Origin: Longimicrobium sp. | GTDB lineage: Bacteria; Gemmatimonadota; Gemmatimonadetes; Longimicrobiales; Longimicrobiaceae | Length of the DNA stretch: 64,000 nucleotides | Assembly: GCA_036389795.1 (NCBI GenBank) | Contig: DASVWD010000021.1 | Span: forward strand, 1 to 64,000 | Direction of reading: 5' to 3' | In this document: in pieces, positions 1 through 64,000 of the stretch | How the letters are laid out: every line of letters begins with the position of its first letter | Numbering within the stretch: the stretch's first letter is position 1 | Translations under genes and position numbers: made by a program | The notes under the pieces: model-generated | The model's database searches: none | The model's input: the letters and a program-made list of their open reading frames with translations, nothing else | Told to the model about the DNA's origin: nothing

Positions 1-136
1 CACAGGACCGGCATTCGCACGGATGACCGCAGGGCCGAAGAATCTTCTCACCCTGCCAGGTAGGTTGGGCGCGGTAGCGGCACGGATGCCTGCTCGCTTC
101 ATCCCCCGATAGCCAAGCTGTTTATCCGGATCTAGT

Positions 137-201
137 ATCACACGGAGTCAACAGAGAACCCCCGCAGTTCTCCGTTAACTCCGTTTCCTCCGTGTGAGAC
201 A
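137..201. repeat. Palindromic TCACACGGAG repeat, copy 1
   Basis: This imperfect inverted repeat has TCACACGGAG on the left arm and CTCCGTGTGAGA on the right arm, with further CGGAG/CTCCG words inside. It lies just beyond the 3' end of tssG. A second copy with the same arms lies near 49627-49708. It could fold as a long hairpin and may end the T6SS transcript, but no T-tract follows it. Confidence 0.6.
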
Positions 202-255
202 TTCAGTTATGGATCTCGGTCCCGAACGATCCTCTGCAAAATGGGATGAGACTCT

Positions 256-1800
256 TCAGGCCTGTGCCGAACGACTCTCGCCCTCCGGCCCGGGGGCGGG
301 GCGCGGCCGGGGCGGGAAGAAGCGCGGGGCGGGGAGCTTCTCGCGGCGCGCGCCGGGGCGCCAGGCCACCGCCGGCGGGGCGGGGACGCGGCTCCCCTCG
401 CCGAGCACCACCTGGCGCTCGGCGCCGGGCGCGGCGGACGCGTGGAGCCAGCTGGACCACCCCAGGCGCGGCCAGCCGGCGCCCGAGAGCCGCGCCGCGG
501 GGGCCTGGTCCGCGCCGAGCCGCAGGCGCACGGTGAACTCCAGGTCCACCCCCACCCAGAAGCGCACCAGCTCGCAGAGCGGCCGGAAGGCGGTGCCCGA
601 GGGGAGGAAGTCCTGGAAGCGCCCGGCGGTGAGCGGCCCCACCTCGATCTCGAACGCCGCCTGCTGGTCCCACACCCGCCCCCCCAGCACCGCGTCCACC
701 CCCAGCGCGTGGTTGCGCCCCAGCCGCGCGCCCACGCGGGTGCGGTCCTCGGCCTCCAGCGCGTGCCAGCGCCCGCGGAATTGCACCCCGCGCACCGGCA
801 CGCCGAAGTAGTCGCACAGCAGCGACTCCAGCCCCGCCATCGAGCGCGGCCGCTGCGCCAGGAGGCCCGCGTAGGTGAGCAGCGCCCCGTCCTGCACCCC
901 CGCGTCGCGCAGTCGGCCCCGCGTCCCCCGCGTTCCCAGCCCCACCAGCGCGAAGAGCGCCTGCGCCAGCGGCGTGTCCTCGGCCACCGTGGTGGAGAGC
1001 GCGGGGCGGTACCTGCGCCGGGCCGCGAACATCAGCCGCACCAGGCGGTGGTTGAAGAGGTCCAGGAAGTCGCGCCCGGGCTGGCCGCCGTCGCGCCGGC
1101 GCGGGCGGGCTCCCCGGGCCTCGTCGCCCTGGTCCGGCCGCGGCTCGCGGCGGACGCGCGCCAGCACCAGCTCGGTGAGCGGGCGCGGCAGCGGGCCCGT
1201 CACCCCGGCCAGCCCCAGGAAGTTCACCGTCATCTCGAACGGGGCGCCCCCCTCCCTCGGTCGCCGCACCGCGGCCACGTCCGAGGCGGGGAAGGCCATC
1301 GACACCTTCGAGCGGAAGCGCACCGCCTGGTCGCGGGCGCGCTCCAGCCGGCGCACCGCCTCCAGCAGGCGCGCGGCCCGCGAGACGTCGGCCCGCACCG
1401 CCGCCCCGGGCGCGGGGCGCCGCCTGCGCCGCGCCGCCGCCAGGGTGCGCAGCAGGCGCTTCAGCACCACGCCAGCCGCCGCGCCCTCGGCCACCAGCGG
1501 CACGGCCGCGCGGGCCGCCAGCAGCTCGGCCAGGGGGCGCGGCGGGGCGCCCAGCACCCCGGCCAGCGCCAGGCGCTCGGCGGCCGGGTCGTGCGGCGCC
1601 TTCCCCCAGGCGGCCGCGGGGGCCGCGTGGGCGAGCGCGCGGAAGCGCACCGCCTCGGTCTGGGCGCGGGCGCGGCGGCGCACCACCTCCAGCAGGCGCA
1701 CCGCCTGCAGGAAGTCGAAGCGCGGCGCCTCCTCGGGGTCCAGGAGGCGGGCGGCCACGGGGCGGACCATTCGCGCGCGCGGGGAAGCCAGCGTGTCCAT
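256..1800 (-). CDS. tssG: T6SS baseplate protein TssG (ImpH/VasB), with duplicated N-terminal half
   Basis: TssG is part of the T6SS baseplate wedge with TssE, TssF and TssK. Residues about 140-275 carry the usual family features: an AVRFRS segment, TVNFLGLAGVTGPLP, and FLDLFNHRL followed by RRRYRPAL. The protein is 514 residues, well above the roughly 330-350 usual for the family. The excess is explained by a second, more diverged version of the same half at residues about 29-135 (AVRFRA, LALAGVLGAPPRPLAELL, LKRLLRTLAAARRR). It is the last T6SS gene here and sits 94 bp after tssF. The ATG at 1800 is used; Met11 (1770) is an alternative start. The C-terminus is proline/arginine-rich and poorly conserved. 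Confidence 0.9.
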   Translation of the reverse strand: MDTLASPRARMVRPVAARLLDPEEAPRFDFLQAVRLLEVVRRRARAQTEAVRFRALAHAAPAAAWGKAPHDPAAERLALAGVLGAPPRPLAELLAARAAVPLVAEGAAAGVVLKRLLRTLAAARRRRRPAPGAAVRADVSRAARLLEAVRRLERARDQAVRFRSKVSMAFPASDVAAVRRPREGGAPFEMTVNFLGLAGVTGPLPRPLTELVLARVRREPRPDQGDEARGARPRRRDGGQPGRDFLDLFNHRLVRLMFAARRRYRPALSTTVAEDTPLAQALFALVGLGTRGTRGRLRDAGVQDGALLTYAGLLAQRPRSMAGLESLLCDYFGVPVRGVQFRGRWHALEAEDRTRVGARLGRNHALGVDAVLGGRVWDQQAAFEIEVGPLTAGRFQDFLPSGTAFRPLCELVRFWVGVDLEFTVRLRLGADQAPAARLSGAGWPRLGWSSWLHASAAPGAERQVVLGEGSRVPAPPAVAWRPGARREKLPAPRFFPPRPRPAPGPEGESRSAQA

Positions 1801-1894
1801 GCGCCCTCAGGCGGCCGCGGCGGCGGGTTCGGGAAGGATCGTCGGGACGCGAGACATCGGCTGCGCGGCTCCGGGAGCGGGTGTCGGTGTGCGC

Positions 1895-3679
1895 CTACAG
1901 GACGGGCTGCTCGCCGGCCATGGGGGGCCAGCGCTTCCACACCTCGTCGGTCTGGTCGCGGCGGATGACGGTCTGCGTGAACGAGTTCACCGAGGCGTAG
2001 AGCGCCAGGAAGCGCGCCAGCACGGCGCCCAGCAGGAACGCGCTCCCGCCGGCGAACTTCTCCTCGTCGAAGGCGAGCTCCACCTCGGTGCCGCGGCAGA
2101 GCCCCCGCCAGGCGTCGCCGCCCAGGCGGCGCACCACGCGGCGGGTCCGGAGGGCGCGGATGCCGTCCACCTGGCGCCGCGCCCCGTCGGCCCCGAAGGC
2201 CCCGTACAGGCGCAGGATCTCCTGCAGCGCCTCCAGCGCCCGCCCGTCGCCCTCGTCCAGGAGCGAGAGGTGGTTGAGCGAGAGCTGCGACACCAGCCGC
2301 CACATGGTGGCTCCCGAGAGCGGCGGGTCCTGCTGCGGCGTGGGCGGGTGCAGCACGGAGATGCGGTGCAAGGGCGCCGCCTCCTCGATCTGCAGCGTGT
2401 CGCCCGCCTGCAGCTGCTCGGCCAGGCGGCGGTTGGTGCAGAGCGTCTTCGCCCACACCGTGCGCCCCTCGGGGAGCGCGGGGTCGAGCTCCAGGTCCAC
2501 GAACGAGAGCCGGAGCTCCGTCCCCGGCAGGTCGCGCCGGCCGGTGGGCACCCGCCTCGCGTGCCAGTAGGCGCGCTCGCGGCGGCCGTGGCGGAACGAG
2601 TAGAACGGCGCCACCGGCTTCGCCTCGGCCTCGCCCTCGGCCGTGGCCGTCACCTCCAGCACCGTGTGGATCTCGGTGCTGCGCTCGCGCCGCGCGTCGC
2701 CCACCAGCCGGTACTCCGGCAGGCGGTGGTCCAGCCGCAGCGGGTCCGTCGTCCTGCGGAAGAGGTTCACCACCGGCGTGCAGCCGAGCTGGAAGGTGTC
2801 CTCGTCCACCGAGAGCCACTCCGGCGGGCGCCGGTCCAGGAGCAGCACAAGGTCGCGCACCGCGCCGGCCGGGGCGCGGTCCAGCCCCGCGACGTCGAAG
2901 AAGAAGAACTTGCGCGGCACCGCGAAGTACTCCTGCAGCAGCCGGTACGCCGGGTGCGCGTGCGCCGGGTAGGGGAGCACCTCCTCGTCCCTCGCGAAGC
3001 CCACCGCGCGCACCGCGTCGGCCGGCAGGCGCACCGGGTCGCCCCCGTCGGTCACCACCAGCACCTCGCGCAGGTGCCCGAAGATCAATTCGTAGAGCGC
3101 CCCCGCACTCCTCAGGTCCGCGTTCAGGTAGAAGCGCAAGCGTTCGGGCCGGCACGGCGGGTCGCCGCCGTCGCGCAGCGTGATGCGCAGCGCCCGGTCG
3201 GCCCCGCGCCCGAAGCGGTCGGCCGACTCGAAGCCCGCGTAGGAGACCGCCAGCGGCCAGAGGGTGGCCGGGTAGCAGGTGAGGAAGCGGCAGTGCACCC
3301 CCTCGCCCGTCTGCGCGAAGAGCTTCGTCCCCCTGGCCACCAGGTGCCCGGTGGTGAGCTTGCCGCTGGTGGGGTCGGGCTCGAAGCGCGCCACCGTCAC
3401 CGAGGGGACGGGCGCGGTGAAGTGCGGGTAGAGGATCCCCAGCATCGCCGCCGCCACCTCGGGGAACTCGTCGTCCACCGCGCGCTGGATGCGCGCGGTC
3501 AGGAAGGCGAAGCTCTCGATCAGCCGCTCGACGTGCGGGTCGGGGCTCTCGTCCAGCGCCAGCTCCAGGCGGCGGGCCACCTTGGGGTGGCGCTTCGCGA
3601 ACTCCTGGCCGGCGGTGCGCAGGTAGCCCAGCTCCGCCTGGTAGTAGGCGAGCAGCTCGTCGGTGTCGCGCGCGCTCAT
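1895..3679 (-). CDS. tssF: T6SS baseplate protein TssF (ImpG/VasA)
   Basis: TssF is the large wedge subunit of the T6SS baseplate and binds TssG in a 2:1 complex. The 594-residue length is normal. The N-terminus (YYQAELGYLRTAGQEFAKRHPKVARRL, then DPHVERLIESFAFLTARIQ and LGILYPHFTAPVPS) is the standard TssF opening. The start ATG at 3679 fits the family. It follows tssE after a 463-bp repeat-filled spacer and precedes tssG on the same strand. Confidence 0.96.
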   Translation of the reverse strand: MSARDTDELLAYYQAELGYLRTAGQEFAKRHPKVARRLELALDESPDPHVERLIESFAFLTARIQRAVDDEFPEVAAAMLGILYPHFTAPVPSVTVARFEPDPTSGKLTTGHLVARGTKLFAQTGEGVHCRFLTCYPATLWPLAVSYAGFESADRFGRGADRALRITLRDGGDPPCRPERLRFYLNADLRSAGALYELIFGHLREVLVVTDGGDPVRLPADAVRAVGFARDEEVLPYPAHAHPAYRLLQEYFAVPRKFFFFDVAGLDRAPAGAVRDLVLLLDRRPPEWLSVDEDTFQLGCTPVVNLFRRTTDPLRLDHRLPEYRLVGDARRERSTEIHTVLEVTATAEGEAEAKPVAPFYSFRHGRRERAYWHARRVPTGRRDLPGTELRLSFVDLELDPALPEGRTVWAKTLCTNRRLAEQLQAGDTLQIEEAAPLHRISVLHPPTPQQDPPLSGATMWRLVSQLSLNHLSLLDEGDGRALEALQEILRLYGAFGADGARRQVDGIRALRTRRVVRRLGGDAWRGLCRGTEVELAFDEEKFAGGSAFLLGAVLARFLALYASVNSFTQTVIRRDQTDEVWKRWPPMAGEQPVL

Positions 3680-4142
3680 GCGTGGTCCTTCACGTCCCGC
3701 GTCCTGCCTTCTCGATCAGGGTTTTTTCGAACTACGGCTGCGAACAGCGACTGCTGATTCGGGCGTGTCCCTCCGCTGCGCTCCGGGCCGGGCTGCGCGC
3801 GCCGTAGGGCACGGTACGACTGTGCCCAACGGCGCCGGGCCCCGGTCGCGCCAAACCCCCGGCACGCCCGTGTCCCGGCCCTCCGGGCGCGCATCCCTCA
3901 CGCTCGTGCCGCTCCGCCGAGTGCCGATGCAGAGCAGGCCTCCGCCGGGCTAGGCATGCCTCGCCCCTACGCGCCAGCGCTCGTTCCCACCCGTCACGAG
4001 CGAAGCGAGGAGGTCCCTCCCCCAGGCTGTTTTGGGGGAGGGACAGGCGCCTCAGGCGCCAGGGAGAGGGCCCCCGCGCGGAAACCCGTCCCCGTGGTTC
4101 CTGGGCACTGGGCACTGGGCACTGGGCACTGGGCACTTCCCC
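3680..4142. repeat. Repeat-filled spacer between tssE and tssF
   Basis: No gene is seen here. It holds, in order: one copy of the 150-bp GGGCGTGTCC repeat (3761-3912), a short AGGCATGCCTCGCCCCTAC element (about 3952-3972), a GGAGGGACAGGCGCC element (about 3990-4082), and about five tandem copies of the 7-mer CTGGGCA (4101-4135). The same elements recur in other spacers of the window. Confidence 0.8.
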
Positions 4143-4625
4143 TCACGTCCGTCCCGGCCCCAGCGCCAGCCGCGTGAACGAGACCGCCTCGGCCACCTCG
4201 CCCACCACCAGCAGCGCGTCGATGCGGGCGTACAGGCGGCGCTCCTCGTGCTCGGGCGAGGGCTCCACCGTCACCCGCACCCGCTTCAGCCGCGGCTCGT
4301 ACGCCTCCACGGCCGCCTTCACCGCCGCCGCGATCTCCTCGCGCCCGCCCGCGTCGCGGGTGTAGACGTGCGCCAGGTCCGGCAGCCCGTACTCCAGCGT
4401 GGTGCGCTCGCGCCCCTGCAGCTCCTCGGCGCGCAAGGGGCAGCGCGTGTTCAGCAGGCGCTCCAGCTCGGTTCGCACCGAGCGGCGCAGCGCCTGCCGG
4501 TCCAGCACGCGCGCGGGCTCCTCCTCCTCGTCCTCGTGGGGGTGCTCGTCCACCAGGCGGTCGAAGAGGAGGGCCCGCGCGCCGGGGATGCGGCGCCCCT
4601 CGCGGGGACCATGCATCCGCCCCAC
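4143..4625 (-). CDS. tssE: T6SS baseplate protein TssE (gp25-like)
   Basis: TssE is the gp25-like wedge subunit that anchors the sheath to the baseplate. The 160-residue protein shows the family core: LLFDRLVDE near the N-terminus, LERLLNTRCPLRAEEL, then TTLEYGLPDL, and a C-terminal LYARIDALLV strand. The GTG at 4625 directly abuts the hcp stop codon (4626-4628). An in-frame ATG at 4616 preceded by GGGGCGG may be the true start. The tight spacing shows hcp-tssE co-translation. Confidence 0.93.
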   Translation of the reverse strand: MGRMHGPREGRRIPGARALLFDRLVDEHPHEDEEEEPARVLDRQALRRSVRTELERLLNTRCPLRAEELQGRERTTLEYGLPDLAHVYTRDAGGREEIAAAVKAAVEAYEPRLKRVRVTVEPSPEHEERRLYARIDALLVVGEVAEAVSFTRLALGPGRT

Positions 4626-5111
4626 TTACAGCGTCTTGTTGGCGGTCACGTCCCAGCTTCCCGAGACGGTGCCCTTCTGCCCGCTCTCCTCGCTCTGCGA
4701 CGTGTAGTCCCACTTGATCGAGGCGTAGTTGAGCGAGAGGCTCTCCACCGGCTTGTCGCCGCCGCCGCCGCCCACGGAGATGCTGGAGATGAGCACGTCC
4801 TCCATGGTGTAAATGATCAGCGGCAGGAGCTTGCCGCCGTCGTTGCGGCCGATGGTGATGGTCACCGAGGCCAGGTTGGTGGCCTCGCAGCACTTCTGGT
4901 TCAGCAGCGGCGTGGCCTGGTCCAGGTACTTGGTGACGTGGAAGTCCTGGTGGATCGGCCGCCCCGAGGTGCGCTCGGTGTTGGTGATGTCGGTGGTGAC
5001 CTGCTGGCTCACCCCGTGGCTGTACGAGAGAAGCTCGATCTGGTCGGCGTAGCCGTCGATCTGGCTGGTGCCGGGAACCCCCTCGATCTTCATCATGATT
5101 ACGTCGGGCAT
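4626..5111 (-). CDS. hcp: T6SS inner tube protein Hcp (TssD)
   Basis: Hcp forms the hexameric-ring tube pushed out by sheath contraction. The 161-residue length and sequence fit the family: MKIEGVPGTSQIDGYADQIELLSYSHGV, HQDFHVTKYLDQATPLL and a C-terminal SLNYASIKWDYT strand. A Gly-rich loop (GGGGGDK) lies near residue 117. It sits between tssC and tssE on the minus strand. Confidence 0.95.
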   Translation of the reverse strand: MPDVIMMKIEGVPGTSQIDGYADQIELLSYSHGVSQQVTTDITNTERTSGRPIHQDFHVTKYLDQATPLLNQKCCEATNLASVTITIGRNDGGKLLPLIIYTMEDVLISSISVGGGGGDKPVESLSLNYASIKWDYTSQSEESGQKGTVSGSWDVTANKTL

Positions 5112-5242
5112 CGCTCTCGACTCCGTGTTCGTTCAGGTTCGCGGCCCAGGCGCACCAGTGCGTGAGTGCGTCGGTGCGTGAGCGCGTTCGGGTCCGGGGC
5201 GGGGGCGGGCGATCGGGCGGACCGCCGCCCCCGCGGCCCGGG
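5112..5242. repeat. Spacer with GTGCGTGA-type octamers
   Basis: The 131-bp spacer between tssC and hcp holds GTGCGTGAGTGCG repeats near 5159-5183. It is one of several sites of the 8-bp family described elsewhere in this list. No gene is seen. Confidence 0.6.
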
Positions 5243-6727
5243 TCACGCGGCGGCCGGCGGCGGCAGCTCGGCCACCAGGCGGATCGACGCGGTCAGCTCC
5301 TCGAGCTGGAAGTGCGGGCGCAGGAACACCGTGGCGTTGTAGCACCCCGGCTTCCCCGGGATCTCGGTGACGTCCACCCGCGCCTCGCGCAGCGGGAAGC
5401 GCGCCTTGGCCGACTGCGGCGCGTCGTCGTTCAGCAGCACGTAGCTGGCGATCCAGTCGTTCAGGTACTTGCTGATGGTCGACTTGGTCTGGAACGAGCC
5501 GATCTTGTCGCGCATCATCACCTTCAGGTAGTGCGCGAAGCGGCTGGCGGCCAGCACGTACGGCAGCAGCGCCGAGAGGCGGGCGTTGGCGTTCGCCTGG
5601 TCGGTGCTGTACGTCTTGGCCTTCTGCGTGGTGGCCCCGCCGAAGAACGCGGCGTAGCTCTCGCCCTTGCAGTGGCAGAGCGAGATGAAGCCCAGGTCGG
5701 AGAGCTCCTTCTCGCGGCGGTCGGTGATGGCGATCTCGGTGGGGCACTTCAGCGCCACGTCGCCCTCGTCGGTGCGGAAGGTGTGCGTGGGGAGCCCGTC
5801 CACCAGGCCGCCGCCCTCCACCCCGCGGATCGCCGCGCACCAGCCGTACTGCGCGAACGCGGTGGTGATGCGCAGGCCCAGCGCCCAGGCGGCGTTCCCC
5901 CACAGGTACTTCCGGTGGTCGCGCCCGTCGGTGTCCTCCTTGAACACCAGCCCCTCCACCGGCACCGTGTCGGGCCCGTAGGGGAGGCGCAGGAGGATGT
6001 GCGGGAGCACCAGCGCCACGTAGCGGCTGTCCTCGCTGTCGCGGAAGCTGCGCCAGCCGGCCAGCTCGGTGCTCTCGAACAGCTTGGCCAGATCGCGCGG
6101 CACCCCCAGCTCGGTGAAGCCGTCCATGTCGAAGAGCTTCGGCGACGCGGCCGAGATGAACGGCGCGTGGGCGGCCGCGGCCACCTCGCTGATCTTGTTG
6201 AGGAAGACGATGTCCTGCGGGTGGCGGCCGAACTCGTAGTCGCCGATCAGCACGCTGTACGGGTTGCCGCCGAAGGTGCCGTACTCCTCCTCGTAGAGCT
6301 TCTTGAAGAGGTTGCTCTGGTCGAACTCCACCGCCTTCTCCAGGTCCTTCTGCAGCTCGGCCCGGGTGGCGTTCAGCACGCGCAGCTTGAGCTGGGTGCC
6401 GGTCTCGGTGTTCATCACCAGGTAGAACATCCCCCGCCAGGTGGCCTCCAGCCGCTGGAACTGCTCGTTGTGGAGGATCTGGTTGAGCTGCGCCCCGATC
6501 ACCTCGTCGATGGCCGCGATGCGCTCCTGGATGGCGGCCGTGATCTGGTCCTTCTTCTGGATGCGCTCGTCGAGCACCTGGTCGGCGAACTCGCCCACCA
6601 GGATCTTGGCGATCTTGATCTGGTGCGGGTCGCGGGCCATGTGGCCCTCGCGCACGATGCGGTCGAGGATGGTGAGCTCCTCGGTGGCGGCGGCTGCGCC
6701 GCCCGCCGCGGCTTCGGTCTCGGACAT
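5243..6727 (-). CDS. tssC: T6SS sheath large subunit TssC (VipB)
   Basis: TssC pairs with TssB to build the contractile sheath. The 494 residues include ILVGEFADQVLDERIQKKD, LEATWRGMFYLV, the GDYEFGRHPQDI motif, the FGGNPYSVLIGDYEF region and the C-terminal RPHFQLEELTASIRLV typical of the family. The ATG at 6727 has GGAGAACCGAG upstream. It follows tssB after a 54-bp gap. Confidence 0.97.
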   Translation of the reverse strand: MSETEAAAGGAAAATEELTILDRIVREGHMARDPHQIKIAKILVGEFADQVLDERIQKKDQITAAIQERIAAIDEVIGAQLNQILHNEQFQRLEATWRGMFYLVMNTETGTQLKLRVLNATRAELQKDLEKAVEFDQSNLFKKLYEEEYGTFGGNPYSVLIGDYEFGRHPQDIVFLNKISEVAAAAHAPFISAASPKLFDMDGFTELGVPRDLAKLFESTELAGWRSFRDSEDSRYVALVLPHILLRLPYGPDTVPVEGLVFKEDTDGRDHRKYLWGNAAWALGLRITTAFAQYGWCAAIRGVEGGGLVDGLPTHTFRTDEGDVALKCPTEIAITDRREKELSDLGFISLCHCKGESYAAFFGGATTQKAKTYSTDQANANARLSALLPYVLAASRFAHYLKVMMRDKIGSFQTKSTISKYLNDWIASYVLLNDDAPQSAKARFPLREARVDVTEIPGKPGCYNATVFLRPHFQLEELTASIRLVAELPPPAAA

Positions 6728-6781
6728 CTCGGTTCTCCGTTCAGGGAAAGAGTCGTCGTGTAGTAGTCGAGCGGGCGGGCG

Positions 6782-7300
6782 TCAGGCCTCGGCCGCGGCG
6801 GGCTCGGCCTCGCCGGCGGCGAGCTGCTTGATCTGCTCGAGCTGCTCGGTGTTGGCGATCACGTCCTGGAGGAGCTGGTCCAGGTCGTCGTTGCCGTCGA
6901 GCTTGGTGAGCAGGTCGGAGAGGCGCTGGCGCTGCTCGAACAGCTTGCGCAGCGCGTCCACCTGCTGGACGATGGCGAGCGGCCCGAAGTCGTCCATGTC
7001 CTGGAACTTGAGCTCCACCTGCAGGTTCCCCTCGCCGGTGATGGCGTTGGGCACCGACAGCGCCAGCCGGGGCCGGGCCTTGCCGAGCACCTCGTTGAGG
7101 TTGTCGCGGTCGATCTCGACGAACTTGCGCTTCTTCAGCGGCGGCAGCGCCGTCTCGGGCTGCCCCGACAGGTCGGCCATGATCCCCACCACCAGGGGGA
7201 GCTGCTTGCGCTGGACGGCGCCGCCGAGCTCCAGGTCGTAGGTGATCTGCACGCGCGGCGGGCGGACCCGGTCGAGCTTGTGCTGGGTGCTCTCCTTCAT
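6782..7300 (-). CDS. tssB: T6SS sheath small subunit TssB (VipA)
   Basis: TssB is the small sheath protein that interlocks with TssC. The 172-residue product starts MKESTQHKLDRVRPPRVQITYDLE and contains LPLVVGIMADLSG, RKFVEIDRDN and FQDMDDFGPLAIV, all family hallmarks. The frame is open further upstream, but the ATG at 7300 is preceded by AAGGAG with a 7-base gap, and homologues start at this point. Confidence 0.96.
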   Translation of the reverse strand: MKESTQHKLDRVRPPRVQITYDLELGGAVQRKQLPLVVGIMADLSGQPETALPPLKKRKFVEIDRDNLNEVLGKARPRLALSVPNAITGEGNLQVELKFQDMDDFGPLAIVQQVDALRKLFEQRQRLSDLLTKLDGNDDLDQLLQDVIANTEQLEQIKQLAAGEAEPAAAEA

Positions 7301-7712
7301 TGTCCATCTCCTTGTGTGGACGGTGCGGTTCACCCCCTCCGTGTGAGGGCGGTGGCGGGACAACTTCGGTGGGACGGATCAACCTCGTTTCTGCCTCCTG
7401 CCAACCCTCACTGCCAAACCTCCAAGTGCGAAAGTGCGAGAGTGCGAAAGTGTTTTAGTCCTTAGTGCTTAGTCCCTGGTGCAACTGCGAACTGCTGAGC
7501 TGCTATACCGGCATCCGCGCGGCGGGTGGTGCCCCCTCCCCCCGCCCTCCCCCGCTGCGCGGGAGAGGGAGCTTTCCCGGTGCATGACGGCGGGCTTCCG
7601 TGCGGTCCGCCGAGGCGGGCGAGGCAGGCCTCGCCCCTACGGTCCCGCGGTTTCGTACTAAGCACTAAGGACTAAGGACTAAAGCACTCAGGACTCAGCA
7701 CTCAGCACTTCC
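7301..7712. repeat. Repeat-filled spacer between tssA and tssB
   Basis: No gene is seen in these 412 bp. It contains AAGTGCGAGAGTGCGAAAGTG octamers (about 7424-7452), a CCCTCCCC/GGGAGAGGGAG element (7530-7575), a GGCGAGGCAGGCCTCGCCCCTAC palindrome (7617-7642), and a run of CACTAAGGACT and CACTCAGGACT words (about 7659-7708). Confidence 0.75.
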
Positions 7713-8858
7713 CTACTTCGCCTCCAGCCCCAGGAACACCCGGAGCGTCTTCAGGTCGTAGCCGTCGCGGAGGAACTCGGCGATCAGCTCGCCCAGGCTC
7801 ATCCCGCCCCAGGCCACGGCGCGCTTCACCAGGAACGGGGTGGGGGAGTGCGGCTCGGTGCGCATCAGGAACTCGGCGGCCTCGGAGAGGCGGCGGTACG
7901 CCTCGTCGCGGCTCGTGATCGGGCCGCCGCGCGCCACGGGGGCCGCGGACGGGGCCGGCGCCGGGGCGGCCAGGGTGGAGTCGGTCATCGGCAGCTCCTG
8001 CGGTGGGTCCACGGGCACCGCCAGCAGCGGGGCCGTCTCGGGGCGGTCGGCCAGCACGGCGCCCACCCAGGCGCGCACCTGCCGCAGCGTGTCCAGCCAG
8101 CGCGCGAGCGTGGGCCCGTCGCGGCCGCAGCGCTCGTCCAGGAGCGCCTGCAGCTTCGCCGCGGCGCCCTCCGCCCCCTCCAGGTCGGCCGCCAGCTCGC
8201 GGAAGAACGGCGTGGGGGTGAGCGAGATGTTGGCGGCGAAGCGGGCGCGGGTGGGCCCGTCGGGCTCCTCCGTGGGGGCCTCGCCGCGCCGCCCCGCCTG
8301 CGCCGGAGACTGCGGCTGCGCGTGCGACTGGTTCTCGCGCCGGAGCGCCTCCTGCCAGTCGGCCCAGGTGTAGCGGGTGAAGTCGGAGCCGTCGGGCGAG
8401 GTGATCGGCGCCAGGGTGAGCAGCACGCTCATCCGCTCGTTGATCCACACGAACGGGGCGTTGCGCACCTCGGGGTCTTCCGGGTCCACCTGCGGGTGCA
8501 GATGCTCCCAGAACCACTGGCAGAGCGCGTGGATCAGCCGCACCCCCTCGCGCGCCCCGGCGAAGCCGTAGAGGTGGATCCACGCCTCCAGCAGCCACGC
8601 GGCCACCTGCAGGTCGCGCGAGCGCTTCTCCAGCACCTGCTGGCAGAGCGCGGCGGTCTCCTTCCAGTCGGCGCGCTTCAGGTCGCGCTGCCACTGCCCC
8701 TGCGGCACCGTGGCGTCGTCCTCGCGCCGCGCCTCCATGATCCGCTGCCAGAGCGGGTCGTAGCGCAGCGACTCGCCCGCCGGCTTCTCCAGCGAGAGCG
8801 GCTGGAGGAAGCGGTCGAGGTCCACCCGGAAGCGGGTCTCCAGCTGCAGCCCGCTCAT
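7713..8858 (-). CDS. tssA: T6SS protein TssA (ImpA N-terminal family)
   Basis: TssA helps prime or cap the growing sheath-tube. The 381-residue protein has the ImpA N-terminal domain at residues about 15-125 (PAGESLRYDPLWQ, DWKETAALCQQVLEKRSRDLQVAAWLLEAW). A variable proline/alanine-rich linker follows. The C-terminus ends with a short helical region (RRLSEAAEFLMRTEPHSPTPF) before LKTLRVFLGLE. The ATG at 8858 overlaps the tssM stop by an ATGA junction, so the two are translationally coupled. The frame is open far upstream but that part lies within tssM and is not coding. Confidence 0.94.
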   Translation of the reverse strand: MSGLQLETRFRVDLDRFLQPLSLEKPAGESLRYDPLWQRIMEARREDDATVPQGQWQRDLKRADWKETAALCQQVLEKRSRDLQVAAWLLEAWIHLYGFAGAREGVRLIHALCQWFWEHLHPQVDPEDPEVRNAPFVWINERMSVLLTLAPITSPDGSDFTRYTWADWQEALRRENQSHAQPQSPAQAGRRGEAPTEEPDGPTRARFAANISLTPTPFFRELAADLEGAEGAAAKLQALLDERCGRDGPTLARWLDTLRQVRAWVGAVLADRPETAPLLAVPVDPPQELPMTDSTLAAPAPAPSAAPVARGGPITSRDEAYRRLSEAAEFLMRTEPHSPTPFLVKRAVAWGGMSLGELIAEFLRDGYDLKTLRVFLGLEAK

Positions 8859-11800
8859 CGCGGCCTCCGGGCGAGCGGGGGGGAGAGGGGGGCGGCGGCC
8901 GCCGCGCTCCGGTCCTCCTCGTCGCCGCCGACGTCGAGCTCGAACGGCTCGTCGGGGCGCTGCCGCGCGCCGCCGCGCAGCACGGGGGCGTGGGCGGGGA
9001 AGGCGGGCATGGCGCGCTCGGCGCCCGAGCCGGGGTCGCGCAGCCGCAGGCGGACGAAGACGCGCGCCCGGTCCGCCGGGGCGACGGAATCGCCCACCAC
9101 CGCCTCGGTGGGGACCAGCAGCGCCAGCGTGTGCCGCACCCGCGCGGGCGAGGCGCCCACGTCGGCGGGGCTCCCCAGCAGGTCGGCCACCATGCGCAGC
9201 AGCGCCCAGTCGCCCCCGTACGGCCAGCTCACCGTGCGGTCGCGCGCCCGCCCCGGCGCCTTCAGCCCGGCCGCGCTGGGGCGCACCGGCGAGTCGAGCG
9301 CCCAGCGCAGCGACAGCCGCACGGGGTCGCCCAGGCGCCACTCGGCCTTCGCCCCCGCCGAGTCGCGCGGGGACAGGCGCTGGTCGCCGACCTCCAGGAG
9401 CCAGTCGGCCACCTGGTCGCCGCCGCGCTCCCTCGGGCGGTTGCTGCGGAACTCGGCGCTCACCACGAAGGCGGCGCTCCCCGTGGTGTCCGATCCCAGC
9501 AGCGCCGCCAGGAACGGGCGCACCCGCTCCATCGCCGCCAGCCACTCGGCCGCGGGCGAGCCGGCGCCGCCCACGCCCACGCCGCCCCCGGCCACCGCGG
9601 CGCGCGCCCAGCCGGTCTCGTCCCACACCTGCCAGAAGCGGCGGATGGCGTCCAGGTCCGCGTCGCCCGACCCGTCGCCCGCCGCGGCGAAGGGGAAGCG
9701 CCCGGCCAGCTCGCCCTCGAAGGCGGCGCGCAGCCGCTCGTAGCCCTGCGCGGCGGCCAGGCTCCCCAGCTCGCGGCAGCGCTCCAGGAGCGGGGCGCGC
9801 AGCCGCTCGCGCACCTGGCTGAAGAAGTCGGTGGGGGCGCGCCGCCGCCCCAGCGACGCCTCGCAGCTCCCCAGGTCCACCGCGTCCATCCCGGTGCGGA
9901 TGAACTGCTCCAGCGCCACCAGCGTGTTCCCCGGCGTCTTGGCCTCGTAGCCGTCGAGCGCGCCCACCAGCTGGCGCCAGCGCACCACCGCGTCGGGGCC
10001 GCGGGCGCCGCGCACCCCGCGGGCGCGGTCGTAGCGGTCGAAGGCGGGCGACTCGAAGTCGGCCAGGAGCGGCGCGGCGATCCCGTGCGCCACCGCGCCC
10101 ACCCGGCCGCGCTGCCCGGCCAGCCACGCCTCCAGCTCGTCGGCGTCGGCCGCGCCGAAGGCGGGGGCGGCCACGGGCTTCGCCCCGTTCCAGCCGCGGA
10201 ACTCGGGGTCGAAGGGGGCGTAGGGGCCGCCGTCGGCCAGGAGCCGCGCGGCGTCGTCGAGCATCGCCGAGCTCTGGTCCAGGAGCGTCTCGGCCAGCTC
10301 GTCGTAGGGCCCGTACAGCCCCAGCGTGTCGAAGGCGGCCATCAGCCGGAGCAGCCGGTCGGACGCCGGGCGGAACTCCGCCACCCGGGCGCGCAGCTCG
10401 CGCTCGCGCGCCGGGAGCCCCACGGCGGCCGGGAGGCGGTCGAAGCGGCGCGCCCGCGCCACCGCGTCGGTCATGCTGGCCTCCAGCTCCACCAGCGACA
10501 GGCCGGAGACCAGCGCCTGCGCGCCGCTGGGGATCGAGTCCACCTTCCCGGCGCGGAACGCCTGGTAGTCGGCGTACATCCCCAGCGCGTCGTCCAGGAC
10601 CCGCACGTCCCAGCGCGGCCAGGCGCCCCCGGGGATGGCGGCGCGCAGCGGCACCGGCTGCGCCCGGCGGGTGAAGCGGCGCCCGGCCAGCGCGTCGAGC
10701 GCCCGGCGCAGGTCCAGCGCGGCCTGGTCGCGGGGTCCGGTCCCGGCTTCGGGGCCGGCGCCGGCGTCCGGCGCCTGCGCGGCGACGGAGCCGGACAGGC
10801 TCGCCAGCGCGTAGCCGGCGTCCTGCAGCCGCCTGTCGCGGATCTCCTGGAAGCGCGGGACGAAGCCCTCCCGGAGCCGCGGCCCGTCGACCACGGCGGA
10901 GCGGGGGATGGCGCGCAGCGCGCGGTCGAGCGTGGCGGGGAGGCCGCCGCCGGCGGTGAGCCAGTCGTTGCCCACGTAGGTGCGCACGGAGTCCACGCGG
11001 CCGCGCATCCGCCGCCAGGAGTCGAGCGGGAGCCCGCCGGGCCCGGCGCTGCGGGCACTCTCCACGTCGTCGCGCAGCCCTTCCACCTGGTCCAGCAGCC
11101 GGTCGTAGGTGGCCTCCACCAGCGCGGTGAGCGAGTCCAGCGCGGGGCGGGTGTACGACCCGGCCACCTGCCGCGCCCGCGACTCGCGCAGCGCGCGCTC
11201 CAGCAGACGGTTGCGCCGCATGGGCGGGCGGAGCGACCCCCGGTCGAAGACGTAGCGCACCAGCGAGTCGAGCAGGGCCACGCTCCCCTTGCCGGGGGTG
11301 GCCAGCGTGTTGTAGCGGCGCACCCCCACCGTCACCTCGGCCATGTCCCGGAGGTACTGCTCCACCGAGTCGGGGGTGGCGCGCAGCCGGGGGCCGTCCG
11401 GCGCGAAGGCGGCCGGCCGGGCGCGCCCCGCGGGGGGCGCCATGTCGCGCAGCCAGAACTCCAGCGAGTCGCGCATGGCCGGGAGCACCACGTCGCTGAG
11501 CGCGCCGGCGGCCACGTCGCGCACCTCGCCGCGCAGCCGGACGCCGCCGGGCCACGAGGTGGGCATGAAGACGGAGTAGAGCGGCCGCGGGTTCACGGCC
11601 GAGACCTGGTCGAGCAGGGTCAGCACCTGCATCTCGCCGCGGAAGCCGCTCAGGCTGGCGCGCACGGCGGAGAGCTGGCCCGCCACCTGGGCGTCGCGGC
11701 GCTGCAGGCGGTAGTGGTCGCGCCAGAGCCCCAGCCCGCCCACCACGCCCAGGAAGACGATGGCCGCCTGCGCCGCCAGCAGCGTGCGGTCGCGCGTCAT

Positions 11801-13039
11801 CCCCGCGCCGCCGCCGCGCCGGGCCAGGTTGCGCTCGGCGAACACCTTCCCCCCCAGCACGTCGCGCAGGAACACCGGGCGGGCGAGCGCGGGCTCCGCG
11901 GCCTGCGTCCGCTCCCCGTCCTCTTCCCCGTCGGCGGTCGATTCCGACGACGCGGACGACGGCGCGGCGGTGAGCGAGGCCAGGGGGTCGGCCGAGCCGG
12001 TGAAGTAGAAGCCGCGGAAGAAGAACGACTCGTGGAAGGCGCTGTCCTTGAAGACCTCCTCCAGGAGCGCGCGCAGGCCGGGCCCGAGCGAGCGGATCTC
12101 GCCGGGGAGCTGGAAGAGGCCGTCGGGGTCGGCCGAGTCGGCCAGCAGCTCGGCCTGGGTGCGCAGCAGCTCGCCGTGTACCTCGGCCAGCCCCTCGTCC
12201 ACCCACTCGCCGCGGAAGACCGAGTCCACCGCGTGCGGCGACGCCCAGCCGAACGCCTCGTCGCGCGCGTCGTCCGGCAGCTGCGCCGCCAGGCTGGCGA
12301 AGCCGGGGAGCGCGTCGCAGCGGGTGACCAGCAGGGAGACGGGGAAGCGCACCCCCAGCGCCTTCTGCGCCTCGCGCAGCCGCTCGAAGATCGCCGCGCC
12401 GCGCCGGACCGCCCCCTCGCGCGCCGCCGGGCCGCCGCGCAGCGCCTGCGCGGGGACGGCCACCACCACGCCGTCCACGGGGCGCGCCGGGCGGTGGCGG
12501 GCCAGGAGCTTGAGCAGGTGGCGCCAGCCGTCCTCGTAGGCGCTCCCGTCGGGGCGCAGGAAGAGGTCGCCCTTCACGTCCAGCGCCACGCCGCCGTCGT
12601 AGACCTCGAAGCGGCAGGGGTCGTCGAGCGGATCGGGCCCGTTCCCGGGCCGCGCCGGGTCGAACGGCCGCTCCAGCCCCGCCGCGGCCAGCGCCGCGCT
12701 CTTCCCGGCGCCGCTCTCGCCCACCACCAGCACCCAGGGGGCGGCGTAGCGCCAGTCGGGCCCGGTGGAGAAGTCGTGCACCCGGTCGAGCCCCGCCGCG
12801 AAGCCCTTGCGGAGCTTCGCGTGCAGCGCCTCCAGGTCCACCCCCGGCGCGCGCCGGGCCGGGGCGGCGCCGTCGTCCTCGGCTTCCGGCGCGGCGGCCG
12901 TCGTCTCGAACTCGGCGGCCTCGCGCGCGCGCCGCATCGCCGAGGCGATCCAGAGCAGGAGCGCCGCGGCCAGCAGGACGGTGCCCGCCAGCAGGAAGGG
13001 GAGCGCCCCCGCCAGCCCGGGCGAGACGGCGGCGATCAT
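8855..13039 (-). CDS. tssM: T6SS membrane complex protein TssM (IcmF)
   Basis: TssM is the inner-membrane, periplasm-spanning core of the T6SS membrane complex with TssJ and TssL. The 1394-residue product has a membrane segment at residues 13-33, a Walker A motif GESGAGKS at 107-114 in the cytoplasmic NTPase-like domain, an AERNLA motif and a further membrane segment near residues 430-450. A long periplasmic part follows. It is at the upper end of family length. The start ATG at 13039 overlaps the tssL stop by ATGA, and its stop overlaps the tssA start in the same way. The frame is open upstream inside tssL, but the overlap and the membrane segment fix the start. Confidence 0.96.
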   Translation of the reverse strand: MIAAVSPGLAGALPFLLAGTVLLAAALLLWIASAMRRAREAAEFETTAAAPEAEDDGAAPARRAPGVDLEALHAKLRKGFAAGLDRVHDFSTGPDWRYAAPWVLVVGESGAGKSAALAAAGLERPFDPARPGNGPDPLDDPCRFEVYDGGVALDVKGDLFLRPDGSAYEDGWRHLLKLLARHRPARPVDGVVVAVPAQALRGGPAAREGAVRRGAAIFERLREAQKALGVRFPVSLLVTRCDALPGFASLAAQLPDDARDEAFGWASPHAVDSVFRGEWVDEGLAEVHGELLRTQAELLADSADPDGLFQLPGEIRSLGPGLRALLEEVFKDSAFHESFFFRGFYFTGSADPLASLTAAPSSASSESTADGEEDGERTQAAEPALARPVFLRDVLGGKVFAERNLARRGGGAGMTRDRTLLAAQAAIVFLGVVGGLGLWRDHYRLQRRDAQVAGQLSAVRASLSGFRGEMQVLTLLDQVSAVNPRPLYSVFMPTSWPGGVRLRGEVRDVAAGALSDVVLPAMRDSLEFWLRDMAPPAGRARPAAFAPDGPRLRATPDSVEQYLRDMAEVTVGVRRYNTLATPGKGSVALLDSLVRYVFDRGSLRPPMRRNRLLERALRESRARQVAGSYTRPALDSLTALVEATYDRLLDQVEGLRDDVESARSAGPGGLPLDSWRRMRGRVDSVRTYVGNDWLTAGGGLPATLDRALRAIPRSAVVDGPRLREGFVPRFQEIRDRRLQDAGYALASLSGSVAAQAPDAGAGPEAGTGPRDQAALDLRRALDALAGRRFTRRAQPVPLRAAIPGGAWPRWDVRVLDDALGMYADYQAFRAGKVDSIPSGAQALVSGLSLVELEASMTDAVARARRFDRLPAAVGLPARERELRARVAEFRPASDRLLRLMAAFDTLGLYGPYDELAETLLDQSSAMLDDAARLLADGGPYAPFDPEFRGWNGAKPVAAPAFGAADADELEAWLAGQRGRVGAVAHGIAAPLLADFESPAFDRYDRARGVRGARGPDAVVRWRQLVGALDGYEAKTPGNTLVALEQFIRTGMDAVDLGSCEASLGRRRAPTDFFSQVRERLRAPLLERCRELGSLAAAQGYERLRAAFEGELAGRFPFAAAGDGSGDADLDAIRRFWQVWDETGWARAAVAGGGVGVGGAGSPAAEWLAAMERVRPFLAALLGSDTTGSAAFVVSAEFRSNRPRERGGDQVADWLLEVGDQRLSPRDSAGAKAEWRLGDPVRLSLRWALDSPVRPSAAGLKAPGRARDRTVSWPYGGDWALLRMVADLLGSPADVGASPARVRHTLALLVPTEAVVGDSVAPADRARVFVRLRLRDPGSGAERAMPAFPAHAPVLRGGARQRPDEPFELDVGGDEEDRSAAAAAPLSPPLARRPR

Positions 13040-13851
13040 CTGCGGACTCCCAGTCGGGCGGCCATGCGGGTGAGCGAGTCTTCCTGCGCCCGCACCTGCT
13101 CCACCGCGGCGCGCACCTGCCGGGTGTCCTGCCTCCACACCCGGTGCGAGGCCACCAGGAAGAAGAGGAGCACGGCGGCGGCCGCGGCCAGCCAGTAGCG
13201 CGTGTGCGGCAGGCGCACCGGCTCGCCCTTCTCCAGCGTGTGCTCGTACGCCTCGGGGAAGAGCCGGCGCTGCCCCGCCGCCACGGAGAGGTGGCCGGGG
13301 TAGACGAAGGCGAACGTCTTCTGGCGGTACTCCTCCAGCCGCTCGGCCCCGCCGGGCACGCCGCGCCAGCGCCCCTGGAAGCCCAGCGAGAGCGCCAGCA
13401 GGTACACCGCGCCGAGCGGGCGCTTGAGCGGGTCGGGGTCGCGCAGCAGCGCGTCGAGCCGGCCGAAGAAGCGCTCGCCGCCCACGTGCGTGCCCCGGAG
13501 CCGCGTCTCCAGCAGGTTGGCGGCCCAGGCGCTCCGGCCCTGCCACTCCAGGTGCAGGAACACCTCGTCGGCCAGGGTGGCCATCACGTCCTGCGCCTCG
13601 CGGAACCAGCCGGCGCCGTACTCGCCCTCGCGCCGGCCGGCCTCCAGCCCCAGCTCCTCGAGCTTGCGCAGCAGCAGGTCCGACAGCCGCTGCGCGGCGC
13701 CCTGGCGCAGCTGCGCGTCGCGCTCGGGGGTGGAGCCTGCCTCGGCGATCCCCCAGGGGTTCTTGAGCACCCCGGCGCGCAGGCGGATGACCTCCGCGTA
13801 GAACTCGCGGAAGGCGGTGGGGACGAACGACTTCTCCAGCTCGTGCGACAT
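13036..13851 (-). CDS. tssL: T6SS membrane complex protein TssL (DotU)
   Basis: TssL is the inner-membrane partner of TssM. This 271-residue DotU-type protein has the cytoplasmic helical domain (DEVFLHLEW, ETRLRGTHVGGERFFGRLD, YLLALSLGFQGRW, YRQKTFAFVYPG) and one C-terminal membrane helix at residues about 219-236. There is no OmpA-like peptidoglycan-binding extension. This makes the separate SPOR-domain protein in the same operon noteworthy. The start lies 1 bp after the tssK stop. Confidence 0.95.
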   Translation of the reverse strand: MSHELEKSFVPTAFREFYAEVIRLRAGVLKNPWGIAEAGSTPERDAQLRQGAAQRLSDLLLRKLEELGLEAGRREGEYGAGWFREAQDVMATLADEVFLHLEWQGRSAWAANLLETRLRGTHVGGERFFGRLDALLRDPDPLKRPLGAVYLLALSLGFQGRWRGVPGGAERLEEYRQKTFAFVYPGHLSVAAGQRRLFPEAYEHTLEKGEPVRLPHTRYWLAAAAAVLLFFLVASHRVWRQDTRQVRAAVEQVRAQEDSLTRMAARLGVRR

Positions 13852-13852
13852 C

Positions 13853-15181
13853 TCAGGAGGCCTTCCGGGTGTACAGCACCACTTCGCGCGGGCGGCGGCT
13901 CCCGGCGGGGTCGCCGGGGTTGGCGATCACCAGCGGCTCCTTCGGGGCGATCAGGGCGCGGTCGACCTTGACGCGGAAGAGAACCTCGCGGCGGCCGGGG
14001 TTCAGCCCCACCCCGCGCGGGTCGCGGATCGGCTCGCGCTCGGCGCCCTTGAAGCGGCGCCCCTGGATCGAGGGCATCTGCGCGGCCGAGCCGATCAGCG
14101 CCTCCTTCACCATCCAGTCGAGCACCTCGCCCTCGGGGGCGCCCGCCGGGGCGGTGACCCCCACCACCAGCACGCCCTCGCGCAGCCACTCCTCCTCCAC
14201 GTCGCGCAGCTCGAACTCGCCGCGCTCGTTGAGGGTGAAGCGGCGGGGGACGAGCGTCTCGCTCACCCGCGACAGCACCGAGTCGGCGAAGGCGAGCACG
14301 GGGGCGAAGGTGGCGCGCAGCTCGTTGTGCTCGTAGGCGCGGAACGGGGGCGGCACCAGGCGCGGGGCGGCCCCGGCCAGGTGCCCGGCCAGCGCGCAGG
14401 CGGCCAGGTAGAGCTGGAAGGGGTGGCACTCCCCGGCGTCGAGCACCGCCTCCAGCTGCGGCAGCCCCGCGGCCAGGGCGCGCACCTCGGCGTCGGTGCG
14501 CTCCAGGTCGTCGCCGCGCTCGGCCAGGGCGCCGGCCTTGTTGCGGACGCGCTCGGCCAGGGCGGCGCACTCGTTGTGGGGGAAGCGCCCGGGCGCGGCG
14601 GCCAGCCGCGGCGGCTCGTAGTCGGCCAGGTGGAACTCCTCGTCGGAGAACACCACGCGGGCCAGCGGGAAGGCCACGAACGCGTCGGAGGGCACCGGCC
14701 CGGCCTTCAGCTGCAGACGGGGGCGCAGCCGCCGCACCGGGTGGGCGACGCCGGTGAGCTCGTCGACCACCTCTTCCTCGCCGCTGGGCTCGTAGCGGGG
14801 GAGGCTCCCGGCGAACGGCTCGCCGGGCGAGCGGCGGGCGGGCAGCGCCAGCCAGACGGTGAGCGGGGCGCCGGGCCGGGCCTGCTCGGCGAACGGCCCC
14901 AGCTGCAGCTCCAGCGCCGCCTCCTCGCCGCGGCCGCGGCGCACGGGGAGCCCGTCGGGCATCACCGCCTCCAGCCGGGTGACGCGGAAGAGCCCGGCGG
15001 GGAGGTTGGTGAGGTCGATGTCCAGCTCGCGCACCCCCCAGTGCCAGGGCGCGGCGGCGCGCACGTGGTAGTGGAGGAGCTCCTCGCCGCGGATGGACGC
15101 CTGCTGGAAGTGCTGGGGCGCGAGCAGCATCCCCTCTTCCCACATCACGTCGTCGGGTACGGTTTCCAGTCCCCTCATCAT
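13853..15181 (-). CDS. tssK: T6SS baseplate adaptor TssK (ImpJ/VasE)
   Basis: TssK trimers connect the baseplate to the membrane complex. The 442-residue protein starts with VMWEEGMLLAPQHFQQ, the family signature, followed by HWGVRELDIDLTNLPAGLFRVTRLEAVMPDG. It ends with VLYTRKAS. Two adjacent ATG codons (15181, 15178) could start it. It is tightly followed by tssL. Confidence 0.96.
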   Translation of the reverse strand: MMRGLETVPDDVMWEEGMLLAPQHFQQASIRGEELLHYHVRAAAPWHWGVRELDIDLTNLPAGLFRVTRLEAVMPDGLPVRRGRGEEAALELQLGPFAEQARPGAPLTVWLALPARRSPGEPFAGSLPRYEPSGEEEVVDELTGVAHPVRRLRPRLQLKAGPVPSDAFVAFPLARVVFSDEEFHLADYEPPRLAAAPGRFPHNECAALAERVRNKAGALAERGDDLERTDAEVRALAAGLPQLEAVLDAGECHPFQLYLAACALAGHLAGAAPRLVPPPFRAYEHNELRATFAPVLAFADSVLSRVSETLVPRRFTLNERGEFELRDVEEEWLREGVLVVGVTAPAGAPEGEVLDWMVKEALIGSAAQMPSIQGRRFKGAEREPIRDPRGVGLNPGRREVLFRVKVDRALIAPKEPLVIANPGDPAGSRRPREVVLYTRKAS

Positions 15182-15446
15182 GCCAGTGCGAAGTGCGGAA
15201 GTGCGTGAGTGCGGAAGTGCGTGAGTGCGTCTCGCGACGGCTCAGGCCTCGACTTCGGGTGCGATTCGTCGGCGAAACTTCGGCGCCGCAAAGTGGACAC
15301 TTCTTCCCGCTGCGGGCGGATTCGGTGCGGGGTTGTCCGATTTTGCGGCCTGCGCGGATCCCACCCTCCGGAGCCTCGCGCGGTTGCGAGGCTTCCTGCC
15401 GTTGTTGCCGCGGCTTCAGCCGCCCGGGACCTACCTGCCCCTGCCC
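15182..15446. repeat. Spacer with octamer array and GCCTCGCGC stem repeat
   Basis: The 265-bp spacer between tssJ and tssK starts with an array of GTGCGTGA/GTGCGGAA octamers (15183-15231). It also holds one copy of the GAGCCTCGCGCGGTTGCGAGGC repeat with the trailing CCGTTGTTGCCGCGGCTTCAG segment (about 15372-15423). No gene is seen. Confidence 0.7.
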
Positions 15447-15950
15447 CTACTGCCCTCCTTGCGGCGCCTCCTGCTGGGGCGAGCGCACCACCACGTCCTG
15501 GTCGCGCAGCTCGATGATCACCTGCTTGTAGGGGTCCAGCCGCAGCCGGTGGTCGCCGTCGGTGAGGTAGTCGGCGAAGACGAGCGCCCCGCGCGCACCC
15601 TTGCGGGAGAGCTCCAGCGGGTGCAGCGCGATGCTCTGGCCGGGGACGAACTCCCACCGCATCGAGCGGAAGCCGTTCGGGTAGTCGCGCTCAAACTGCG
15701 CGCGGCGCTGGAACCAGTCGCGCGCCGAGAGCTGCTCCACCTCCGCCAGCATCTTCCTGTCGTAGACCAGCACCAGCTCCAGCGGCACCGGGCTGTCCAG
15801 GTTGGCCTCGGGCGCCACCCGGATGGCGTAGGCGCGCGTGCTCACCTTGGGGTTCAGCAGCTCGAAGCAGCCGCTCGTGGCCAGGCCCAGGGCGCAGACG
15901 GCGGCGATCTGCCGCAGGCGGACGGAGCGGAAGACGCGCACGCTCGTCAC
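15447..15950 (-). CDS. tssJ: T6SS outer-membrane lipoprotein TssJ
   Basis: TssJ is the outer-membrane lipoprotein of the T6SS membrane complex. The 167-residue product has a basic N-terminus, a hydrophobic stretch and the lipobox LATSGC with Cys28. The mature part has the beta-sandwich pattern of TssJ, including VPLELVLVYDRKML and YKQVIIELRDQDV. The start is a GTG at 15950 overlapping the stop of the SPOR-domain gene (GTGA junction). The family is weakly conserved, but size, lipobox and position agree. Confidence 0.87.
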   Translation of the reverse strand: MTSVRVFRSVRLRQIAAVCALGLATSGCFELLNPKVSTRAYAIRVAPEANLDSPVPLELVLVYDRKMLAEVEQLSARDWFQRRAQFERDYPNGFRSMRWEFVPGQSIALHPLELSRKGARGALVFADYLTDGDHRLRLDPYKQVIIELRDQDVVVRSPQQEAPQGGQ

Positions 15951-16738
15951 TGCTCCGCGGGGACCACCAGCGCGGCCAACTGCTCGCGCCGCTCCAGCGC
16001 CTCAGCGGCGCGCATGGCCGCCGCGCGCTCGAAGTACCGGTTCAGCCGCACGTGGAAGACGGGCCCCTGCCGGTCGGACTTCGTGAACAGGTACGCCTGG
16101 TAGCCGCGCCTGTGCAGGTCCTGCATCACCTCCAGCGCGCTCTCCTCCTCGCGGTAGCGCCCCACCTGCAGCGCGTACGGCCCGCCCCCGTCGTACGCCG
16201 AGAAGCGCGGCGGGTCGCGCTCGAAGTCGCGCGCCGGCGGGGGAGCCGGGCGGCGGGACGCCCTCGCGGCCGGCGCCGGCGGGCGCCGCTCGGCGGCGGC
16301 CGGCTCCACGGGCCGCGCCTCGCCCCCGGCCACCGGCCAGAGCGCGTCCGGCTCCGTGGCGGGACGCGCCTCGCGCTCGCCGCCGCCGGGGACCGGCTCC
16401 GCGCCGTCCGTGAGCTCGTCGCCGGGGCCGCCCATCGCGGGCTCGCCGGTGGCGGGGTCGCTCCAGGTGGGGAGCACGGCCGCGGCGCCGCCCGTCTCCT
16501 CGGCGGACGTCGGGGCGGCCGGCGGCTCCGCGGCGGGCGCGGGGTCGCCGCCCGGCGCGGGCTCCTCGACCGGCGGCTCGGCGGCGTAGGCGCCGTCCTC
16601 CACGGCCACCGGCCGCCCCGCGTCCGCCACGGCGATCCCCGCCAGCAGCCCCGAGCAGAAGAGCAGCACCCCCACCCCCGCCGTCCCGGCGAGGACCGCC
16701 ACGGCCTCGCGCCGCCCCAGGGAGAACCGGTATCTCAT
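15947..16738 (-). CDS. SPOR-domain membrane protein within the T6SS operon
   Basis: The 263-residue protein has an N-terminal membrane anchor (residues about 12-38), a long Pro/Glu/Ala-rich linker, and a C-terminal SPOR-like domain from about residue 183 (YALQVGRYREEESALEVMQDLHRRGYQAYLF, then FHVRLNRYF). SPOR domains bind peptidoglycan lacking stem peptides. It is translationally coupled to tssJ and lies just after the PAAR-like gene, so it most likely serves the T6SS. A peptidoglycan anchor for the membrane complex is the simplest guess. That role is inference; the domain assignment rests on pattern only. Confidence 0.78.
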   Translation of the reverse strand: MRYRFSLGRREAVAVLAGTAGVGVLLFCSGLLAGIAVADAGRPVAVEDGAYAAEPPVEEPAPGGDPAPAAEPPAAPTSAEETGGAAAVLPTWSDPATGEPAMGGPGDELTDGAEPVPGGGEREARPATEPDALWPVAGGEARPVEPAAAERRPPAPAARASRRPAPPPARDFERDPPRFSAYDGGGPYALQVGRYREEESALEVMQDLHRRGYQAYLFTKSDRQGPVFHVRLNRYFERAAAMRAAEALERREQLAALVVPAEQ

Positions 16739-16802
16739 CGCCCTGCCTCCGCGTTCCGAGAGACTGCCGACGAATGAAGGGGAACGTGCCCGCCTGCGTG
16801 GG

Positions 16803-17192
16803 TCACGGGACCTGCGTGGTGGCCTGGCCGGCGAACGAGAACTGGATCACCCCGCCCCAGCTGCACATCAGCTTCGAGCTGTCGTTGAGCGCCGGCATGT
16901 TGGCGATCAGCACCGTCGGCGCGCCCACGACCCACGGCGCGCTGGTGACGGGGACGCACGGCATGGGGGTGAGCACCCCCAGCGCGGCCGCCGTGGCCGC
17001 CGCCACCGTGGGGTTCGACGGCGACTGGCACATCCCGAAGGGTGGGATGTTCACGATCGGCTTGTTGTCCATGATGTTGGCCGCGGGCGGGCCCCCCGCG
17101 AGCACCTTGTTGGCGGGCAGGACGGCGAGCGAGCTCGGCGCCACGCCGAAGCTGCACGTCATCATCGCCCCCGCGCACACCTGGCATCCCAT
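16803..17192 (-). CDS. PAAR-like tip protein (DUF4280 type)
   Basis: PAAR-like proteins cap the VgrG spike. The 129-residue protein has the DUF4280 pattern: an early CAGAMMTCSFG, then PFGMCQSPSNPTVAAATAAA, GVLTPMPC and CSWGGVIQF. Six cysteines are spread along the sequence. It lies 3 bp downstream of the MORN-like gene, so the two are co-translated. No toxin extension is attached. Confidence 0.88.
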   Translation of the reverse strand: MGCQVCAGAMMTCSFGVAPSSLAVLPANKVLAGGPPAANIMDNKPIVNIPPFGMCQSPSNPTVAAATAAALGVLTPMPCVPVTSAPWVVGAPTVLIANMPALNDSSKLMCSWGGVIQFSFAGQATTQVP

Positions 17193-17195
17193 CGC

Positions 17196-17948
17196 TCACG
17201 CCTTCTTCCTGCGCGTCGCCCGCAGCACCAGCCGGCGCCAGAGGGGCAGCGTGCTCACGCTCTCCGGGGGCCTGCGCCTGCGCCCCCACTCGTCGAACCA
17301 CTCCGTCTTCCCCACCGGCTTCCCGGCGCGGTACTTCTGCCGGCGCATCACCACGCCGCTCTCGTAGTAGCCCACCACGTCGCCGTGAATGGCCCCGGCC
17401 GCGTACGGGGTCCGCTCGCGCACCGCGCCCGACGGGTAGTAGTCCACCGTGTCGCCGAAGAGCACGCCCGCGCGGTACTCGGCCGTGCGCGCCAGCCGCC
17501 CCAGGTCGTCGTAGAACTCGCTTTTCCCGTCCAGCCGGTCGGCCCGGTAGCGCTGGCGGCTCACCACCCCGCCCGAGGGGGCGAAGAGCACCGCCTCGCC
17601 GTCGCGCAGCCCCAGCAGGTAGTGCGTCTGCAGCAGGGCGCGACCCGCCTCGTAGAGCACCAGGTCGCCGTGCAGCTTCCCGGCGCGGAACCGCGAGCGC
17701 ACCAGGGGGTCGCCGGCCTCGTCGTAGGTGACGCTCTCGCCGTCCAGCACCCCGGCCGTGAAGCGCGAGCGGCTGGCGGGCTTCCCCTCCGGCGTGTACT
17801 GCATCACCTCGCCGTGCGCCTTCCCGCCGATCATCTGCGCCCGCTCGGCCACCGCGCCGTTCTCGTGGTAGCGCACCACCTCCTCGGGCTCGGGGAGCTC
17901 CGGGGTGGGGGGAATGGCCACGGCGGGAATCGCCAGCAGGTCGGTCAT
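17196..17948 (-). CDS. MORN-like (YwqK-type) repeat protein next to the PAAR tip
   Basis: The 250-residue protein is built of short repeats of the form G-x-x-x-G-x-x-x-x-Y-x-x-x-G (for example LHGDLVLYEAG, DGKSEFYDDLG, FGDTVDYYPSG, HGDVVGYYESG), matching MORN_2/YwqK-type repeats. The C-terminus is very basic (RRLVLRATRRKKA). The ATG at 17948 is chosen because the repeats begin soon after it and the upstream open frame is low-complexity. Members of this family are often annotated as antitoxins, but without clear proof. Here the position between vgrG and PAAR suggests a T6SS accessory or immunity role; function unknown. Confidence 0.8.
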   Translation of the reverse strand: MTDLLAIPAVAIPPTPELPEPEEVVRYHENGAVAERAQMIGGKAHGEVMQYTPEGKPASRSRFTAGVLDGESVTYDEAGDPLVRSRFRAGKLHGDLVLYEAGRALLQTHYLLGLRDGEAVLFAPSGGVVSRQRYRADRLDGKSEFYDDLGRLARTAEYRAGVLFGDTVDYYPSGAVRERTPYAAGAIHGDVVGYYESGVVMRRQKYRAGKPVGKTEWFDEWGRRRRPPESVSTLPLWRRLVLRATRRKKA

Positions 17949-18472
17949 CTCTCGGGTTCCGCGGAGTCCACGCAGACGGCGGTCGATGCGGATGGCGCCC
18001 GCCGGGTTCTTCTCCGGCGGCGGTCCACCAGCCGGGGCGAGTAGATATCCCTCGGGCGCTACCGCTCCCCTCGGGATGACATCGTGTGGGAAACCGGACT
18101 GCGTTCCGCCGGGTCGCGGCGGTGGGGTCGGCAGCGGGTGGAGCAGGTCCCCCGGGTGGTTGCCACCCTGCGGGACGACGTCGGTCGGGAGATGCGGCCC
18201 GGCGGCAATGGGTGACGATCGCTGCGGCCAGGTGCTTCGAGCGCTTCGCTCTCGGCGATGTGGGGTGCCCCGTCGGGCGGCCCGGCCAGGGGCAATCCCC
18301 ATTCCTTTCGCGCCGGGGCGGTCAACCCGTTGCGGCGTCTCGTCTTCCTGCCGGACCGCGGCCGGGCGGCCGGCACGTTTTGTTGCAACGCGGCGTTACA
18401 TGCGTGCAGCCGCGCGCGACTCGGACGCGGAGCTGAACCCTCGAGCTGCAACGAAATATTTCAGCCGAGCGT
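17949..18472. other. Spacer between vgrG and the MORN-like gene
   Basis: I see no convincing gene in these 524 bp. The frames open here have no recognisable family or good ribosome-binding site. Base composition falls near the vgrG end (18370-18472). No T-tract terminator was found. Confidence 0.5.
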
Positions 18473-20554
18473 TCAGTTGATCTTCACCAGGCTGCCCTTC
18501 ACGGTCATGATTCCGCTGCTCTCGACCGTGGTGGAGGCGTTGGCCTTGGCGCTGAGCGCGGCCTGCGCCTGCAGGTCCATCGAGGCGTTCGACTTGGCGG
18601 CGAAGCCGGTGGCGCCCTCCAGGCCGAGCGCCGTCCCCGCCTTGACGTCGAGCGCCGTCCCGCTCTTGATGGTCACCGAGCCGGTGGCCTCGATCACCAG
18701 GTCGCCGGTGACCTTGAGCGTGTAGGCGCCGCCCGTCTCGTGGGTGAACTTGGCCGAGTTGGTGTGCGTCTCGTCCCCCGTCACTTCCACGGTGCGCTTG
18801 CCGCCCACCTTGTGCGCCTCGTCGCCCTGGCCGACGGTGACCGTGCGCTTCCCCTTGCTCACCGTCAGCGTCTCGTCCCCTTCCGACACCGTCACCGTGC
18901 GCTTCCCCTTGCTCACCGTCAGCAGCTGGTCGCCCTCGGAGACGGTGACGGTGCGCTTGCCCTTGGCGACGGTGAGGAGGTTGTCGCCCTCGCTGACCGT
19001 GGTCTCGCGCTTCCCCTTGGTGACGGTGAGCGTCTCGTTCCCCTCGTCGATCGTCGCGGTCCGGTGGTTCTTCACCGAGATGTTCATGTCCTTGGCCGCG
19101 CGGACGTAGATCTCCTCGGAGTCCTTCTTGTCCTCGAAGCGGATCTCGTTGAAGGCGCCGCCGCCCTTGGACGAGTTGCTCTTGAGCGTGCTCTTGGTCT
19201 GCTCGCCGGGGAGCGTGTACGGCACCGTCTGCTCGGCGTTGTAGACGCTGCCGGTCACCAGCGGCCGGTCGGGGTCGCCCTCCAGGAACGAGACGACCAC
19301 CTCCTGGCCGATGCGGGGGACGTGGATGGCGCCCCACGCCTTGCCGGCCCAGTAGCTGGCCACGCGGATCCAGCACGACGAGTTCTCGTCGCCGGTGCCC
19401 TTGCGGTCCCAGTGGAACTGGCACTTCACCCGGCCGTACTGGTCGGTCCAGATCTCCTCGCCGCTCTTGCCGACGACCCTGGCCGTCTGCGTCCCCGGGA
19501 TCACCGGCTTCCGGGTCAGCCGCGCGGGGCGGAAGACGGTGGCGGCCGGGATCGCCTCGAAGGAGTTGGAGTAGCCGTCCTGCGCGGCGGAGAAGGTGAG
19601 CGAGCGCAGCACGTAGTCGCCGTTGACGTCGGCGCGGTCGTGCCCGTCGAGGGTGAACTTGAACCCCGCCGTGAACCCCCGGAACGTCCCCTCGCCGCGC
19701 AGCGTCTTCTGCGCCGCCTCGGCCGCCTCCAGGCGCACCTTCGCGCGCGTCTCGCCCGGGCTGGTCTCCGTGAAGTTGCCGGGGTAGTCGTAGACCTCCG
19801 TGGTCCCGCTGCTCCCCGCCTGGGTGACGGCCAGGTCGGTGGAGGGCGTCTCGAAGTTGTAGTCGTCCAGCGAGAACTTCTTGGGGATGACGGTGGACTC
19901 CAGGAAGCAGCGCGCCACCACGTCGTCCATCTCCTGCTCGGTCGTCGTGACGCGGTAGCGCGCCTTGGCGGGCCCCGGGCAGGCGGTGTGCGCGCCGGCG
20001 TCGTCGGCCAGCACCAGCGTGTGCTTCCCGTCGGCGTGCTCGAAGAAGTAGAAGATCCCCTCCTCCTCGAAGAGGCGGGAGACGAAGTCGAACGCCGTCT
20101 CCCGGTACTGCACGCAGTACTCGCGCGCCGCGTAGGTGCCCGTCAGCGAGTCCTTGAAGTCGCTGAAGCCCAGCTCGCCGAAGATGGCCTTGGCGATCTC
20201 GGGGACCGTCTTGTTCTGCCAGATGCGGCAGTCCTGCGCGAGCGTGAGCACCCAGAGCCAGGGGTGCAGGTCGGCGTAGTAGACGGTGCCGCGCGGCGTG
20301 GTGCCGCTCTGCGCGAAGCGCGAGCAGAGCCCGTGGAAGTAGCGGCTCGAGCCGTTGCCCAGGTCGATGGTGACCGTCACCCCCTGGCCCACGATCGAGT
20401 CGAAGGCCAGCGCGTTGTCGTCGGAGACCAGCTCCAGCGAGTAGCGGAAGAGCCCGGAGACGCGCTCCTCGCCGTGGAAGCGGCGCACCACCAGCTTGTC
20501 GGTCCCCAGCGGGGTGTTGACGGTGATGGGGTAGCGGTTCTGCGAGAGCGTCAC
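18473..20554 (-). CDS. vgrG: T6SS spike protein VgrG (TssI)
   Basis: VgrG trimers form the spike that PAAR proteins sharpen. The 693-residue protein has the gp27-like N-terminal part (LVVRRFHGEERVSGLFRYSLEL), the gp5-like OB region with QYGRVKCQFHWDRKG and GSVYNAEQTVPY, and a long C-terminal beta-helix. Within the helix, residues about 500-575 form four tandem 18-residue repeats of the type EGDxLLTVxKGKRTVTVS. The start is GTG at 20554, 10 bp after clpV ends. No separate C-terminal toxin domain is present; it ends in helix-type VESSGIMTVKGSLVKIN. Confidence 0.96.
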   Translation of the reverse strand: MTLSQNRYPITVNTPLGTDKLVVRRFHGEERVSGLFRYSLELVSDDNALAFDSIVGQGVTVTIDLGNGSSRYFHGLCSRFAQSGTTPRGTVYYADLHPWLWVLTLAQDCRIWQNKTVPEIAKAIFGELGFSDFKDSLTGTYAAREYCVQYRETAFDFVSRLFEEEGIFYFFEHADGKHTLVLADDAGAHTACPGPAKARYRVTTTEQEMDDVVARCFLESTVIPKKFSLDDYNFETPSTDLAVTQAGSSGTTEVYDYPGNFTETSPGETRAKVRLEAAEAAQKTLRGEGTFRGFTAGFKFTLDGHDRADVNGDYVLRSLTFSAAQDGYSNSFEAIPAATVFRPARLTRKPVIPGTQTARVVGKSGEEIWTDQYGRVKCQFHWDRKGTGDENSSCWIRVASYWAGKAWGAIHVPRIGQEVVVSFLEGDPDRPLVTGSVYNAEQTVPYTLPGEQTKSTLKSNSSKGGGAFNEIRFEDKKDSEEIYVRAAKDMNISVKNHRTATIDEGNETLTVTKGKRETTVSEGDNLLTVAKGKRTVTVSEGDQLLTVSKGKRTVTVSEGDETLTVSKGKRTVTVGQGDEAHKVGGKRTVEVTGDETHTNSAKFTHETGGAYTLKVTGDLVIEATGSVTIKSGTALDVKAGTALGLEGATGFAAKSNASMDLQAQAALSAKANASTTVESSGIMTVKGSLVKIN

Positions 20555-20564
20555 GGCCGCCTCC

Positions 20565-23267
20565 TCACCCGAAGAGCGCAGCGACGGGGACCGCCGCCTG
20601 CGCCGCCGTGCGGAAGGCGAACTCGCCCGTGGGCGAGAGCGCCAGGTGGACGGCGCGCACCGGCTCGCCGCGCGTCATCCGCTCCAGCACCAGCGTGGAG
20701 AGCTCCGGGAGCACGTGGTGCGAGAGGATGTGGTCCACGTTGCGGGCCCCGCTCTCCACCTCGGTGCAGCGCTCGGCGATGGTGCGGGCCACCTCTTCGT
20801 CGTAGGTGAGCTCGGCGCGGTGCGCCTCCCAGAAGCGCCGCTGCACCTCGGCCAGCTTGAGCTCCACGATCTCGCGGATCTCGCCCTCGCCCAGCGGATA
20901 GAACGGCACGATCACCAGGCGTCCCAGGAACGCGGGGCGGAAGCGGGCCAGGAGCGCCGGCCGCACCAGCTCGGCCAGGTCCTCCACCGGGGGGCGGCGG
21001 TACGCGCACGCCCCGGCGATCGCCTCGGCGCCCAGGTTCGAGGTGAGGAAGAGCGTGGTGTTGCGGAAGTCGACGCTCACCCCCTCGCCGTCCTCCAGCG
21101 TCCCCTTGTCGAACACCTGGTAGAACAGCTCCATCACGTCGGGGTGCGCCTTCTCCACCTCGTCCAGCAGGACCACGGAGTACGGGCGGCGGCGCACGGC
21201 CTCGGTGAGCACGCCGCCGGTGCCGTAGCCCACGTAGCCCGGCGGGGCCCCTTTCAGCCCGCTGACGGTGTGCGCCTCCTGGTACTCGCTCATGTTGACG
21301 GCCACCAGGTTGCGCTCCCCGCCGTACAGGTAGTCGGCGAGCGCCAGCACCGTCTCCGTCTTGCCGACGCCGCTGGGGCCGACGAGGAGGAAGACGCCGA
21401 CGGGCTTGGCCGGGTCGTCCAGCGCCGCGCGGAAGGTGCGGATGCGCCGCGCGATCGTCTCCAGCGCCTCGGCCTGGCCCACGATGCGGTCCTCCAGCAT
21501 CGAGCGCAGCGAGAGGACGGCGCGCACCTCGTCCTTGAGGATCTTCCCCAGCGGGATCCCCGTCCACCCGCTGATCACCGAGGCCACCACGCGCGGGGAG
21601 ACGCAGGACGGCACCAGCGGCTCCTCGCGCTGCACCGCCTCCAGGTCGGCCTCCAGCGCGCGCAGCTCGCGCCCCAGCCGCTCGCGCTCGGCGGCGGGCG
21701 CGTCGGCGGGGAGCGCCTCGGCCTCGGCGCGCAGGCGGTCGATCTCCTCCACCCGCTCGCGCTCGGCGCGCCAGCGGTCGTCCAGGTCGCGCCGCTCGGC
21801 CCCGGCGCGCTCCAGCGCCTCCTCGAGCTCGGCGGCGCGGGCCGCGTGGTCGGCGCCCGCGGCCTGCTCGCGGCGCAGGATCTCCAGCTCCAGCCCCAGG
21901 CGGCCGATGCGCCGCTCCACGTCTTCCAGCGGCACGGGGACGCCGCTCCGGGCGATGGCCACCCGCGCGCACGCCGTGTCGAGCACGCTGATCGCCTTGT
22001 CGGGCAGCCGGCGCGAGGGCATGTAGCGGTGCGAGAGGCGCACGGCCTCGCGCACCGCCTCGTCCAGCACGCGCACGCCGTGGTGGCGCTCCAGCCGGGG
22101 AGCGAGGCCGCGCAGCATCTCGGCGGCGCTCTCCAGGTCCGGCTCCTCGATGCGCACCACCTGGAAGCGGCGGGCGAGGGCGGGGTCCTTCTCCACGTAC
22201 TTCTTGTACTCGCTCCACGTGGTCGCCGCGATCGTGCGCAGCTCGCCGCGGGCCAGGGCGGGCTTGAGCAGGTTGGCCGCGTCGCCCTGCCCCTCGGGCC
22301 CGCCGGCGCCGATCATGGTGTGCGCCTCGTCGATGAAGAGCACCAGCGGGCGCGGGCTCGCCTTCACCTCCTCGATCACCTGCCGCACGCGGTTCTCGAA
22401 CTCGCCCTTGATCCCCGCGCCCGCCTGCAGGAGGCCCAGGTCGAGGGTGCGCACGACGGCGTCCCTGAGCGGCGGCGGCACGCGCCCCTCGGCGATGCGC
22501 AGCGCGAAGCCCTCCACCACGGCCGTCTTCCCCACCCCCGCCTCGCCGGTGAGGATCGGGTTGTTCTGCCGGCGGCGCATGAGGATGTCGATCACCTGCC
22601 GGATCTCAGCGTCGCGCCCGCGGATCGGGTCGATGCGGCCCGCGCGCGCCTCGGCGGTGAGGTCCACCGTGAAGCGGTCCAGCGCCGGGTGCGGCGACGG
22701 CCCCGCCGGGACGGACGCCGCCGACGGGGACGATGCGGCCGCGTGCGGGGCGGGCTGTGCCGCCAGTGGCGCGGAGGGGACTGCCTCCTCGGCGCGCTCG
22801 AAGGCGCGCACCAGCTCGCGCACGGCCTCGCCCAGCCCCTCGCGCGGGATCCCCAGCAGGAGCGAGGGGGCGCCGTCGAGGAGGATGCCCCGCAGGGTGT
22901 CGTCGTCCAGCAGCGCCAGGACGACGGCGCCGGAGCGGATGGCGCCCTCGCCCAGGTGGAGCGAGCCGGCCAGCCAGGCGCGCTCCAGCAGGTGCAGCAG
23001 GTGGGGCGAGAACGAGGGGGTGCGGGCGTTGCCGCGCTTGAGGCGCTCGATGGCCGCCGTGAGCTCCCGCAGCGTGCCGGAGACGTCGACGCCGTAGTGC
23101 GCGAGGATGCGCGCGGCGTCGGAGTCGGGGGTGTCGAGGAGGGTGGAGAGGAGGTGCTCGACCTCCACGCTGTAGTTGGTCTGCCGGACGCACAGCTCCG
23201 CGGCCCGCTCCACCGCCCGGCGGCAGGTGGGGTTCAGCTTCTCGATGAGGACTTTCAGCTCGAACAT
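20565..23267 (-). CDS. clpV: T6SS sheath-recycling ATPase ClpV (TssH)
   Basis: ClpV is the AAA+ unfoldase that dismantles contracted sheath. The 900-residue protein has a Clp N-domain (residues 1-160), an Ala/Pro linker, a first Walker A GEAGVGKT at 241-248 with Walker B LFIDEAH, a coiled-coil middle domain near 410-520, and a second Walker A GPSGVGKT near 630 with LLDEVEKAH. The presence of ClpV and TssJ points to the T6SSi class. A sigma70-like promoter lies about 170 bp upstream of the ATG at 23267. Confidence 0.97.
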   Translation of the reverse strand: MFELKVLIEKLNPTCRRAVERAAELCVRQTNYSVEVEHLLSTLLDTPDSDAARILAHYGVDVSGTLRELTAAIERLKRGNARTPSFSPHLLHLLERAWLAGSLHLGEGAIRSGAVVLALLDDDTLRGILLDGAPSLLLGIPREGLGEAVRELVRAFERAEEAVPSAPLAAQPAPHAAASSPSAASVPAGPSPHPALDRFTVDLTAEARAGRIDPIRGRDAEIRQVIDILMRRRQNNPILTGEAGVGKTAVVEGFALRIAEGRVPPPLRDAVVRTLDLGLLQAGAGIKGEFENRVRQVIEEVKASPRPLVLFIDEAHTMIGAGGPEGQGDAANLLKPALARGELRTIAATTWSEYKKYVEKDPALARRFQVVRIEEPDLESAAEMLRGLAPRLERHHGVRVLDEAVREAVRLSHRYMPSRRLPDKAISVLDTACARVAIARSGVPVPLEDVERRIGRLGLELEILRREQAAGADHAARAAELEEALERAGAERRDLDDRWRAERERVEEIDRLRAEAEALPADAPAAERERLGRELRALEADLEAVQREEPLVPSCVSPRVVASVISGWTGIPLGKILKDEVRAVLSLRSMLEDRIVGQAEALETIARRIRTFRAALDDPAKPVGVFLLVGPSGVGKTETVLALADYLYGGERNLVAVNMSEYQEAHTVSGLKGAPPGYVGYGTGGVLTEAVRRRPYSVVLLDEVEKAHPDVMELFYQVFDKGTLEDGEGVSVDFRNTTLFLTSNLGAEAIAGACAYRRPPVEDLAELVRPALLARFRPAFLGRLVIVPFYPLGEGEIREIVELKLAEVQRRFWEAHRAELTYDEEVARTIAERCTEVESGARNVDHILSHHVLPELSTLVLERMTRGEPVRAVHLALSPTGEFAFRTAAQAAVPVAALFG

Positions 23268-23751
23268 CGAAAACCAGCGGGACTGCCGAAGCGGCGACGG
23301 CCCGCCCGGGGCGCCGGGGAGGCGTTCCGGGTCGGGGAGAAGGCTTGGGGGTCTACCGAGAGCGCGCGAGCCGGCGAAGAGGGGAACCGGAGGAGAGCCA
23401 CGCCTGCGAGGACCGCCTGACCTGAGTGTGACACAGTATGGCGTAGCAGTCCCCCGCCGTCAAGAAAAATGTTTCGGGTTCTACAAGCCATTACTCGCCA
23501 GCGAGTTGATCGCGCTCGGCGCGCGGTCGCGCGGCTACGGATGTTCCCGGAAGGAAACGGCGTTGCGCAAGGCGGGGGAGGGTTTCGTGCGTTCTGCCCG
23601 GCGGCCCTCTCCTCGGCGCTTGAGGCGCCTGTCCCTCCCCACAAACCACGTGGGGGAGGGCGTGGGGGAGGGACTTCCTCGCTGCGCTCGTGACGAGCGG
23701 AAGCAGGGTCGGACCGTAATGACGGGGTTCGTGCCGGCTGTCCCCTGTTCC
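23268..23751. repeat. Spacer upstream of clpV with promoter and repeat element
   Basis: This 484-bp stretch holds the clpV promoter (23435-23463) and a reversed copy of the GCGCTTGAGGCGCCTGTCCCTCC / GGGGGAGGGACTTCCTCGCT element (about 23600-23695). A run of CCCCTGTCCC words follows (about 23739-23768). No gene is seen. Confidence 0.7.
23435..23463 (-). promoter_or_regulatory. sigma70-like promoter for clpV-vgrG
   Basis: On the minus strand the -35 TTGACG (23463-23458) and -10 CATACT (23440-23435) are separated by 17 bp. The predicted start site is near 23428, giving a leader of about 160 bases before clpV. The match is by eye. Confidence 0.55.
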
Positions 23752-24327
23752 CTATCCCCTGTCCCCTGCGATTCCGGCGAGTGTGGCGAGGGGGAGGGGC
23801 TCCGTCTCCAGCCGCCCCGCGGCCCGGCGGTAGGCCAGCAGCGCGGCGCCGTCCTCGCTCTCGGCGAACAGGCGGTCCACGGGGCCGAAGACGGTGGCGA
23901 GCTCCTCGGCGGTGCAGGTGGGGAGGTACACGCGCAGCACGCGCGGGTCGTAGTAGCGGAAGAGGAGCTTGCGGCCGCGCGGGTCGGAGACGCGCAGGAA
24001 GCGGCGGAAGTGCAGCCGCAGCTCCTCCATGGTGGCGGGCGCGGCCACGAAGATCCCCCAGCTGCCGCCCCACCCCAGCTCCAGCAGCTCGCGGGTGAAG
24101 CGCTCGCGCCGGTACAGGTGCACCAGGTACGGCGCCGCGGCCGCCAGCTCGGGCGCCAGCTTCCCGGCGAAGAGGCAGGTGTAGTCCAGCGCCCGCTGCC
24201 GGATCCACGGGTGGATGCGCCGGTCGCGCGCGGCGTCCAGGATGGCGTAGACGTCCACCCGCGCGCCGCGCTCGCCGGGGCGCCACAGCTCGTCGAGCAC
24301 CGCTTCGGCCTGCATCGCGTCCATCAT
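23752..24327 (-). CDS. DUF4123-domain T6SS adaptor/chaperone
   Basis: DUF4123 proteins are adaptor chaperones that load effectors onto VgrG. The 191-residue product shows the family pattern: an early AVLDELWRPGERGARVDVYAILDAARD, then GWGGSWGIFVAAPATMEELRLHFRRFLRV, the FRYYDPRVLRVYLP motif and GPVDRLFAE. Two consecutive ATG codons occur; the first (24327) overlaps the stop of the upstream CxxC gene by ATGA, so the pair is coupled. No classical large effector lies beside it, which makes the upstream CxxC protein its best partner candidate. Confidence 0.88.
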   Translation of the reverse strand: MMDAMQAEAVLDELWRPGERGARVDVYAILDAARDRRIHPWIRQRALDYTCLFAGKLAPELAAAAPYLVHLYRRERFTRELLELGWGGSWGIFVAAPATMEELRLHFRRFLRVSDPRGRKLLFRYYDPRVLRVYLPTCTAEELATVFGPVDRLFAESEDGAALLAYRRAAGRLETEPLPLATLAGIAGDRG

Positions 24328-25085
24328 GCCCCCCCTCCCGCCCCCGCGGCGGCGGCCTGCTCCCGCTCGCGCCGGGCCCGCTCGCACTCCTCGCAGAACG
24401 GCGCGCCCTCCTCGGCGGCTTCGTGCAGCACTCGCGCCTGCGCGGCGGCGTCGAGGTCCGCTTCGGCCAGGTCCACCGGCTCGGGTGCGGCCGGCGGCGG
24501 GGCGGGGGGCGGGGGCGCCGGGGCGGGGGCCGGGGCGGCGGCGGGCGCGGGCGCGGCGGCGGCGGCCTCCCGCGCCTTGCGGGCCTTCTCGCACTCCTCG
24601 CAGAAGGGGGTGCCGTTCTGCGCCGCCTGCTGGAGCGTGGCGGCCTGCGCGGCGGCGTCGACCGTGCTCTCCTCGGCCTGGGCTTGCGCGGGCGCGGCTT
24701 CGGCCGGCGCGGGCTCTCCCTCCGCTTCCGAGGCCGGCGCCGGGGCGGGCGACTGCGAGGCGGCGCCGGCCTGTTTGCGGGGGACGGGCACGTCCATCAC
24801 GCGCCGCGGCGGCCGCGCGGCGATCCTCAGCCGCCCCTCGCCCACCTCGCGCGCCAGCAGCACCAGCAGCTCGCCCGCGCCGGCGCGCGAGAAGTCGCGC
24901 CCCGGCCAGGTGGTGGCGAGCGCGGCGCGCATGGCCTCCACGTGGCGGGGCGAGTCGAGCAGCCCGCGCAGGAAGCGGTACGCCTCGCCGTCGTCGCGGA
25001 ACTCCAGCACGGTGCCCGCCTCGTACCGCCCGTAGCCGGTGAGGATCTCGATGTCGAGCAGTCCGAGCGGAAGCGGCGTGGGCAC
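24324..25085 (-). CDS. T6SS-linked protein with two PFCEEC (CxxC) modules
   Basis: I do not recognise a named family. The 253-residue protein (GTG start at 25085, about 35 bases after a predicted transcription start) has an N-terminal domain of about 90 residues (LLDIEILTGYGRYEAGTVLEF ... SPRHVEAMRAAL), then two nearly identical modules, each DAAAQAxxLxxAAxxGxPFCEEC followed by a charged helix. CxxC pairs are Cys162/165 and Cys231/234. Pro/Ala linkers join the parts. It is translationally coupled to the DUF4123 adaptor. It may be an effector, a metal or disulfide-bearing tip component, or a second adaptor. No Shine-Dalgarno is visible, so the exact start is uncertain. Confidence 0.72.
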   Translation of the reverse strand: MPTPLPLGLLDIEILTGYGRYEAGTVLEFRDDGEAYRFLRGLLDSPRHVEAMRAALATTWPGRDFSRAGAGELLVLLAREVGEGRLRIAARPPRRVMDVPVPRKQAGAASQSPAPAPASEAEGEPAPAEAAPAQAQAEESTVDAAAQAATLQQAAQNGTPFCEECEKARKAREAAAAAPAPAAAPAPAPAPPPPAPPPAAPEPVDLAEADLDAAAQARVLHEAAEEGAPFCEECERARREREQAAAAGAGGGA

Positions 25086-25126
25086 GGCGCGCGGGAGGCG
25101 GGGGACGGACGGCGGAAGCGCCTTCA

Positions 25127-25156
25127 ATCGTAAGCCGCCGGTCGTCGCGCGGTCAA
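25127..25156 (-). promoter_or_regulatory. sigma70-like promoter for the CxxC-DUF4123 genes
   Basis: On the minus strand the -35 TTGACC (25156-25151) and -10 TACGAT (25132-25127) are 18 bp apart. The predicted start near 25120 lies 35 bases before the GTG at 25085 and supports that start codon. Confidence 0.5.
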
Positions 25157-25239
25157 TCGGGCCAGGCCGCGGGAGCGTTTCCGGACAAAAAGACGCTCGC
25201 GGTTCTCCGCGGGCGTCCCGTGCTCCACGTGGGGCGGCC

Positions 25240-25776
25240 TCACACCACGAAGGCGGGCAGCATCTGGACCACCTTCCAGCCGCCGGCCCCCCCCTCCAGG
25301 CGGTACCAGTCGCCGTAAACGTCGGCATGACACCCGGGACCGCAGGGGACCACTGTGGTCGCCTGCACCCACACTCCTTGCGGGATCGGCGGACCGCTCC
25401 CCGGGGGGCGGTCCCGGATGGGGCCGAGCCCGACGTACATCGCCCCCCGGACGCCGCACCCCACCGTGCCCGCGGCGCGGCGACAGGTCTCCTGGATCAG
25501 TCCCCGCCGGCGGAGTGTCTCGACCAGGCCGGCGGCGTGCCGGGACGGCAGGTCCGCCACCTCGGGAAAACGCCCGCTGGCCACGACCTCGTCGCAGAAC
25601 GGCGGCGTGCAGTGCTCGTACGGGCTCTCGTCAAGCGCGATCGCGAGCCCCGGATGAGCGGCACGCAGTTCGGCCACGAGCGCAGCGTACACCTCCACGG
25701 AGTCGAGATCCGTGGTATCCGCGGGTCCGGCTCCGGCCAGGTGCAGGAGCACGGCGGCAAGGTATGCGTAGCTCAA
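25240..25776 (-). CDS. Small exported protein coupled to the Rhs gene; candidate immunity protein
   Basis: The 178-residue product starts with a short hydrophobic stretch (SYAYLAAVLLHLAGAG) that could be a signal peptide. No family is recognised. It has at least seven cysteines (CTPPFC, CRRAAGTVGC, CGPGC) and ends in WYRLEGGAGGWKVVQMLPAFVV. The start is a TTG at 25776, chosen because GGAGGAAGG lies 8 bases upstream and overlaps the end of the Rhs gene (16-bp gap). Position and export make it a plausible immunity or partner protein for the Rhs tip. The role is inference. Confidence 0.7.
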   Translation of the reverse strand: MSYAYLAAVLLHLAGAGPADTTDLDSVEVYAALVAELRAAHPGLAIALDESPYEHCTPPFCDEVVASGRFPEVADLPSRHAAGLVETLRRRGLIQETCRRAAGTVGCGVRGAMYVGLGPIRDRPPGSGPPIPQGVWVQATTVVPCGPGCHADVYGDWYRLEGGAGGWKVVQMLPAFVV

Positions 25777-25792
25777 CGGGTTCCTTCCTCCT

Positions 25793-28700
25793 CTAGCGTG
25801 GCAGGGGCCGGCGGCTGGCGCAGAACCCGGCGGCGGAGTCCATGACCATGTTCAGCTCGGGAACGATGTCCGCGTGCCGGTAATACGGGTTCAGGTTGCC
25901 GGGCCGCAGCGGATAGGTCAGCCCGTGGATCCCTTCATGCGCCACCGTATGCGCGATCGAGCCGTCGACGCGACGTCTGGGTCCGGTGTAGATGTACATG
26001 ACCGGTCCGCCGCGCTGGTAGTCCCAGACATTTTCTCCCACGATAAGGTGCTCTTTCCCGTCTTCCATCCGTTCGTAGTACGGGGTGCGCCACACCAAGA
26101 GCTGCCGGTTCATCATGGTGCGTGCGCTGGCCTTGGCCTGAGCGCAGAACGGGACGTCCTCACGGATCCTCCCCCACTCCGCCTCAATCATATCGCGCTC
26201 GCGCCGGTTGGGCGGGACGAGCTCGCGATTTCCGAGCGAGAACAGCCCCTCCCCGCAACGCCAGAAGTCGCACTGGCGCGCCCGCTCCTCCATCTGCCTC
26301 ATCCGCAGCCACCCCGTGTAGGTGGAGTAGATGTTCTGGCAGCTCTCGTGGAAGAACCACTCCGTCTCGCCATAGGGCCCCAGCCCGATCCCCGTCCAGC
26401 AGTAGATGAGCCCCGTGGGGTCGCTCCGGTTCACCGGGTCGTTGCCCGCGTAGCCGAACAGGTTCTGCCCTCCCTCCACCCCGAGCGGGTCCTCGCTGAC
26501 GAAGCGCTGGAGCACGGGGTCGTACCAGCGGGCGCGCACGTAGTAGAGGCCCGCCTGCGCGTCCCACTCGCGGCCCGTCCAGCGCAATGGGTTCGCCACG
26601 GTCTCGCTCGTCAGCTCGGCGGTGCCGAACGAGCCGTAGCGGTACCGGTTGACCACGTTTCCGTACACGTCGGAGAGCGCCAGCACACTGCCCTGTGGAT
26701 CGGTGGCGTAGTAGTACTGTGCCCCGCCCACGATCACGCCGTGCACCCGGTCGATGCCAGGCCAGTACGTGTACTCTGCCATCAGCGAGCCCGCGCCGTC
26801 CAGCTGCAGCAGCAGGTCGTCGCCATCGTAGATGTAGCGCTCCGTGCTCCCGTCCGGGTACGTCTTGCGCACCCGCCGCCCCTGCCCGTCGTAGCCGTAG
26901 CTGGCTGCTACTGCCCCGTTGACCGTCACCTGCACGAGCTGGCCCAGGTCGTTCCAGGCATAGCCCACGTCCTGCGCTCCCGCCTTGTACTTGCGCGTCA
27001 GGTTCCCCTCATCGTCGTACTGCAGCGTCCATCCGTCGTAGACGGTGAGCCGGTTGCCGGGCTGGACCGCCGCGCCGCGGTCGGTGGGGTTGCCGCCCAA
27101 GTCGTACGAGTAGGTCCGCCCCCCTACCACGGGGTAGTCGGAGCGGTCTGGGCACACCCACCCGTAGTTCGCGTCCTCGTAGCAGCGCGAGTCGCGCAGC
27201 GAGCGTTCGTAGTCGGTCTCCTGTAGCAGGCGTCCATTGGAGTCGTACAGGTAGTCGCGATAGCGGGTGCCCGCCGCATTCCCGCGACTCGCGACGCGGT
27301 TGGCCGCGTCGTACGCGAACTCCTGCCCGGCCGGCGCGTTGAGGCTCCCGGAGTAGCCGATGCGGGTGAGCTGGTGGTTGGAGGTGTAGGTGAAGGTGGC
27401 CGCCTCGCCGTTCGGCAGGTTCATCTGCCGTAGCGCCCCCTCGCCGTTGTAGTACAGGTAGGTGGTGCGCCCGCCGAAGTCCCTCAGGAACGATAGGTTC
27501 CCGGTGGACAGGTCCTGGTGGTAGCGGGCGCGCTTCCACACCCCGTTGGCCTGGTACAGCAGGCTGTCCAGCCCGCCGTGGAGGTTGTAGGTGTAGCGGA
27601 TCTCGTAGGGACGCAGCCCCAGACTGGTGTTGCGGAGCACCACGACGCGCGCCAGGCGCCCCTCGGCATCGTAATGGAGCGAGTCGGTCGACTCTGGGTT
27701 GCTCACCACCGTCCACGCGGGCGCCCCGTCGACGCCCGGCTGGTCGGGGCTGTAGCTCCAGTAGGTGGTCGTCCCGTCCGCCGTGCGCGTGGTCAGCCGG
27801 TCGCGCGCGTCGTAGCCGAACCCCACGGTGCGCCCCCGGCGGTCGGTGATGGACGCCACGCGCCCGTAGCGGTCGTACGTAATGGTGCGGTGCCGCCCGG
27901 TCACGTCGCCGGGGCGCACCTCCGTCTCCACCCAGCCGAGCTGGTTGCGGGTCCACCGCCAAACACCGCCGCGCGCGTCGGTGAGCGAGTCCGCGAAGAC
28001 GGAACCGTAGTGGTAGTGGACCACGCCGCCGTCCGGAGCGGTCTGCCGGATCACGCGTCCCAGCGCGTCGAACTCGACCCGCGCAGTCTGCAGGTCGGGG
28101 GTGGTCACCTGCGTGGCGCGCCCCCAGGCGTCCCAGCCGGCGTAGGTGGTGGCGCGGCCCCCGTCGGTGGTCACGCGGAGGGTGTTCTGCCATCCCGCCG
28201 GGTCGTACTCGGTGCTCACCACGTGGCCCGCCGAGTCGCGCTGCGAGAGCCCGCGCCCGCGCCCGTCGTAAGTGAAGCGCGTCATCCCGCGCCCGGCTAC
28301 GTGCAGGCTGTCCAGTACGTACCGGCGATCGGCCCCGGCGTAGAAGTACTTCGTCTCCGCCACGTCGCCGAACTCACGGCTGACTCGGCCGCCGGGGCCG
28401 TTGTACTCCCACCGCACCGTGCGCGACCCCGGCGACTGCACGGCCGTGGTCAGTCGCGGGCCGTCCCAGGTGTAGCTGACGCCGTTGCCCAACGGATCGC
28501 TGGTGCTGGTGACCAGTCCGTCTGCGTTGCGCGCGCTGCGACTGGTGTATCCCAAGGGGGCGCGCACCTCCGTCGCCGCTCCCCAGCCGTCCAGCGCCAG
28601 CCGCGTGGTATCGGCGCGGGTGCCCACCACCAGCGCGCGCACCGCCGCCGCGTCCACGCGGTCGGCGGGGTCGGTCGAACTCCCCTGCCCGCCAGTCGGG

Positions 28701-30610
28701 AGCACCGCCGCCTCCTGCGAACGGAAGCGGACGGTGTCGCGCCAGGCGGCGCTCCCTTGGGCCCGGAACGCGGGCCCCACGACGCTCGCGATCGTGCCCC
28801 AGCGGTCGTAGGCCACATCGCTCCGGTTCTGCGCGCGGTCGGCGTGGACGACCAGCCGGTGTCCGCTGTAGGCGGCGGTGAGCGCGGTAACACCGTCGGG
28901 GTCTACAATGCGCACCAGGTCCCGCTGGGCGTCGTACGCCAGGTTCACCGCGTTCGAGCCGAGCAGGTTGATCCGCTCCACCAGCCCGGTGGCCGCCGAG
29001 TACGCGAAGGAGATCCATTTGCCCGCGGGGTCCAAGATGATCCCCAGCTGGCCGGGCACACAGTAGTTGGGGTCGCACCCGGGCGCGTAATACGCGTAGG
29101 CGGTCTGGTTGCCGAAGCGGTCGCGCACGCGGGTGAGCCGTCCGCTCAGGTCGAAGACGGCGGAGTCGCCCCCCGCGCTGGTCCGATAGAAGCCCGCGTA
29201 GTCGCGGGTGAGCGTGGTGAAGTCGCCCGGGGGGGATGTGTAGGTGCACGGCCCGCTCGCCCCGCACGCGGGCGCGGCGAAGAAGCCGGCCGTGCCGTCG
29301 CCCTCGCTCACCGTTACCCCGTCGGCCGCCGCTCCCGCCGCCGGCAGGTGCACGCGTGGGTAGCCGGCCAGGCTCCATCCGGCTCCGAAGCGGCTCCCCG
29401 ACTCGTTCACGATCACCACCCGCACCCCCACGGTGTCCGTCTGGGTCGAGCCGTCGGGGAAGAAGCGGGTGACGTCCGCGCGGTAGCGGTAGGTGCCGGT
29501 CGGCATGGCGGAGGCGTCGAACCACGCCGAGATCCGGCTGACGCCGTTCGCGCCGTCGTAGAACACGGCGTCGCGGCCGTCCATCAGCATCTGCGGCGTC
29601 CCGTCGGTGCGGATCAGGCGCAGCGACACCCGGGTGGGCGGGGTCGCCAGGCTCTCGTTCAGGTCGAGCTGCACGAAGCCGCGGGGGACGGCGTGCGCGC
29701 TGGAGTAGACGAGCATCGCGCCGCGGGGCACGTCCAGGCTCACGTATGCGGGGGTGGCGTAGCCCAGCGTGGCGTCGAAGCACCCCACGGCGCAGAGGTC
29801 CGGCCGGCGCACTCCGCTGGGGGTCACCAGCGCCACGCGCGGGGCGTAGGTGAAGGTCGCCGTCGCCACATTCGACAGGTTCCCCGCCGCGTCGCGGATG
29901 GAGGCCTGCAGCGTGTTCGCCCCGGGGCGCATCTCCAGCAGGGCCGAGGAGCCGGCCGCCGACCAGCAGGCGTCGGTGCCGGTCTGCCAGGCGTCGCTGG
30001 TGAAGACGGCTGTCCCGTTCCACAGCACTTGATGGCTCCCCAGGTTCAGCGTGCCGTCGTCGCACCACTTCACCCCGGCGCTCAGCGTGCTCTGGGTGTA
30101 CGTCCCCTGTGGGGTGGTGATTGCGGCGGTGGGGGGAGTGGCGTCGGTGGTGCTGTAGACGTAGGTGGTGCTGTCGGTTCCGCACGATGCGGTGGTGGTC
30201 TCGCAGGCACGCGCCTTCACCCAGTTGATCCCCAGCCCGAAGGTGAGGTTGACCGTCGCCGCCCGGTGGACGTTGCAACTGCCATCGTTGACGAGACTCG
30301 CCGTGTGGGTGACGGCGGTGCCGTTCAGCCAGATTCGGGTGCTGCCGCTGGCGATCTGCTCGGCGTCACACCAGTGCACCGTGACGGACTGCGTGGCTCC
30401 GTAGAAGGTGCGGGATGCGGGCGCGAACCAGATGTACGGCGGCGTTGGCTCGCCGGGATCCACCTGGATGTGCACGCCGCCCCCCTGCCCCTGCCCCTGC
30501 CCCTGCCCCTGCCCCTGCCCCTGCCCTTGCCCTTGCCCCTGTCCCTGCGAGAGGGCCGGGGCTGCCCACACAAACGTCGCCAGGACGGCCAACCACCAAG
30601 GTTTCAACAT
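25793..30610 (-). CDS. Sec-exported Rhs/YD-repeat protein with HEGIH metalloprotease-like tip
   Basis: The 1605-residue protein has a signal peptide (MLKPWWLAVLATFVWAAPALSQ), about eleven Gly-Gln repeats, two Ig-like domains with WCD...NGTAV motifs (residues about 55-265), a long YD-repeat shell and an RHS core ending ... RFVSEDPLGVEGG ... NDPVNRSDPTGL at about residue 1401. The last 204 residues are an unrelated tip. It carries HTVAHEGIHGL; HEGIH (1558-1562) fits the HExxH zinc-protease motif. In Rhs families the tip is usually the toxin. The Sec signal and lack of a PAAR domain argue against simple T6SS delivery. The ATG at 30610 has GGAGGCTCCG before it. Confidence 0.9.
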   Translation of the reverse strand: MLKPWWLAVLATFVWAAPALSQGQGQGQGQGQGQGQGQGQGQGGGVHIQVDPGEPTPPYIWFAPASRTFYGATQSVTVHWCDAEQIASGSTRIWLNGTAVTHTASLVNDGSCNVHRAATVNLTFGLGINWVKARACETTTASCGTDSTTYVYSTTDATPPTAAITTPQGTYTQSTLSAGVKWCDDGTLNLGSHQVLWNGTAVFTSDAWQTGTDACWSAAGSSALLEMRPGANTLQASIRDAAGNLSNVATATFTYAPRVALVTPSGVRRPDLCAVGCFDATLGYATPAYVSLDVPRGAMLVYSSAHAVPRGFVQLDLNESLATPPTRVSLRLIRTDGTPQMLMDGRDAVFYDGANGVSRISAWFDASAMPTGTYRYRADVTRFFPDGSTQTDTVGVRVVIVNESGSRFGAGWSLAGYPRVHLPAAGAAADGVTVSEGDGTAGFFAAPACGASGPCTYTSPPGDFTTLTRDYAGFYRTSAGGDSAVFDLSGRLTRVRDRFGNQTAYAYYAPGCDPNYCVPGQLGIILDPAGKWISFAYSAATGLVERINLLGSNAVNLAYDAQRDLVRIVDPDGVTALTAAYSGHRLVVHADRAQNRSDVAYDRWGTIASVVGPAFRAQGSAAWRDTVRFRSQEAAVLPTGGQGSSTDPADRVDAAAVRALVVGTRADTTRLALDGWGAATEVRAPLGYTSRSARNADGLVTSTSDPLGNGVSYTWDGPRLTTAVQSPGSRTVRWEYNGPGGRVSREFGDVAETKYFYAGADRRYVLDSLHVAGRGMTRFTYDGRGRGLSQRDSAGHVVSTEYDPAGWQNTLRVTTDGGRATTYAGWDAWGRATQVTTPDLQTARVEFDALGRVIRQTAPDGGVVHYHYGSVFADSLTDARGGVWRWTRNQLGWVETEVRPGDVTGRHRTITYDRYGRVASITDRRGRTVGFGYDARDRLTTRTADGTTTYWSYSPDQPGVDGAPAWTVVSNPESTDSLHYDAEGRLARVVVLRNTSLGLRPYEIRYTYNLHGGLDSLLYQANGVWKRARYHQDLSTGNLSFLRDFGGRTTYLYYNGEGALRQMNLPNGEAATFTYTSNHQLTRIGYSGSLNAPAGQEFAYDAANRVASRGNAAGTRYRDYLYDSNGRLLQETDYERSLRDSRCYEDANYGWVCPDRSDYPVVGGRTYSYDLGGNPTDRGAAVQPGNRLTVYDGWTLQYDDEGNLTRKYKAGAQDVGYAWNDLGQLVQVTVNGAVAASYGYDGQGRRVRKTYPDGSTERYIYDGDDLLLQLDGAGSLMAEYTYWPGIDRVHGVIVGGAQYYYATDPQGSVLALSDVYGNVVNRYRYGSFGTAELTSETVANPLRWTGREWDAQAGLYYVRARWYDPVLQRFVSEDPLGVEGGQNLFGYAGNDPVNRSDPTGLIYCWTGIGLGPYGETEWFFHESCQNIYSTYTGWLRMRQMEERARQCDFWRCGEGLFSLGNRELVPPNRRERDMIEAEWGRIREDVPFCAQAKASARTMMNRQLLVWRTPYYERMEDGKEHLIVGENVWDYQRGGPVMYIYTGPRRRVDGSIAHTVAHEGIHGLTYPLRPGNLNPYYRHADIVPELNMVMDSAAGFCASRRPLPR
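30482..30547. repeat. Hexanucleotide tandem repeat encoding (GQ)n in the Rhs protein
   Basis: About eleven copies of the 6-bp unit CCCTGC (with CCTTGC and TCCTGC variants) encode alternating Gly and Gln directly after the predicted signal peptide. Copy-number change would keep the frame. Confidence 0.85.
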
Positions 30611-30967
30611 CGGAGCCTCCGTTCGGGTGAGGAGCGACTGGACGGGCGCGAACAGATAGTTTCTCTTAATATGTCTGGATTAGAAACTACCATATGCAGA
30701 GAGTAGGCTGCGAACGTATGAAAATCCGGACAGCAGCTCGTTCAGAAAATCTCGTATTCAGAAGGAGATCATAGATATTATGGTAAGGCGGTTCGTATTT
30801 TGTCTAGACCTTTCTCCATACAGGTTTTTTTACTTGCATTGTCTCTTTTGTATGGTTATGGATTCGCATGGCTGCCGCGCTCCTTCGCGGGGTGGTGCGG
30901 GACAGTACCGCCGTAGCATGCGGCGGGCGTATCTTCCAGCAGTCCGCTCTCTCTATCCGTCCCCCCG
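30611..30967. other. AT-richer divergent intergenic region between rhs and dinB
   Basis: No gene is supported in these 357 bp. The part from about 30650 to 30865 is clearly richer in A+T than the surroundings (for example TTCTCTTAATATGTC and GGTTTTTTTACTTGC). It must hold the promoters of rhs (minus) and dinB (plus), but I could not fix either with confidence. Confidence 0.6.
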
Positions 30968-32191
30968 ATGCCGCAACCCGAGCGCCCCCGGCGCATCCTG
31001 CTGGCCGACTGCGACTCGTACTTCGTGCGCTGCGCCATGCTGGCCGACCCCGAGGGCGCGGGGAAGGCCGACCTGCTGCTGGTGGGCGGGCGCGCCGACG
31101 CGCGCGGGGTGGTCACCAGCGCCAGTTACGCGGCGCGCAAGTACGGCGTGCACGCGGGGATGCCGATGGCCACGGCGGTGCGCCTCTGCCCGCGGGCGAT
31201 GATCGTCCCCGTCCCCTCGGAGATGGTGAGCCGCAAGCACCACGAGGTGCGCGCCGTGCTCGACGAGTTCGCGCCGGTGGTCGAGGCGGCCAGCGTGGAC
31301 GAGTTCTACCTGGACCTCACCGGCACCGAGGAGCTGTACCGCCACGAGCCGCTGGGCGACACCTGCCGCCGCATCCAGGCCGAGGTGCTGGAGCGCACCG
31401 GGATCTCGCTCTCCATCGGCGCCGCCACGCAGCGCACGCTGGCCAAGATGGCCGCCTCGGTGAACAAGCCGTACGGCGTCTGCGTGGTCGAGCCCGGCGA
31501 GGAGGCGGCGTTCATCCGGCGCTTCGCCCTGGCCGACATCCCCGGCGTGGGGCCGGCGTTCGCCGAGGCGCTGCGGCGGCGCGGGGCCGTGCAGGTGAGC
31601 GACCTGCTGGGCGTCGACGAGGCCACGCTGGTCTCCTGGGTGGGCGACTCGCGCGGGCGCTGGCTGTACCGCCTGGTGCGCGGCGAGGGCTCGGCCGAGA
31701 TCACGGCGCGCGCGCCGCAGAAGTCGATCTCGCACGAGCGCACCTTCGCGCGCGACCTGGCCGACGAGGAGGAGATCGAGACTCGCCTGCTGGCGCTGGC
31801 GGTCGAGACGGGCGCATCGCTGCGGGCCGAGGGGCTCAAGGCGCGCACGGTGACGGTGAAGCTGCGCTACGCCGACTTCGAGGACCGCTCCGCCAGCCGC
31901 ACCGTGCCCGAGCCGCTGGAGAGCGACCGCGCCATCTTCGCCGTCGCGCGCGCCCTGCTGCGGCAGCTGCGCGGCAGGCGGCGGGGCGGCATCCGGCTGC
32001 TGGGGGTGGGCGTCTCCAGGCTGGGCGCCGAGGACGAGGCCGAGCCGATGCTCTTCGACGCGGAGGGCGGCGTGGAGAGCGAGCGCGACCGCCGCCTCTC
32101 CCTCGCCACCGACCGCCTGCGCAGCCGCTTCGGCAAGGGAGCCGTGGTGCCGGCCCGCATCGCGCCGAAGCGGGAAGACGGAAGTGCGTGA
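30968..32191 (+). CDS. dinB: DNA polymerase IV (Y-family, DinB)
   Basis: Y-family polymerases copy past DNA lesions with low fidelity. The 407-residue protein has the catalytic LADCDSYF motif (Asp14; the variable position is Cys instead of Met), SVDEFYLDLTG with Asp111 and Glu112, the helix-hairpin-helix IPGVGPAFAEAL and the little-finger region starting with KSISHERTF. Length is typical. The ATG at 30968 has no good ribosome-binding site. It stands alone; its stop is directly followed by octamer repeats. Confidence 0.94.
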   Translation: MPQPERPRRILLADCDSYFVRCAMLADPEGAGKADLLLVGGRADARGVVTSASYAARKYGVHAGMPMATAVRLCPRAMIVPVPSEMVSRKHHEVRAVLDEFAPVVEAASVDEFYLDLTGTEELYRHEPLGDTCRRIQAEVLERTGISLSIGAATQRTLAKMAASVNKPYGVCVVEPGEEAAFIRRFALADIPGVGPAFAEALRRRGAVQVSDLLGVDEATLVSWVGDSRGRWLYRLVRGEGSAEITARAPQKSISHERTFARDLADEEEIETRLLALAVETGASLRAEGLKARTVTVKLRYADFEDRSASRTVPEPLESDRAIFAVARALLRQLRGRRRGGIRLLGVGVSRLGAEDEAEPMLFDAEGGVESERDRRLSLATDRLRSRFGKGAVVPARIAPKREDGSA

Positions 32192-32226
32192 GTGCGTGAG
32201 TGCGAAAGTGCGTGAGTGCGAAAGTG
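32187..32226. repeat. GTGCGTGA/GTGCGAAA octamer array after dinB
   Basis: About five units of the 8-bp family (GTGCGTGA, GTGCGAAA) begin within the last codons of dinB and run past its stop codon. Similar arrays lie at about 15183-15231 and 56722-56832. Confidence 0.75.
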
Positions 32227-32428
32227 AAGGACCGGGAGTTGGGCACGCGGGGAGGAGCACGGTGTAGAAGCTCTTGCCTCTCAACGAGATCCCGTCTGAA
32301 ACCCGCTCTCGCCATCCCCGTAGATGGACGCGCGCGCGCCCGGCCGAGTCCGGGGCGCGCTGGGCGCAGCCGCCGGGCGGCCGTGCCCCGACCACCACCG
32401 CCAACGCGCCGGAAGACGCAAAATCCAC

Positions 32429-33364
32429 ATGTCAACCATCCAGATCCCCACCGCCAGGCGCGGCGGCACCGGGCCGAAGCTCGGCAATCCCTTCCGCGCG
32501 CTCTCGGGGAAGGTGCCGCTCCTGGTCGTCGCGGTGCTGCTGCTGATCCTGATCCCCTCGATGTTCGTCTACATCAACCCGGGGAGCGTGGGGATCGTGA
32601 TCCACAAGCTGGGCGGCGGGGTCGACCGGAGGCCGCTGGGGCCGGGGCTGCACTTCCGCAACCCGCTGACCACGGGGATCGAGGAGTACCCGGTCTACAT
32701 GCAGACGCTGATCCTGACGCGTGGAGGGGCGGAGGGCTCGCAGCCCAACGACGAGATCAACGTCAACAGCCGCGAGGGCCAGCCGGTGTCGCTGGACGTG
32801 TCGCTCTCCTTCGAGCTCGATCCGTCGCGCGCGCCGGTGCTCTACTCCACCTTCCGCACCGATATCGAGGCCATCCAGCACGGCTACGTGAAGCAGGCGA
32901 TCCGGCAGGCGCTGCAGGAGGTGGTGGGCAACGAGAACATCGCCGACATCCTGGGCCCCAAGAAGGCCGAGACGGTGAGCCAGACGCAGGCGCTGCTCTC
33001 GAACCGGCTGCAGCAGTACGGCTTCATGGTGAAGCAGTTCACCATCAACGAGATCCGGGCGCCCCAGTCGGTGATGGACGCCATCAACGCCAAGAACGTC
33101 ATGCAGCAGCAGGCGCTCACCGCCCAGAACGAGCTGCAGAAGAACACCTTCCAGGCGCAGGGCGACAGCATCAAGGCGCGGGGCCGCGCCATCGCCATCC
33201 TCACCGAGGCGCAGGCGCAGGCCGAGGCCAACCGGCTGCTCTCCGAGAGCGTGACCCCCACGCTGGTGCAGTACGAGATGATGAAGAAGTGGAACGGCCA
33301 GATGCCGCAGGTCAGCGGCGGCGCCACCCCCCTCATCCAGCTCCCCGCCCCGCCGCGGCAGTAG
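32429..33364 (+). CDS. SPFH/prohibitin-family membrane protein
   Basis: SPFH proteins form membrane-associated scaffolds. The 311-residue product has one N-terminal membrane helix (residues about 28-48, VPLLVVAVLLLILIPSMFVYI), then the SPFH domain (INPGSVGIVIHKLGGGV, RPLGPGLHFRNPL, IEEYPVYMQTL) and a C-terminal coiled coil (NKNVMQQQALTAQNELQKN-like, AQAQAEANRLL). The ATG at 32429 is preferred over an upstream in-frame start because the upstream part is arginine-rich spacer sequence. No partner genes are next to it. Confidence 0.9.
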   Translation: MSTIQIPTARRGGTGPKLGNPFRALSGKVPLLVVAVLLLILIPSMFVYINPGSVGIVIHKLGGGVDRRPLGPGLHFRNPLTTGIEEYPVYMQTLILTRGGAEGSQPNDEINVNSREGQPVSLDVSLSFELDPSRAPVLYSTFRTDIEAIQHGYVKQAIRQALQEVVGNENIADILGPKKAETVSQTQALLSNRLQQYGFMVKQFTINEIRAPQSVMDAINAKNVMQQQALTAQNELQKNTFQAQGDSIKARGRAIAILTEAQAQAEANRLLSESVTPTLVQYEMMKKWNGQMPQVSGGATPLIQLPAPPRQ

Positions 33365-33759
33365 GGCCAGGCTGTCGGTCGATAGGTGACGCAAAGCAAC
33401 GCCCGCCGGGGGCTCTCCCGGCGGGCGCCTTCGCACTTCGCACTGCAGTTTGGGCGTGTCCCCCTGCGGGGGCCGGGCTGCGCGCGCGGTAGGGCACGAT
33501 ACGACTGTGCCCAACCGCGCCGGGCCCCGGTCGCGCCAAACCCCACGGCGCGCCCGTGTCCCGGCCCTCCGGGCGCGCATCCCTCACGCGGTGCCGTCGT
33601 TTGTGGTTGAAGCCTCGCGCGGTTTGCGAGGCTTTCCGTAGTTCCAGCGGGTGTCTTCAGGCACTCGTCCCCAGGCAGATCCCTCGCTTCGCTTGCCCGC
33701 CGCCGCGCGATTCGCGAATCTTCCGGCACAATCCGCAGGAGACCCCCGACCGCAGAGCC
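33365..33759. repeat. Repeat-filled spacer between SPFH and DUF3124 genes
   Basis: Besides the hairpin, this spacer carries CTTCGCACTTCGCACT octamer remnants (33430-33445), a full GGGCGTGTCC repeat (about 33452-33598) and a GCCTCGCGCGGTTTGCGAGGC stem repeat (about 33612-33634). No gene is seen. Confidence 0.75.
33401..33426 (+). terminator. Hairpin after the SPFH gene
   Basis: A perfect 10-bp stem (GCCCGCCGGG / CCCGGCGGGC) with a 6-base loop lies 37 bp after the SPFH stop. No T-run follows, so it may be a terminator only in part. Confidence 0.5.
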
Positions 33760-34317
33760 ATGCACCGCAGCGTCGTCCCGGCCGCCGCCCTGCTCCTCGC
33801 CCTCGCCTCCCTCGCCGCGTGCGAGCGGGAGGGTGGCGCGCGCGCGGGCGGCGTGCGGGCCGACACCGCCGCGGCCGGGGCGGCGGTCCCCGAGATCCCC
33901 GGGCCCTCCCCGGCGGACTCCGCGCACCCGGTGGTGCGGCAGGTGGTGTACGTCCCCGTCTACCCGCGCATCTACTTCCGCGACCAGCGCCGCGCCATCG
34001 ACCTGGCGGCCACGCTCTCCGTGCGCAACACCGACCCCGAGTACCCGCTCACCGTCACCGCCGTCCTCTACTTCAACACCGCCGGCCGGCTGGTGCGCAG
34101 CTATCTGCGCGGCCCCGTGCGCCTGGGCCCCATGGCGACGGCCGAGTACGTGGTGGAGCCGCGCGACACCGCCGGCGGCTCCGGCGCCAACTTCCTGGTG
34201 GAGTGGACCGCCGACCGCCGCGTCACCGAGCCCGTCATCGAGGCGGTGATGATCGGCGCCACCGGCGCGCAGGGGATCTCCTTCGTGAGCGTCGGCCGGC
34301 CGCTGCGCCGCCGCTGA
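33760..34317 (+). CDS. DUF3124 lipoprotein
   Basis: The 185-residue product has a lipoprotein signal (MHRSVVPAAALLLALASLAAC, Cys21). The mature part shows the DUF3124 pattern: VYVPVYPRIYFRD, LAATLSVRNTDPEYPLTVTAVLYF, then DTAGGSGANFLVEW and MIGATGAQGISFVSVGR. Its biochemical role is not known. The ATG at 33760 is placed just before the signal peptide. It precedes the antiporter by 14 bp, so the two form an operon. Confidence 0.88.
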   Translation: MHRSVVPAAALLLALASLAACEREGGARAGGVRADTAAAGAAVPEIPGPSPADSAHPVVRQVVYVPVYPRIYFRDQRRAIDLAATLSVRNTDPEYPLTVTAVLYFNTAGRLVRSYLRGPVRLGPMATAEYVVEPRDTAGGSGANFLVEWTADRRVTEPVIEAVMIGATGAQGISFVSVGRPLRRR

Positions 34318-34331
34318 CCCCCAACCCGCCG

Positions 34332-36686
34332 ATGCTCGCGCTCGCCCCTTCCGGCCCGCCCCCCTTCTTCGCCGAGGCCGCCGCCCTGATGGTGGCCGCC
34401 GCGGTGATCGCCTACGCCGCCGCGCGCGCCGGGGTGGTCCCCATCGTCGGCTTCCTCCTGGCGGGGGTGGTGATCGGGCCGCACGGGCTGGGCATCGTGC
34501 GCGACCGCGAGATGGTCGACGCCGCCGCCGAGATCGGCGTGGTGCTGCTCCTCTTCACCATCGGCATCGAGTTCAGCTTCGAGAAGCTGGCCCGCATCCG
34601 CCGGCTGATCCTGGGCGGCGGCACCCTGCAGGTGGGGCTCGCCACCGCCGCCACGGCCGGGCTCCTCGCCGCGCTGGGAGTGGACTGGCGCGCCGCCCTC
34701 TTCACCGGCTTCCTGGTGGCGCTCTCCTCCACGGCAATCGTCCTCAAGCTGCTGGGCGACCGCGGCGAGGCCGCCGCCCCGCACGGCCAGGTGGGGCTGG
34801 GGCTCCTCATCTTCCAGGACCTGGCCATCATCCCCATGGTGCTGCTGGTGCCCGTCTTGGCCGGCCGGGGCGGCTCCCCGGGCGACGTGGGGCTCGCGCT
34901 CCTCAAGGCGGCGGCCATCATCGCCCTGGTGCTCCTGGTGGCGCGCCGGCTGATGCCGCCGCTGCTGGAGGTGGTGGCGCGCACCTGCGCCCCCGAGCTC
35001 TTCCTGCTCACCGTGATGGCCGTCTGCTTCGGCACCGCCTGGCTCACCTCCCTGGCGGGGGTCAGCCTGTCGCTGGGCGCCTTCCTGGCCGGGCTGGTGG
35101 TGAGCGAGAGCCGCTTCAGCGAGCACGCCCTGGGCGAGATCCTCCCGCTGCAGATCCTCTTCAGCGCCACCTTCTTCGTCTCGGTGGGGATGCTGCTGGA
35201 CCTGGGCTTCCTGGCGCGCAACCTCCCCCTGGTGGGCGCCGCCGCGGCGGGGGTGCTGGCGGTCAAGCTGCTCACCACCTCCGCCAGCGTGCGCCTCCTG
35301 CGGTACCCGCTCCCCGTGGCCGCCGCCTCGGGGCTGGTGCTGGCGCAGATCGGCGAGTTCTCGTTCGTGCTGGCGAACGCGGGGCGCGAGGCGGGGCTCA
35401 CCCCCGCGGGGCTGGGCGAGACCGGGCTGCAGGCGTTCATCGCCACCAGCGTGCTGCTGATGGTGGCCACCCCGTACCTGGCCGCGCTGGGCTCGCGCCT
35501 GGCCGGGCGGCTCCAGGCGCACGCCGCCGCCGCCGAGGGCCGGCGCATGGAGGAGGCCGAGGCCGCCGGCGCCGGCCACCTCCCCCGGCTGGAGAACCAC
35601 GTGGTGGTGGCGGGCTACGGGCAGGCCGCGCGGCGGCTGGCGCGGGTGCTGCGCGCGTCGGGCGTCCCCTTCGCCATCACCACCCTCTCCCCCGACGGCG
35701 CGCGCGAGGCCGAGGCCGAGGGCTACCCCGTGCTGCGCGGCGACTCGGCCCGGCAGCGCACCCTGGAGCTGGTGGGGATCGAGCGCGCCAAGGTGATGGT
35801 GATCGCCGACGACGACCCGGCCATGGCGTACCGGATCGCCGCGGTGGGGCGGATGACGAACCCCACCATGCGCATCGTGGTGCGCACCCGCTACCTGGCC
35901 GAGGTGGAGCCGCTCAGCGAGGCCGGCGCCGACACCGTGGTGGCCGAGGAGCTGGAGGCTGTGGTGCGGCTCTTCGGCGACGTGCTGCGCGAGTACCGGG
36001 TGGACCCCGGCGAGATCGACGCGCACGAGGCCGCCGCGCGCCGGGGCGGCTATGCGGTGCTGCGCACGGGTGAGGCCCCCGGGCTGCCGCCGTGCGCGCT
36101 GGACGGCGACTGCCTGGCCACGCGCACCGTCGCCGTGCGCGCGGGCTCCCCCGCGGCCGGGCGGCGCGTGGGCGAGCTGGCGCTCGGGCGCTGGGGGCTG
36201 GTGCTCACCGGCGTCCGCGAGGACGGGGCGTGGGAGGAGGCGCCGCCGGACGACCGGGTGCTGCGCCCCGGGATGGAGCTGGCGCTGGCCGGCACCGCCG
36301 ACGCCTTCGCCCGGAGCGCCCCCGTGTTCCGCCCCGCCGGCGGCACGCTGAGCCCGGCGCCGCCCCCGCCGCGGGCCGACGGGAGGACGCGCCCCGACCC
36401 CGAGCAGCTGGTCACCTTCCAGCCCGCCGGAGGGGCCGCCTGCGCCCACCTCGAGCAGGTGCATCCCGTGCACCCCAGCGCCCCCGGCTGCGAGGAGTGC
36501 CTGCGCAGCGGCGACGACTGGGTGCAGCTGCGCCTGTGCATGACCTGCGGCCACGTGGGCTGCTGCGACTCGTCGCCGAACCGCCACGCCACCGCGCACT
36601 TCCACGCCACCGGCCACCCCGTGATGCGCTCCGCCGAGCCGGGCGAGACGTGGGGCTGGTGCTACGTCGACGAGCTGGAGCTGTAG
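34332..36686 (+). CDS. Kef-type cation/proton antiporter with RCK domain and C-terminal UBP zinc finger
   Basis: The 784-residue protein joins three parts. A CPA2 Na+(K+)/H+ exchanger domain spans residues about 10-395 (VGFLLAGVVIGPHGLGIV, LGLLIFQDLAIIPMVLL). An RCK/TrkA-N domain begins near 420 (HVVVAGYGQAARRLARVL) followed by a TrkA-C-like part near 610-670. A UBP-type zinc finger fills residues about 699-784 (GCEECLRSGDDWVQLRLCMTCGHVGCCD, then HATAHFHATGHPVMRS and WCYVDE). All expected Cys/His ligands of the finger are present. Bacterial UBP fingers usually stand alone or are fused to antiporters; the role here is unknown. Confidence 0.93.
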   Translation: MLALAPSGPPPFFAEAAALMVAAAVIAYAAARAGVVPIVGFLLAGVVIGPHGLGIVRDREMVDAAAEIGVVLLLFTIGIEFSFEKLARIRRLILGGGTLQVGLATAATAGLLAALGVDWRAALFTGFLVALSSTAIVLKLLGDRGEAAAPHGQVGLGLLIFQDLAIIPMVLLVPVLAGRGGSPGDVGLALLKAAAIIALVLLVARRLMPPLLEVVARTCAPELFLLTVMAVCFGTAWLTSLAGVSLSLGAFLAGLVVSESRFSEHALGEILPLQILFSATFFVSVGMLLDLGFLARNLPLVGAAAAGVLAVKLLTTSASVRLLRYPLPVAAASGLVLAQIGEFSFVLANAGREAGLTPAGLGETGLQAFIATSVLLMVATPYLAALGSRLAGRLQAHAAAAEGRRMEEAEAAGAGHLPRLENHVVVAGYGQAARRLARVLRASGVPFAITTLSPDGAREAEAEGYPVLRGDSARQRTLELVGIERAKVMVIADDDPAMAYRIAAVGRMTNPTMRIVVRTRYLAEVEPLSEAGADTVVAEELEAVVRLFGDVLREYRVDPGEIDAHEAAARRGGYAVLRTGEAPGLPPCALDGDCLATRTVAVRAGSPAAGRRVGELALGRWGLVLTGVREDGAWEEAPPDDRVLRPGMELALAGTADAFARSAPVFRPAGGTLSPAPPPPRADGRTRPDPEQLVTFQPAGGAACAHLEQVHPVHPSAPGCEECLRSGDDWVQLRLCMTCGHVGCCDSSPNRHATAHFHATGHPVMRSAEPGETWGWCYVDELEL

Positions 36687-37041
36687 GAGGGGAAGTGCGT
36701 GAGCGCATCGGCTGGCTTCCGCGCCGCCGCGGGCAGCCCTCTCCCTGGCGCTGCGCGCCTGTCCCTCCCCCAAACCCCTGGGGGAGGGACCTCCTCGCTT
36801 CGCTCGTAACGTGTGGACGCAGGATATCGCCTGCTGGAGACCGGCGAGGCCTGCCGCGCACGCGGAACCCGACGACGCACCGGGGGAGCCCGCGGAGGCG
36901 GGCTTTTCGCCGTTGTTGCCGCGGATTCATCCGCCACCCCACGCACCGGCCCTGTCATGTCCACCCTCTCCCAAACCTGCCCCAAACCTGGGAGAGGGTT
37001 GCCGCTCCAAGGCGGCGGGTGAGGGCTGCCCGCGGCCGCGC
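36687..37041. repeat. Repeat-filled spacer between the two antiporter units
   Basis: No gene is seen. It holds a GTGCGTGAGCGC octamer remnant (36696-36707), a reversed GGCGCTGCGCGCCTGTCCCTCC/GGGGGAGGGACCTCCTCGCT element (about 36728-36812) and a GCCCGCGGAGGCGGGC stem with the trailing CGCCGTTGTTGCCGCGG segment (about 36890-36935). A CCCTCTCCCA/TGGGAGAGGG hairpin follows. Confidence 0.7.
36963..36999. terminator. Hairpin between convergent antiporter genes
   Basis: An 11-bp stem ACCCTCTCCCA / TGGGAGAGGGT lies between the plus-strand antiporter and the minus-strand khtU. It could end transcripts from both sides; no long T-tract is present. Confidence 0.4.
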
Positions 37042-38307
37042 CTAACTCTGCGGTCGCGCTGGAGGCTCGCCGCCCGAACCGGGCGGGCCCGGCGCTCCGG
37101 ACGGGGCCTCCTCGTCCGACGTCGGCGGCCCCAGCACGTAGTCCGGCAGCGGAGGGCGCGGCCCCTTGCGGGGGAACACCCGCTGCGCGATGCGCGGGGC
37201 GTACTGCATGGTCGCCGTCCCCGCCAGCGAGAGCGCCAGCACCATCAGCCCGATCGCCGCGTTCACCTCCGCCAGCCCGGCCGTGGCCGCCACGCCCGCC
37301 AGCAGGATGGAGAACTCGCCGCGCGGCACCAGCGTGAGCCCCAGCGCCAGCGCGCCGCGCTTCGACAGCCCGTCCGCGAGCCCCGCGCGGTAGCCGCCCG
37401 CCACCTTCGCCGCGATTCCCAGCACCGCCAGCCCCAGCGCCTGCGGCCACACCCCCGCGAAGCGCGCCGGGTCCAGCGACAGCCCGAACGCCAGGAAGAA
37501 CACCGCCGCGAACACCCCCTGCAGCGGCGCGAAGAGACGCTCCACCCGCTCGCGGTGGCGCGTCTCGGCCAGCACCACCCCCGCCAGGAACGCCCCGATC
37601 GCCTCCGACAGCCCCGCCGCCAGCGCCGCCGCCGACAGCAGCAGCACCAGCCCGCCCACCGCAAGCAGCAGCAGGTCGTCGCTCTCCAGGTCCAGCGCCC
37701 AGTCCAGCACCCGCTCCGCCCTGAGCGCGATCACCACGAACACGGCGAAGAAGGCCGCCGCGATGCCGATCCCCCGCAGCACCGATCCCGCCGACGGCTC
37801 GCCCGCCAGCACCGCGCCCGAGAGCAGCGCCAGCAGCAGCGCCACGAACAGGTCCTCGAAGACGAGCACCCCGAGCGCCGTCTCCGTCTCGGGGTTCGCC
37901 GTGCGCTCCAGGTCGATCACCCCCTTGGCGATGATGGCGCTGGACGAGACGTAGAAGGCGCCCGCCAGGATCAGCGCCCCCTCGATCCCCCACCCGAACG
38001 CCAGCCCCGCCGCGAGGCCGAGCGGAAAGCAGAACGCCAGGTCCACCAGCCCGCCGCGCACGATGCGCCGCCGGTTCTCCAGCAGCGCCCGCAGCGAGAA
38101 CTCCAGCCCCATGAAGAAGAGCAGGAGCGCCACGCCCAGCGTGGCCAGCACGTCCACCAGCTCCTGGTCCAGCCCCACCGGCCGGAGCGCCAGCCCCAGC
38201 AGGATGAAGGCGGGGACCACCGACTGGCCCAGCCGCGCGAACAGGATGCCCGCCAGCGCCAGGGCCGCCAGCACCGCGCCGGCGCCCAGCAGGAATTCGC
38301 CGTGCAT
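37042..38307 (-). CDS. khtU: CPA2 K+/H+ antiporter subunit (KhtU-like)
   Basis: The 421-residue integral membrane protein has about 12 hydrophobic segments and CPA2 motifs (LGVALLLFFMGLEFSLRALLE, AGAFYVSSSAIIAKGVI, LGVLVFEDLFVALLLALL, LVPRGEFSILLAGV). The C-terminal tail is Pro/Gly-rich. It starts 9 bp after the KhtT-like gene, the same arrangement as the Bacillus KhtTU K+/H+ antiporter. The symbol is given by this arrangement and family. Confidence 0.85.
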   Translation of the reverse strand: MHGEFLLGAGAVLAALALAGILFARLGQSVVPAFILLGLALRPVGLDQELVDVLATLGVALLLFFMGLEFSLRALLENRRRIVRGGLVDLAFCFPLGLAAGLAFGWGIEGALILAGAFYVSSSAIIAKGVIDLERTANPETETALGVLVFEDLFVALLLALLSGAVLAGEPSAGSVLRGIGIAAAFFAVFVVIALRAERVLDWALDLESDDLLLLAVGGLVLLLSAAALAAGLSEAIGAFLAGVVLAETRHRERVERLFAPLQGVFAAVFFLAFGLSLDPARFAGVWPQALGLAVLGIAAKVAGGYRAGLADGLSKRGALALGLTLVPRGEFSILLAGVAATAGLAEVNAAIGLMVLALSLAGTATMQYAPRIAQRVFPRKGPRPPLPDYVLGPPTSDEEAPSGAPGPPGSGGEPPARPQS

Positions 38308-38316
38308 GGCCGCCCG

Positions 38317-38799
38317 TCAGCCGCCGCGCAGCAGCGCGCCCAGGCGCCCCACCTGCTCGCGGTCGCCCACCACCACCAGCGTGTCGCCGGCCGCGATCCG
38401 CTCGTCGGGCTGCGGGTTGGGCACCGCCCGCCCGCCGCGCAGCACGGCGATGATGCTGGCCCCCGTGCGCTTGCGCACCGCCGCCTCGCCGATGGTCTGC
38501 CCCTCCAGCGGCGAGCCGGGGCGCACCTTCATCCACTCCACGGCCAGCTGGTCGAGGATCAGGTCCATCGACTCCGCCGGCGTGGGCTGGAAGTAGGCGC
38601 CGCCCAGGATCGCCCCCAGCTTGCGCGCTTCGGCGTCGTCCATGCGCACCGCGGCGGCGGGGAAGTCCTCCCCCCGCTCGAAGAGGTAGACCTCGCGGTG
38701 CCCCGTGTTGTGGATGATGACGGTCAGCCGGTCGCCGCCGCGGGTGGTGCAGGCGAACTTCTTCCCCACCCCCGGCAGGTCGTGCTCCTTGACCTCCAT
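38317..38799 (-). CDS. khtT: Regulatory subunit with TrkA-C domain (KhtT-like)
   Basis: The 160-residue soluble protein has an N-terminal domain (MEVKEHDLPGVGKKFACTTRGGDRLTVIIHNTGHREVYLF) and a C-terminal RCK_C/TrkA-C domain (TIGEAAVRKRTGASIIAVLRGG, then NPQPDERIAAGDTLVVVGDREQV). KhtT proteins gate KhtU. In Bacillus c-di-AMP binds the RCK_C domain. The ATG at 38799 has GGGGGCG upstream and begins at the family start. Confidence 0.87.
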   Translation of the reverse strand: MEVKEHDLPGVGKKFACTTRGGDRLTVIIHNTGHREVYLFERGEDFPAAAVRMDDAEARKLGAILGGAYFQPTPAESMDLILDQLAVEWMKVRPGSPLEGQTIGEAAVRKRTGASIIAVLRGGRAVPNPQPDERIAAGDTLVVVGDREQVGRLGALLRGG

Positions 38800-38973
38800 G
38801 TCGCCCCCGCTTCGCTGTCCTGTGGCCGCGGCCGCGCGCCGCACCCCTCGCATCTACGGCGAAGCGGCCTGCGTGGCAAGCCCCGGCCGCCTCACGCCGG
38901 CGCATGCAACCTCCCTCCTCCCCCGGCGATCCAAGTCCCGTCCACGATCGGGAGAAGCCACCGGAGGAGCGAA

Positions 38974-39558
38974 ATGAGAGACCGGACCCGCCCCCGCCGC
39001 CTCGCGCCCGCCGCGCTCGCGCTCGTCCACGCCGCGTGCGATCCCCCGCCGCCCGTGCCCAGATCGGACGCCCGCGCGGAGGTCGAGGCGCAGTACGAGC
39101 GCCTGGCCGAGGCGATCCGGCGGAACGACCTGGAGGCGATCCTGGCCCTGCAGGCGCCGGACTTCACCTCGCGCAACCCGAACGGGCAGGCGTTCGACTA
39201 TGCGGCGATGGAGGACTACACGCGGCGGATGACCTCTGCCATCGACTCCGTGATCCACATCCGCAACCGCATCCGCGAGTTCACCCTGCGCGGCGACACC
39301 GCGGTGGCCGACGTGTGCCAGGAGCTCTCGCGCATCCAGCGCATCGGCGACAGCCCGCGCCGCGTAGACACCAGCGCGCTGCAGACCGAGACCTGGGTGC
39401 GCCGCCCCGAAGGCTGGCGCCGCCGCCACGTCGAGAACGTCCGCGGCCTGCGCTGGTTCGTCGAAGGCGTCCGCGTCGAGCCCGGCCGGCCCTACGCCCC
39501 CGGCGCGCCGGAATACCGCCCCGACCCCGATCCCCCGACCGGCTGCGGCCTGCGGTGA
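38974..39558 (+). CDS. Exported NTF2-like (SnoaL/DUF4440-type) protein
   Basis: The 194-residue product has a basic, hydrophobic N-terminus (RRLAPAALALVHAAC) that looks like a signal peptide; the lipobox is imperfect. Residues about 35-160 fit a cone-shaped NTF2-like fold: YERLAEAIRRNDLEAILALQAPDFTSRNPNG, a TRRM helix and a GDTAVADVCQELSR strand. Ligand and role are unknown. GGAGGAGC precedes the ATG at 38974. It stands alone. Confidence 0.75.
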   Translation: MRDRTRPRRLAPAALALVHAACDPPPPVPRSDARAEVEAQYERLAEAIRRNDLEAILALQAPDFTSRNPNGQAFDYAAMEDYTRRMTSAIDSVIHIRNRIREFTLRGDTAVADVCQELSRIQRIGDSPRRVDTSALQTETWVRRPEGWRRRHVENVRGLRWFVEGVRVEPGRPYAPGAPEYRPDPDPPTGCGLR

Positions 39559-39582
39559 GGGTATTAGGCAAAAGTGGAGAAG

Positions 39583-39653
39583 AAAAACCCCGGGTGTGCA
39601 GGGATTCTGCAGACCCGGGGGAGGTAAAGCCGCCGCCGTTGCGGGCAACGGAT
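39583..39653 (-). ncRNA. Candidate small RNA between the NTF2-like gene and the nuclease
   Basis: On the minus strand a promoter (-35 TTGACA, 39687-39682; 16-bp spacer; -10 TACATT, 39665-39660) is followed by a short segment with a CCGTTGC/GCAACGG hairpin (39637-39652), an unpaired TTTACCTCCCCC stretch (39618-39629), and a strong hairpin (39588-39620) ending in TTTTTCTTCT. No open frame of note lies within it. This is the layout of a roughly 70-nt small RNA. Transcription is inferred, not shown. Confidence 0.4.
39588..39620. terminator. Hairpin with T-tract on the minus strand
   Basis: CCCCGGGTGTGCAG pairs with CTGCAGACCCGGGG with one mismatch and a 5-base loop. On the minus strand TTTTTCTTCT follows directly, the mark of a rho-independent terminator. 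It may also stop plus-strand transcription from the NTF2-like gene. Confidence 0.65.
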
Positions 39654-39659
39654 GCACGG

Positions 39660-39687
39660 AATGTACAGTTTGCTTGCGACGTGTCAA
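39660..39687 (-). promoter_or_regulatory. sigma70-like promoter of the candidate small RNA
   Basis: TTGACA and TACATT are separated by 16 bp on the minus strand. The -35 is a perfect consensus match, the best in the window together with that of the MarR gene. Confidence 0.5.
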
Positions 39688-39815
39688 GACTCTTTCAAGT
39701 TCCGCAGCCCAGTTTTCACCCGTTCTGAAATGCGAAACAGAAGCCACCCCGGGCGTAGGAGGAGCAATGGGAGTAGATTGGAGCAGAAGAGACACCTTCC
39801 TCGCGATGGCAGACC

Positions 39816-40571
39816 ATGAGTGATTCATCACAGCGTTTGTTGAGCCCTGAGGAGTACGAATGGGCCCTCTTCGAGAAACTGCTCTACGACTTTCCACCTC
39901 CCGCTTTTCGGGTTGAACACAATGTCTCGCTTCCTGGCAATCAAAGTGGAACATCGCGTCAGGTGGATGTTGTCGTTTATAAGGCAGGGGACGCACATCC
40001 CTTCCTCATAGCCGATGCCAAGCTTCATAAAAGGAAAGTTGATCTTACCGTCACTGGTAGCTTCTTATCGATGCTCTTGGATACCGAAGTCGGGGCCGGC
40101 CTGCTTGTCGCGCCAGAAGGGTTTAGCAAGGGTGCCGAGAATCAGCTCAAGCAGCACAATGTGGCCGTTATGCAATTGTCTCTGGACAAAGCCCTCACGC
40201 TATGCTGGCGCTCAATTGCACGGGGGCTGCTTCCCTGGGATTGGGCTTTCCATCCAGATATGGCACCCGTTCTTCGACTTATTGATGAGAAGGCGAGTCC
40301 TGATGAGCTAGTGGAGGCAACCGCGGTTCTGCCGTTTGAGGAATGGGAGGCGGTAATCTCATTCGGGATGCACAACTATAGGCAGGAAGCCCGTTCCTTC
40401 CTTTGCGCAATTGCCTTAGAACACTGGGATGACGCTTGGCGATTCAATGCGGTCCGTCTCCTCAATGAGTTTGGGAGTCTAGACAATGACTTCGCTCGAG
40501 CGTTGATCCAGAGAGAAACCGATCCAGAAACTCTGGCTTTGCTCGAAGTGTGCTGTGAACGTCCGGTATAA
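39816..40571 (+). CDS. Orphan protein with PD-(D/E)xK restriction-nuclease-like domain; lower GC
   Basis: The 251-residue protein has, at residues 48-70, RQVDVVVYKAG...FLIADAKLHKRKV. This is the arrangement of Mrr/HJR-type PD-(D/E)xK nucleases: Asp51, then Asp67-x-Lys69, with Glu16 or Glu20 upstream as possible extra ligands. The C-terminal 130 residues are helical and unrecognised. G+C content is about 50-55% against about 70% around it, and codon use differs (many A/T third positions), a sign of recent transfer. No methylase or partner gene is adjacent. The start at 39816 has no clear ribosome-binding site. Confidence 0.75.
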   Translation: MSDSSQRLLSPEEYEWALFEKLLYDFPPPAFRVEHNVSLPGNQSGTSRQVDVVVYKAGDAHPFLIADAKLHKRKVDLTVTGSFLSMLLDTEVGAGLLVAPEGFSKGAENQLKQHNVAVMQLSLDKALTLCWRSIARGLLPWDWAFHPDMAPVLRLIDEKASPDELVEATAVLPFEEWEAVISFGMHNYRQEARSFLCAIALEHWDDAWRFNAVRLLNEFGSLDNDFARALIQRETDPETLALLEVCCERPV

Positions 40572-40590
40572 CATAACCACGGCCCGTAGA

Positions 40591-40629
40591 AACCGCCCCC
40601 GGTGCTCGCGATGAGCCCCGGGGGCGGTT
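40591..40629. terminator. Bidirectional terminator between nuclease and RND operon
   Basis: A 12-bp stem, AACCGCCCCCGG / CCGGGGGCGGTT, lies between the plus-strand nuclease gene and the minus-strand RND operon. On the minus strand it is followed by TTTCT. Confidence 0.7.
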
Positions 40630-40672
40630 CCTCTCCTGCCGATCCTGGCGACGGCGTCGCCCGCGTCCGCGC

Positions 40673-43600
40673 TCAGTCCGCCGCGATCGTCTCCGGCTCG
40701 CGCTTCGGGGCGGGGGTGGGGCGCGCCGGGACGTGCACCGCGGCGGGGCGGCGGCCGCCGAGCTTCGCGCGCACCCACGCGATCCCGTCGTCCAGCAGCG
40801 TGTAGACCACCGGCACCACGAACAGCGTGAGCAGCGTGGAGGTGATCAGCCCGCCGATCACCGCGTGGGCCATCGGCGCCCGCTGCTCGCTCCCCTCGCC
40901 CAGCGCCAGCGCCAGCGGGATCATGCCGAAGATCATCGCCATGGTGGTCATGATGATCGGCCGCACGCGCACCCGCGCCGAGGTCAGCACCGCCTCGGTG
41001 CGCGGCACCCCCCGCTCGCGCTCGTGGTTCACGAAGTCCACCAGCAGGATGCCGTTCTTGGTCACCAGCCCCATCAGCATGACGATGCCGATCATCGTCA
41101 TCACGTTCAGGTTCCCCTTCGTGAGCCACAGCGCCAGCGCCACGCCCAGGAACGAGAGCGGCAGCGCCAGCATGATGGCCAGCGGCTGGAAGAACGAGCC
41201 GAAGAGCGAGGCCAGGATCAGGTAGATGAACACCACCGCCAGCAGGAGCGCCGCCCCCACGTAGCCCTTGGTCTCCTCCAGGTTCTGCACGTCGCCGGTG
41301 AACACCGCGCGGTACCCCGGCGGCAGCCCCACCCGGTCGATCGCCTCGCGCGCGTCGTTGGCCACGTCGCCCACGCTGTGCCCGGGGAGCACCCCGGCCG
41401 AGACCGAGACCTGCCGCTCCAGGCTGCGCCGCTCGATCGACACCGGGCTGGTGCCGGCGCGCACGTCGGCCACCTCGCTGAGCGGGATCATCGCCGGCTG
41501 GCGCGAATCGGGGTCCACGTTGCTGCTGGCCACCGGGATGTTCCCCACGTCGCCCGCCGAGGTGCGCAAACTGTCGGGGTACACCACGATCACGTCGTGC
41601 GAGTACCCCTGCGGGTCCTCCCAGCGCGTGGCGCGCTGCCCGGTGAAGAGCGGCTGCAGCGTCTGGCCGATGCTCTGGATCCCCAGCCCCGCCGCCCAGG
41701 CGCGCTGCCGGTCCACCACCACGTCCAGCTGCGGGACCTCCTCCTCCTGCTGGCTGTTCGGCTCGGCGATCCCCTCCACGTTCTCCAGCGCGTCCAGCAC
41801 CTGGTTGGCCGCCAGCTTGAGGGTGTTGAACTCCGGCCCCTGCACGTTCACCTGGATCGGCTGCCCGCGCCCGCCGAAGATCGTCGGGGTCCCCGTGATG
41901 TTGGCCCGCACCCCGGGGACGCGCCGCAGCTCGCCGCGCAGCGCGTCCTGGATGTCGGCCTGCGAGCGCTCACGCTCGTTCTTCTCCTTCAGCTTCACGA
42001 AGATCTGCCCGTTGCTGGGCGTGCCCCGGAAGCCGCCGCCGATCGACATGTAGGTGTAGGCCACCTCCGGCTGTGAGCGCAGGAAGCGGTCGAGCTCGCG
42101 CCCCTTCTCGATAGTGTACTCCAGCCGCGACCCCGGCGGCACCCGGTAGCCCACGTTGAACTCGCCGCCGTCGAAGTCGGGCATCCAGGTGAAGCCCAGC
42201 CGCGGCAGGAGGAACGCCGCCAGCCCGATGGAGAGCACCGCGCCCACCAGCACCTTCACCCGGTGCCCCAGCGCCCAGCTCAGCCACCGCGGGTAGCGCT
42301 CGGCCACCGCCTCGAAGCGGCCGTTGAACCAGTGGGCGAAGCGCACCACGGGGTTCCGCGTCCGCCGCGCGGGCGTCACCCCCTCGCGCCCGTGCACCCG
42401 CGCCTCCACCTCGGGGTCGGGCCAGATGCTGGAGAGCATCGGGTCCAGGGTGAAGGAGACGAAGAGCGACACCAGCACCGCGAACGCCACCGTCACGCCG
42501 AACTGGAAGAAGATCTTCCCGATCATCCCGCCCATGAAGGCCACCGGGATGAACACCGCCATCACCGCCAGCGTGGTGGAGACCACGGCCAGGCCGATCT
42601 CGCTGGTCCCCTCGCGCGCGGCGGTGTGGTGGTCCTTCCCCATCTCCAGGTGGCGCACGATGTTCTCGCGCACCACGATGGCGTCGTCGATCAGGAGGCC
42701 GATGGAGAGCGCCAGCGCCAGCAGCGTCATGGTGTTCACCGTGAAGTCGAACAGCCACATCACGAAGAACGCCGAGATGATGCTGATGGGCAGCGCCAGG
42801 CCGGTGATGACCGTGGAGCGCCAGGAGTTCAGGAACAGGTAGATGATGAGGATGGTGAGCACCGCGCCCAGCGCCAGCTCGTGCTGCACCGAGTCCAGCG
42901 AGGCGCGGATGCGCCGCGAGTCGTCGCGGATCACCGACAGCTTCACGTCCTCCGGGAGCGTCCGCTCCAGCTCGGCCGAGGCCAGGCGCACCCGGTCGGC
43001 CACCTCCACCGTGTTGGTCCCCGCCACCTTGAGGATGTCGATGGCCACCGCGGGGACGTCGTTCATGAAGGCGGCGCTGCGCCGCTCGGCCGAGCCGTCC
43101 ACCACGCTCCCCACGTCGCGCAGGCGCACGGGGACGCCGTCGCGCACGGCCACCACCACGTCGTTGAAGGCCAGCGGGTCGTCGATGCGGCCCGAGACGC
43201 GCACCAGGCGCTCCTGCTCGCCGCGGCGCACGCGGCCGGCGGGGACGTCCTGGTTCTCGCGCTGCAGCGCCTGCATCACCTGCTGCGGGCTGATCCCGTA
43301 GGCGCGCATGGCGGCCGGGTCGAGCTGCGCCTTGATCTCGCGCCGCGCCCCGCCCACCACGTTCACGCCGCCCACGCCGGGGATGGCCTCGAAGCGGGTC
43401 GACACCACCTCGTCGGCGATGTTGGTGAGCTCACGGAGCGGCCGCTCGGAGCTCTGCAGCGCGATCGACATGATCGGCCGCTCGTTGGGGTCGAAGCGCA
43501 GGATCACCGGGTCCTCGATCCCCGGCGGGAGCTGGCGGCGGAGGCGGGCCACCTTGGCCTGCACGTCCTGCTGCGCCTCGGCCACGTTCACGCCCAGCTC

Positions 43601-43885
43601 CAGCTGCACGCGCACCAGGGAGCTCCCCTCGAGCGACGTCGAGGCGACCTCCTTGATCCCCTGCACGGTGTTGAGCGCCTCCTCGATCGGGCGGCTCACC
43701 TCGCGCTCCACCACCTCGGGGGAAGCGCCGGGGTAGGCGGTCTGCGCCACCACGATCGGGTAGGTGACGTCCGGGTACTCGTCGATGGCGAGACGCCGGT
43801 AGCTGACGACGCCGAGGACGACGAGCGCCACCATCATCATGGTGGCGAACACCGGCCGGCGGATCGATACGTCGGAGAGGAACAT
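40673..43885 (-). CDS. RND multidrug/solute efflux pump (AcrB/HAE1 family)
   Basis: The 1070-residue inner-membrane transporter uses proton flow to expel substrates through the adaptor and TolC. Visible features: N-terminal MFLSDVSIRRPVFATMMMVALVVLG, the periplasmic YPDVTYPIVVAQTAYPGASPEVVEREVSRPIEEA, the TM4 region ALALSIGLLIDDAIVVRENIVRH with its acidic pair (relay residues), TFTLDPMLSS, and the second-half GIVMLMGLVTKNGILLVDF. Length is normal. It is the last gene of the TolC-adaptor-pump operon, 18 bp after the adaptor. Confidence 0.96.
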   Translation of the reverse strand: MFLSDVSIRRPVFATMMMVALVVLGVVSYRRLAIDEYPDVTYPIVVAQTAYPGASPEVVEREVSRPIEEALNTVQGIKEVASTSLEGSSLVRVQLELGVNVAEAQQDVQAKVARLRRQLPPGIEDPVILRFDPNERPIMSIALQSSERPLRELTNIADEVVSTRFEAIPGVGGVNVVGGARREIKAQLDPAAMRAYGISPQQVMQALQRENQDVPAGRVRRGEQERLVRVSGRIDDPLAFNDVVVAVRDGVPVRLRDVGSVVDGSAERRSAAFMNDVPAVAIDILKVAGTNTVEVADRVRLASAELERTLPEDVKLSVIRDDSRRIRASLDSVQHELALGAVLTILIIYLFLNSWRSTVITGLALPISIISAFFVMWLFDFTVNTMTLLALALSIGLLIDDAIVVRENIVRHLEMGKDHHTAAREGTSEIGLAVVSTTLAVMAVFIPVAFMGGMIGKIFFQFGVTVAFAVLVSLFVSFTLDPMLSSIWPDPEVEARVHGREGVTPARRTRNPVVRFAHWFNGRFEAVAERYPRWLSWALGHRVKVLVGAVLSIGLAAFLLPRLGFTWMPDFDGGEFNVGYRVPPGSRLEYTIEKGRELDRFLRSQPEVAYTYMSIGGGFRGTPSNGQIFVKLKEKNERERSQADIQDALRGELRRVPGVRANITGTPTIFGGRGQPIQVNVQGPEFNTLKLAANQVLDALENVEGIAEPNSQQEEEVPQLDVVVDRQRAWAAGLGIQSIGQTLQPLFTGQRATRWEDPQGYSHDVIVVYPDSLRTSAGDVGNIPVASSNVDPDSRQPAMIPLSEVADVRAGTSPVSIERRSLERQVSVSAGVLPGHSVGDVANDAREAIDRVGLPPGYRAVFTGDVQNLEETKGYVGAALLLAVVFIYLILASLFGSFFQPLAIMLALPLSFLGVALALWLTKGNLNVMTMIGIVMLMGLVTKNGILLVDFVNHERERGVPRTEAVLTSARVRVRPIIMTTMAMIFGMIPLALALGEGSEQRAPMAHAVIGGLITSTLLTLFVVPVVYTLLDDGIAWVRAKLGGRRPAAVHVPARPTPAPKREPETIAAD

Positions 43886-43903
43886 CGCTTTCGATCCCGT
43901 TCG

Positions 43904-45169
43904 TTATCTGCCCTGCCCGCCCGGGCCGCCCTGGCCCGGCGCGCGCCCTCCGCCCTCGCCGCCCCCGCGCTGCCCGCCGCCGGGGGCGCCCGGTCCACCC
44001 GGTCCGCCCCTGCCGCCGCGGCCGCGCCCCGGCGCCGCCATGCGCACCTGCATCCCCCGCCCCAGCAGCCCCACGTTGCCCACCACGATGCGGTCGCCCT
44101 CGGCCAGGCCGTCCACGATCTGCACCAGCCCGGCGCCCTCGTCGCGCAGCCCCGGCGTCACCTCGGCGATCTCGACCTTCTCGTTCTCGATCCGGTAGAC
44201 GAACGGCCTGGCCCCCTCGCGCCCCTCGCGCAGGGCGGCCACGGGCACCACCAGCGCGTCGTCCACCATCCTCGCCACGATCCGTCCCGTGGCGAAGGTC
44301 CCCGCGCGGAGGCTGCCGTCGGGGTTGGGCACCTGCACGTAGACGCGCACCGCGCGCGAGGCCGGGTCCACCGAGGGGTTCACGCGCGCCACCCGGCCGG
44401 TGAACTCGCGCCCGGCGGCGGAGAAGCGCACCGCCTGCCCGGGCTGCACCAGGAGCGCCTGCCGCTCGGGGACCGAGGCCGCCAGCTCCAGCACGTTGCC
44501 CTGCACCAGGGTGAACATGGCGGCGCCGCGGTTCACGTGCTCGCCGGGGTTCACCAGCCGCCGCTCGATCACGCCCGAGGCGGGCGCCAGCACGCGGGTG
44601 TCGGCCACGGTCATGGAGCTGGAGCGCAGCCGGCTCTGCGCGGCGGCCAGCCGGGCGCGGGCGGCGGCCGCGGCCTGCTCGGCCTGGCGCACGTCGCGCT
44701 CGGGGACGGCGCCCTCGCGGTGCAGCTCGCGCGTCTGTTCCAGGTTCCACTCGGCGGTGGAGACCTCGCTGCGCGCGGCGGCCACGTCGGCCTGCGCGCT
44801 CACCCGCTGCCCGGCCTCCTCGGCCGACTCGAAGCGCGCCAGGAGCTGCCCGGCGCGCACCGGCTCGCCCTCGCGGACGTAGACGCCCACCAGGTCGCCC
44901 TCCAGGCGGGCGCGCAGCTCGGCGCGCTCCAGGGGGGCCAGCGTCCCGGTGACGGGGATGGCGTCTTCCATCGGCGCGCGCCGCGGGGAGGCCACGTCGC
45001 CGGGCGCCAGCGTCACGCTGCGGCCGCCGCCGGGGCCCCCGGGCCCGCCGGGTCCGCCCTTGGGCGCGCCCCCGGCGGCGTCGGCGTCGCGCGAGCAGGC
45101 GGCCGCCGCGGCGACCATCGCCGCGAGCGAGGCCGCCCGGAGGATATGCGAAGAAGTGCTGCGCTGCAC
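43904..45169 (-). CDS. RND efflux periplasmic adaptor lipoprotein (MFP/HlyD family)
   Basis: This links the RND pump to TolC. The 421-residue protein has a lipoprotein signal (AAMVAAAAAC), a lipoyl half-motif (LEGDLVGVYVREGEPVRAGQLLARF), an alpha-hairpin (residues about 115-165) and a second lipoyl part (VLAPASGVIERRLVNPGEHV), then the beta-barrel and C-terminal domain (GDRIVVGNVGLLGRGMQVR). The tail is an unusual stretch of Gly/Arg/Pro repeats (GGRGGPGGPGAPGGG). The start is GTG at 45169. It follows tolC by 11 bp. Confidence 0.94.
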   Translation of the reverse strand: MQRSTSSHILRAASLAAMVAAAAACSRDADAAGGAPKGGPGGPGGPGGGRSVTLAPGDVASPRRAPMEDAIPVTGTLAPLERAELRARLEGDLVGVYVREGEPVRAGQLLARFESAEEAGQRVSAQADVAAARSEVSTAEWNLEQTRELHREGAVPERDVRQAEQAAAAARARLAAAQSRLRSSSMTVADTRVLAPASGVIERRLVNPGEHVNRGAAMFTLVQGNVLELAASVPERQALLVQPGQAVRFSAAGREFTGRVARVNPSVDPASRAVRVYVQVPNPDGSLRAGTFATGRIVARMVDDALVVPVAALREGREGARPFVYRIENEKVEIAEVTPGLRDEGAGLVQIVDGLAEGDRIVVGNVGLLGRGMQVRMAAPGRGRGGRGGPGGPGAPGGGQRGGGEGGGRAPGQGGPGGQGR

Positions 45170-45180
45170 GGTCAGAGTCT

Positions 45181-46629
45181 CTATCGGGAAGTGGGGCCCG
45201 CCGGCGCCGTGCCGGCGGGGAGCGGGACGGGGCGTCCCAGCGCGCGGGAGAGCTCGGCCACCGCCAGGTACAGCTGGTGGGTGGCCTGCGCCTCGTTGGT
45301 GCGCGCGGTGAGCAGCGCCAGCTGCGCGTCGGAGACCTCGAGCTGCGTCCCCAGCCCCCGCTGGTAGCGCAGGGATGCCAGGCGGAACGCCTCCTCGGCC
45401 TCGGTGGCGTTCTGCCGGCTGGCCTCGAAGAGCGCGCGGGCGCGCTCCAGCCCGGCGCGGGCGCGGCGGGCCTCGGCGGCGGCGGTCTCGCGCGCCTGCC
45501 GGGCCTGCAGCTGGGCCACGTTCCAGTTGGCCCGCGCCAGCGCCACGTTCGAGCGCGCCCGCAGGCCGTCGAACACCGGCCAGCTCACCTGCACGCCCAT
45601 CAGCCGGTCGCTGAACCAGCCGCCGTTCTGCTGGGTGCAGGTGCGCCCGGCGGGGGTGTCGGGCGGGCAGTCGACCGTCACCAGCTGCCCGCGCTCCAGC
45701 GGGAGGCGCGTCTCCACCGGGAACGCCTGGTAGCCGCCCTGGAAGAAGACCGAGACGGTGGGGAGGTAGTCCGCCCGCGCCACGCTCACCGACGCGCGGC
45801 TGGCGTCGGCGCGCAGCCGGGCGGCGCGCACGAAGGGCAGCTCCTCCAGCGCGGCGGAGTCGGCCGCGGCGGCCATCGACTCCACGCCCGCGGCCAGTGC
45901 GCGCACCTCCTCCGAGTTCACCGCGGAAACGAGCCGGAGCGGCTGCTCGGCGGGGAGGTTCAGCAGCCGGCGCAGCTCCAGGAGCGCCAGGTCGCGGTCG
46001 CTCCGGGCCTGGATGGCGGCGGGCTCCAGGTTGGTGCGCTCCACCCGGGCGCGCAGCACGTCGTAGCGCGCGGCGCGGCCGGCGGCCTCCAGCTGCTGGA
46101 CCTGCACCAGGCGCGCCTCGGCCTGCTGCAGGTTGCTCTCCTGGATCGCCACCAGCCGGTCGGCGAGGAGCGCGGCCAGGTAGGCGCGCAGCACGCTCAC
46201 GGTGACCTCGGCGCGCGTGTCCTCCACGTCGGCCTCGGCGGCGCCGCGCAAGCCCCGCGCGCCGCGCAGCCCCGCGCTGATCCGCCCGCCCTGGAAGAGG
46301 GGGACGTTGAGGTTCAGGTTGACGTTGTAGGTGTTGGGCTGGTTGAAGATCTGCCCCACGGCCTGCGCGCGCGCGTTCTCGTAGACGTGGCTGAAGTTGC
46401 CCGCCATGCGCAGCTGCGGCAGCCCCGAGGCGCGCGCCACCCCGATCTGGGCGCCGGCGGCGTCGCGGCGCCCCTCGGCCAGGGCCACCTCGTCGCCGGC
46501 CTCCAGGGCGCGGCGCACGGCGTCGCCGGCGGAGAGGGCCAGGGTGTCGGGCGCCTGCGCGAAGAGCGGCGCCGCCCCGGCGGGGAGCGCGAGGGCGAGA
46601 AGGAGAAGCGAGAACAACCGCTTGTGCAT
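45181..46629 (-). CDS. TolC-family outer-membrane efflux channel
   Basis: The 482-residue protein starts with a signal peptide (MHKRLFSLLLLALALPAGAAPLFAQ) and contains two OEP repeats with long helices (YNVNLNLNVPLFQGGRISAGLRGARG and LMGVQVSWPVFDGLRARSNVALA) in the usual duplicated order. The start is the ATG at 46629; the frame is open upstream but that part lies outside the signal peptide. It is first in the operon with the adaptor and pump. Confidence 0.93.
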   Translation of the reverse strand: MHKRLFSLLLLALALPAGAAPLFAQAPDTLALSAGDAVRRALEAGDEVALAEGRRDAAGAQIGVARASGLPQLRMAGNFSHVYENARAQAVGQIFNQPNTYNVNLNLNVPLFQGGRISAGLRGARGLRGAAEADVEDTRAEVTVSVLRAYLAALLADRLVAIQESNLQQAEARLVQVQQLEAAGRAARYDVLRARVERTNLEPAAIQARSDRDLALLELRRLLNLPAEQPLRLVSAVNSEEVRALAAGVESMAAAADSAALEELPFVRAARLRADASRASVSVARADYLPTVSVFFQGGYQAFPVETRLPLERGQLVTVDCPPDTPAGRTCTQQNGGWFSDRLMGVQVSWPVFDGLRARSNVALARANWNVAQLQARQARETAAAEARRARAGLERARALFEASRQNATEAEEAFRLASLRYQRGLGTQLEVSDAQLALLTARTNEAQATHQLYLAVAELSRALGRPVPLPAGTAPAGPTSR

Positions 46630-46718
46630 CCTGCGTCTATTCCAAAAATGGTGTGCGCCCGGCCCGCCTGTCCCCGGGCGGGACGGCGGGCGCCGCGCGT
46701 GTCGCGGAGGAAACCTGA

Positions 46719-46748
46719 AATCTAGCGCCTCCACCCCCGCGGAATCAA
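46719..46748 (-). promoter_or_regulatory. sigma70-like promoter for the TolC-RND operon
   Basis: On the minus strand the -35 TTGATT (46748-46743) and -10 TAGATT (46724-46719) are 18 bp apart. The predicted start near 46712 gives a leader of about 80 bases. Confidence 0.5.
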
Positions 46749-47036
46749 GCCTGCCGACTTCGCGGAAGCTGCGGCGCCGCCACGACTTGCGTCTCCTCGG
46801 AGTCCTCTCTGCCGACCCTCGGCGAAAGTGCGGCAGCGAAAGGCAAGACACGCGGACCCCGGCGGGCGTTGGACGGCGTGCGCGGGCGTCGAATCCCATG
46901 GTGGGAGGAGCTTCGTCCCCGATCGTCCCCAAAACCGAAAGCCCGTCGCCGTGCTCCGGAAACGTACGGGTCTGAGCGCTCGCCGACCTTGAAGCGCCGT
47001 CCATTTGCCACCATCGCCAGAACCCGAAGAAGGGGC

Positions 47037-47066
47037 TTGCGGCGGAGGCCCCCTTCCGTGTATCAT
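47037..47066 (+). promoter_or_regulatory. sigma70-like promoter of the antitoxin-toxin pair
   Basis: TTGCGG (47037-47042), an 18-bp spacer and TATCAT (47061-47066, five of six consensus bases) lie 45 bp before the ATG at 47112. Confidence 0.55.
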
Positions 47067-47111
47067 GCGCCGATCCGTTCGGCTTCGGCGATCCCATCTC
47101 TCCGGGAGCAT

Positions 47112-47816
47112 ATGAAGGCAGGCACCGGGATCTACACTGCCCCAGAGGCGGCGGCGCTCCTGCACCAGGACGCGGGGACGGTGCGGCGCTGGGCCTTCGG
47201 CTACCGGCGCAACCGCCCGGACGGCCGAGTCCAGCATCCCCCGCTGATCCGCACCGAGCTGCCCGAGGTCGAAGGCGAGCGCGCCCTGACCTTCGTCGAG
47301 CTGGTCGAGCTCCTGTACATCCGCGCCTTCCAGAAGGCGGGCGCGTCGTGGAAGACGATCAGGGAAGCCGCCGGAGTCGCCGCCCGGCTCTACACCTCCG
47401 AGCATCCGTTCGCGTTGCGCCAGCTCTACGTGGACCCGGACAGCTTCCTCTACGGCGCCATCGAAGAGGCGGACGGCTCCGAGGCGTTCGTCCAGCTGCG
47501 CGGGCACGGGCAGCAGGCCTTCCCGCAGCTGGTGAAGCCGTACCTGGAGCAGCTCGAGTTCGGCGTCGACGACCTCGCCTCGCGCTGGTGGCCGCTCGGC
47601 AGGCGGGGCGGCGTGGTCGTCGATCCCCGCCACGCGTTCGGCGCCCCGGTCGTGGAAGAGGTCGGGATCCAGACCCGGACGCTCGCCGACGCGTACGGCG
47701 CGGAACGGCGGACGCACGGCGACGGGGCGCTCAAGCGCGTCGCCTGGATCTACGAGATCGAGCCCGGGCACGTCCAGACCGCGCTCGACTTCCAGCAGTG
47801 GCTGCGCGCGGCGTAG
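47112..47816 (+). CDS. Antitoxin-like protein with HTH and DUF433-type domain
   Basis: The 234-residue protein has an N-terminal MerR-like helix-turn-helix (YTAPEAAALLHQDAGTVRRWAFGY) and a long middle part (LTFVELVELLYIRAFQKAGASWKTIREAAGVAARL). The C-terminus is DUF433-like (HAFGAPVVEEVGIQTRTLADAYGAE, ALKRVAWIYEIEPGHVQTALDFQQWL). Such proteins are commonly found before DUF5615 toxins. The ATG at 47112 has GGGAG 5 bp upstream. It overlaps the next gene by 19 bp. Confidence 0.82.
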   Translation: MKAGTGIYTAPEAAALLHQDAGTVRRWAFGYRRNRPDGRVQHPPLIRTELPEVEGERALTFVELVELLYIRAFQKAGASWKTIREAAGVAARLYTSEHPFALRQLYVDPDSFLYGAIEEADGSEAFVQLRGHGQQAFPQLVKPYLEQLEFGVDDLASRWWPLGRRGGVVVDPRHAFGAPVVEEVGIQTRTLADAYGAERRTHGDGALKRVAWIYEIEPGHVQTALDFQQWLRAA

Positions 47817-48208
47817 TCCTCCTCTTCGACGAGAACGTCCCGCGCCGCCTGGCCCGCGCCTTACGCGAGGAGCTGGGCGAGAGCGCGTACCACGTGCGCG
47901 ACGTCCTCCCTCCCGGCGCGCCGGACGAAGCCGTGTTCCGCTACGCCGGCGAGCGCGGGTGGTGCGTGCTGGGCTCGGACCGCAAGGTGCTGCGGACGCC
48001 GCACGAGCGCGCCGTCATCGGCGACCTGGGGGTCGGCGCGTTCTTCCTGAACGACACGGTCCAGGGCTTCTGCACCATCGTCCGCACGGTCGTCCGCCAC
48101 TGGCCGGAGCTGAAGCGGCTGGCCGTGCAGGAGCCCAGGCCTTTCCTGTACCTGGTCAAGGAAAAGTCCGTCACGCGCATGCGGCGGCGCCACCTCGGGT
48201 CGCCGTAG
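47798..48208 (+). CDS. PIN-like toxin candidate (DUF5615/Mut7-C type)
   Basis: The protein of about 136 residues begins near VVLLFDENVPRRLARALREEL and shows the DUF5615 pattern: the acidic DEN pair, then YHVRDVLPPGAPDEAVFRYAGERGWCVLGSDRK. Members are proposed ribonuclease toxins. The start is set at GTG 47798, which gives a 19-bp overlap with the antitoxin gene; a later start would lose the first beta strand. Pairing with the DUF433-type gene supports a type II toxin-antitoxin module, though toxicity is not shown. Confidence 0.75.
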   Translation: MAARGVVLLFDENVPRRLARALREELGESAYHVRDVLPPGAPDEAVFRYAGERGWCVLGSDRKVLRTPHERAVIGDLGVGAFFLNDTVQGFCTIVRTVVRHWPELKRLAVQEPRPFLYLVKEKSVTRMRRRHLGSP

Positions 48209-48244
48209 CTCCAACATCGTTCGACGGACTGGATCACCGGATCG

Positions 48245-48270
48245 GGGGCGGCTCTCGCGAGAACCGCCCC
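48245..48270 (+). terminator. Hairpin after the toxin-like gene
   Basis: GGGGCGG / CCGCCCC enclose a smaller TCTC/GAGA stem, 37 bp after the toxin stop codon. TGGTTTCG follows. It separates this pair from the protease gene. Confidence 0.6.
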
Positions 48271-48410
48271 TGGTTTCGTTCCTGCTGGCTGACGAATTGG
48301 AGACGTGGTCGAACCATTTTCTTCTCTCCGGCCCCGTGCGGGAACGGCGCCGGGGAGGGGCGGTACAGGAAGGCTCGCCCTCTCTCCTCGACGAAAGGAC
48401 GGAGATCCGG

Positions 48411-49583
48411 ATGCAGGCGAACGTGCGCCTCCTCACCGTGCGCGGGATCCCGATCGGCGTGCACTGGAGCTGGCTGATCGTCTTCGGGCTGGTGACCTGG
48501 TCGCTCGCGGCCGACTACGGGGCCGCCGGCTTCCCCCAGCTCGGGCCCGGGGCGCGCTGGCTGCTGGCGCTCGTCACCGCGGCGCTCTTCTTCACCTCGG
48601 TGGTGCTGCACGAGCTGGGACACGCGGTGGTGGCGCAGCGCAACGGCGTGCCGGTGCGCTCCATCACGCTCTTCGTCTTCGGCGGGGTGGCGGCCATCGG
48701 GCGCGAGCCGCCGAGCGCGGGGGCGGAGTTCCGCATCGCCGCCGCCGGGCCGGCGGTGAGCTTCGCGCTCGCGGCGCTCTTCGCCGGGCTCCACCTGCTC
48801 GCGCGGCCCTGGGCGCCGCTGGCCGCGCTCGGCTTCCTGCTGGCGTGGATCAACCTGTCGCTGGCGGTCTTCAACCTGGTCCCCGGATACCCGCTGGACG
48901 GCGGGCGCATCCTGCGCTCGATCATCTGGAAGGTGACGGGCGACCCGCACCGCGCCACCCGCGCGTCGGCGTTCCTGGGGCAGCTCGTGGCCTTCGCGAT
49001 GATGGGCATGGGGCTGTGGAGGGTGGTGCGCGGCGACCTGAACGGGGCGTGGCTGGTCTTCCTCGGCTGGTTCCTCCAGAACGCGGCGGCCTCGAGCGTG
49101 GCGCAGTCGGCGCTGCACCAGGAGCTGCGCGGGGTGACGGTGGGGCAGCTCATGTCGCCGCGCGTGCCCATCGTGGCGCCGGGGACCACGCTGCGCGCGC
49201 TGGTGGAGGAGCGCATCCTGCGCCAGGGCGAGCGGCGCTTCCTGGTGGACGGCGCCGGGCGCGTCTACGGCCTGCTGACGCTCAGGGACGTCACGCGCGT
49301 GCCGCAGGCGGAATGGCCGAGCGTGACGGTGGAGCAGGTGATGGTCCCCTGGGAGCGCGTGCTGGCCGTGGTGCCCAACACCGGCCTGTGGGAGGCGCTG
49401 GAGATGATGGAGACGGCGGGCGTGGGCCAGGTCCCCGTGGTCGCCGAGGGGCGGGTGATCGGGATGCTCACCCGCGAGGACGTGCTGCGCCACATCCGCC
49501 TCCGCGCCGAGCTGGGGCTGCGCGGGCGGCCGCGCCCGCGGCCCGGCCCCGCGCCGGAAGAGCCGCGCGGCCCGATCATCTGA
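48411..49583 (+). CDS. Site-2 protease-type membrane metalloprotease with two CBS domains
   Basis: M50 proteases cut membrane-embedded proteins. The 390-residue product has six or so membrane segments, the zinc motif HELGH at 67-71, and VPGYPLDGGRILRS near 160 (third ligand Asp). Residues about 245-370 are two CBS domains (LMSPRVPIVAPGTTL, MVPWERVLAVVPNTGLWEALEMM, then VPVVAEGRVIGMLTREDVL). The tail is Pro/Arg-rich. This is the Rip/FtsH-like group with cytosolic CBS domains. GGAGATCCGG precedes the ATG at 48411. It stands alone. Confidence 0.94.
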   Translation: MQANVRLLTVRGIPIGVHWSWLIVFGLVTWSLAADYGAAGFPQLGPGARWLLALVTAALFFTSVVLHELGHAVVAQRNGVPVRSITLFVFGGVAAIGREPPSAGAEFRIAAAGPAVSFALAALFAGLHLLARPWAPLAALGFLLAWINLSLAVFNLVPGYPLDGGRILRSIIWKVTGDPHRATRASAFLGQLVAFAMMGMGLWRVVRGDLNGAWLVFLGWFLQNAAASSVAQSALHQELRGVTVGQLMSPRVPIVAPGTTLRALVEERILRQGERRFLVDGAGRVYGLLTLRDVTRVPQAEWPSVTVEQVMVPWERVLAVVPNTGLWEALEMMETAGVGQVPVVAEGRVIGMLTREDVLRHIRLRAELGLRGRPRPRPGPAPEEPRGPII

Positions 49584-49626
49584 TCCTGCTTCAGGGCATC
49601 GTTCAGACGAGACCGTAACAGATATC

Positions 49627-49708
49627 TCACACGGAGGAAACGGAGTCAACGGAGTAAACAGAGGGCCTCGTTGTTCTCCGTTACCTCCGTTAACTCCGTG
49701 TGAGACAT
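49627..49708. repeat. Palindromic TCACACGGAG repeat, copy 2
   Basis: This copy has the same outer arms (TCACACGGAGG and CTCCGTGTGAGA) as the copy at 137-201 and additional GGAGTCAACGGAGT words within the loop. The two copies lie near 3' ends of different genes. Confidence 0.6.
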
Positions 49709-49716
49709 GGAAAATC

Positions 49717-49748
49717 GAGCCCCGGAGGAGATCTCTCACCCGGGGCTC
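49717..49748. terminator. Hairpin between protease and helical-repeat genes
   Basis: GAGCCCCGG pairs with CCGGGGCTC around a 14-base loop. It lies between convergent genes and could stop both transcripts. Confidence 0.55.
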
Positions 49749-49772
49749 TCGTTCCTGGTGCTTCGGTCCGGC

Positions 49773-50297
49773 TCAGCCGCGCAGGCGCGACTCGATCTCG
49801 GCGCGCAGCTCGGCGGGGAGGTGGGGCGAGTCCAGCAGCTTCTTCAGGCGCTCGATGCGGAACTGCGCCTTCTCGAACTCGCGGGCGCCGGCGTAGATCG
49901 TGGCCGCCTCCAGCAGCGCGCGGGCCTGCAGCGCGGGCTCGCCGTGCGCCTCGGCCTCGGTCGCCGCGTCGTCGAGCGTGACGGCGGCGCGCGTGAGGTT
50001 GTTCTTCCCGTGGTACACCGACGCCAGCCGCAGCAGCGTCTCCGCCGCCGACATCCCCGCCACCTTCTGCTCGTCGGCCAGCGCGGCGAGCACCACGCGC
50101 GCCTCGTCGGAGCGGCCGTCGCGCAGCAGCGCGTCGGCCTGCTCCAGCCGCTGCTGCACCTCGGCCGGGTCGATCAGCGCCGTCGCCGCGGCGTCCGGCG
50201 CCACGTCGCGCGGGGCCTGCGCGGCCGCGGCGCCGCCCGAGAGCAGCAGCGTGCCGAGCACCAGGAACGCCTGTCCGCCCATCTTCATCGTCTTCAT
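49773..50297 (-). CDS. Exported helical-repeat (TPR-like) protein
   Basis: The 174-residue product has a signal peptide (MKTMKMGGQAFLVLGTLLLSGGAAAAQA) and then helices typical of tetratricopeptide-like repeats (QRLEQADALLRDGRSDEARVVLAALADEQ, AAETLLRLASVYHGKNNLTRAAVTLDDAATEAEAHG, EFEKAQFRIERLKKLLDS). No partner or family is evident. The ATG at 50297 has GAGGGACC upstream. It stands alone and probably acts in the periplasm. Confidence 0.72.
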   Translation of the reverse strand: MKTMKMGGQAFLVLGTLLLSGGAAAAQAPRDVAPDAAATALIDPAEVQQRLEQADALLRDGRSDEARVVLAALADEQKVAGMSAAETLLRLASVYHGKNNLTRAAVTLDDAATEAEAHGEPALQARALLEAATIYAGAREFEKAQFRIERLKKLLDSPHLPAELRAEIESRLRG

Positions 50298-50701
50298 CGG
50301 GTCCCTCGCCGATTTCGGGGTTCGGTGTCGCCTCGGGTGGCGGCGACGCGGGAAAGGTGGGGAAGGAGCGTCACCCGGCCGGCGCGGCCGCGTCGATCTC
50401 CCGTACCGGATCGGTGACGACCGGCCGCCCGGCGGGCGGTGACCCTCGTCCACTTCCCGCAGCATAGGACGTGGGGAGACCCCGGAAGGTTGCGTCCGTG
50501 GTACGAAGCGGCAGGCCGCGTTTGCGAGCGGTGGGAATCCGGGGACGAACGGGAGCGGCGGGGCCGGGGGCGACGGGGATCCGGGGCACGAAGAACGGGA
50601 GGGGGCGCCCGCACGCCCCCTCCCGTTCGTCCTTCCTCTTCCGAGCCAGTCAGCTCGTCCGGTCAGCTCCGGCAGGCGGTGAGCGCGTCGCGGCGGCCGG
50701 C
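50298..50701. other. Leader of the helical-repeat gene and end of tandem unit 1
   Basis: These 404 bp hold the terminator of lipoprotein 1 (50593-50628) and the upstream region of the helical-repeat gene. No gene or clear promoter is seen. Confidence 0.5.
50593..50628 (-). terminator. Terminator of lipoprotein gene 1
   Basis: A perfect 15-bp stem GAACGGGAGGGGGCG / CGCCCCCTCCCGTTC encloses a short CCCGCA loop. Its sequence resembles the terminator of lipoprotein 2 (51721-51754), showing common origin. Confidence 0.75.
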
Positions 50702-51211
50702 TCAGTGGCCGAGCTGGCGCACCACCTTGCACAGCGTGTTGCGCAGCAGGTTCAGCCGGCCCGGCTCGATCACGCTGGTGGTGTTCAGCACGAAGCCGGA
50801 GAGGTTCACCGTCTGTCCCAGCGCCGGGAGCGCGATCGGGCGCAGGTCGAGCGTCAGGACCCGGCACGACTTCCCGGGCGAGCTCGTCACGTCCAGCACC
50901 ACGTCGGTGAAGCCCTGCGAGACCGGGACGACCGTGCTCCCCATCCGCGCCGCCCCGGCCAGGGCGCCCGACACCAGGATCTGCCCGCCGACCACCTCGA
51001 GCTCCGTGACGTCGAGCAGCCCCGCGAAGGTGCCGCCGCCCGACAGGGTCCCGGTCACGGGGATGTCGTCGAGCAGGCCGGAGGGGATGACGACTTCGGA
51101 GGCGTCCGCGGGCGCCAGCGCGCGGTCGTCGACCTGCACGGGGGAACGGTCCGAGCACGACGCGGCCACCAGGGCCACGCCGAGCACGGCGAGCATGCGA
51201 CGAACAGCCAT
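50702..51211 (-). CDS. Lipoprotein 1 of a tandem-duplicated pair
   Basis: The 169-residue product has a lipoprotein signal (MAVRRMLAVLGVALVAASC). Its first 45 residues are nearly the same as lipoprotein 2 (SPVQV, then DDRAL or EDRGL, then PxDAS), and the middle is similar (IPVTGTLSGGGTFAGLLDVTEL, SCRVLTLDLRPIALPALG). The C-terminus has diverged. The ATG at 51211 has GGGAGGACC just before it. The leader carries a degraded GEMM-like aptamer. Function unknown; surface or periplasmic. Confidence 0.8.
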   Translation of the reverse strand: MAVRRMLAVLGVALVAASCSDRSPVQVDDRALAPADASEVVIPSGLLDDIPVTGTLSGGGTFAGLLDVTELEVVGGQILVSGALAGAARMGSTVVPVSQGFTDVVLDVTSSPGKSCRVLTLDLRPIALPALGQTVNLSGFVLNTTSVIEPGRLNLLRNTLCKVVRQLGH

Positions 51212-51336
51212 AGGTCCTCCCTGGCGGTACATCGGCACCGCCGTTGGCGTACATGGCGGCGAAGCGCGGAATGCCGCCTCGCCGCTGGCCGGGGGACCCT
51301 GCGGGAGGCTCCCCGGCGGCGGAATGCCGCCGGTAG

Positions 51337-51420
51337 TGGCGGCCCGACTGGCCTGGCGATCTCGGTCGCGGCAGCCCCGTGGCCTGGGTCCAGCTTTGGG
51401 AGGGTTGCCCTGCGCAGCAC
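51337..51420 (-). promoter_or_regulatory. Degraded cyclic-di-GMP-I-like riboswitch in the lipoprotein 1 leader
   Basis: On the minus strand the order GCGCAGGGCAACCC, GGACCCAGGCC, GGGGCTGCCGCGA and CAGTCGGGCCGCC matches the position of aptamer segments in unit 2. The GAAA tetraloop stem and the GACGCAAAGCC core are changed. It is likely no longer a working aptamer. Confidence 0.55.
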
Positions 51421-51720
51421 CTGTCCGTCGTCCGCGGGCGCCGGTGGGGAGGGCGCGCGCGGACCGAACCCCGTCTGCAAGGAGCATACACAAGTTTATG
51501 TCACAGCGGAGCGGTAGAGCTGAACTGTACATAACCTGTGATCAACTGGCCCATCTGGAAGCTCGAGACCCCCGGGTGATTCCGTAATGCACTCGGAGCA
51601 AATCACTTGCACCTCACGAGCTGAAACGGGTGGATGGAGCAGATGCGGGTGGAGACGCAGACGCCTGCTCCGGGGATTTTTTGGAAAAACCGTCCGGCGG
51701 GCCCCGCTGGACTGCGAAAA

Positions 51721-51754
51721 CGACGGGAGGGGCGCCCGCACGCCCCTCCCGTCG
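51721..51754 (-). terminator. Terminator of lipoprotein gene 2
   Basis: A perfect 14-bp stem CGACGGGAGGGGCG / CGCCCCTCCCGTCG with a 6-base loop is followed on the minus strand by TTTTCGC. It lies 30 bp past the stop codon. Confidence 0.8.
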
Positions 51755-51784
51755 CGGTCTTTTCGGCTCTTCGGGGCGCCCGGC

Positions 51785-52360
51785 TCAGCCGAGCGCGCCC
51801 AGCAGGTCGTTGATGCGGTCCAGCAGGTCCACGATGCGGCCGATGGCGCCGCCGGCGTCCAGCAGCCCCGCCACCGCGCACAGCAGGTTGCCCAGCAGGT
51901 TGCCCGGGCCGGGCACCGCCGTGATGTCGAGCGAGATGGCGGACAGGTCCACCACCAGCCCCAGCAGGTCCAGGTTCAGCGGACCCAGGTCCAGCGTCAG
52001 GATCTTGCACGAGCGGCCGCCCGAGCCGTCGCCCAGCAGGTCGAGCGGGATGTCGGTGAAGGTCTGCACGATCTGGGTGACCACGCCCGCCTGCGTGGCG
52101 GTGCCGGTCAGCACGCCCGAGGCCACGAGCTGCCCGTCGTCCAGCCCCAGCTCGGTGATGTCCAGCAGCCCCGTGAAGGTGCCGCCGCCGGGGAGCGCGC
52201 CGGTCACGGGGATGTCGGTGAGCAGGGTCGACGGCGCGCGGGCGAACGACGCGTCGGTGGGCGTGAGCCCCCGGTCCTCGACCTGGACCGGGGAGCTGTC
52301 CGAGCACGACACGGCCACCAGGGCCACGCCGAGCACGGCGAGGAAGCGGCGAACTGCCAT
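51785..52360 (-). CDS. Lipoprotein 2 of a tandem-duplicated pair, behind a GEMM-type riboswitch
   Basis: The 191-residue product has a lipoprotein signal (MAVRRFLAVLGVALVAVSC). The mature part has DIPVTGALPGGGTFTGLLDITEL, CKILTLDLGPLNLDLLGLVVDL and GPGNLLGNLLCAVAGLLD. The last two patterns occur in many exported bacterial proteins of unknown role. AAGGAGGACCCA precedes the ATG at 52360. It is a paralogue of lipoprotein 1. The upstream leader holds a well-preserved GEMM-like aptamer, so cyclic-di-GMP probably controls it; what it does is unknown. Confidence 0.82.
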   Translation of the reverse strand: MAVRRFLAVLGVALVAVSCSDSSPVQVEDRGLTPTDASFARAPSTLLTDIPVTGALPGGGTFTGLLDITELGLDDGQLVASGVLTGTATQAGVVTQIVQTFTDIPLDLLGDGSGGRSCKILTLDLGPLNLDLLGLVVDLSAISLDITAVPGPGNLLGNLLCAVAGLLDAGGAIGRIVDLLDRINDLLGALG

Positions 52361-52488
52361 TGGGTCCTCCTTCGGCGGGGCGCGGCCCCGCGGTGGGTGG
52401 TGCATGGCGGCGAAGCGCGGAGTGCCGCTTCGCCGCGAGCCCGGTGCGCCCTGCGGGAGGCGCCCCGGCAGCGAAAAGCCGCCGGCGC

Positions 52489-52508
52489 CGATACACCCGG
52501 GTGTATCG
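52489..52508. other. Perfect 20-bp palindrome just downstream of the aptamer
   Basis: CGATACACCC followed by GGGTGTATCG makes a perfect palindrome directly after the aptamer's 3' end. It may act as the expression platform or an operator. It is absent from unit 1. Confidence 0.6.
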
Positions 52509-52510
52509 AT

Positions 52511-52601
52511 GCTGGCGGCCCGGCTGGCGTGGCGACCCGGGGGTCGCGGTAGCCCCGCGGCTCTGCGTCCCCGCCTTTCGGCGGGTTTGCTCTGAGCAGC
52601 A
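52511..52601 (-). promoter_or_regulatory. Cyclic-di-GMP-I (GEMM) riboswitch aptamer
   Basis: Read on the minus strand the segment shows the GEMM-I elements in order: GAGCAAACC, a GCC-GAAA-GGC stem with GNRA tetraloop, GGGACGCAGAGCC (consensus GGGACGCAAAGCC), GGGGCTACCGCGA, and a closing GCCAGCCGGGCCGCC. It lies about 150 bases upstream of lipoprotein 2. GEMM-I riboswitches bind cyclic di-GMP (some bind cAMP-GMP). The match is by eye; a covariance-model score was not run. Confidence 0.72.
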
Positions 52602-52883
52602 CCTTTCGCGTTCCGCGAGCGCCGGGGGGCGGCGGTCGCGGGCGGAACCCCGGCTGCAATTCGCATTCACAAGTTTACGCCGCAGGAGAGCGGAAAAATG
52701 GTAAGCGAATATTCAGCTTGCGCTTGTGATTTTGTGGCCTATTACAAGCTACCAACTCTGGGGCGGAAATCCGTAACAGATTAAAAACAAACAACTTGCA
52801 TCTGGTGTAACTGAAACGCCTGCGGGGAGCAGATTGGAAGCGACGGGAGACGGAGCGCGAGGCGGCTCTCGATCAACTTTTTG

Positions 52884-52923
52884 AAAAAAACCGGTCCGGC
52901 GGATACCCACCCGCCGACCGGTT
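52884..52923 (-). terminator. Rho-independent terminator of ppk1
   Basis: On the minus strand AACCGGTCGGCGG pairs with CCGCCGGACCGGTT (one bulge), followed by a run of seven T. It lies about 75 bp past the ppk1 stop codon. Confidence 0.85.
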
Positions 52924-52997
52924 CGTAATCAGCGCTCAGGACTCGACCCACGCTCCCGAGCACTTCGCACTTCGCACTCAGGACTTCGCACCGCCGT

Positions 52998-55268
52998 TCA
53001 GACGTTCACCTCCCACGGGCGCGCGCTCCTGCGGCTGCGCTCCAGCGCGTCGCGCATGAGCAGCTCGTGGTAGTTGACCTCGGGCTCGTCGGGGGCGGGG
53101 CTGCGCTGCACGTAGCGGCCGTCGGGGTGCAGGTCCCAGGCGAGGCGGTTGTCGGCCAGCGCGTAGTGGAGGATCTGCACCAGGCGGTCCCGGAGCGCGG
53201 CGTCCAGCACCGGCACCACCGTCTCCACCCGCTCGTTCAGGTTGCGCTCCCGCCAGTCTGCGCTGCCGATGAAGATCTCGGGGTCGCCCCGGTTGTGGAA
53301 GTAGTAGACGCGGTCGTGCTCCAGGAAGCGGCCCACGATGCTGACCACGCGGATGTTCTCGCTGAAGCCGCGCAGCCCCGGGCGCAGCCGGCTGTGCCCG
53401 CGCACGATCAGGTCCACGCGCACCCCGGCGCGCGAGGCGCGGTAGAGCTCCTTGATGACGCCGGGGTCGTCCAGCGCGTTCATCTTGGCGATGATCCGCC
53501 CGTCGCCGGTGCGCTCGTGCTGCGCCACCTCTCGGGCGATGCGCTCCTCGAACACCCGCCGCATGTCACGCGGCGCGACCACGAGCTGCGAGTACTGCTG
53601 GTCGGGCGCGTAGCCGGTGAGGAAGTGGAAGAGGTTCACCAGGTCGTCGCCCACCTCCGCGTTGGCGGTGAGCAGCCCCACGTCGGTGTAGACGCGCGCC
53701 GTGCCCGCGTGGTAGTTCCCCGTGCCGATGTGGCAGTAGGTGCGCGGCCGCCCCCCCTCGTCGCGCACGATCAGCGTGACCTTGCTGTGCGTCTTGAGCC
53801 CCACCAGGCCGTAGGTGACGTGCACCCCGGCGTCCTCGAGCATCTCGGCGCCGCGGATGTTGTTCTCCTCGTCGAAGCGCGCGGTCACCTCGATCAGCAC
53901 CGCCACCTGCTTCCCCCGCTCGGCCGCGCGGAGCAGCGCCCTCACGATCGGACTCTCGGCGCCGGTGCGGTAGAGCGTCTGCTTGATCCCGATCACCCGC
54001 GGGTCGTCGGCCGCCTCCTCCAGCAGCCGCTGCACGCTGCCGGTGAAGGAGTCGTACGGGTGGTGCACCAGGATGTCGCCGCGGCGCAGGATGGCGAAGA
54101 TGTTGCGCTCCTCCTCGGTCTCGCCCTCGTGCTGCAGCGGGTCGGGGACCACCGGCTCCCACGGCTCGTAGCGGTGCGCGGGGATGTCCAGGTCGGCCAG
54201 CCGCGCGCAGTCGGAGAGCGCCATCGGGCCCGAAGCCTCGTAGACGTCGTCGTCCTCCAGCTCCAGCTCGCGCAGCAGGAGCTGGCGCACCTCCTTCGAC
54301 ATCTCGCGGTCCACCTCGAGGCGCACCACGGGGGCGAAGCGGCGCTCGCGCAGCTCCTCGGAGATCATCGCCAGCAGGTCTTCGGCGGCGTCGCCGCGGC
54401 GCACGTCGGCGTTGCGGGTGACGCGGAAGGCGTGGGCGCTCACGATCTCCATCCCCCGGAAGAGCTGGCCCACGTTGGCCTGGATCACCTGCTCCACGGG
54501 GACGAAGTGGAAGCGCGACTCCGAGTGCGGCACCGGGAGCCAGCGCCCCTGCGCCGAGGGCACCTTGACGCGCGCGAAGTGGTAGGTGCTGCGCGCGGCG
54601 TGGCGCATGAGCACGGCCAGCGAGATGCTCAGGTTGGAGATGAAGGGGAAGGGGTGCCCGGGGTCCACCGCCAGCGGGGTGAGCACCGGGTAGATCTGCT
54701 CGCGGAAGTAGTGGTCGAGCGCGGCGCGCTGCCGCTCGTCGAGCTCGGCGTAGTGCGAGACCACCACCCCGGCCTCGGAGCGCAGGAGCGGCTTGAGCGT
54801 GCGCTCCCAGGCGTCGGCGAGCGCCAGGTACATCTCCAGCGCCTCCTCGCCGATCAGCTGCAGCTGGTCGGCGGGGGTGCGCCCGTCCATCGACAGCAGC
54901 TGCACGCGCGCGGCCTGCTGGCGCTTGAGGCCGCCCACGCGCTTCTGGAAGAACTCGTCGAGGTTGGCGGCGGCGATGGCCAGGAAGCGCACCCGCTCCA
55001 GGAGCGGGGTGCGCGCGTCCAGCGCCTGGTGGAAGACGCGCCAGTTGAAGTCCAGCAGCCCCAGCTCGCGGTTGAAGTACAGCGAGGGGTGGTCGAGGTC
55101 GGCGCCGCGCGGCAGCGGCAGCGGCGACACCGAGCGCGGCACCCGGGGCAGCGCCACCCCGCCGGCCGTGGGGAAGCCGCGCGGCGGCCGCGCCCGCGTC
55201 CGGGGGGGCGGGGGGGCTTCGTCGGGGAGGGAGACCGCGCGTTCCTCGGCACGCATGGAGAAGCTCAC
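52998..55268 (-). CDS. ppk1: Polyphosphate kinase 1
   Basis: PPK1 reversibly makes polyphosphate from ATP. The 756-residue protein has the N-domain opening LYFNRELGLLDFNWRVFHQA, the head domain, the catalytic-histidine motif KTHSKVTLIVRDEGG (His near 493) and the second active-site histidine region YYFHNRGDPEIFIGSADWRERN (His near 656). The first 58 residues are a Pro/Arg-rich extension not seen in most family members. The start is GTG at 55268; Met5 (55256) is an alternative. A TTTACA-16 bp-TAATGT promoter candidate lies upstream. Confidence 0.96.
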   Translation of the reverse strand: MSFSMRAEERAVSLPDEAPPPPRTRARPPRGFPTAGGVALPRVPRSVSPLPLPRGADLDHPSLYFNRELGLLDFNWRVFHQALDARTPLLERVRFLAIAAANLDEFFQKRVGGLKRQQAARVQLLSMDGRTPADQLQLIGEEALEMYLALADAWERTLKPLLRSEAGVVVSHYAELDERQRAALDHYFREQIYPVLTPLAVDPGHPFPFISNLSISLAVLMRHAARSTYHFARVKVPSAQGRWLPVPHSESRFHFVPVEQVIQANVGQLFRGMEIVSAHAFRVTRNADVRRGDAAEDLLAMISEELRERRFAPVVRLEVDREMSKEVRQLLLRELELEDDDVYEASGPMALSDCARLADLDIPAHRYEPWEPVVPDPLQHEGETEEERNIFAILRRGDILVHHPYDSFTGSVQRLLEEAADDPRVIGIKQTLYRTGAESPIVRALLRAAERGKQVAVLIEVTARFDEENNIRGAEMLEDAGVHVTYGLVGLKTHSKVTLIVRDEGGRPRTYCHIGTGNYHAGTARVYTDVGLLTANAEVGDDLVNLFHFLTGYAPDQQYSQLVVAPRDMRRVFEERIAREVAQHERTGDGRIIAKMNALDDPGVIKELYRASRAGVRVDLIVRGHSRLRPGLRGFSENIRVVSIVGRFLEHDRVYYFHNRGDPEIFIGSADWRERNLNERVETVVPVLDAALRDRLVQILHYALADNRLAWDLHPDGRYVQRSPAPDEPEVNYHELLMRDALERSRRSARPWEVNV

Positions 55269-55298
55269 ATCGGAAGGGTCGGAACATCCACCCCCACA

Positions 55299-55326
55299 AC
55301 ATTAGTCGCGCTGCGGCGGATGTAAA
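55299..55326 (-). promoter_or_regulatory. sigma70-like promoter candidate for ppk1
   Basis: On the minus strand TTTACA (55326-55321) and TAATGT (55304-55299) are 16 bp apart; the start would be near 55292, 24 bases before the GTG. Confidence 0.4.
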
Positions 55327-55347
55327 CCATTGTGGTTGTTACGGCGT

Positions 55348-56670
55348 TCAGGGTTCCCCCGGGGACGAGCGGCCGGCGCGCGGGGTCACCAGCACCTTGT
55401 CGACGCGGTTGCCGTCCATGTCCATCACTTCCACCCGCATCTCGTCGGTCTCGAAGTGGTCGCCGGCGCTCGGCACCCGCCCCAGCTGCGTGGCGACGAA
55501 GCCGCCCACGGTGTGGTACTCGTGCCGGTCTTCCCCGCGGCGCTCCTCCAGCTCCAGCAGGTCGCGCAGCTCGTCCATCAGCACGCCGCCGTCCACCAGG
55601 AGCGACCCGTCGTCGCGGCGCACCACCTCGGGATCGGCGTGCGCGCCCTCCAGGTGGATGTCGCCGACGATCTCCTCCACCAGGTCCTTGAGCGTCACCA
55701 GCCCGTCGGTGCCGCCGTACTCGTCGACCACCAGCGCCACCTCGTGGCCGCCCTGGCGCATCCGCTCCAGCACCCGGAGCGCGCGCACCGTGCCGGGGAC
55801 GAAGAGCGGCTCGCGGGCCACGGCGCGGAGGCTGGTGTCGCGCTCCTGGAGCCCCGCGGCCCACAGGTCGCGCACGGAGACGATCCCCAGCACGTCGTCC
55901 AGCGAGCCGTCGCAGAGGGGGAAGTGCTGGTGCGCCGCCTCCAGCATGATCCGCCGGTGCACCTCGGGCGGGTCGGCCACGTCGAGCCAGACGACGTCCA
56001 CGCGCGGCGTCATCACGGTGGAGACGCGCTGGTCGGCCAGCCAGAAGACGCGCTCCACCAGCTCCCGCTCCTCGGCGCTGAAGACGCCCGCCTCGGTGCC
56101 CTGCTCGATGAGCCCCGACACCTCGGCCTCGGTGACGGGCGGCTCCTCGGGGCGGCGGATGCGCAGCACCGAGAGCACCACGTCGGTGGAGACGGTGAGC
56201 AGCGCCACCAGCGGCCGGCCGAGCCGGGAGAGCAGGCTCATGGGCGGCGCCACCAGCTCGGCGATCTTCTCGGGGTTGTTGAGCCCGATCCGCTTGGGCA
56301 CCAGCTCGCCCAGCACCAGCGAGAAGTAGGTGATGGCGAGCACCACGGCGGCCAGCGCGATCGCTTCGGCGTACTCCGCCAGCGCCGGGGTGCGGGCGAT
56401 CGCTCCGGCCAGGGGCTCGGAGAGCTTGGCCCCGCCGTACGCGCCCGCCAGGATCCCCACCAGGGTGATCCCCACCTGCACGGTGGCCAGGAAGCGCGAC
56501 GGGTCCTCGGCCAGCGCCAGGGCGCGGCGGGCGCCGGCGCTCCCCTCGTCGGCCCGGTGCCGGAGCCGCGACTTGCGCGCCGAGACCACGGCGATCTCGC
56601 TCATGGCGAAGACGCCGTTGAGGAGCAGCAGGAAGAGGACGAGGAGGACCTGGAGCACTACGTCCGACAT
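55348..56670 (-). CDS. CNNM/CorC-HlyC family membrane protein with CBS pair
   Basis: These proteins are linked to Mg2+/Co2+ homeostasis or export. The 440-residue protein has an N-terminal CNNM (DUF21) membrane domain (LLLNGVFAMSEIAVVSARKSRL, VQVGITLVGILAGAYGG, LGELVPKRIGLNNPEKIA), two CBS domains near 225-340 (VMTPRVDVVWLDV ... FPLCDGSLDDVLGIVSVRDL), and a C-terminal CorC/HlyC domain (ALVVDEYGGTDGLVTLKDLVEEIVGDI). The start ATG at 56670 matches the family start; the open frame upstream is octamer-repeat sequence. It is 79 bp upstream of ppk1. Confidence 0.94.
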   Translation of the reverse strand: MSDVVLQVLLVLFLLLLNGVFAMSEIAVVSARKSRLRHRADEGSAGARRALALAEDPSRFLATVQVGITLVGILAGAYGGAKLSEPLAGAIARTPALAEYAEAIALAAVVLAITYFSLVLGELVPKRIGLNNPEKIAELVAPPMSLLSRLGRPLVALLTVSTDVVLSVLRIRRPEEPPVTEAEVSGLIEQGTEAGVFSAEERELVERVFWLADQRVSTVMTPRVDVVWLDVADPPEVHRRIMLEAAHQHFPLCDGSLDDVLGIVSVRDLWAAGLQERDTSLRAVAREPLFVPGTVRALRVLERMRQGGHEVALVVDEYGGTDGLVTLKDLVEEIVGDIHLEGAHADPEVVRRDDGSLLVDGGVLMDELRDLLELEERRGEDRHEYHTVGGFVATQLGRVPSAGDHFETDEMRVEVMDMDGNRVDKVLVTPRAGRSSPGEP

Positions 56671-56721
56671 CGGGTGCCTTCGGGCTGGTGCGCGGTTCGT
56701 GCTTCCGTGCGAAGATACTAC

Positions 56722-56832
56722 CAAGTGCGAAAGTGCGAGAGTGCGAGAGTGCGAAAGTACGCACTGCCGCACCGTGCGCTCCTCTCCAGACTCGAGTCAC
56801 TTTCGCACTTTCGCACTCACGCACTCACGCAC
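56722..56832. repeat. GTGCGAAA/TTTCGCAC octamer arrays, inverted pair
   Basis: Units of AAGTGCGA/GAGTGCGA on the left (56722-56763) are mirrored by CACTTTCGCACT and CACGCACTCACGCACT on the right (56798-56832). The right arm ends 8 bp before the EamA start codon. The arms could pair. Confidence 0.75.
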
Positions 56833-56839
56833 TATCCGG

Positions 56840-57733
56840 ATGGGCTACCTCTTCGTCCTCGCCGCCGCCGTCCTCTGGGGGCTGATCGGTCCGGTGTCGC
56901 GGCTGGCGCTGCAGGGCGGGGTCGGGCCGCTGGAGATCGCCTTCTGGCGGGCGCTGATCGCGGCCGCCTGCTTCGGCGCGCACGCGCTGGCGCTCGGGAA
57001 GACGCGCCTGGAGCGGCGCGACCTGCCGGCGGTGGCGGCGTTCGGGATCGTGGGGGTGGCGCTCCTCTTCGCCTCGTACTTCTACGCGGTGCAGACGGGC
57101 GGGGCGGCGCTCGCGTCGGTGCTGCTGTACACGGCGCCCGTGTGGGTGGCCGTCTTCTCCGCGCTCTTCCTGCGCGAGCGGATGACGGGGCGCAAGCTGG
57201 CGGCGATCGGGCTGGCGGTGGCCGGGGTGGTGGGGATCGCGGCGACGAGCGGCGGGGGCGGGGTGCGGTTGGGGGCGGCGGCGCTCTTCTGGGGGCTCCT
57301 CTCCGGGTGGTCGTACGCGCTCTACTACCTGTTCGGCAAGCGCTACTTCGAGCGCTACCACGCGGCGACGCTCTTCCTGTACGCGCTCCCGGTGGGCGCG
57401 CTGGCGCTCCTGCCGCTGGTGCGCTTCGCGCCGAAGACGGCCGCCGCGTGGGCGGCCATCGTCTTCCTGGCGGTGGTGCCCACCTACCTCTCGTACCTCT
57501 TCTACAGCGCGGGGCTGCGCCGGGTGGAGGCCACCCGCGCCGCCACGGTGGCCACCATCGAGCCGGTGGTCGCCGCCGTGGCCGCCTGGCTGGCCTGGGG
57601 CGAGCGCCTGGGCCTCGGCGGCTACCTCTTCGCCTGCCTCATCGTCGCGGCCGTGGTCCTGATGGTGACGGGCGGCCGCTCCGGCGCGACGGACCCTCCT
57701 TCCGCGACGGAGGGGCTGGACGTGCACCCGTGA
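56840..57733 (+). CDS. EamA-family (DMT) transporter
   Basis: The 297-residue inner-membrane protein has ten hydrophobic segments in two repeated EamA halves (YLFVLAAAVLWGLIGPVSRLAL, WRALIAAACFGAHALAL, and the second half ALFWGLLSGWSYALYYLFGKRYF, VVPTYLSYLFYSAGL, VEATRAATVATIEPVVAAVAAW). It is a drug/metabolite exporter type; substrate unknown. The ATG at 56840 lies 8 bp after an octamer array and has no clear ribosome-binding site. Confidence 0.9.
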   Translation: MGYLFVLAAAVLWGLIGPVSRLALQGGVGPLEIAFWRALIAAACFGAHALALGKTRLERRDLPAVAAFGIVGVALLFASYFYAVQTGGAALASVLLYTAPVWVAVFSALFLRERMTGRKLAAIGLAVAGVVGIAATSGGGGVRLGAAALFWGLLSGWSYALYYLFGKRYFERYHAATLFLYALPVGALALLPLVRFAPKTAAAWAAIVFLAVVPTYLSYLFYSAGLRRVEATRAATVATIEPVVAAVAAWLAWGERLGLGGYLFACLIVAAVVLMVTGGRSGATDPPSATEGLDVHP

Positions 57734-57740
57734 AGCGAAA

Positions 57741-57769
57741 CCCGGCTCCGCGGGCATCGCGGAACCGGG
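57741..57769. terminator. Bidirectional terminator between EamA and MarR genes
   Basis: CCCGGCTCCGCG pairs with CGCGGAACCGGG with one mismatch and a 5-base loop. It lies between the convergent EamA and marR-like genes. Confidence 0.65.
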
Positions 57770-57810
57770 GTCTCTGGAACTTTCAGGACCAGCGTCGGCC
57801 CGGAACGGAC

Positions 57811-58305
57811 TCAGCCGGTCTCGACCGCCTCCAGCGCCTCGGCGTTGTCGCGCGCGGACTCCAGCAGCTCGATCAGCGTCTCCAGCCGGTCGCGGCCCAG
57901 GTGGCCGAGCTGGCGGCAGTGCAGCTCCGTGATCTGGTGGTCGAGCGGGGCGATCGCCGCGAGGCCCGCGGGGGTGATGCGCGTCCACACCACGCGGCGG
58001 TCCTCGGTGCATCGCCAGCGCTCGGCCAGGCCGCGCTTCTCCAGCCGGTCCAGCAGGCGGGTGACGTCGGGGTCGCGGGTGATCATCCGCTCGCCGATCT
58101 CGCCGGCGGTGAGCCCCTGCTCACCCGCGCCGCGCAGGATGCGCAGCACGTTGTACTGCGTCAGCGTCAGGTCGTGCTGCTTGAGCAGCTCCGACGCTCC
58201 CTGCGACAGCGTGTTGGCCGTGCGCAGCACGTTCAGGAAGGCCTCTTCTTCGAGGCTGGGAAACGGCTTGCTCTGCCTGATCTGCGCCTGGATCTTCCCC
58301 GGCAT
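57811..58305 (-). CDS. MarR-family transcription regulator
   Basis: The 164-residue protein has the winged helix-turn-helix with LTLTQYNVLRILRGAGEQGLTAGEIGERMITRDPDVTRLLDRLEKRGLAER and the wing CTEDRRVVWTRIT, all typical of MarR regulators that sense small molecules. The ATG at 58305 has GGAGGCGGGG upstream. A sigma70-like promoter lies just before. Its target is not clear; the convergent EamA gene is a candidate by location only. Confidence 0.92.
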   Translation of the reverse strand: MPGKIQAQIRQSKPFPSLEEEAFLNVLRTANTLSQGASELLKQHDLTLTQYNVLRILRGAGEQGLTAGEIGERMITRDPDVTRLLDRLEKRGLAERWRCTEDRRVVWTRITPAGLAAIAPLDHQITELHCRQLGHLGRDRLETLIELLESARDNAEALEAVETG

Positions 58306-58346
58306 CCCCGCCTCCCGAGTGTGCACGCTTTGAATCCCCTGCGAGA

Positions 58347-58374
58347 AGGCTAGTCCTGCAAACAGAGGTGTCAA
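58347..58374 (-). promoter_or_regulatory. sigma70-like promoter of the MarR gene
   Basis: On the minus strand the perfect -35 TTGACA (58374-58369) and -10 TAGCCT (58352-58347) are 16 bp apart. The leader would be about 35 bases. Confidence 0.5.
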
Positions 58375-58423
58375 GGGAGTCACTCGTACGGATAGACGAC
58401 AGCGGGAGATTCCGGCAAGCGGA

Positions 58424-58453
58424 ACGGCCCGCGGAGTCACCTCCGCGGGCCGT
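58424..58453 (-). terminator. Terminator of the VIT/VWA gene
   Basis: A perfect 13-bp stem, ACGGCCCGCGGAG / CTCCGCGGGCCGT, with a 4-base loop lies 27 bp past the stop codon of the minus-strand VIT/VWA gene. Confidence 0.75.
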
Positions 58454-58479
58454 CCCGTCCGCTCACCGTCCGCGGGCCG

Positions 58480-60735
58480 CTACGGGGTCGCGGCGCGGGT
58501 GCGGTAGACGCGGCCGTCGTGGATCACCGCCACCTGCTCGCCGAGGGCGAAGTAGCGGGCCAGTGCGGGGACGCGCCGCACCAGCTCGAAGTACTCCTCG
58601 GTGCCGAAGGTCACCGCCGTCTCCGGCAGCCGGGTGTCGGCCTTGATCTCCGCGTCGGTCCACACGCCGTCGCGCAGGTGGAAGGTCTTGTCGCCTACGC
58701 GCTGCACGCCGCCGCCCGTCACCACGACCCCTTCCAGCGAGACGGCGTCCTGCATGGTGCGCGCGGCCCGGCTCTGCGCCACGGCCGCCTCGCCCGTCTG
58801 CGCCTGCACCTGCGACGGCATCATCGCCGGCGGGGGAGGCGGCGGAGGGGGAGGCGGCGGCGGGACCGCCCCGTCGCGGCGCACGCGTCCGCCGTCCCTG
58901 TCGCGCACCGCGCCGCCGACCTGGCCCTGGCCGGCGAAGTCCCGCGGCCGCTCCAGGTTGGCCTCCGCGCCGGGCTCCAGCGCCAGGTACGACGTGTACG
59001 GCGTGACGATCCCGTAGCGGGTGCCCAGGTCCACCACCTCGTCGCGCAGCTCGCGGGCCTCGCCGTGGGTGCGGATCTGCTCCATCAGCCACCCCACGCG
59101 CCGCACCGCCCACAGCCGCGGCAGCCACTCGTGCCGCTCGTCGCGCAGGGGGAAGCGCTGGTTGGGGTAGACGAAGGTCTGCGTGGGCGAGGCGTTCCCC
59201 GACAGGCGCAGCGTGACGCCCGCCAGGTCGCGCTCGTTGCGGTAGCGGCCCACCAGCGCCAGCTGCGTCCCCTTGAACAGGTCGGGGAGCCGGCGCGGGT
59301 ACACCAGGTCGGAGCGCACCGGGCCCAGGTCCAGCCGCAGGTTGGTGAGCACCGGGTGGTTCACCTTGTCGAAGAAGCCGGAGACCTTCACCTCCAGGTC
59401 TTCCTGCGGCGCCACGTAGTCGGCCACGCCGCCGTTCTCGGCCGCCACGCGGTCCAGCAGCCGCGTGTTCACGTCGTAGCCCACCCCGAAGGTGAAGAGC
59501 CGCATCCCCGCCCTCCGCGCCCGGTCCACGTTGGCCAGGATGCGCTCGACGTTCGTCTCCCCCACGGTGGGGATGCCGTCGGTGACGAAGACCAGCAGCC
59601 GCGGGCGGTCTCCCTCGCGCGGGAACTGGCCGAGCGCCTCCACCAGCGCGTCGTTGATGTTGGTGCCGCCCACCGCGCGCAATCCTTCGACGAACTGCAC
59701 GCCCCGCCGCCGGCCGGCCTCGTCGGCGCGGATCAACCCGCTCTCCATCAGCCGCGTCTCACCCGAGAAGGCGATCACGTTGTAGCGGTCGGTGGCGCGC
59801 AGCCCCCGCACGCCGTAGGCGAGGGCGCGCCGGGCCTTCTCGATCTTCCCCTCCTCGTTCATCGACCCCGACACGTCGAGCACGAAGACCACGTCCTTGG
59901 CCGGGTACTCGCGCTCGTCGATGGTGCTCTTCGGCGAGAGGAGGAGGAGGAAGTAGCCGTCCTTCCCCGGCTCGCGGTAGGTGAAGAGGCTCATCCCCAC
60001 CTCGCGCGCGGACGGGGCGTAGAAGAGCTGGAAGTCGCGCCGCTCGGCCCGCCGGTCGCCCTCGAAGCTCACCGACACCTGCCGGTCGCCGTCGCGGCGG
60101 CGCACGTCCACCTGGTGGCTCGGCGAGTAGACGGTGCGCACGGGCTCGCCGGCCCTGAGCTCCACGCGCCCCGAGAAGCGCTCGACCGGGGCGGCGTTGC
60201 GCCCGGTGCCCAGGGGGTAGCGGTAGCCCACGGTGCCGCTCTCGGCGCGCAGCACCTGCGTGTAGGTGAGCTCCAGCTTCTTGGTGGAGCGCGGGAGGAT
60301 GGGGAAGATGCTGGCCTGGAAGAGGTTCTCGCCCGCGTACTCCAGCAGCCCGGGGTCGCGCACGCGGCGGACGATGGCGTCGTAGATGCGGCGCGCCTCC
60401 TCGCGGGGGCGCACCTCGCCCACCAGGCGCCGGTCGCCGTCCCAGATGGCGAACTCACTGACGCTGGCGCCCTCGGGGATCGGGAAGAAGTAGGTGCCCT
60501 CGAGCGTGGCGCCGGTCTCGTTGCGGAAGACCTGGGTGACGTGCGTGGTGGCCACCTGCCCCTCGATCTTCGTGTCGATCACGACGGACTCGATCGGGAG
60601 CGAGGTGATGCGGCCGCCCTCGGGGACCCACGGCCGGCGGCAGTCCCGGCACTCCGGGACGATGATCCCCTGCGCCGCGAGCGGCACGGCCGCCAGCAGG
60701 AGCAGGAGCGTGGGGAGCAAACGTCGGGGGTTCAT
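58480..60735 (-). CDS. Exported VIT/VWA-domain protein (inter-alpha-trypsin-inhibitor heavy-chain-like)
   Basis: The 751-residue protein has a signal peptide (MNPRRLLPTLLLLLAAVPLAAQG), a CRDC pair just after it, a VIT domain (residues about 45-170, VFRNETGATLEGTYFFPIPEGASVSEFAIW), and a VWA domain with MIDAS motif DVSGSMN near 285. The C-terminal part contains a run of about 12 prolines near residue 625 and a VSLEGVVVTG stretch. It ends in AVIHDGRVYRTRA. Such proteins act in the periplasm or on the cell surface in metal-dependent adhesion. GGAGAAGC precedes the ATG at 60735. Confidence 0.93.
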   Translation of the reverse strand: MNPRRLLPTLLLLLAAVPLAAQGIIVPECRDCRRPWVPEGGRITSLPIESVVIDTKIEGQVATTHVTQVFRNETGATLEGTYFFPIPEGASVSEFAIWDGDRRLVGEVRPREEARRIYDAIVRRVRDPGLLEYAGENLFQASIFPILPRSTKKLELTYTQVLRAESGTVGYRYPLGTGRNAAPVERFSGRVELRAGEPVRTVYSPSHQVDVRRRDGDRQVSVSFEGDRRAERRDFQLFYAPSAREVGMSLFTYREPGKDGYFLLLLSPKSTIDEREYPAKDVVFVLDVSGSMNEEGKIEKARRALAYGVRGLRATDRYNVIAFSGETRLMESGLIRADEAGRRRGVQFVEGLRAVGGTNINDALVEALGQFPREGDRPRLLVFVTDGIPTVGETNVERILANVDRARRAGMRLFTFGVGYDVNTRLLDRVAAENGGVADYVAPQEDLEVKVSGFFDKVNHPVLTNLRLDLGPVRSDLVYPRRLPDLFKGTQLALVGRYRNERDLAGVTLRLSGNASPTQTFVYPNQRFPLRDERHEWLPRLWAVRRVGWLMEQIRTHGEARELRDEVVDLGTRYGIVTPYTSYLALEPGAEANLERPRDFAGQGQVGGAVRDRDGGRVRRDGAVPPPPPPPPPPPPAMMPSQVQAQTGEAAVAQSRAARTMQDAVSLEGVVVTGGGVQRVGDKTFHLRDGVWTDAEIKADTRLPETAVTFGTEEYFELVRRVPALARYFALGEQVAVIHDGRVYRTRAATP

Positions 60736-61100
60736 GGAATGCTTCTCCGGGATGGGTGAAGGGGTGGGCCGCCGTTGTACCCGGCCCGCGCGCCCGGGGG
60801 TTCCGCGGGCGGTGCCGGGGCTCGTGCGGCTCCCGCGAGATCGGCGTCGTAGCAGTAGAACGTCCGGCGGCCCGGGAATCTGGCGGGAAGGGCGGCTGAA
60901 GCCGCGGCAACGACTGCAGAAAGCCTCGCCGGACGGGCATCGGTGCAGTCGCGGGTTCGGTGCGCGCGAGGCTTCGACCGCTCGCGGCCGCGGATTCCGT
61001 TCGGGGCCCCAACGCTCCGGGCGCGGGGGATGTAGTTCAACCGCACTCGCGCCGGGGACGAGCCGGCGCCCGCCAGCCTACCTCCTTCTGCCGCAACGCC
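60736..61100. repeat. Divergent spacer with reversed GCCTCGC repeat
   Basis: No gene is seen in these 365 bp. A reversed copy of the GGCTGAAGCCGCGGCAACGACTGCAGAAAGCCTCGCC element lies at about 60890-60930, with a GCGCGAGGCTTCG end at 60964-60976. The promoters of the VIT/VWA and DUF1800 genes must be here but were not fixed. Confidence 0.6.
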
Positions 61101-62996
61101 ATGCGCGGAATCAGACCCTCTTCCCGGTTCCCGCGGCTGCACCGCGCCGCTTCGTCGGCGGCGGTGCTCGCGAGCACGCTCGTCTTCCTGGGGCTGGTGC
61201 CCGCGGACGAGGGACGGCCGCAGCGCCAGGCGCCCACGCTCGCCCGCCGCCAGGCAGCGGCGCCGACGGCCGCGGACACCGCGCGGGCGCTGCACCTGCT
61301 CCAGCGGGCGACGTTCGGCGCGCGGCCCGGGGACCTGGCGGAGGTGCTCAGGACGGGGCCGGAGGCGTGGCTGGAGCGGCAGCTCCACCCCGAGCGCATC
61401 CCCGACGGTGCGCTGGAGGAGCGGCTGGCGGCGTTCCCCGCGGCGGCGATGGAGCCGGGGGAGCTGTTCGCCGCCTTCCCGCCGCCGAACCCGGCCCAGC
61501 GCGCCGAGCGGGCCCGGCGGGACTCGATGCAGATGACGATGCGTCCCGACGCGGCGGCGGGCAATGCGGACGACGGGCGGCCCGGGCGCGAGCGGCGGCG
61601 CGGCGAGGGGCAGGGGCGGCCGCGGGGGCCGCAGGCGATCCTCTTCGACCTGGCGGGGGCCAGGCTGCAGCGCGCGGTCTATTCCGAGCGGCAGCTGCAG
61701 GAGGTGATGACCGACTTCTGGTTCAACCACTTCAACGTCTTCTTCGGCAAGAACCAGGACCGCTACCTCACGGGCGACTACGAGCGGCGCGCCATCCGCC
61801 CGCACGTCTTCGGCAGGTTCCGCGACCTGCTGGAGGCGACGGCGAGCCATCCGGCCATGCTCGTGTACCTGGACAACTGGACCAGCGCGGCGCCGAACGC
61901 GGCGGACCCGGCGGCCGAGCGGATCGAGCAGGCGCGGCGGCGCTGGCGCGCGATGACGCCCGCGCAGCGCAGGGCGGCGGTGGAGAGCGGCCGTGTCCCG
62001 GCCGAGCGCGTCGCGATGCTGGAGGGCGACTCGCTCCCCGCCGGGCGGCGGCGCGCGCGGGGGATCAACGAGAACTACGCCCGCGAGCTGATGGAGCTGC
62101 ACACGCTGGGCGTGAACGGCGGCTACACGCAGGGTGACGTGATCGAGGTCGCTCGCGCGTTTACGGGGTGGACGATCGACGCGCGGCGCGTGCGCGGGGG
62201 GACGGGCGGCGCCCGCCGCGGGGGGGACGAGGGGATGGGGCCGCGCTGGGACGGCGGCTTCGTCTTCCGCCCGGCGATGCACGACGCGGGGGAGAAGACG
62301 GTGCTCGGCCGCCGGCTGCCGGCGGGGCGGGGGATCGAGGACGGGCGCGAGGTGCTGGACCTGCTCGCCCGCCACCCGGCGACGGCGCGCCACGTCGCGA
62401 CGAAGCTGGCGCAGCGCTTCGTGGCCGACGAGCCGCCGCCGGCGCTGGTGGACCGGCTGGCGGAGGTCTTCCTGCGCACGGACGGCGACCTGCGCGAGGT
62501 GACGCGGGCGCTCTTCACCTCGCCCGAGTTCGACGACCCGCGCTACCGCGGGACCAAGGTGAAGACGCCGTTCGAGTTCGTGGCCAGCGCGCTCCGGGCG
62601 ACAGGGGCGGACGCGGGGCCGTCGCGCGGGCTGCTGCAGGCGCTCCGGCAGCTGGGGCAGGTGCCGTACGCGGCCACGGCGCCCACGGGCTACCCGCACA
62701 CGTCGGAGGAGTGGACCAACAGCGGGGCCATGCTCAACCGGATGAACCTGGGGCTGGCGCTGGCCGCCGGGCGGCTGGACGGGGTGCGGCTGGACGAGTC
62801 GGGCTTCGTGCCTTCCGGCGACGTGCGCGCGACGGTGGAGACGCTGGCGGCGAGGGTGCTCCCCGGCCGCCGCGACGAGCAGCTGGTGAGGACGATCGTC
62901 GACGACCTGGGCGGGCACGCGGAGCTGGGGCCGCGGCAGCGGGCGGCGCGCGCGCTGGGGCTCCTGATCGGCTCGCCGGCGTTCCAGCGGCGGTAG
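61101..62996 (+). CDS. DUF1800-family exported protein
   Basis: The 631-residue product has a signal-like N-terminus (residues about 16-35) and the DUF1800 pattern: HLLQRATFGARPGDLAEVLRTGPEAWLERQLHP, VMTDFWFNHFNVFFGKNQDRYL, then GINENYARELMELHTLGVNGGYTQGDVIEVARAFTGWTI and TKLAQRFVADEP. It is commonly paired with DUF1501 proteins, and one follows here. Function unknown; exported. The ATG at 61101 is just before the signal sequence. Confidence 0.9.
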   Translation: MRGIRPSSRFPRLHRAASSAAVLASTLVFLGLVPADEGRPQRQAPTLARRQAAAPTAADTARALHLLQRATFGARPGDLAEVLRTGPEAWLERQLHPERIPDGALEERLAAFPAAAMEPGELFAAFPPPNPAQRAERARRDSMQMTMRPDAAAGNADDGRPGRERRRGEGQGRPRGPQAILFDLAGARLQRAVYSERQLQEVMTDFWFNHFNVFFGKNQDRYLTGDYERRAIRPHVFGRFRDLLEATASHPAMLVYLDNWTSAAPNAADPAAERIEQARRRWRAMTPAQRRAAVESGRVPAERVAMLEGDSLPAGRRRARGINENYARELMELHTLGVNGGYTQGDVIEVARAFTGWTIDARRVRGGTGGARRGGDEGMGPRWDGGFVFRPAMHDAGEKTVLGRRLPAGRGIEDGREVLDLLARHPATARHVATKLAQRFVADEPPPALVDRLAEVFLRTDGDLREVTRALFTSPEFDDPRYRGTKVKTPFEFVASALRATGADAGPSRGLLQALRQLGQVPYAATAPTGYPHTSEEWTNSGAMLNRMNLGLALAAGRLDGVRLDESGFVPSGDVRATVETLAARVLPGRRDEQLVRTIVDDLGGHAELGPRQRAARALGLLIGSPAFQRR

Positions 62997-63345
62997 GGTA
63001 GGACGGTCGTAGGGGCGAGGCATGCCTCGCCCGGCGGATGCCGGCCCATGCGTGATAGGCGAGTGATGTGCCGGGGCTACCATCGCGCGGACTCGCATGC
63101 TCGCCCCTACGGAACTTCACCCGCGACGAGAACCGCGTGAGGGATGCGCGCCCGGAGGGCCGGGACACCGGCGCGCATGCACGATAGTTCAGGTAACGTG
63201 AAGAGGGTCGGCGCGCCGGGGGCCCGGCGCCGTTGGGCACGGCGGTATCGTGCCCTACGGCGCGCGCAGCCCGGCCCCCTTCAGGGGGACACGCCCAAAC
63301 CCGAAGAAGTTTCCGCTGTTCCAGTTGCCGAACGGGGAGAGGAAG
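62997..63345. repeat. Repeat-filled spacer between DUF1800 and DUF1501 genes
   Basis: It holds a GTAGGGGCGAGGCATGCCTCGCC palindrome (63008-63031) and a reversed full copy of the GGGCGTGTCC repeat (about 63132-63297). No gene is seen. Confidence 0.75.
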
Positions 63346-64000
63346 ATGCAGCCGATCAACCGGCGGGTGTTCGTGAAGAGCGGGGCGCTGGCCCTGCTGG
63401 CGATGGGGCTGCCGCCCGAGTTCCTGGCGCGCTCGCTGCTGGCGGAGTCGCGCGCGGCGGCCCGCAAGAAGACGCTGATCTGCATCTTCCAGCGCGGGGC
63501 GGCGGACGGGCTCAGCATGGTGGTGCCCTTCGGCGACGCGGCCTACTACCGCTCCCGCCGCTCGATCGCGGTGGCGCGGCCGGGGCGCTCGGGGGGCGGG
63601 GCGCTGGACCTGGACGGCTTCTTCGGGATGCACCCGGCGCTCCGGCCGCTCTTCGAGCTGTACGGGCGCCGCGAGCTGGCCGTGGTGCACGCGGCGGGGT
63701 CGCCGCACCCCACTAGATCGCACTTCGAGGCGCAGGACATCATGGAGGCGGCGGCCACGGACGGCCACGCGCGCGACGGGTGGCTGAACCGCGTGCTGCG
63801 GGAGACGGGGTGCGCGGAGTGCGCCGGGCGCACGCTGGCCGACCCGGCGGCGCACGCGGCCGACCACGCGGCGGGGCAGGCGCACCTGGCCTCGGGCACG
63901 GCGGCGCTGCGGGGGATCGCGATGGGGGCGGAGCTGCCCCTGGCGCTGCGCGGCGCGCACCCGTCGCTGGCCATCGGCGACCTGGAGCGCTTCGGGGTGG
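63346..64000 (+). CDS. DUF1501-family exported protein (partial, runs off the right edge)
   Basis: The frame is open from ATG 63346 to the end of the window (218 codons). The N-terminus (INRRVFVKSGALALLAMGLPPEFLA) has the twin-arginine-like pattern common in DUF1501 proteins. It continues with KKTLICIFQRGAADGLSMVVPFGD, RSRRSIAVARPG, LDGFFGMHPALRPLFELYG and RSHFEAQDIME, all family-like. GGGGAGAGGA precedes the start. It pairs with the upstream DUF1800 gene. The C-terminus is outside the window. Confidence 0.9.
   Translation, partial: MQPINRRVFVKSGALALLAMGLPPEFLARSLLAESRAAARKKTLICIFQRGAADGLSMVVPFGDAAYYRSRRSIAVARPGRSGGGALDLDGFFGMHPALRPLFELYGRRELAVVHAAGSPHPTRSHFEAQDIMEAAATDGHARDGWLNRVLRETGCAECAGRTLADPAAHAADHAAGQAHLASGTAALRGIAMGAELPLALRGAHPSLAIGDLERFGV

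Follow-up and report, generated by a model that had tools for sequence, protein, structure and literature searches.

In a contig of Longimicrobium sp. (DASVWD010000021.1), of which a window of 64,000 nucleotides was analysed, a compact element that lies in genuinely intergenic DNA, with a plus-strand gene on each side, is best read, from its anatomy, as a free-standing short non-coding transcription unit on the minus strand. Our preferred explanation, to which we give a probability of roughly 0.55, is that the element is a gene in its own right and encodes a small non-coding RNA of some 70-74 nt. According to this reading, the housekeeping sigma factor would start the RNA near 39653 on the minus strand and the intrinsic terminator at 39620-39583 would end it. 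The transcript would form two stable stem-loops with an unpaired, C/U-rich linker, CUUUACCUC, between them. It would most likely act in trans, its linker pairing with GGAGGU-type ribosome-binding sites with the aid of partial opening of the terminator stem, and this pairing would block translation initiation. We infer transcription, the start site and the accessibility of the RNA in vivo from the DNA sequence; Shine-Dalgarno (SD) pairing and its targets are a guess, and we hold the SD-pairing mechanism to be rather unlikely. The small-RNA interpretation put forward in an earlier note on this stretch is partly supported.

Promoter and terminator

The putative sigma-70-type promoter (39687-39660, minus strand) consists of TTGACA (39687-39682), a 16-nt spacer and TACATT (39665-39660), in agreement with the consensus -35 and the -10 that the earlier note had placed on this strand. 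The -35 hexamer is the full consensus. In a scan of positions 36000-45000 this promoter was the only sigma-70-like site, where shuffled sequences gave 0.2 on average. Genome-wide, the pattern TTGACA-N15-18-TANNNT occurs 120 times (58 + 62) versus 4 times (2 + 2) for the reversed control pattern; judged by this control, the 30-fold enrichment means that roughly 97% of the sites are not due to chance and are most simply promoters. Moreover, such a promoter followed by GGTTTT at the spacing of the candidate was found once in the 7.5 Mb genome and never in the control. We regard the candidate promoter as credible, and its motif, TTGACA-N16-TACATT, would provide the element with the promoter of its own that is expected of a free-standing small RNA gene. 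The predicted transcription start, an A at 39653 on the minus strand, is placed from spacing only, 7 nt past the -10 hexamer.

The element also carries its own intrinsic terminator on the same strand. The terminator hairpin (39620-39588, minus strand; CCCCGGGUcUGCAG aaucc CUGCAcACCCGGGG, -24.7 kcal/mol) is directly followed by the U tract TTTTT (39587-39583), which continues as CTTCTCC, and this canonical arrangement lies within 75 nt of the promoter. The 64-kb window contains 6 hairpin-plus-TTTT terminators with -20 kcal/mol or better, versus 2.25 per Markov shuffle; taken alone, the terminator is not overwhelming and could be of chance origin. What counts is its position straight behind the sole promoter nearby; of the two signals, the promoter carries more weight. 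By our own estimate, derived from the approximately 120 such promoters and the terminator density of the window, a promoter and a terminator would be paired by chance at this distance less than once per genome and about 0.01 times per window.

Some other regulatory elements were noticed along the way. The minus strand carries a c-di-GMP-I riboswitch aptamer at 52511-52601 (53.6 bits), with a strong terminator hairpin after it at 52477, and a very strong hairpin at 51720-51760, which has T tracts on both strands, is a bidirectional terminator. Elsewhere in the same genome, a second candidate for a short transcription unit combines a consensus promoter, TTGACA-N17-TATACT, with a strong hairpin and a T-rich tract within about 65 nt (L042 1502-1605; G000:C4:18990 on).

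Predicted RNA fold and linker

The predicted RNA, bounded by the promoter and the terminator, spans 39653-39580 on the minus strand, and the sequence downstream of TACATT reads ATCCGTTGCCCGCAACGGCGGCGGCTTTACCTCCCCCGGGTCTGCAGAATCCCTGCACACCCGGGGTTTTTCTT. Its minimum free energy is -38.7 kcal/mol, whereas dinucleotide shuffles average -24.1 kcal/mol (sd 2.9; z -5.0) and none of 200 folds as well. The two hairpins and the T tract claimed in the earlier note are present. Hairpin 1 (39651-39630, minus strand) has an 8-bp stem, CCGUUGCC/GGCGGCGG, with an alternative 6-bp form, CCGUUG/CAACGG. It is followed by the single-stranded linker of 9 nt (39629-39621, minus strand; CUUUACCUC), where each base is predicted to be unpaired with a probability of at least 0.97.

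The claim that the longer segment CCUCCCCC is unpaired holds for this linker but not for its last four C's (C39620-C39617), which base-pair probabilities place inside the terminator stem at 0.99 or higher. This bears on the proposal that the segment pairs with SD sequences. The exposed linker retains ACCUC, which belongs to the anti-SD core and keeps the proposal plausible, but the terminator stem takes up half of the segment that was claimed, and the reach of the exposed core is shorter than proposed. Likewise, the UCCC motif typical of C-rich small RNAs is half buried in the terminator stem and its unpaired part is CCUC only. The candidate accordingly lacks the exposed UCCC or CUCCC of C-rich SD-blocking small RNAs, while the complementarity of its linker to GGAGGU is present.

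Bacteria often use short non-coding RNAs to block translation, and known RNAs offer some parallels. LhrC of Listeria is predicted to block the SD of lapB through a single-stranded region lying between two stem-loops (PMC4132741), and ribosome-binding sites are the proposed pairing partners of the C-rich segment in small RNAs of Bacillus and other Firmicutes (RoxS/RsaE, FsrA; PMC8216469). The candidate resembles LhrC in its two stem-loops and the C-rich single strand between them that is able to pair with an SD. However, LhrC is encoded by several gene copies, carries three CUCCC sites and has a target that was tested (PMC4132741), whereas the candidate has one copy, one partly buried site and putative targets, and shows no Rfam match to LhrC. 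With RoxS/RsaE and FsrA it has the C-rich segment in common, but no sequence relation was detected and its UCCC is incompletely exposed. Because of this missing sequence relation and the incomplete exposure, the candidate would at best work like LhrC and the C-rich small RNAs and is not a member of either.

The Rfam search of the element returned only a sub-threshold match to anti-hemB (Burkholderia RNA 7, RF02837). The two are alike in length, hairpin, U-rich linker and CCCCGG terminator with U tract, and they align end to end, but the match scores 16.8 bits (E 0.12) where the gathering score is 49.5, which points to a generic terminator likeness and not to homology. ARAGORN found no tRNA or tmRNA in the window.

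Coding frames

The statement that the region has no reading frame needs qualification. Mechanical open frames do cross the element on both strands (38854-39996 on the minus strand, 38904-39728 and 39596-39823 on the plus strand), but those on the minus strand do not share the codon-position GC bias of the neighbouring chromosomal genes: third-position GC is 0.94-0.99 in those genes, and the frames here have about 0.5-0.67 at any position. In this sense the overlapping minus-strand frames do not look like coding frames. On the other hand, a frame of foreign origin could escape this test, since the third-position GC of the adjacent Mrr-like gene is itself 0.54.

Conservation and genomic context

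The earlier note had proposed conservation of the stems and the promoter in relatives as a check. It lends the idea no support, as no homologue turned up anywhere we searched. A DNA search of the genome itself, 60 relatives and 394 genomes of the same class returned the element itself and one 29-nt match, which lies in G044 within a coding sequence (glnE-like by eye), is confined to the hairpin-1 portion of the element and was rejected. In a search of 61 genomes with a covariance model made from the element's sequence alone, only the element itself was a confident match; the best non-self hit had an E value of 0.018, and the sequences printed for it and the weaker runners-up share neither promoter nor linker. 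The linker-plus-terminator pattern CTTTACCTCCCC-N-GGGGTTTT gave 12 scattered matches in unrelated phyla among 84,980 species genomes, which we do not take as homologues since our own chance estimate is about 12. The plasmid search gave no homologue of the element, and in viral contigs one exact 18-mer was judged to be a chance match because its context resembles phage coding sequence. These absences are weak evidence against function, because the genomes compared include no close sister species: RND protein identity with the congeners is only about 71-78%.

The plus-strand gene on the low-coordinate side of the element is a DUF4440/SnoaL-like gene with its stop at 39558. On the other side lies a plus-strand Mrr-like gene (39816-40571), whose product has a weak Mrr_cat match (E 0.002, below the Pfam cut-off) and the D...DAK pattern of PD-(D/E)xK nucleases, spotted by eye. 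It is perhaps a defence nuclease. From one side of the junction to the other the GC content drops from about 73% to about 53%, and the Mrr-like gene finds only partial matches of 30-37% identity, in three congeners; for these two reasons it is probably acquired DNA. No relative of its protein was confirmed in the genome contig collection, and no convincing flanking repeats that would mark a mobile element were found around the candidate. An 18-codon open frame on the plus strand (39767-39823; MGVDWSRRDTFLAMADHE) has a strong SD, AGGAGGAG, and overlaps the start of the Mrr-like gene, which looks like translational coupling or a leader peptide. Further out, the minus-strand RND transporter gene (43885-40673) precedes the element and has its own terminator-like hairpin at about 40592-40630, and a pair of TrkA_C and Na/H-antiporter genes starts on the minus strand at 38853, beyond a plus-strand gene. 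From this hairpin and the intervening plus-strand gene, the candidate unit would be neither the tail of the RND gene nor a leader of the antiporter genes.

The most serious alternative is that the promoter is real but drives an RNA without a role in trans. It would yield a short transcript, abortive or without function, at a recently rearranged junction beside an acquired nuclease gene; or else the element would be the displaced remnants of a promoter and an old terminator. The GC step and the poor matches of the Mrr-like gene fit such a history, as does the fact that the congeners have different sequence beside their closest RND and CPA2-antiporter homologues, where the arrangement is absent. 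However, the promoter, fold and terminator are strong, compact and well spaced and bear no signs of decay, and we consider this explanation possible but clearly less probable than a small RNA gene.

Restriction-type nucleases are often under tight control, and the element might instead be a device in cis for the divergent Mrr-like gene (start 39816), whose expression would be set by small-RNA transcription directed away from it or by antisense overlap with its leader. The two are arranged head to head, with about 130-160 nt between the start of the Mrr-like gene and the minus-strand promoter, which would allow this, but upstream of 39660 the scan recognised no plus-strand promoter from which a leader would extend over the small RNA, and the element has no DNA match in the congeners that carry Mrr-like relatives; we think this improbable. 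Just as improbable is that the main feature is the GC-rich hairpin at 39588-39620, as a 3'-end hairpin of the DUF4440/SnoaL-like gene, and that the promoter on the minus strand is a coincidence. The hairpin does lie 30 nt past the stop codon of that gene and, being palindromic, folds on both strands, but its plus-strand exit is GGAGGTAAAG and the T tract is found only on the minus-strand exit.

Putative targets

For the favoured small RNA gene, computed duplexes of the RNA with ordinary SD-like sequences reach -11 to -17 kcal/mol, using some bases of the terminator stem; real pairing would therefore have to open this stem or be weaker than computed. A genome search for GGAGGTAA upstream of ATG gave 3 sites versus 3 in the control, and no target set stands out. 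One of the three sites starts a 109-aa peptide with a Cys-rich C-terminus behind GGAGGTAATCCCATG (L097 position 1501; G000:C218:28115-28129), which looks like a precursor of a RiPP (pinensin-like lanthipeptide), though nothing ties this peptide to the candidate RNA.

Implications

Overall, the element is a credible candidate for an ordinary, lineage-specific small RNA gene, for which the anti-SD idea may hold but was overstated. A more far-reaching notion, to which we give little credence, is that it represents an undescribed small RNA family from a little-studied, GC-rich lineage, a family with a linker that reproduces part of the anti-SD tail of 16S rRNA, perhaps acquired with the Mrr-like gene and controlling that gene or host mRNAs. 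For this lineage, a full-text literature search with one assumed phylum name brought up no study devoted to small RNAs. If transcribed, the element would give the lineage a small RNA candidate that is tractable by experiment. Moreover, promoters with the full TTGACA/TANNNT consensus, though rare, are strongly enriched in this genome of 73% GC, which should offer a simple route to more such candidates.
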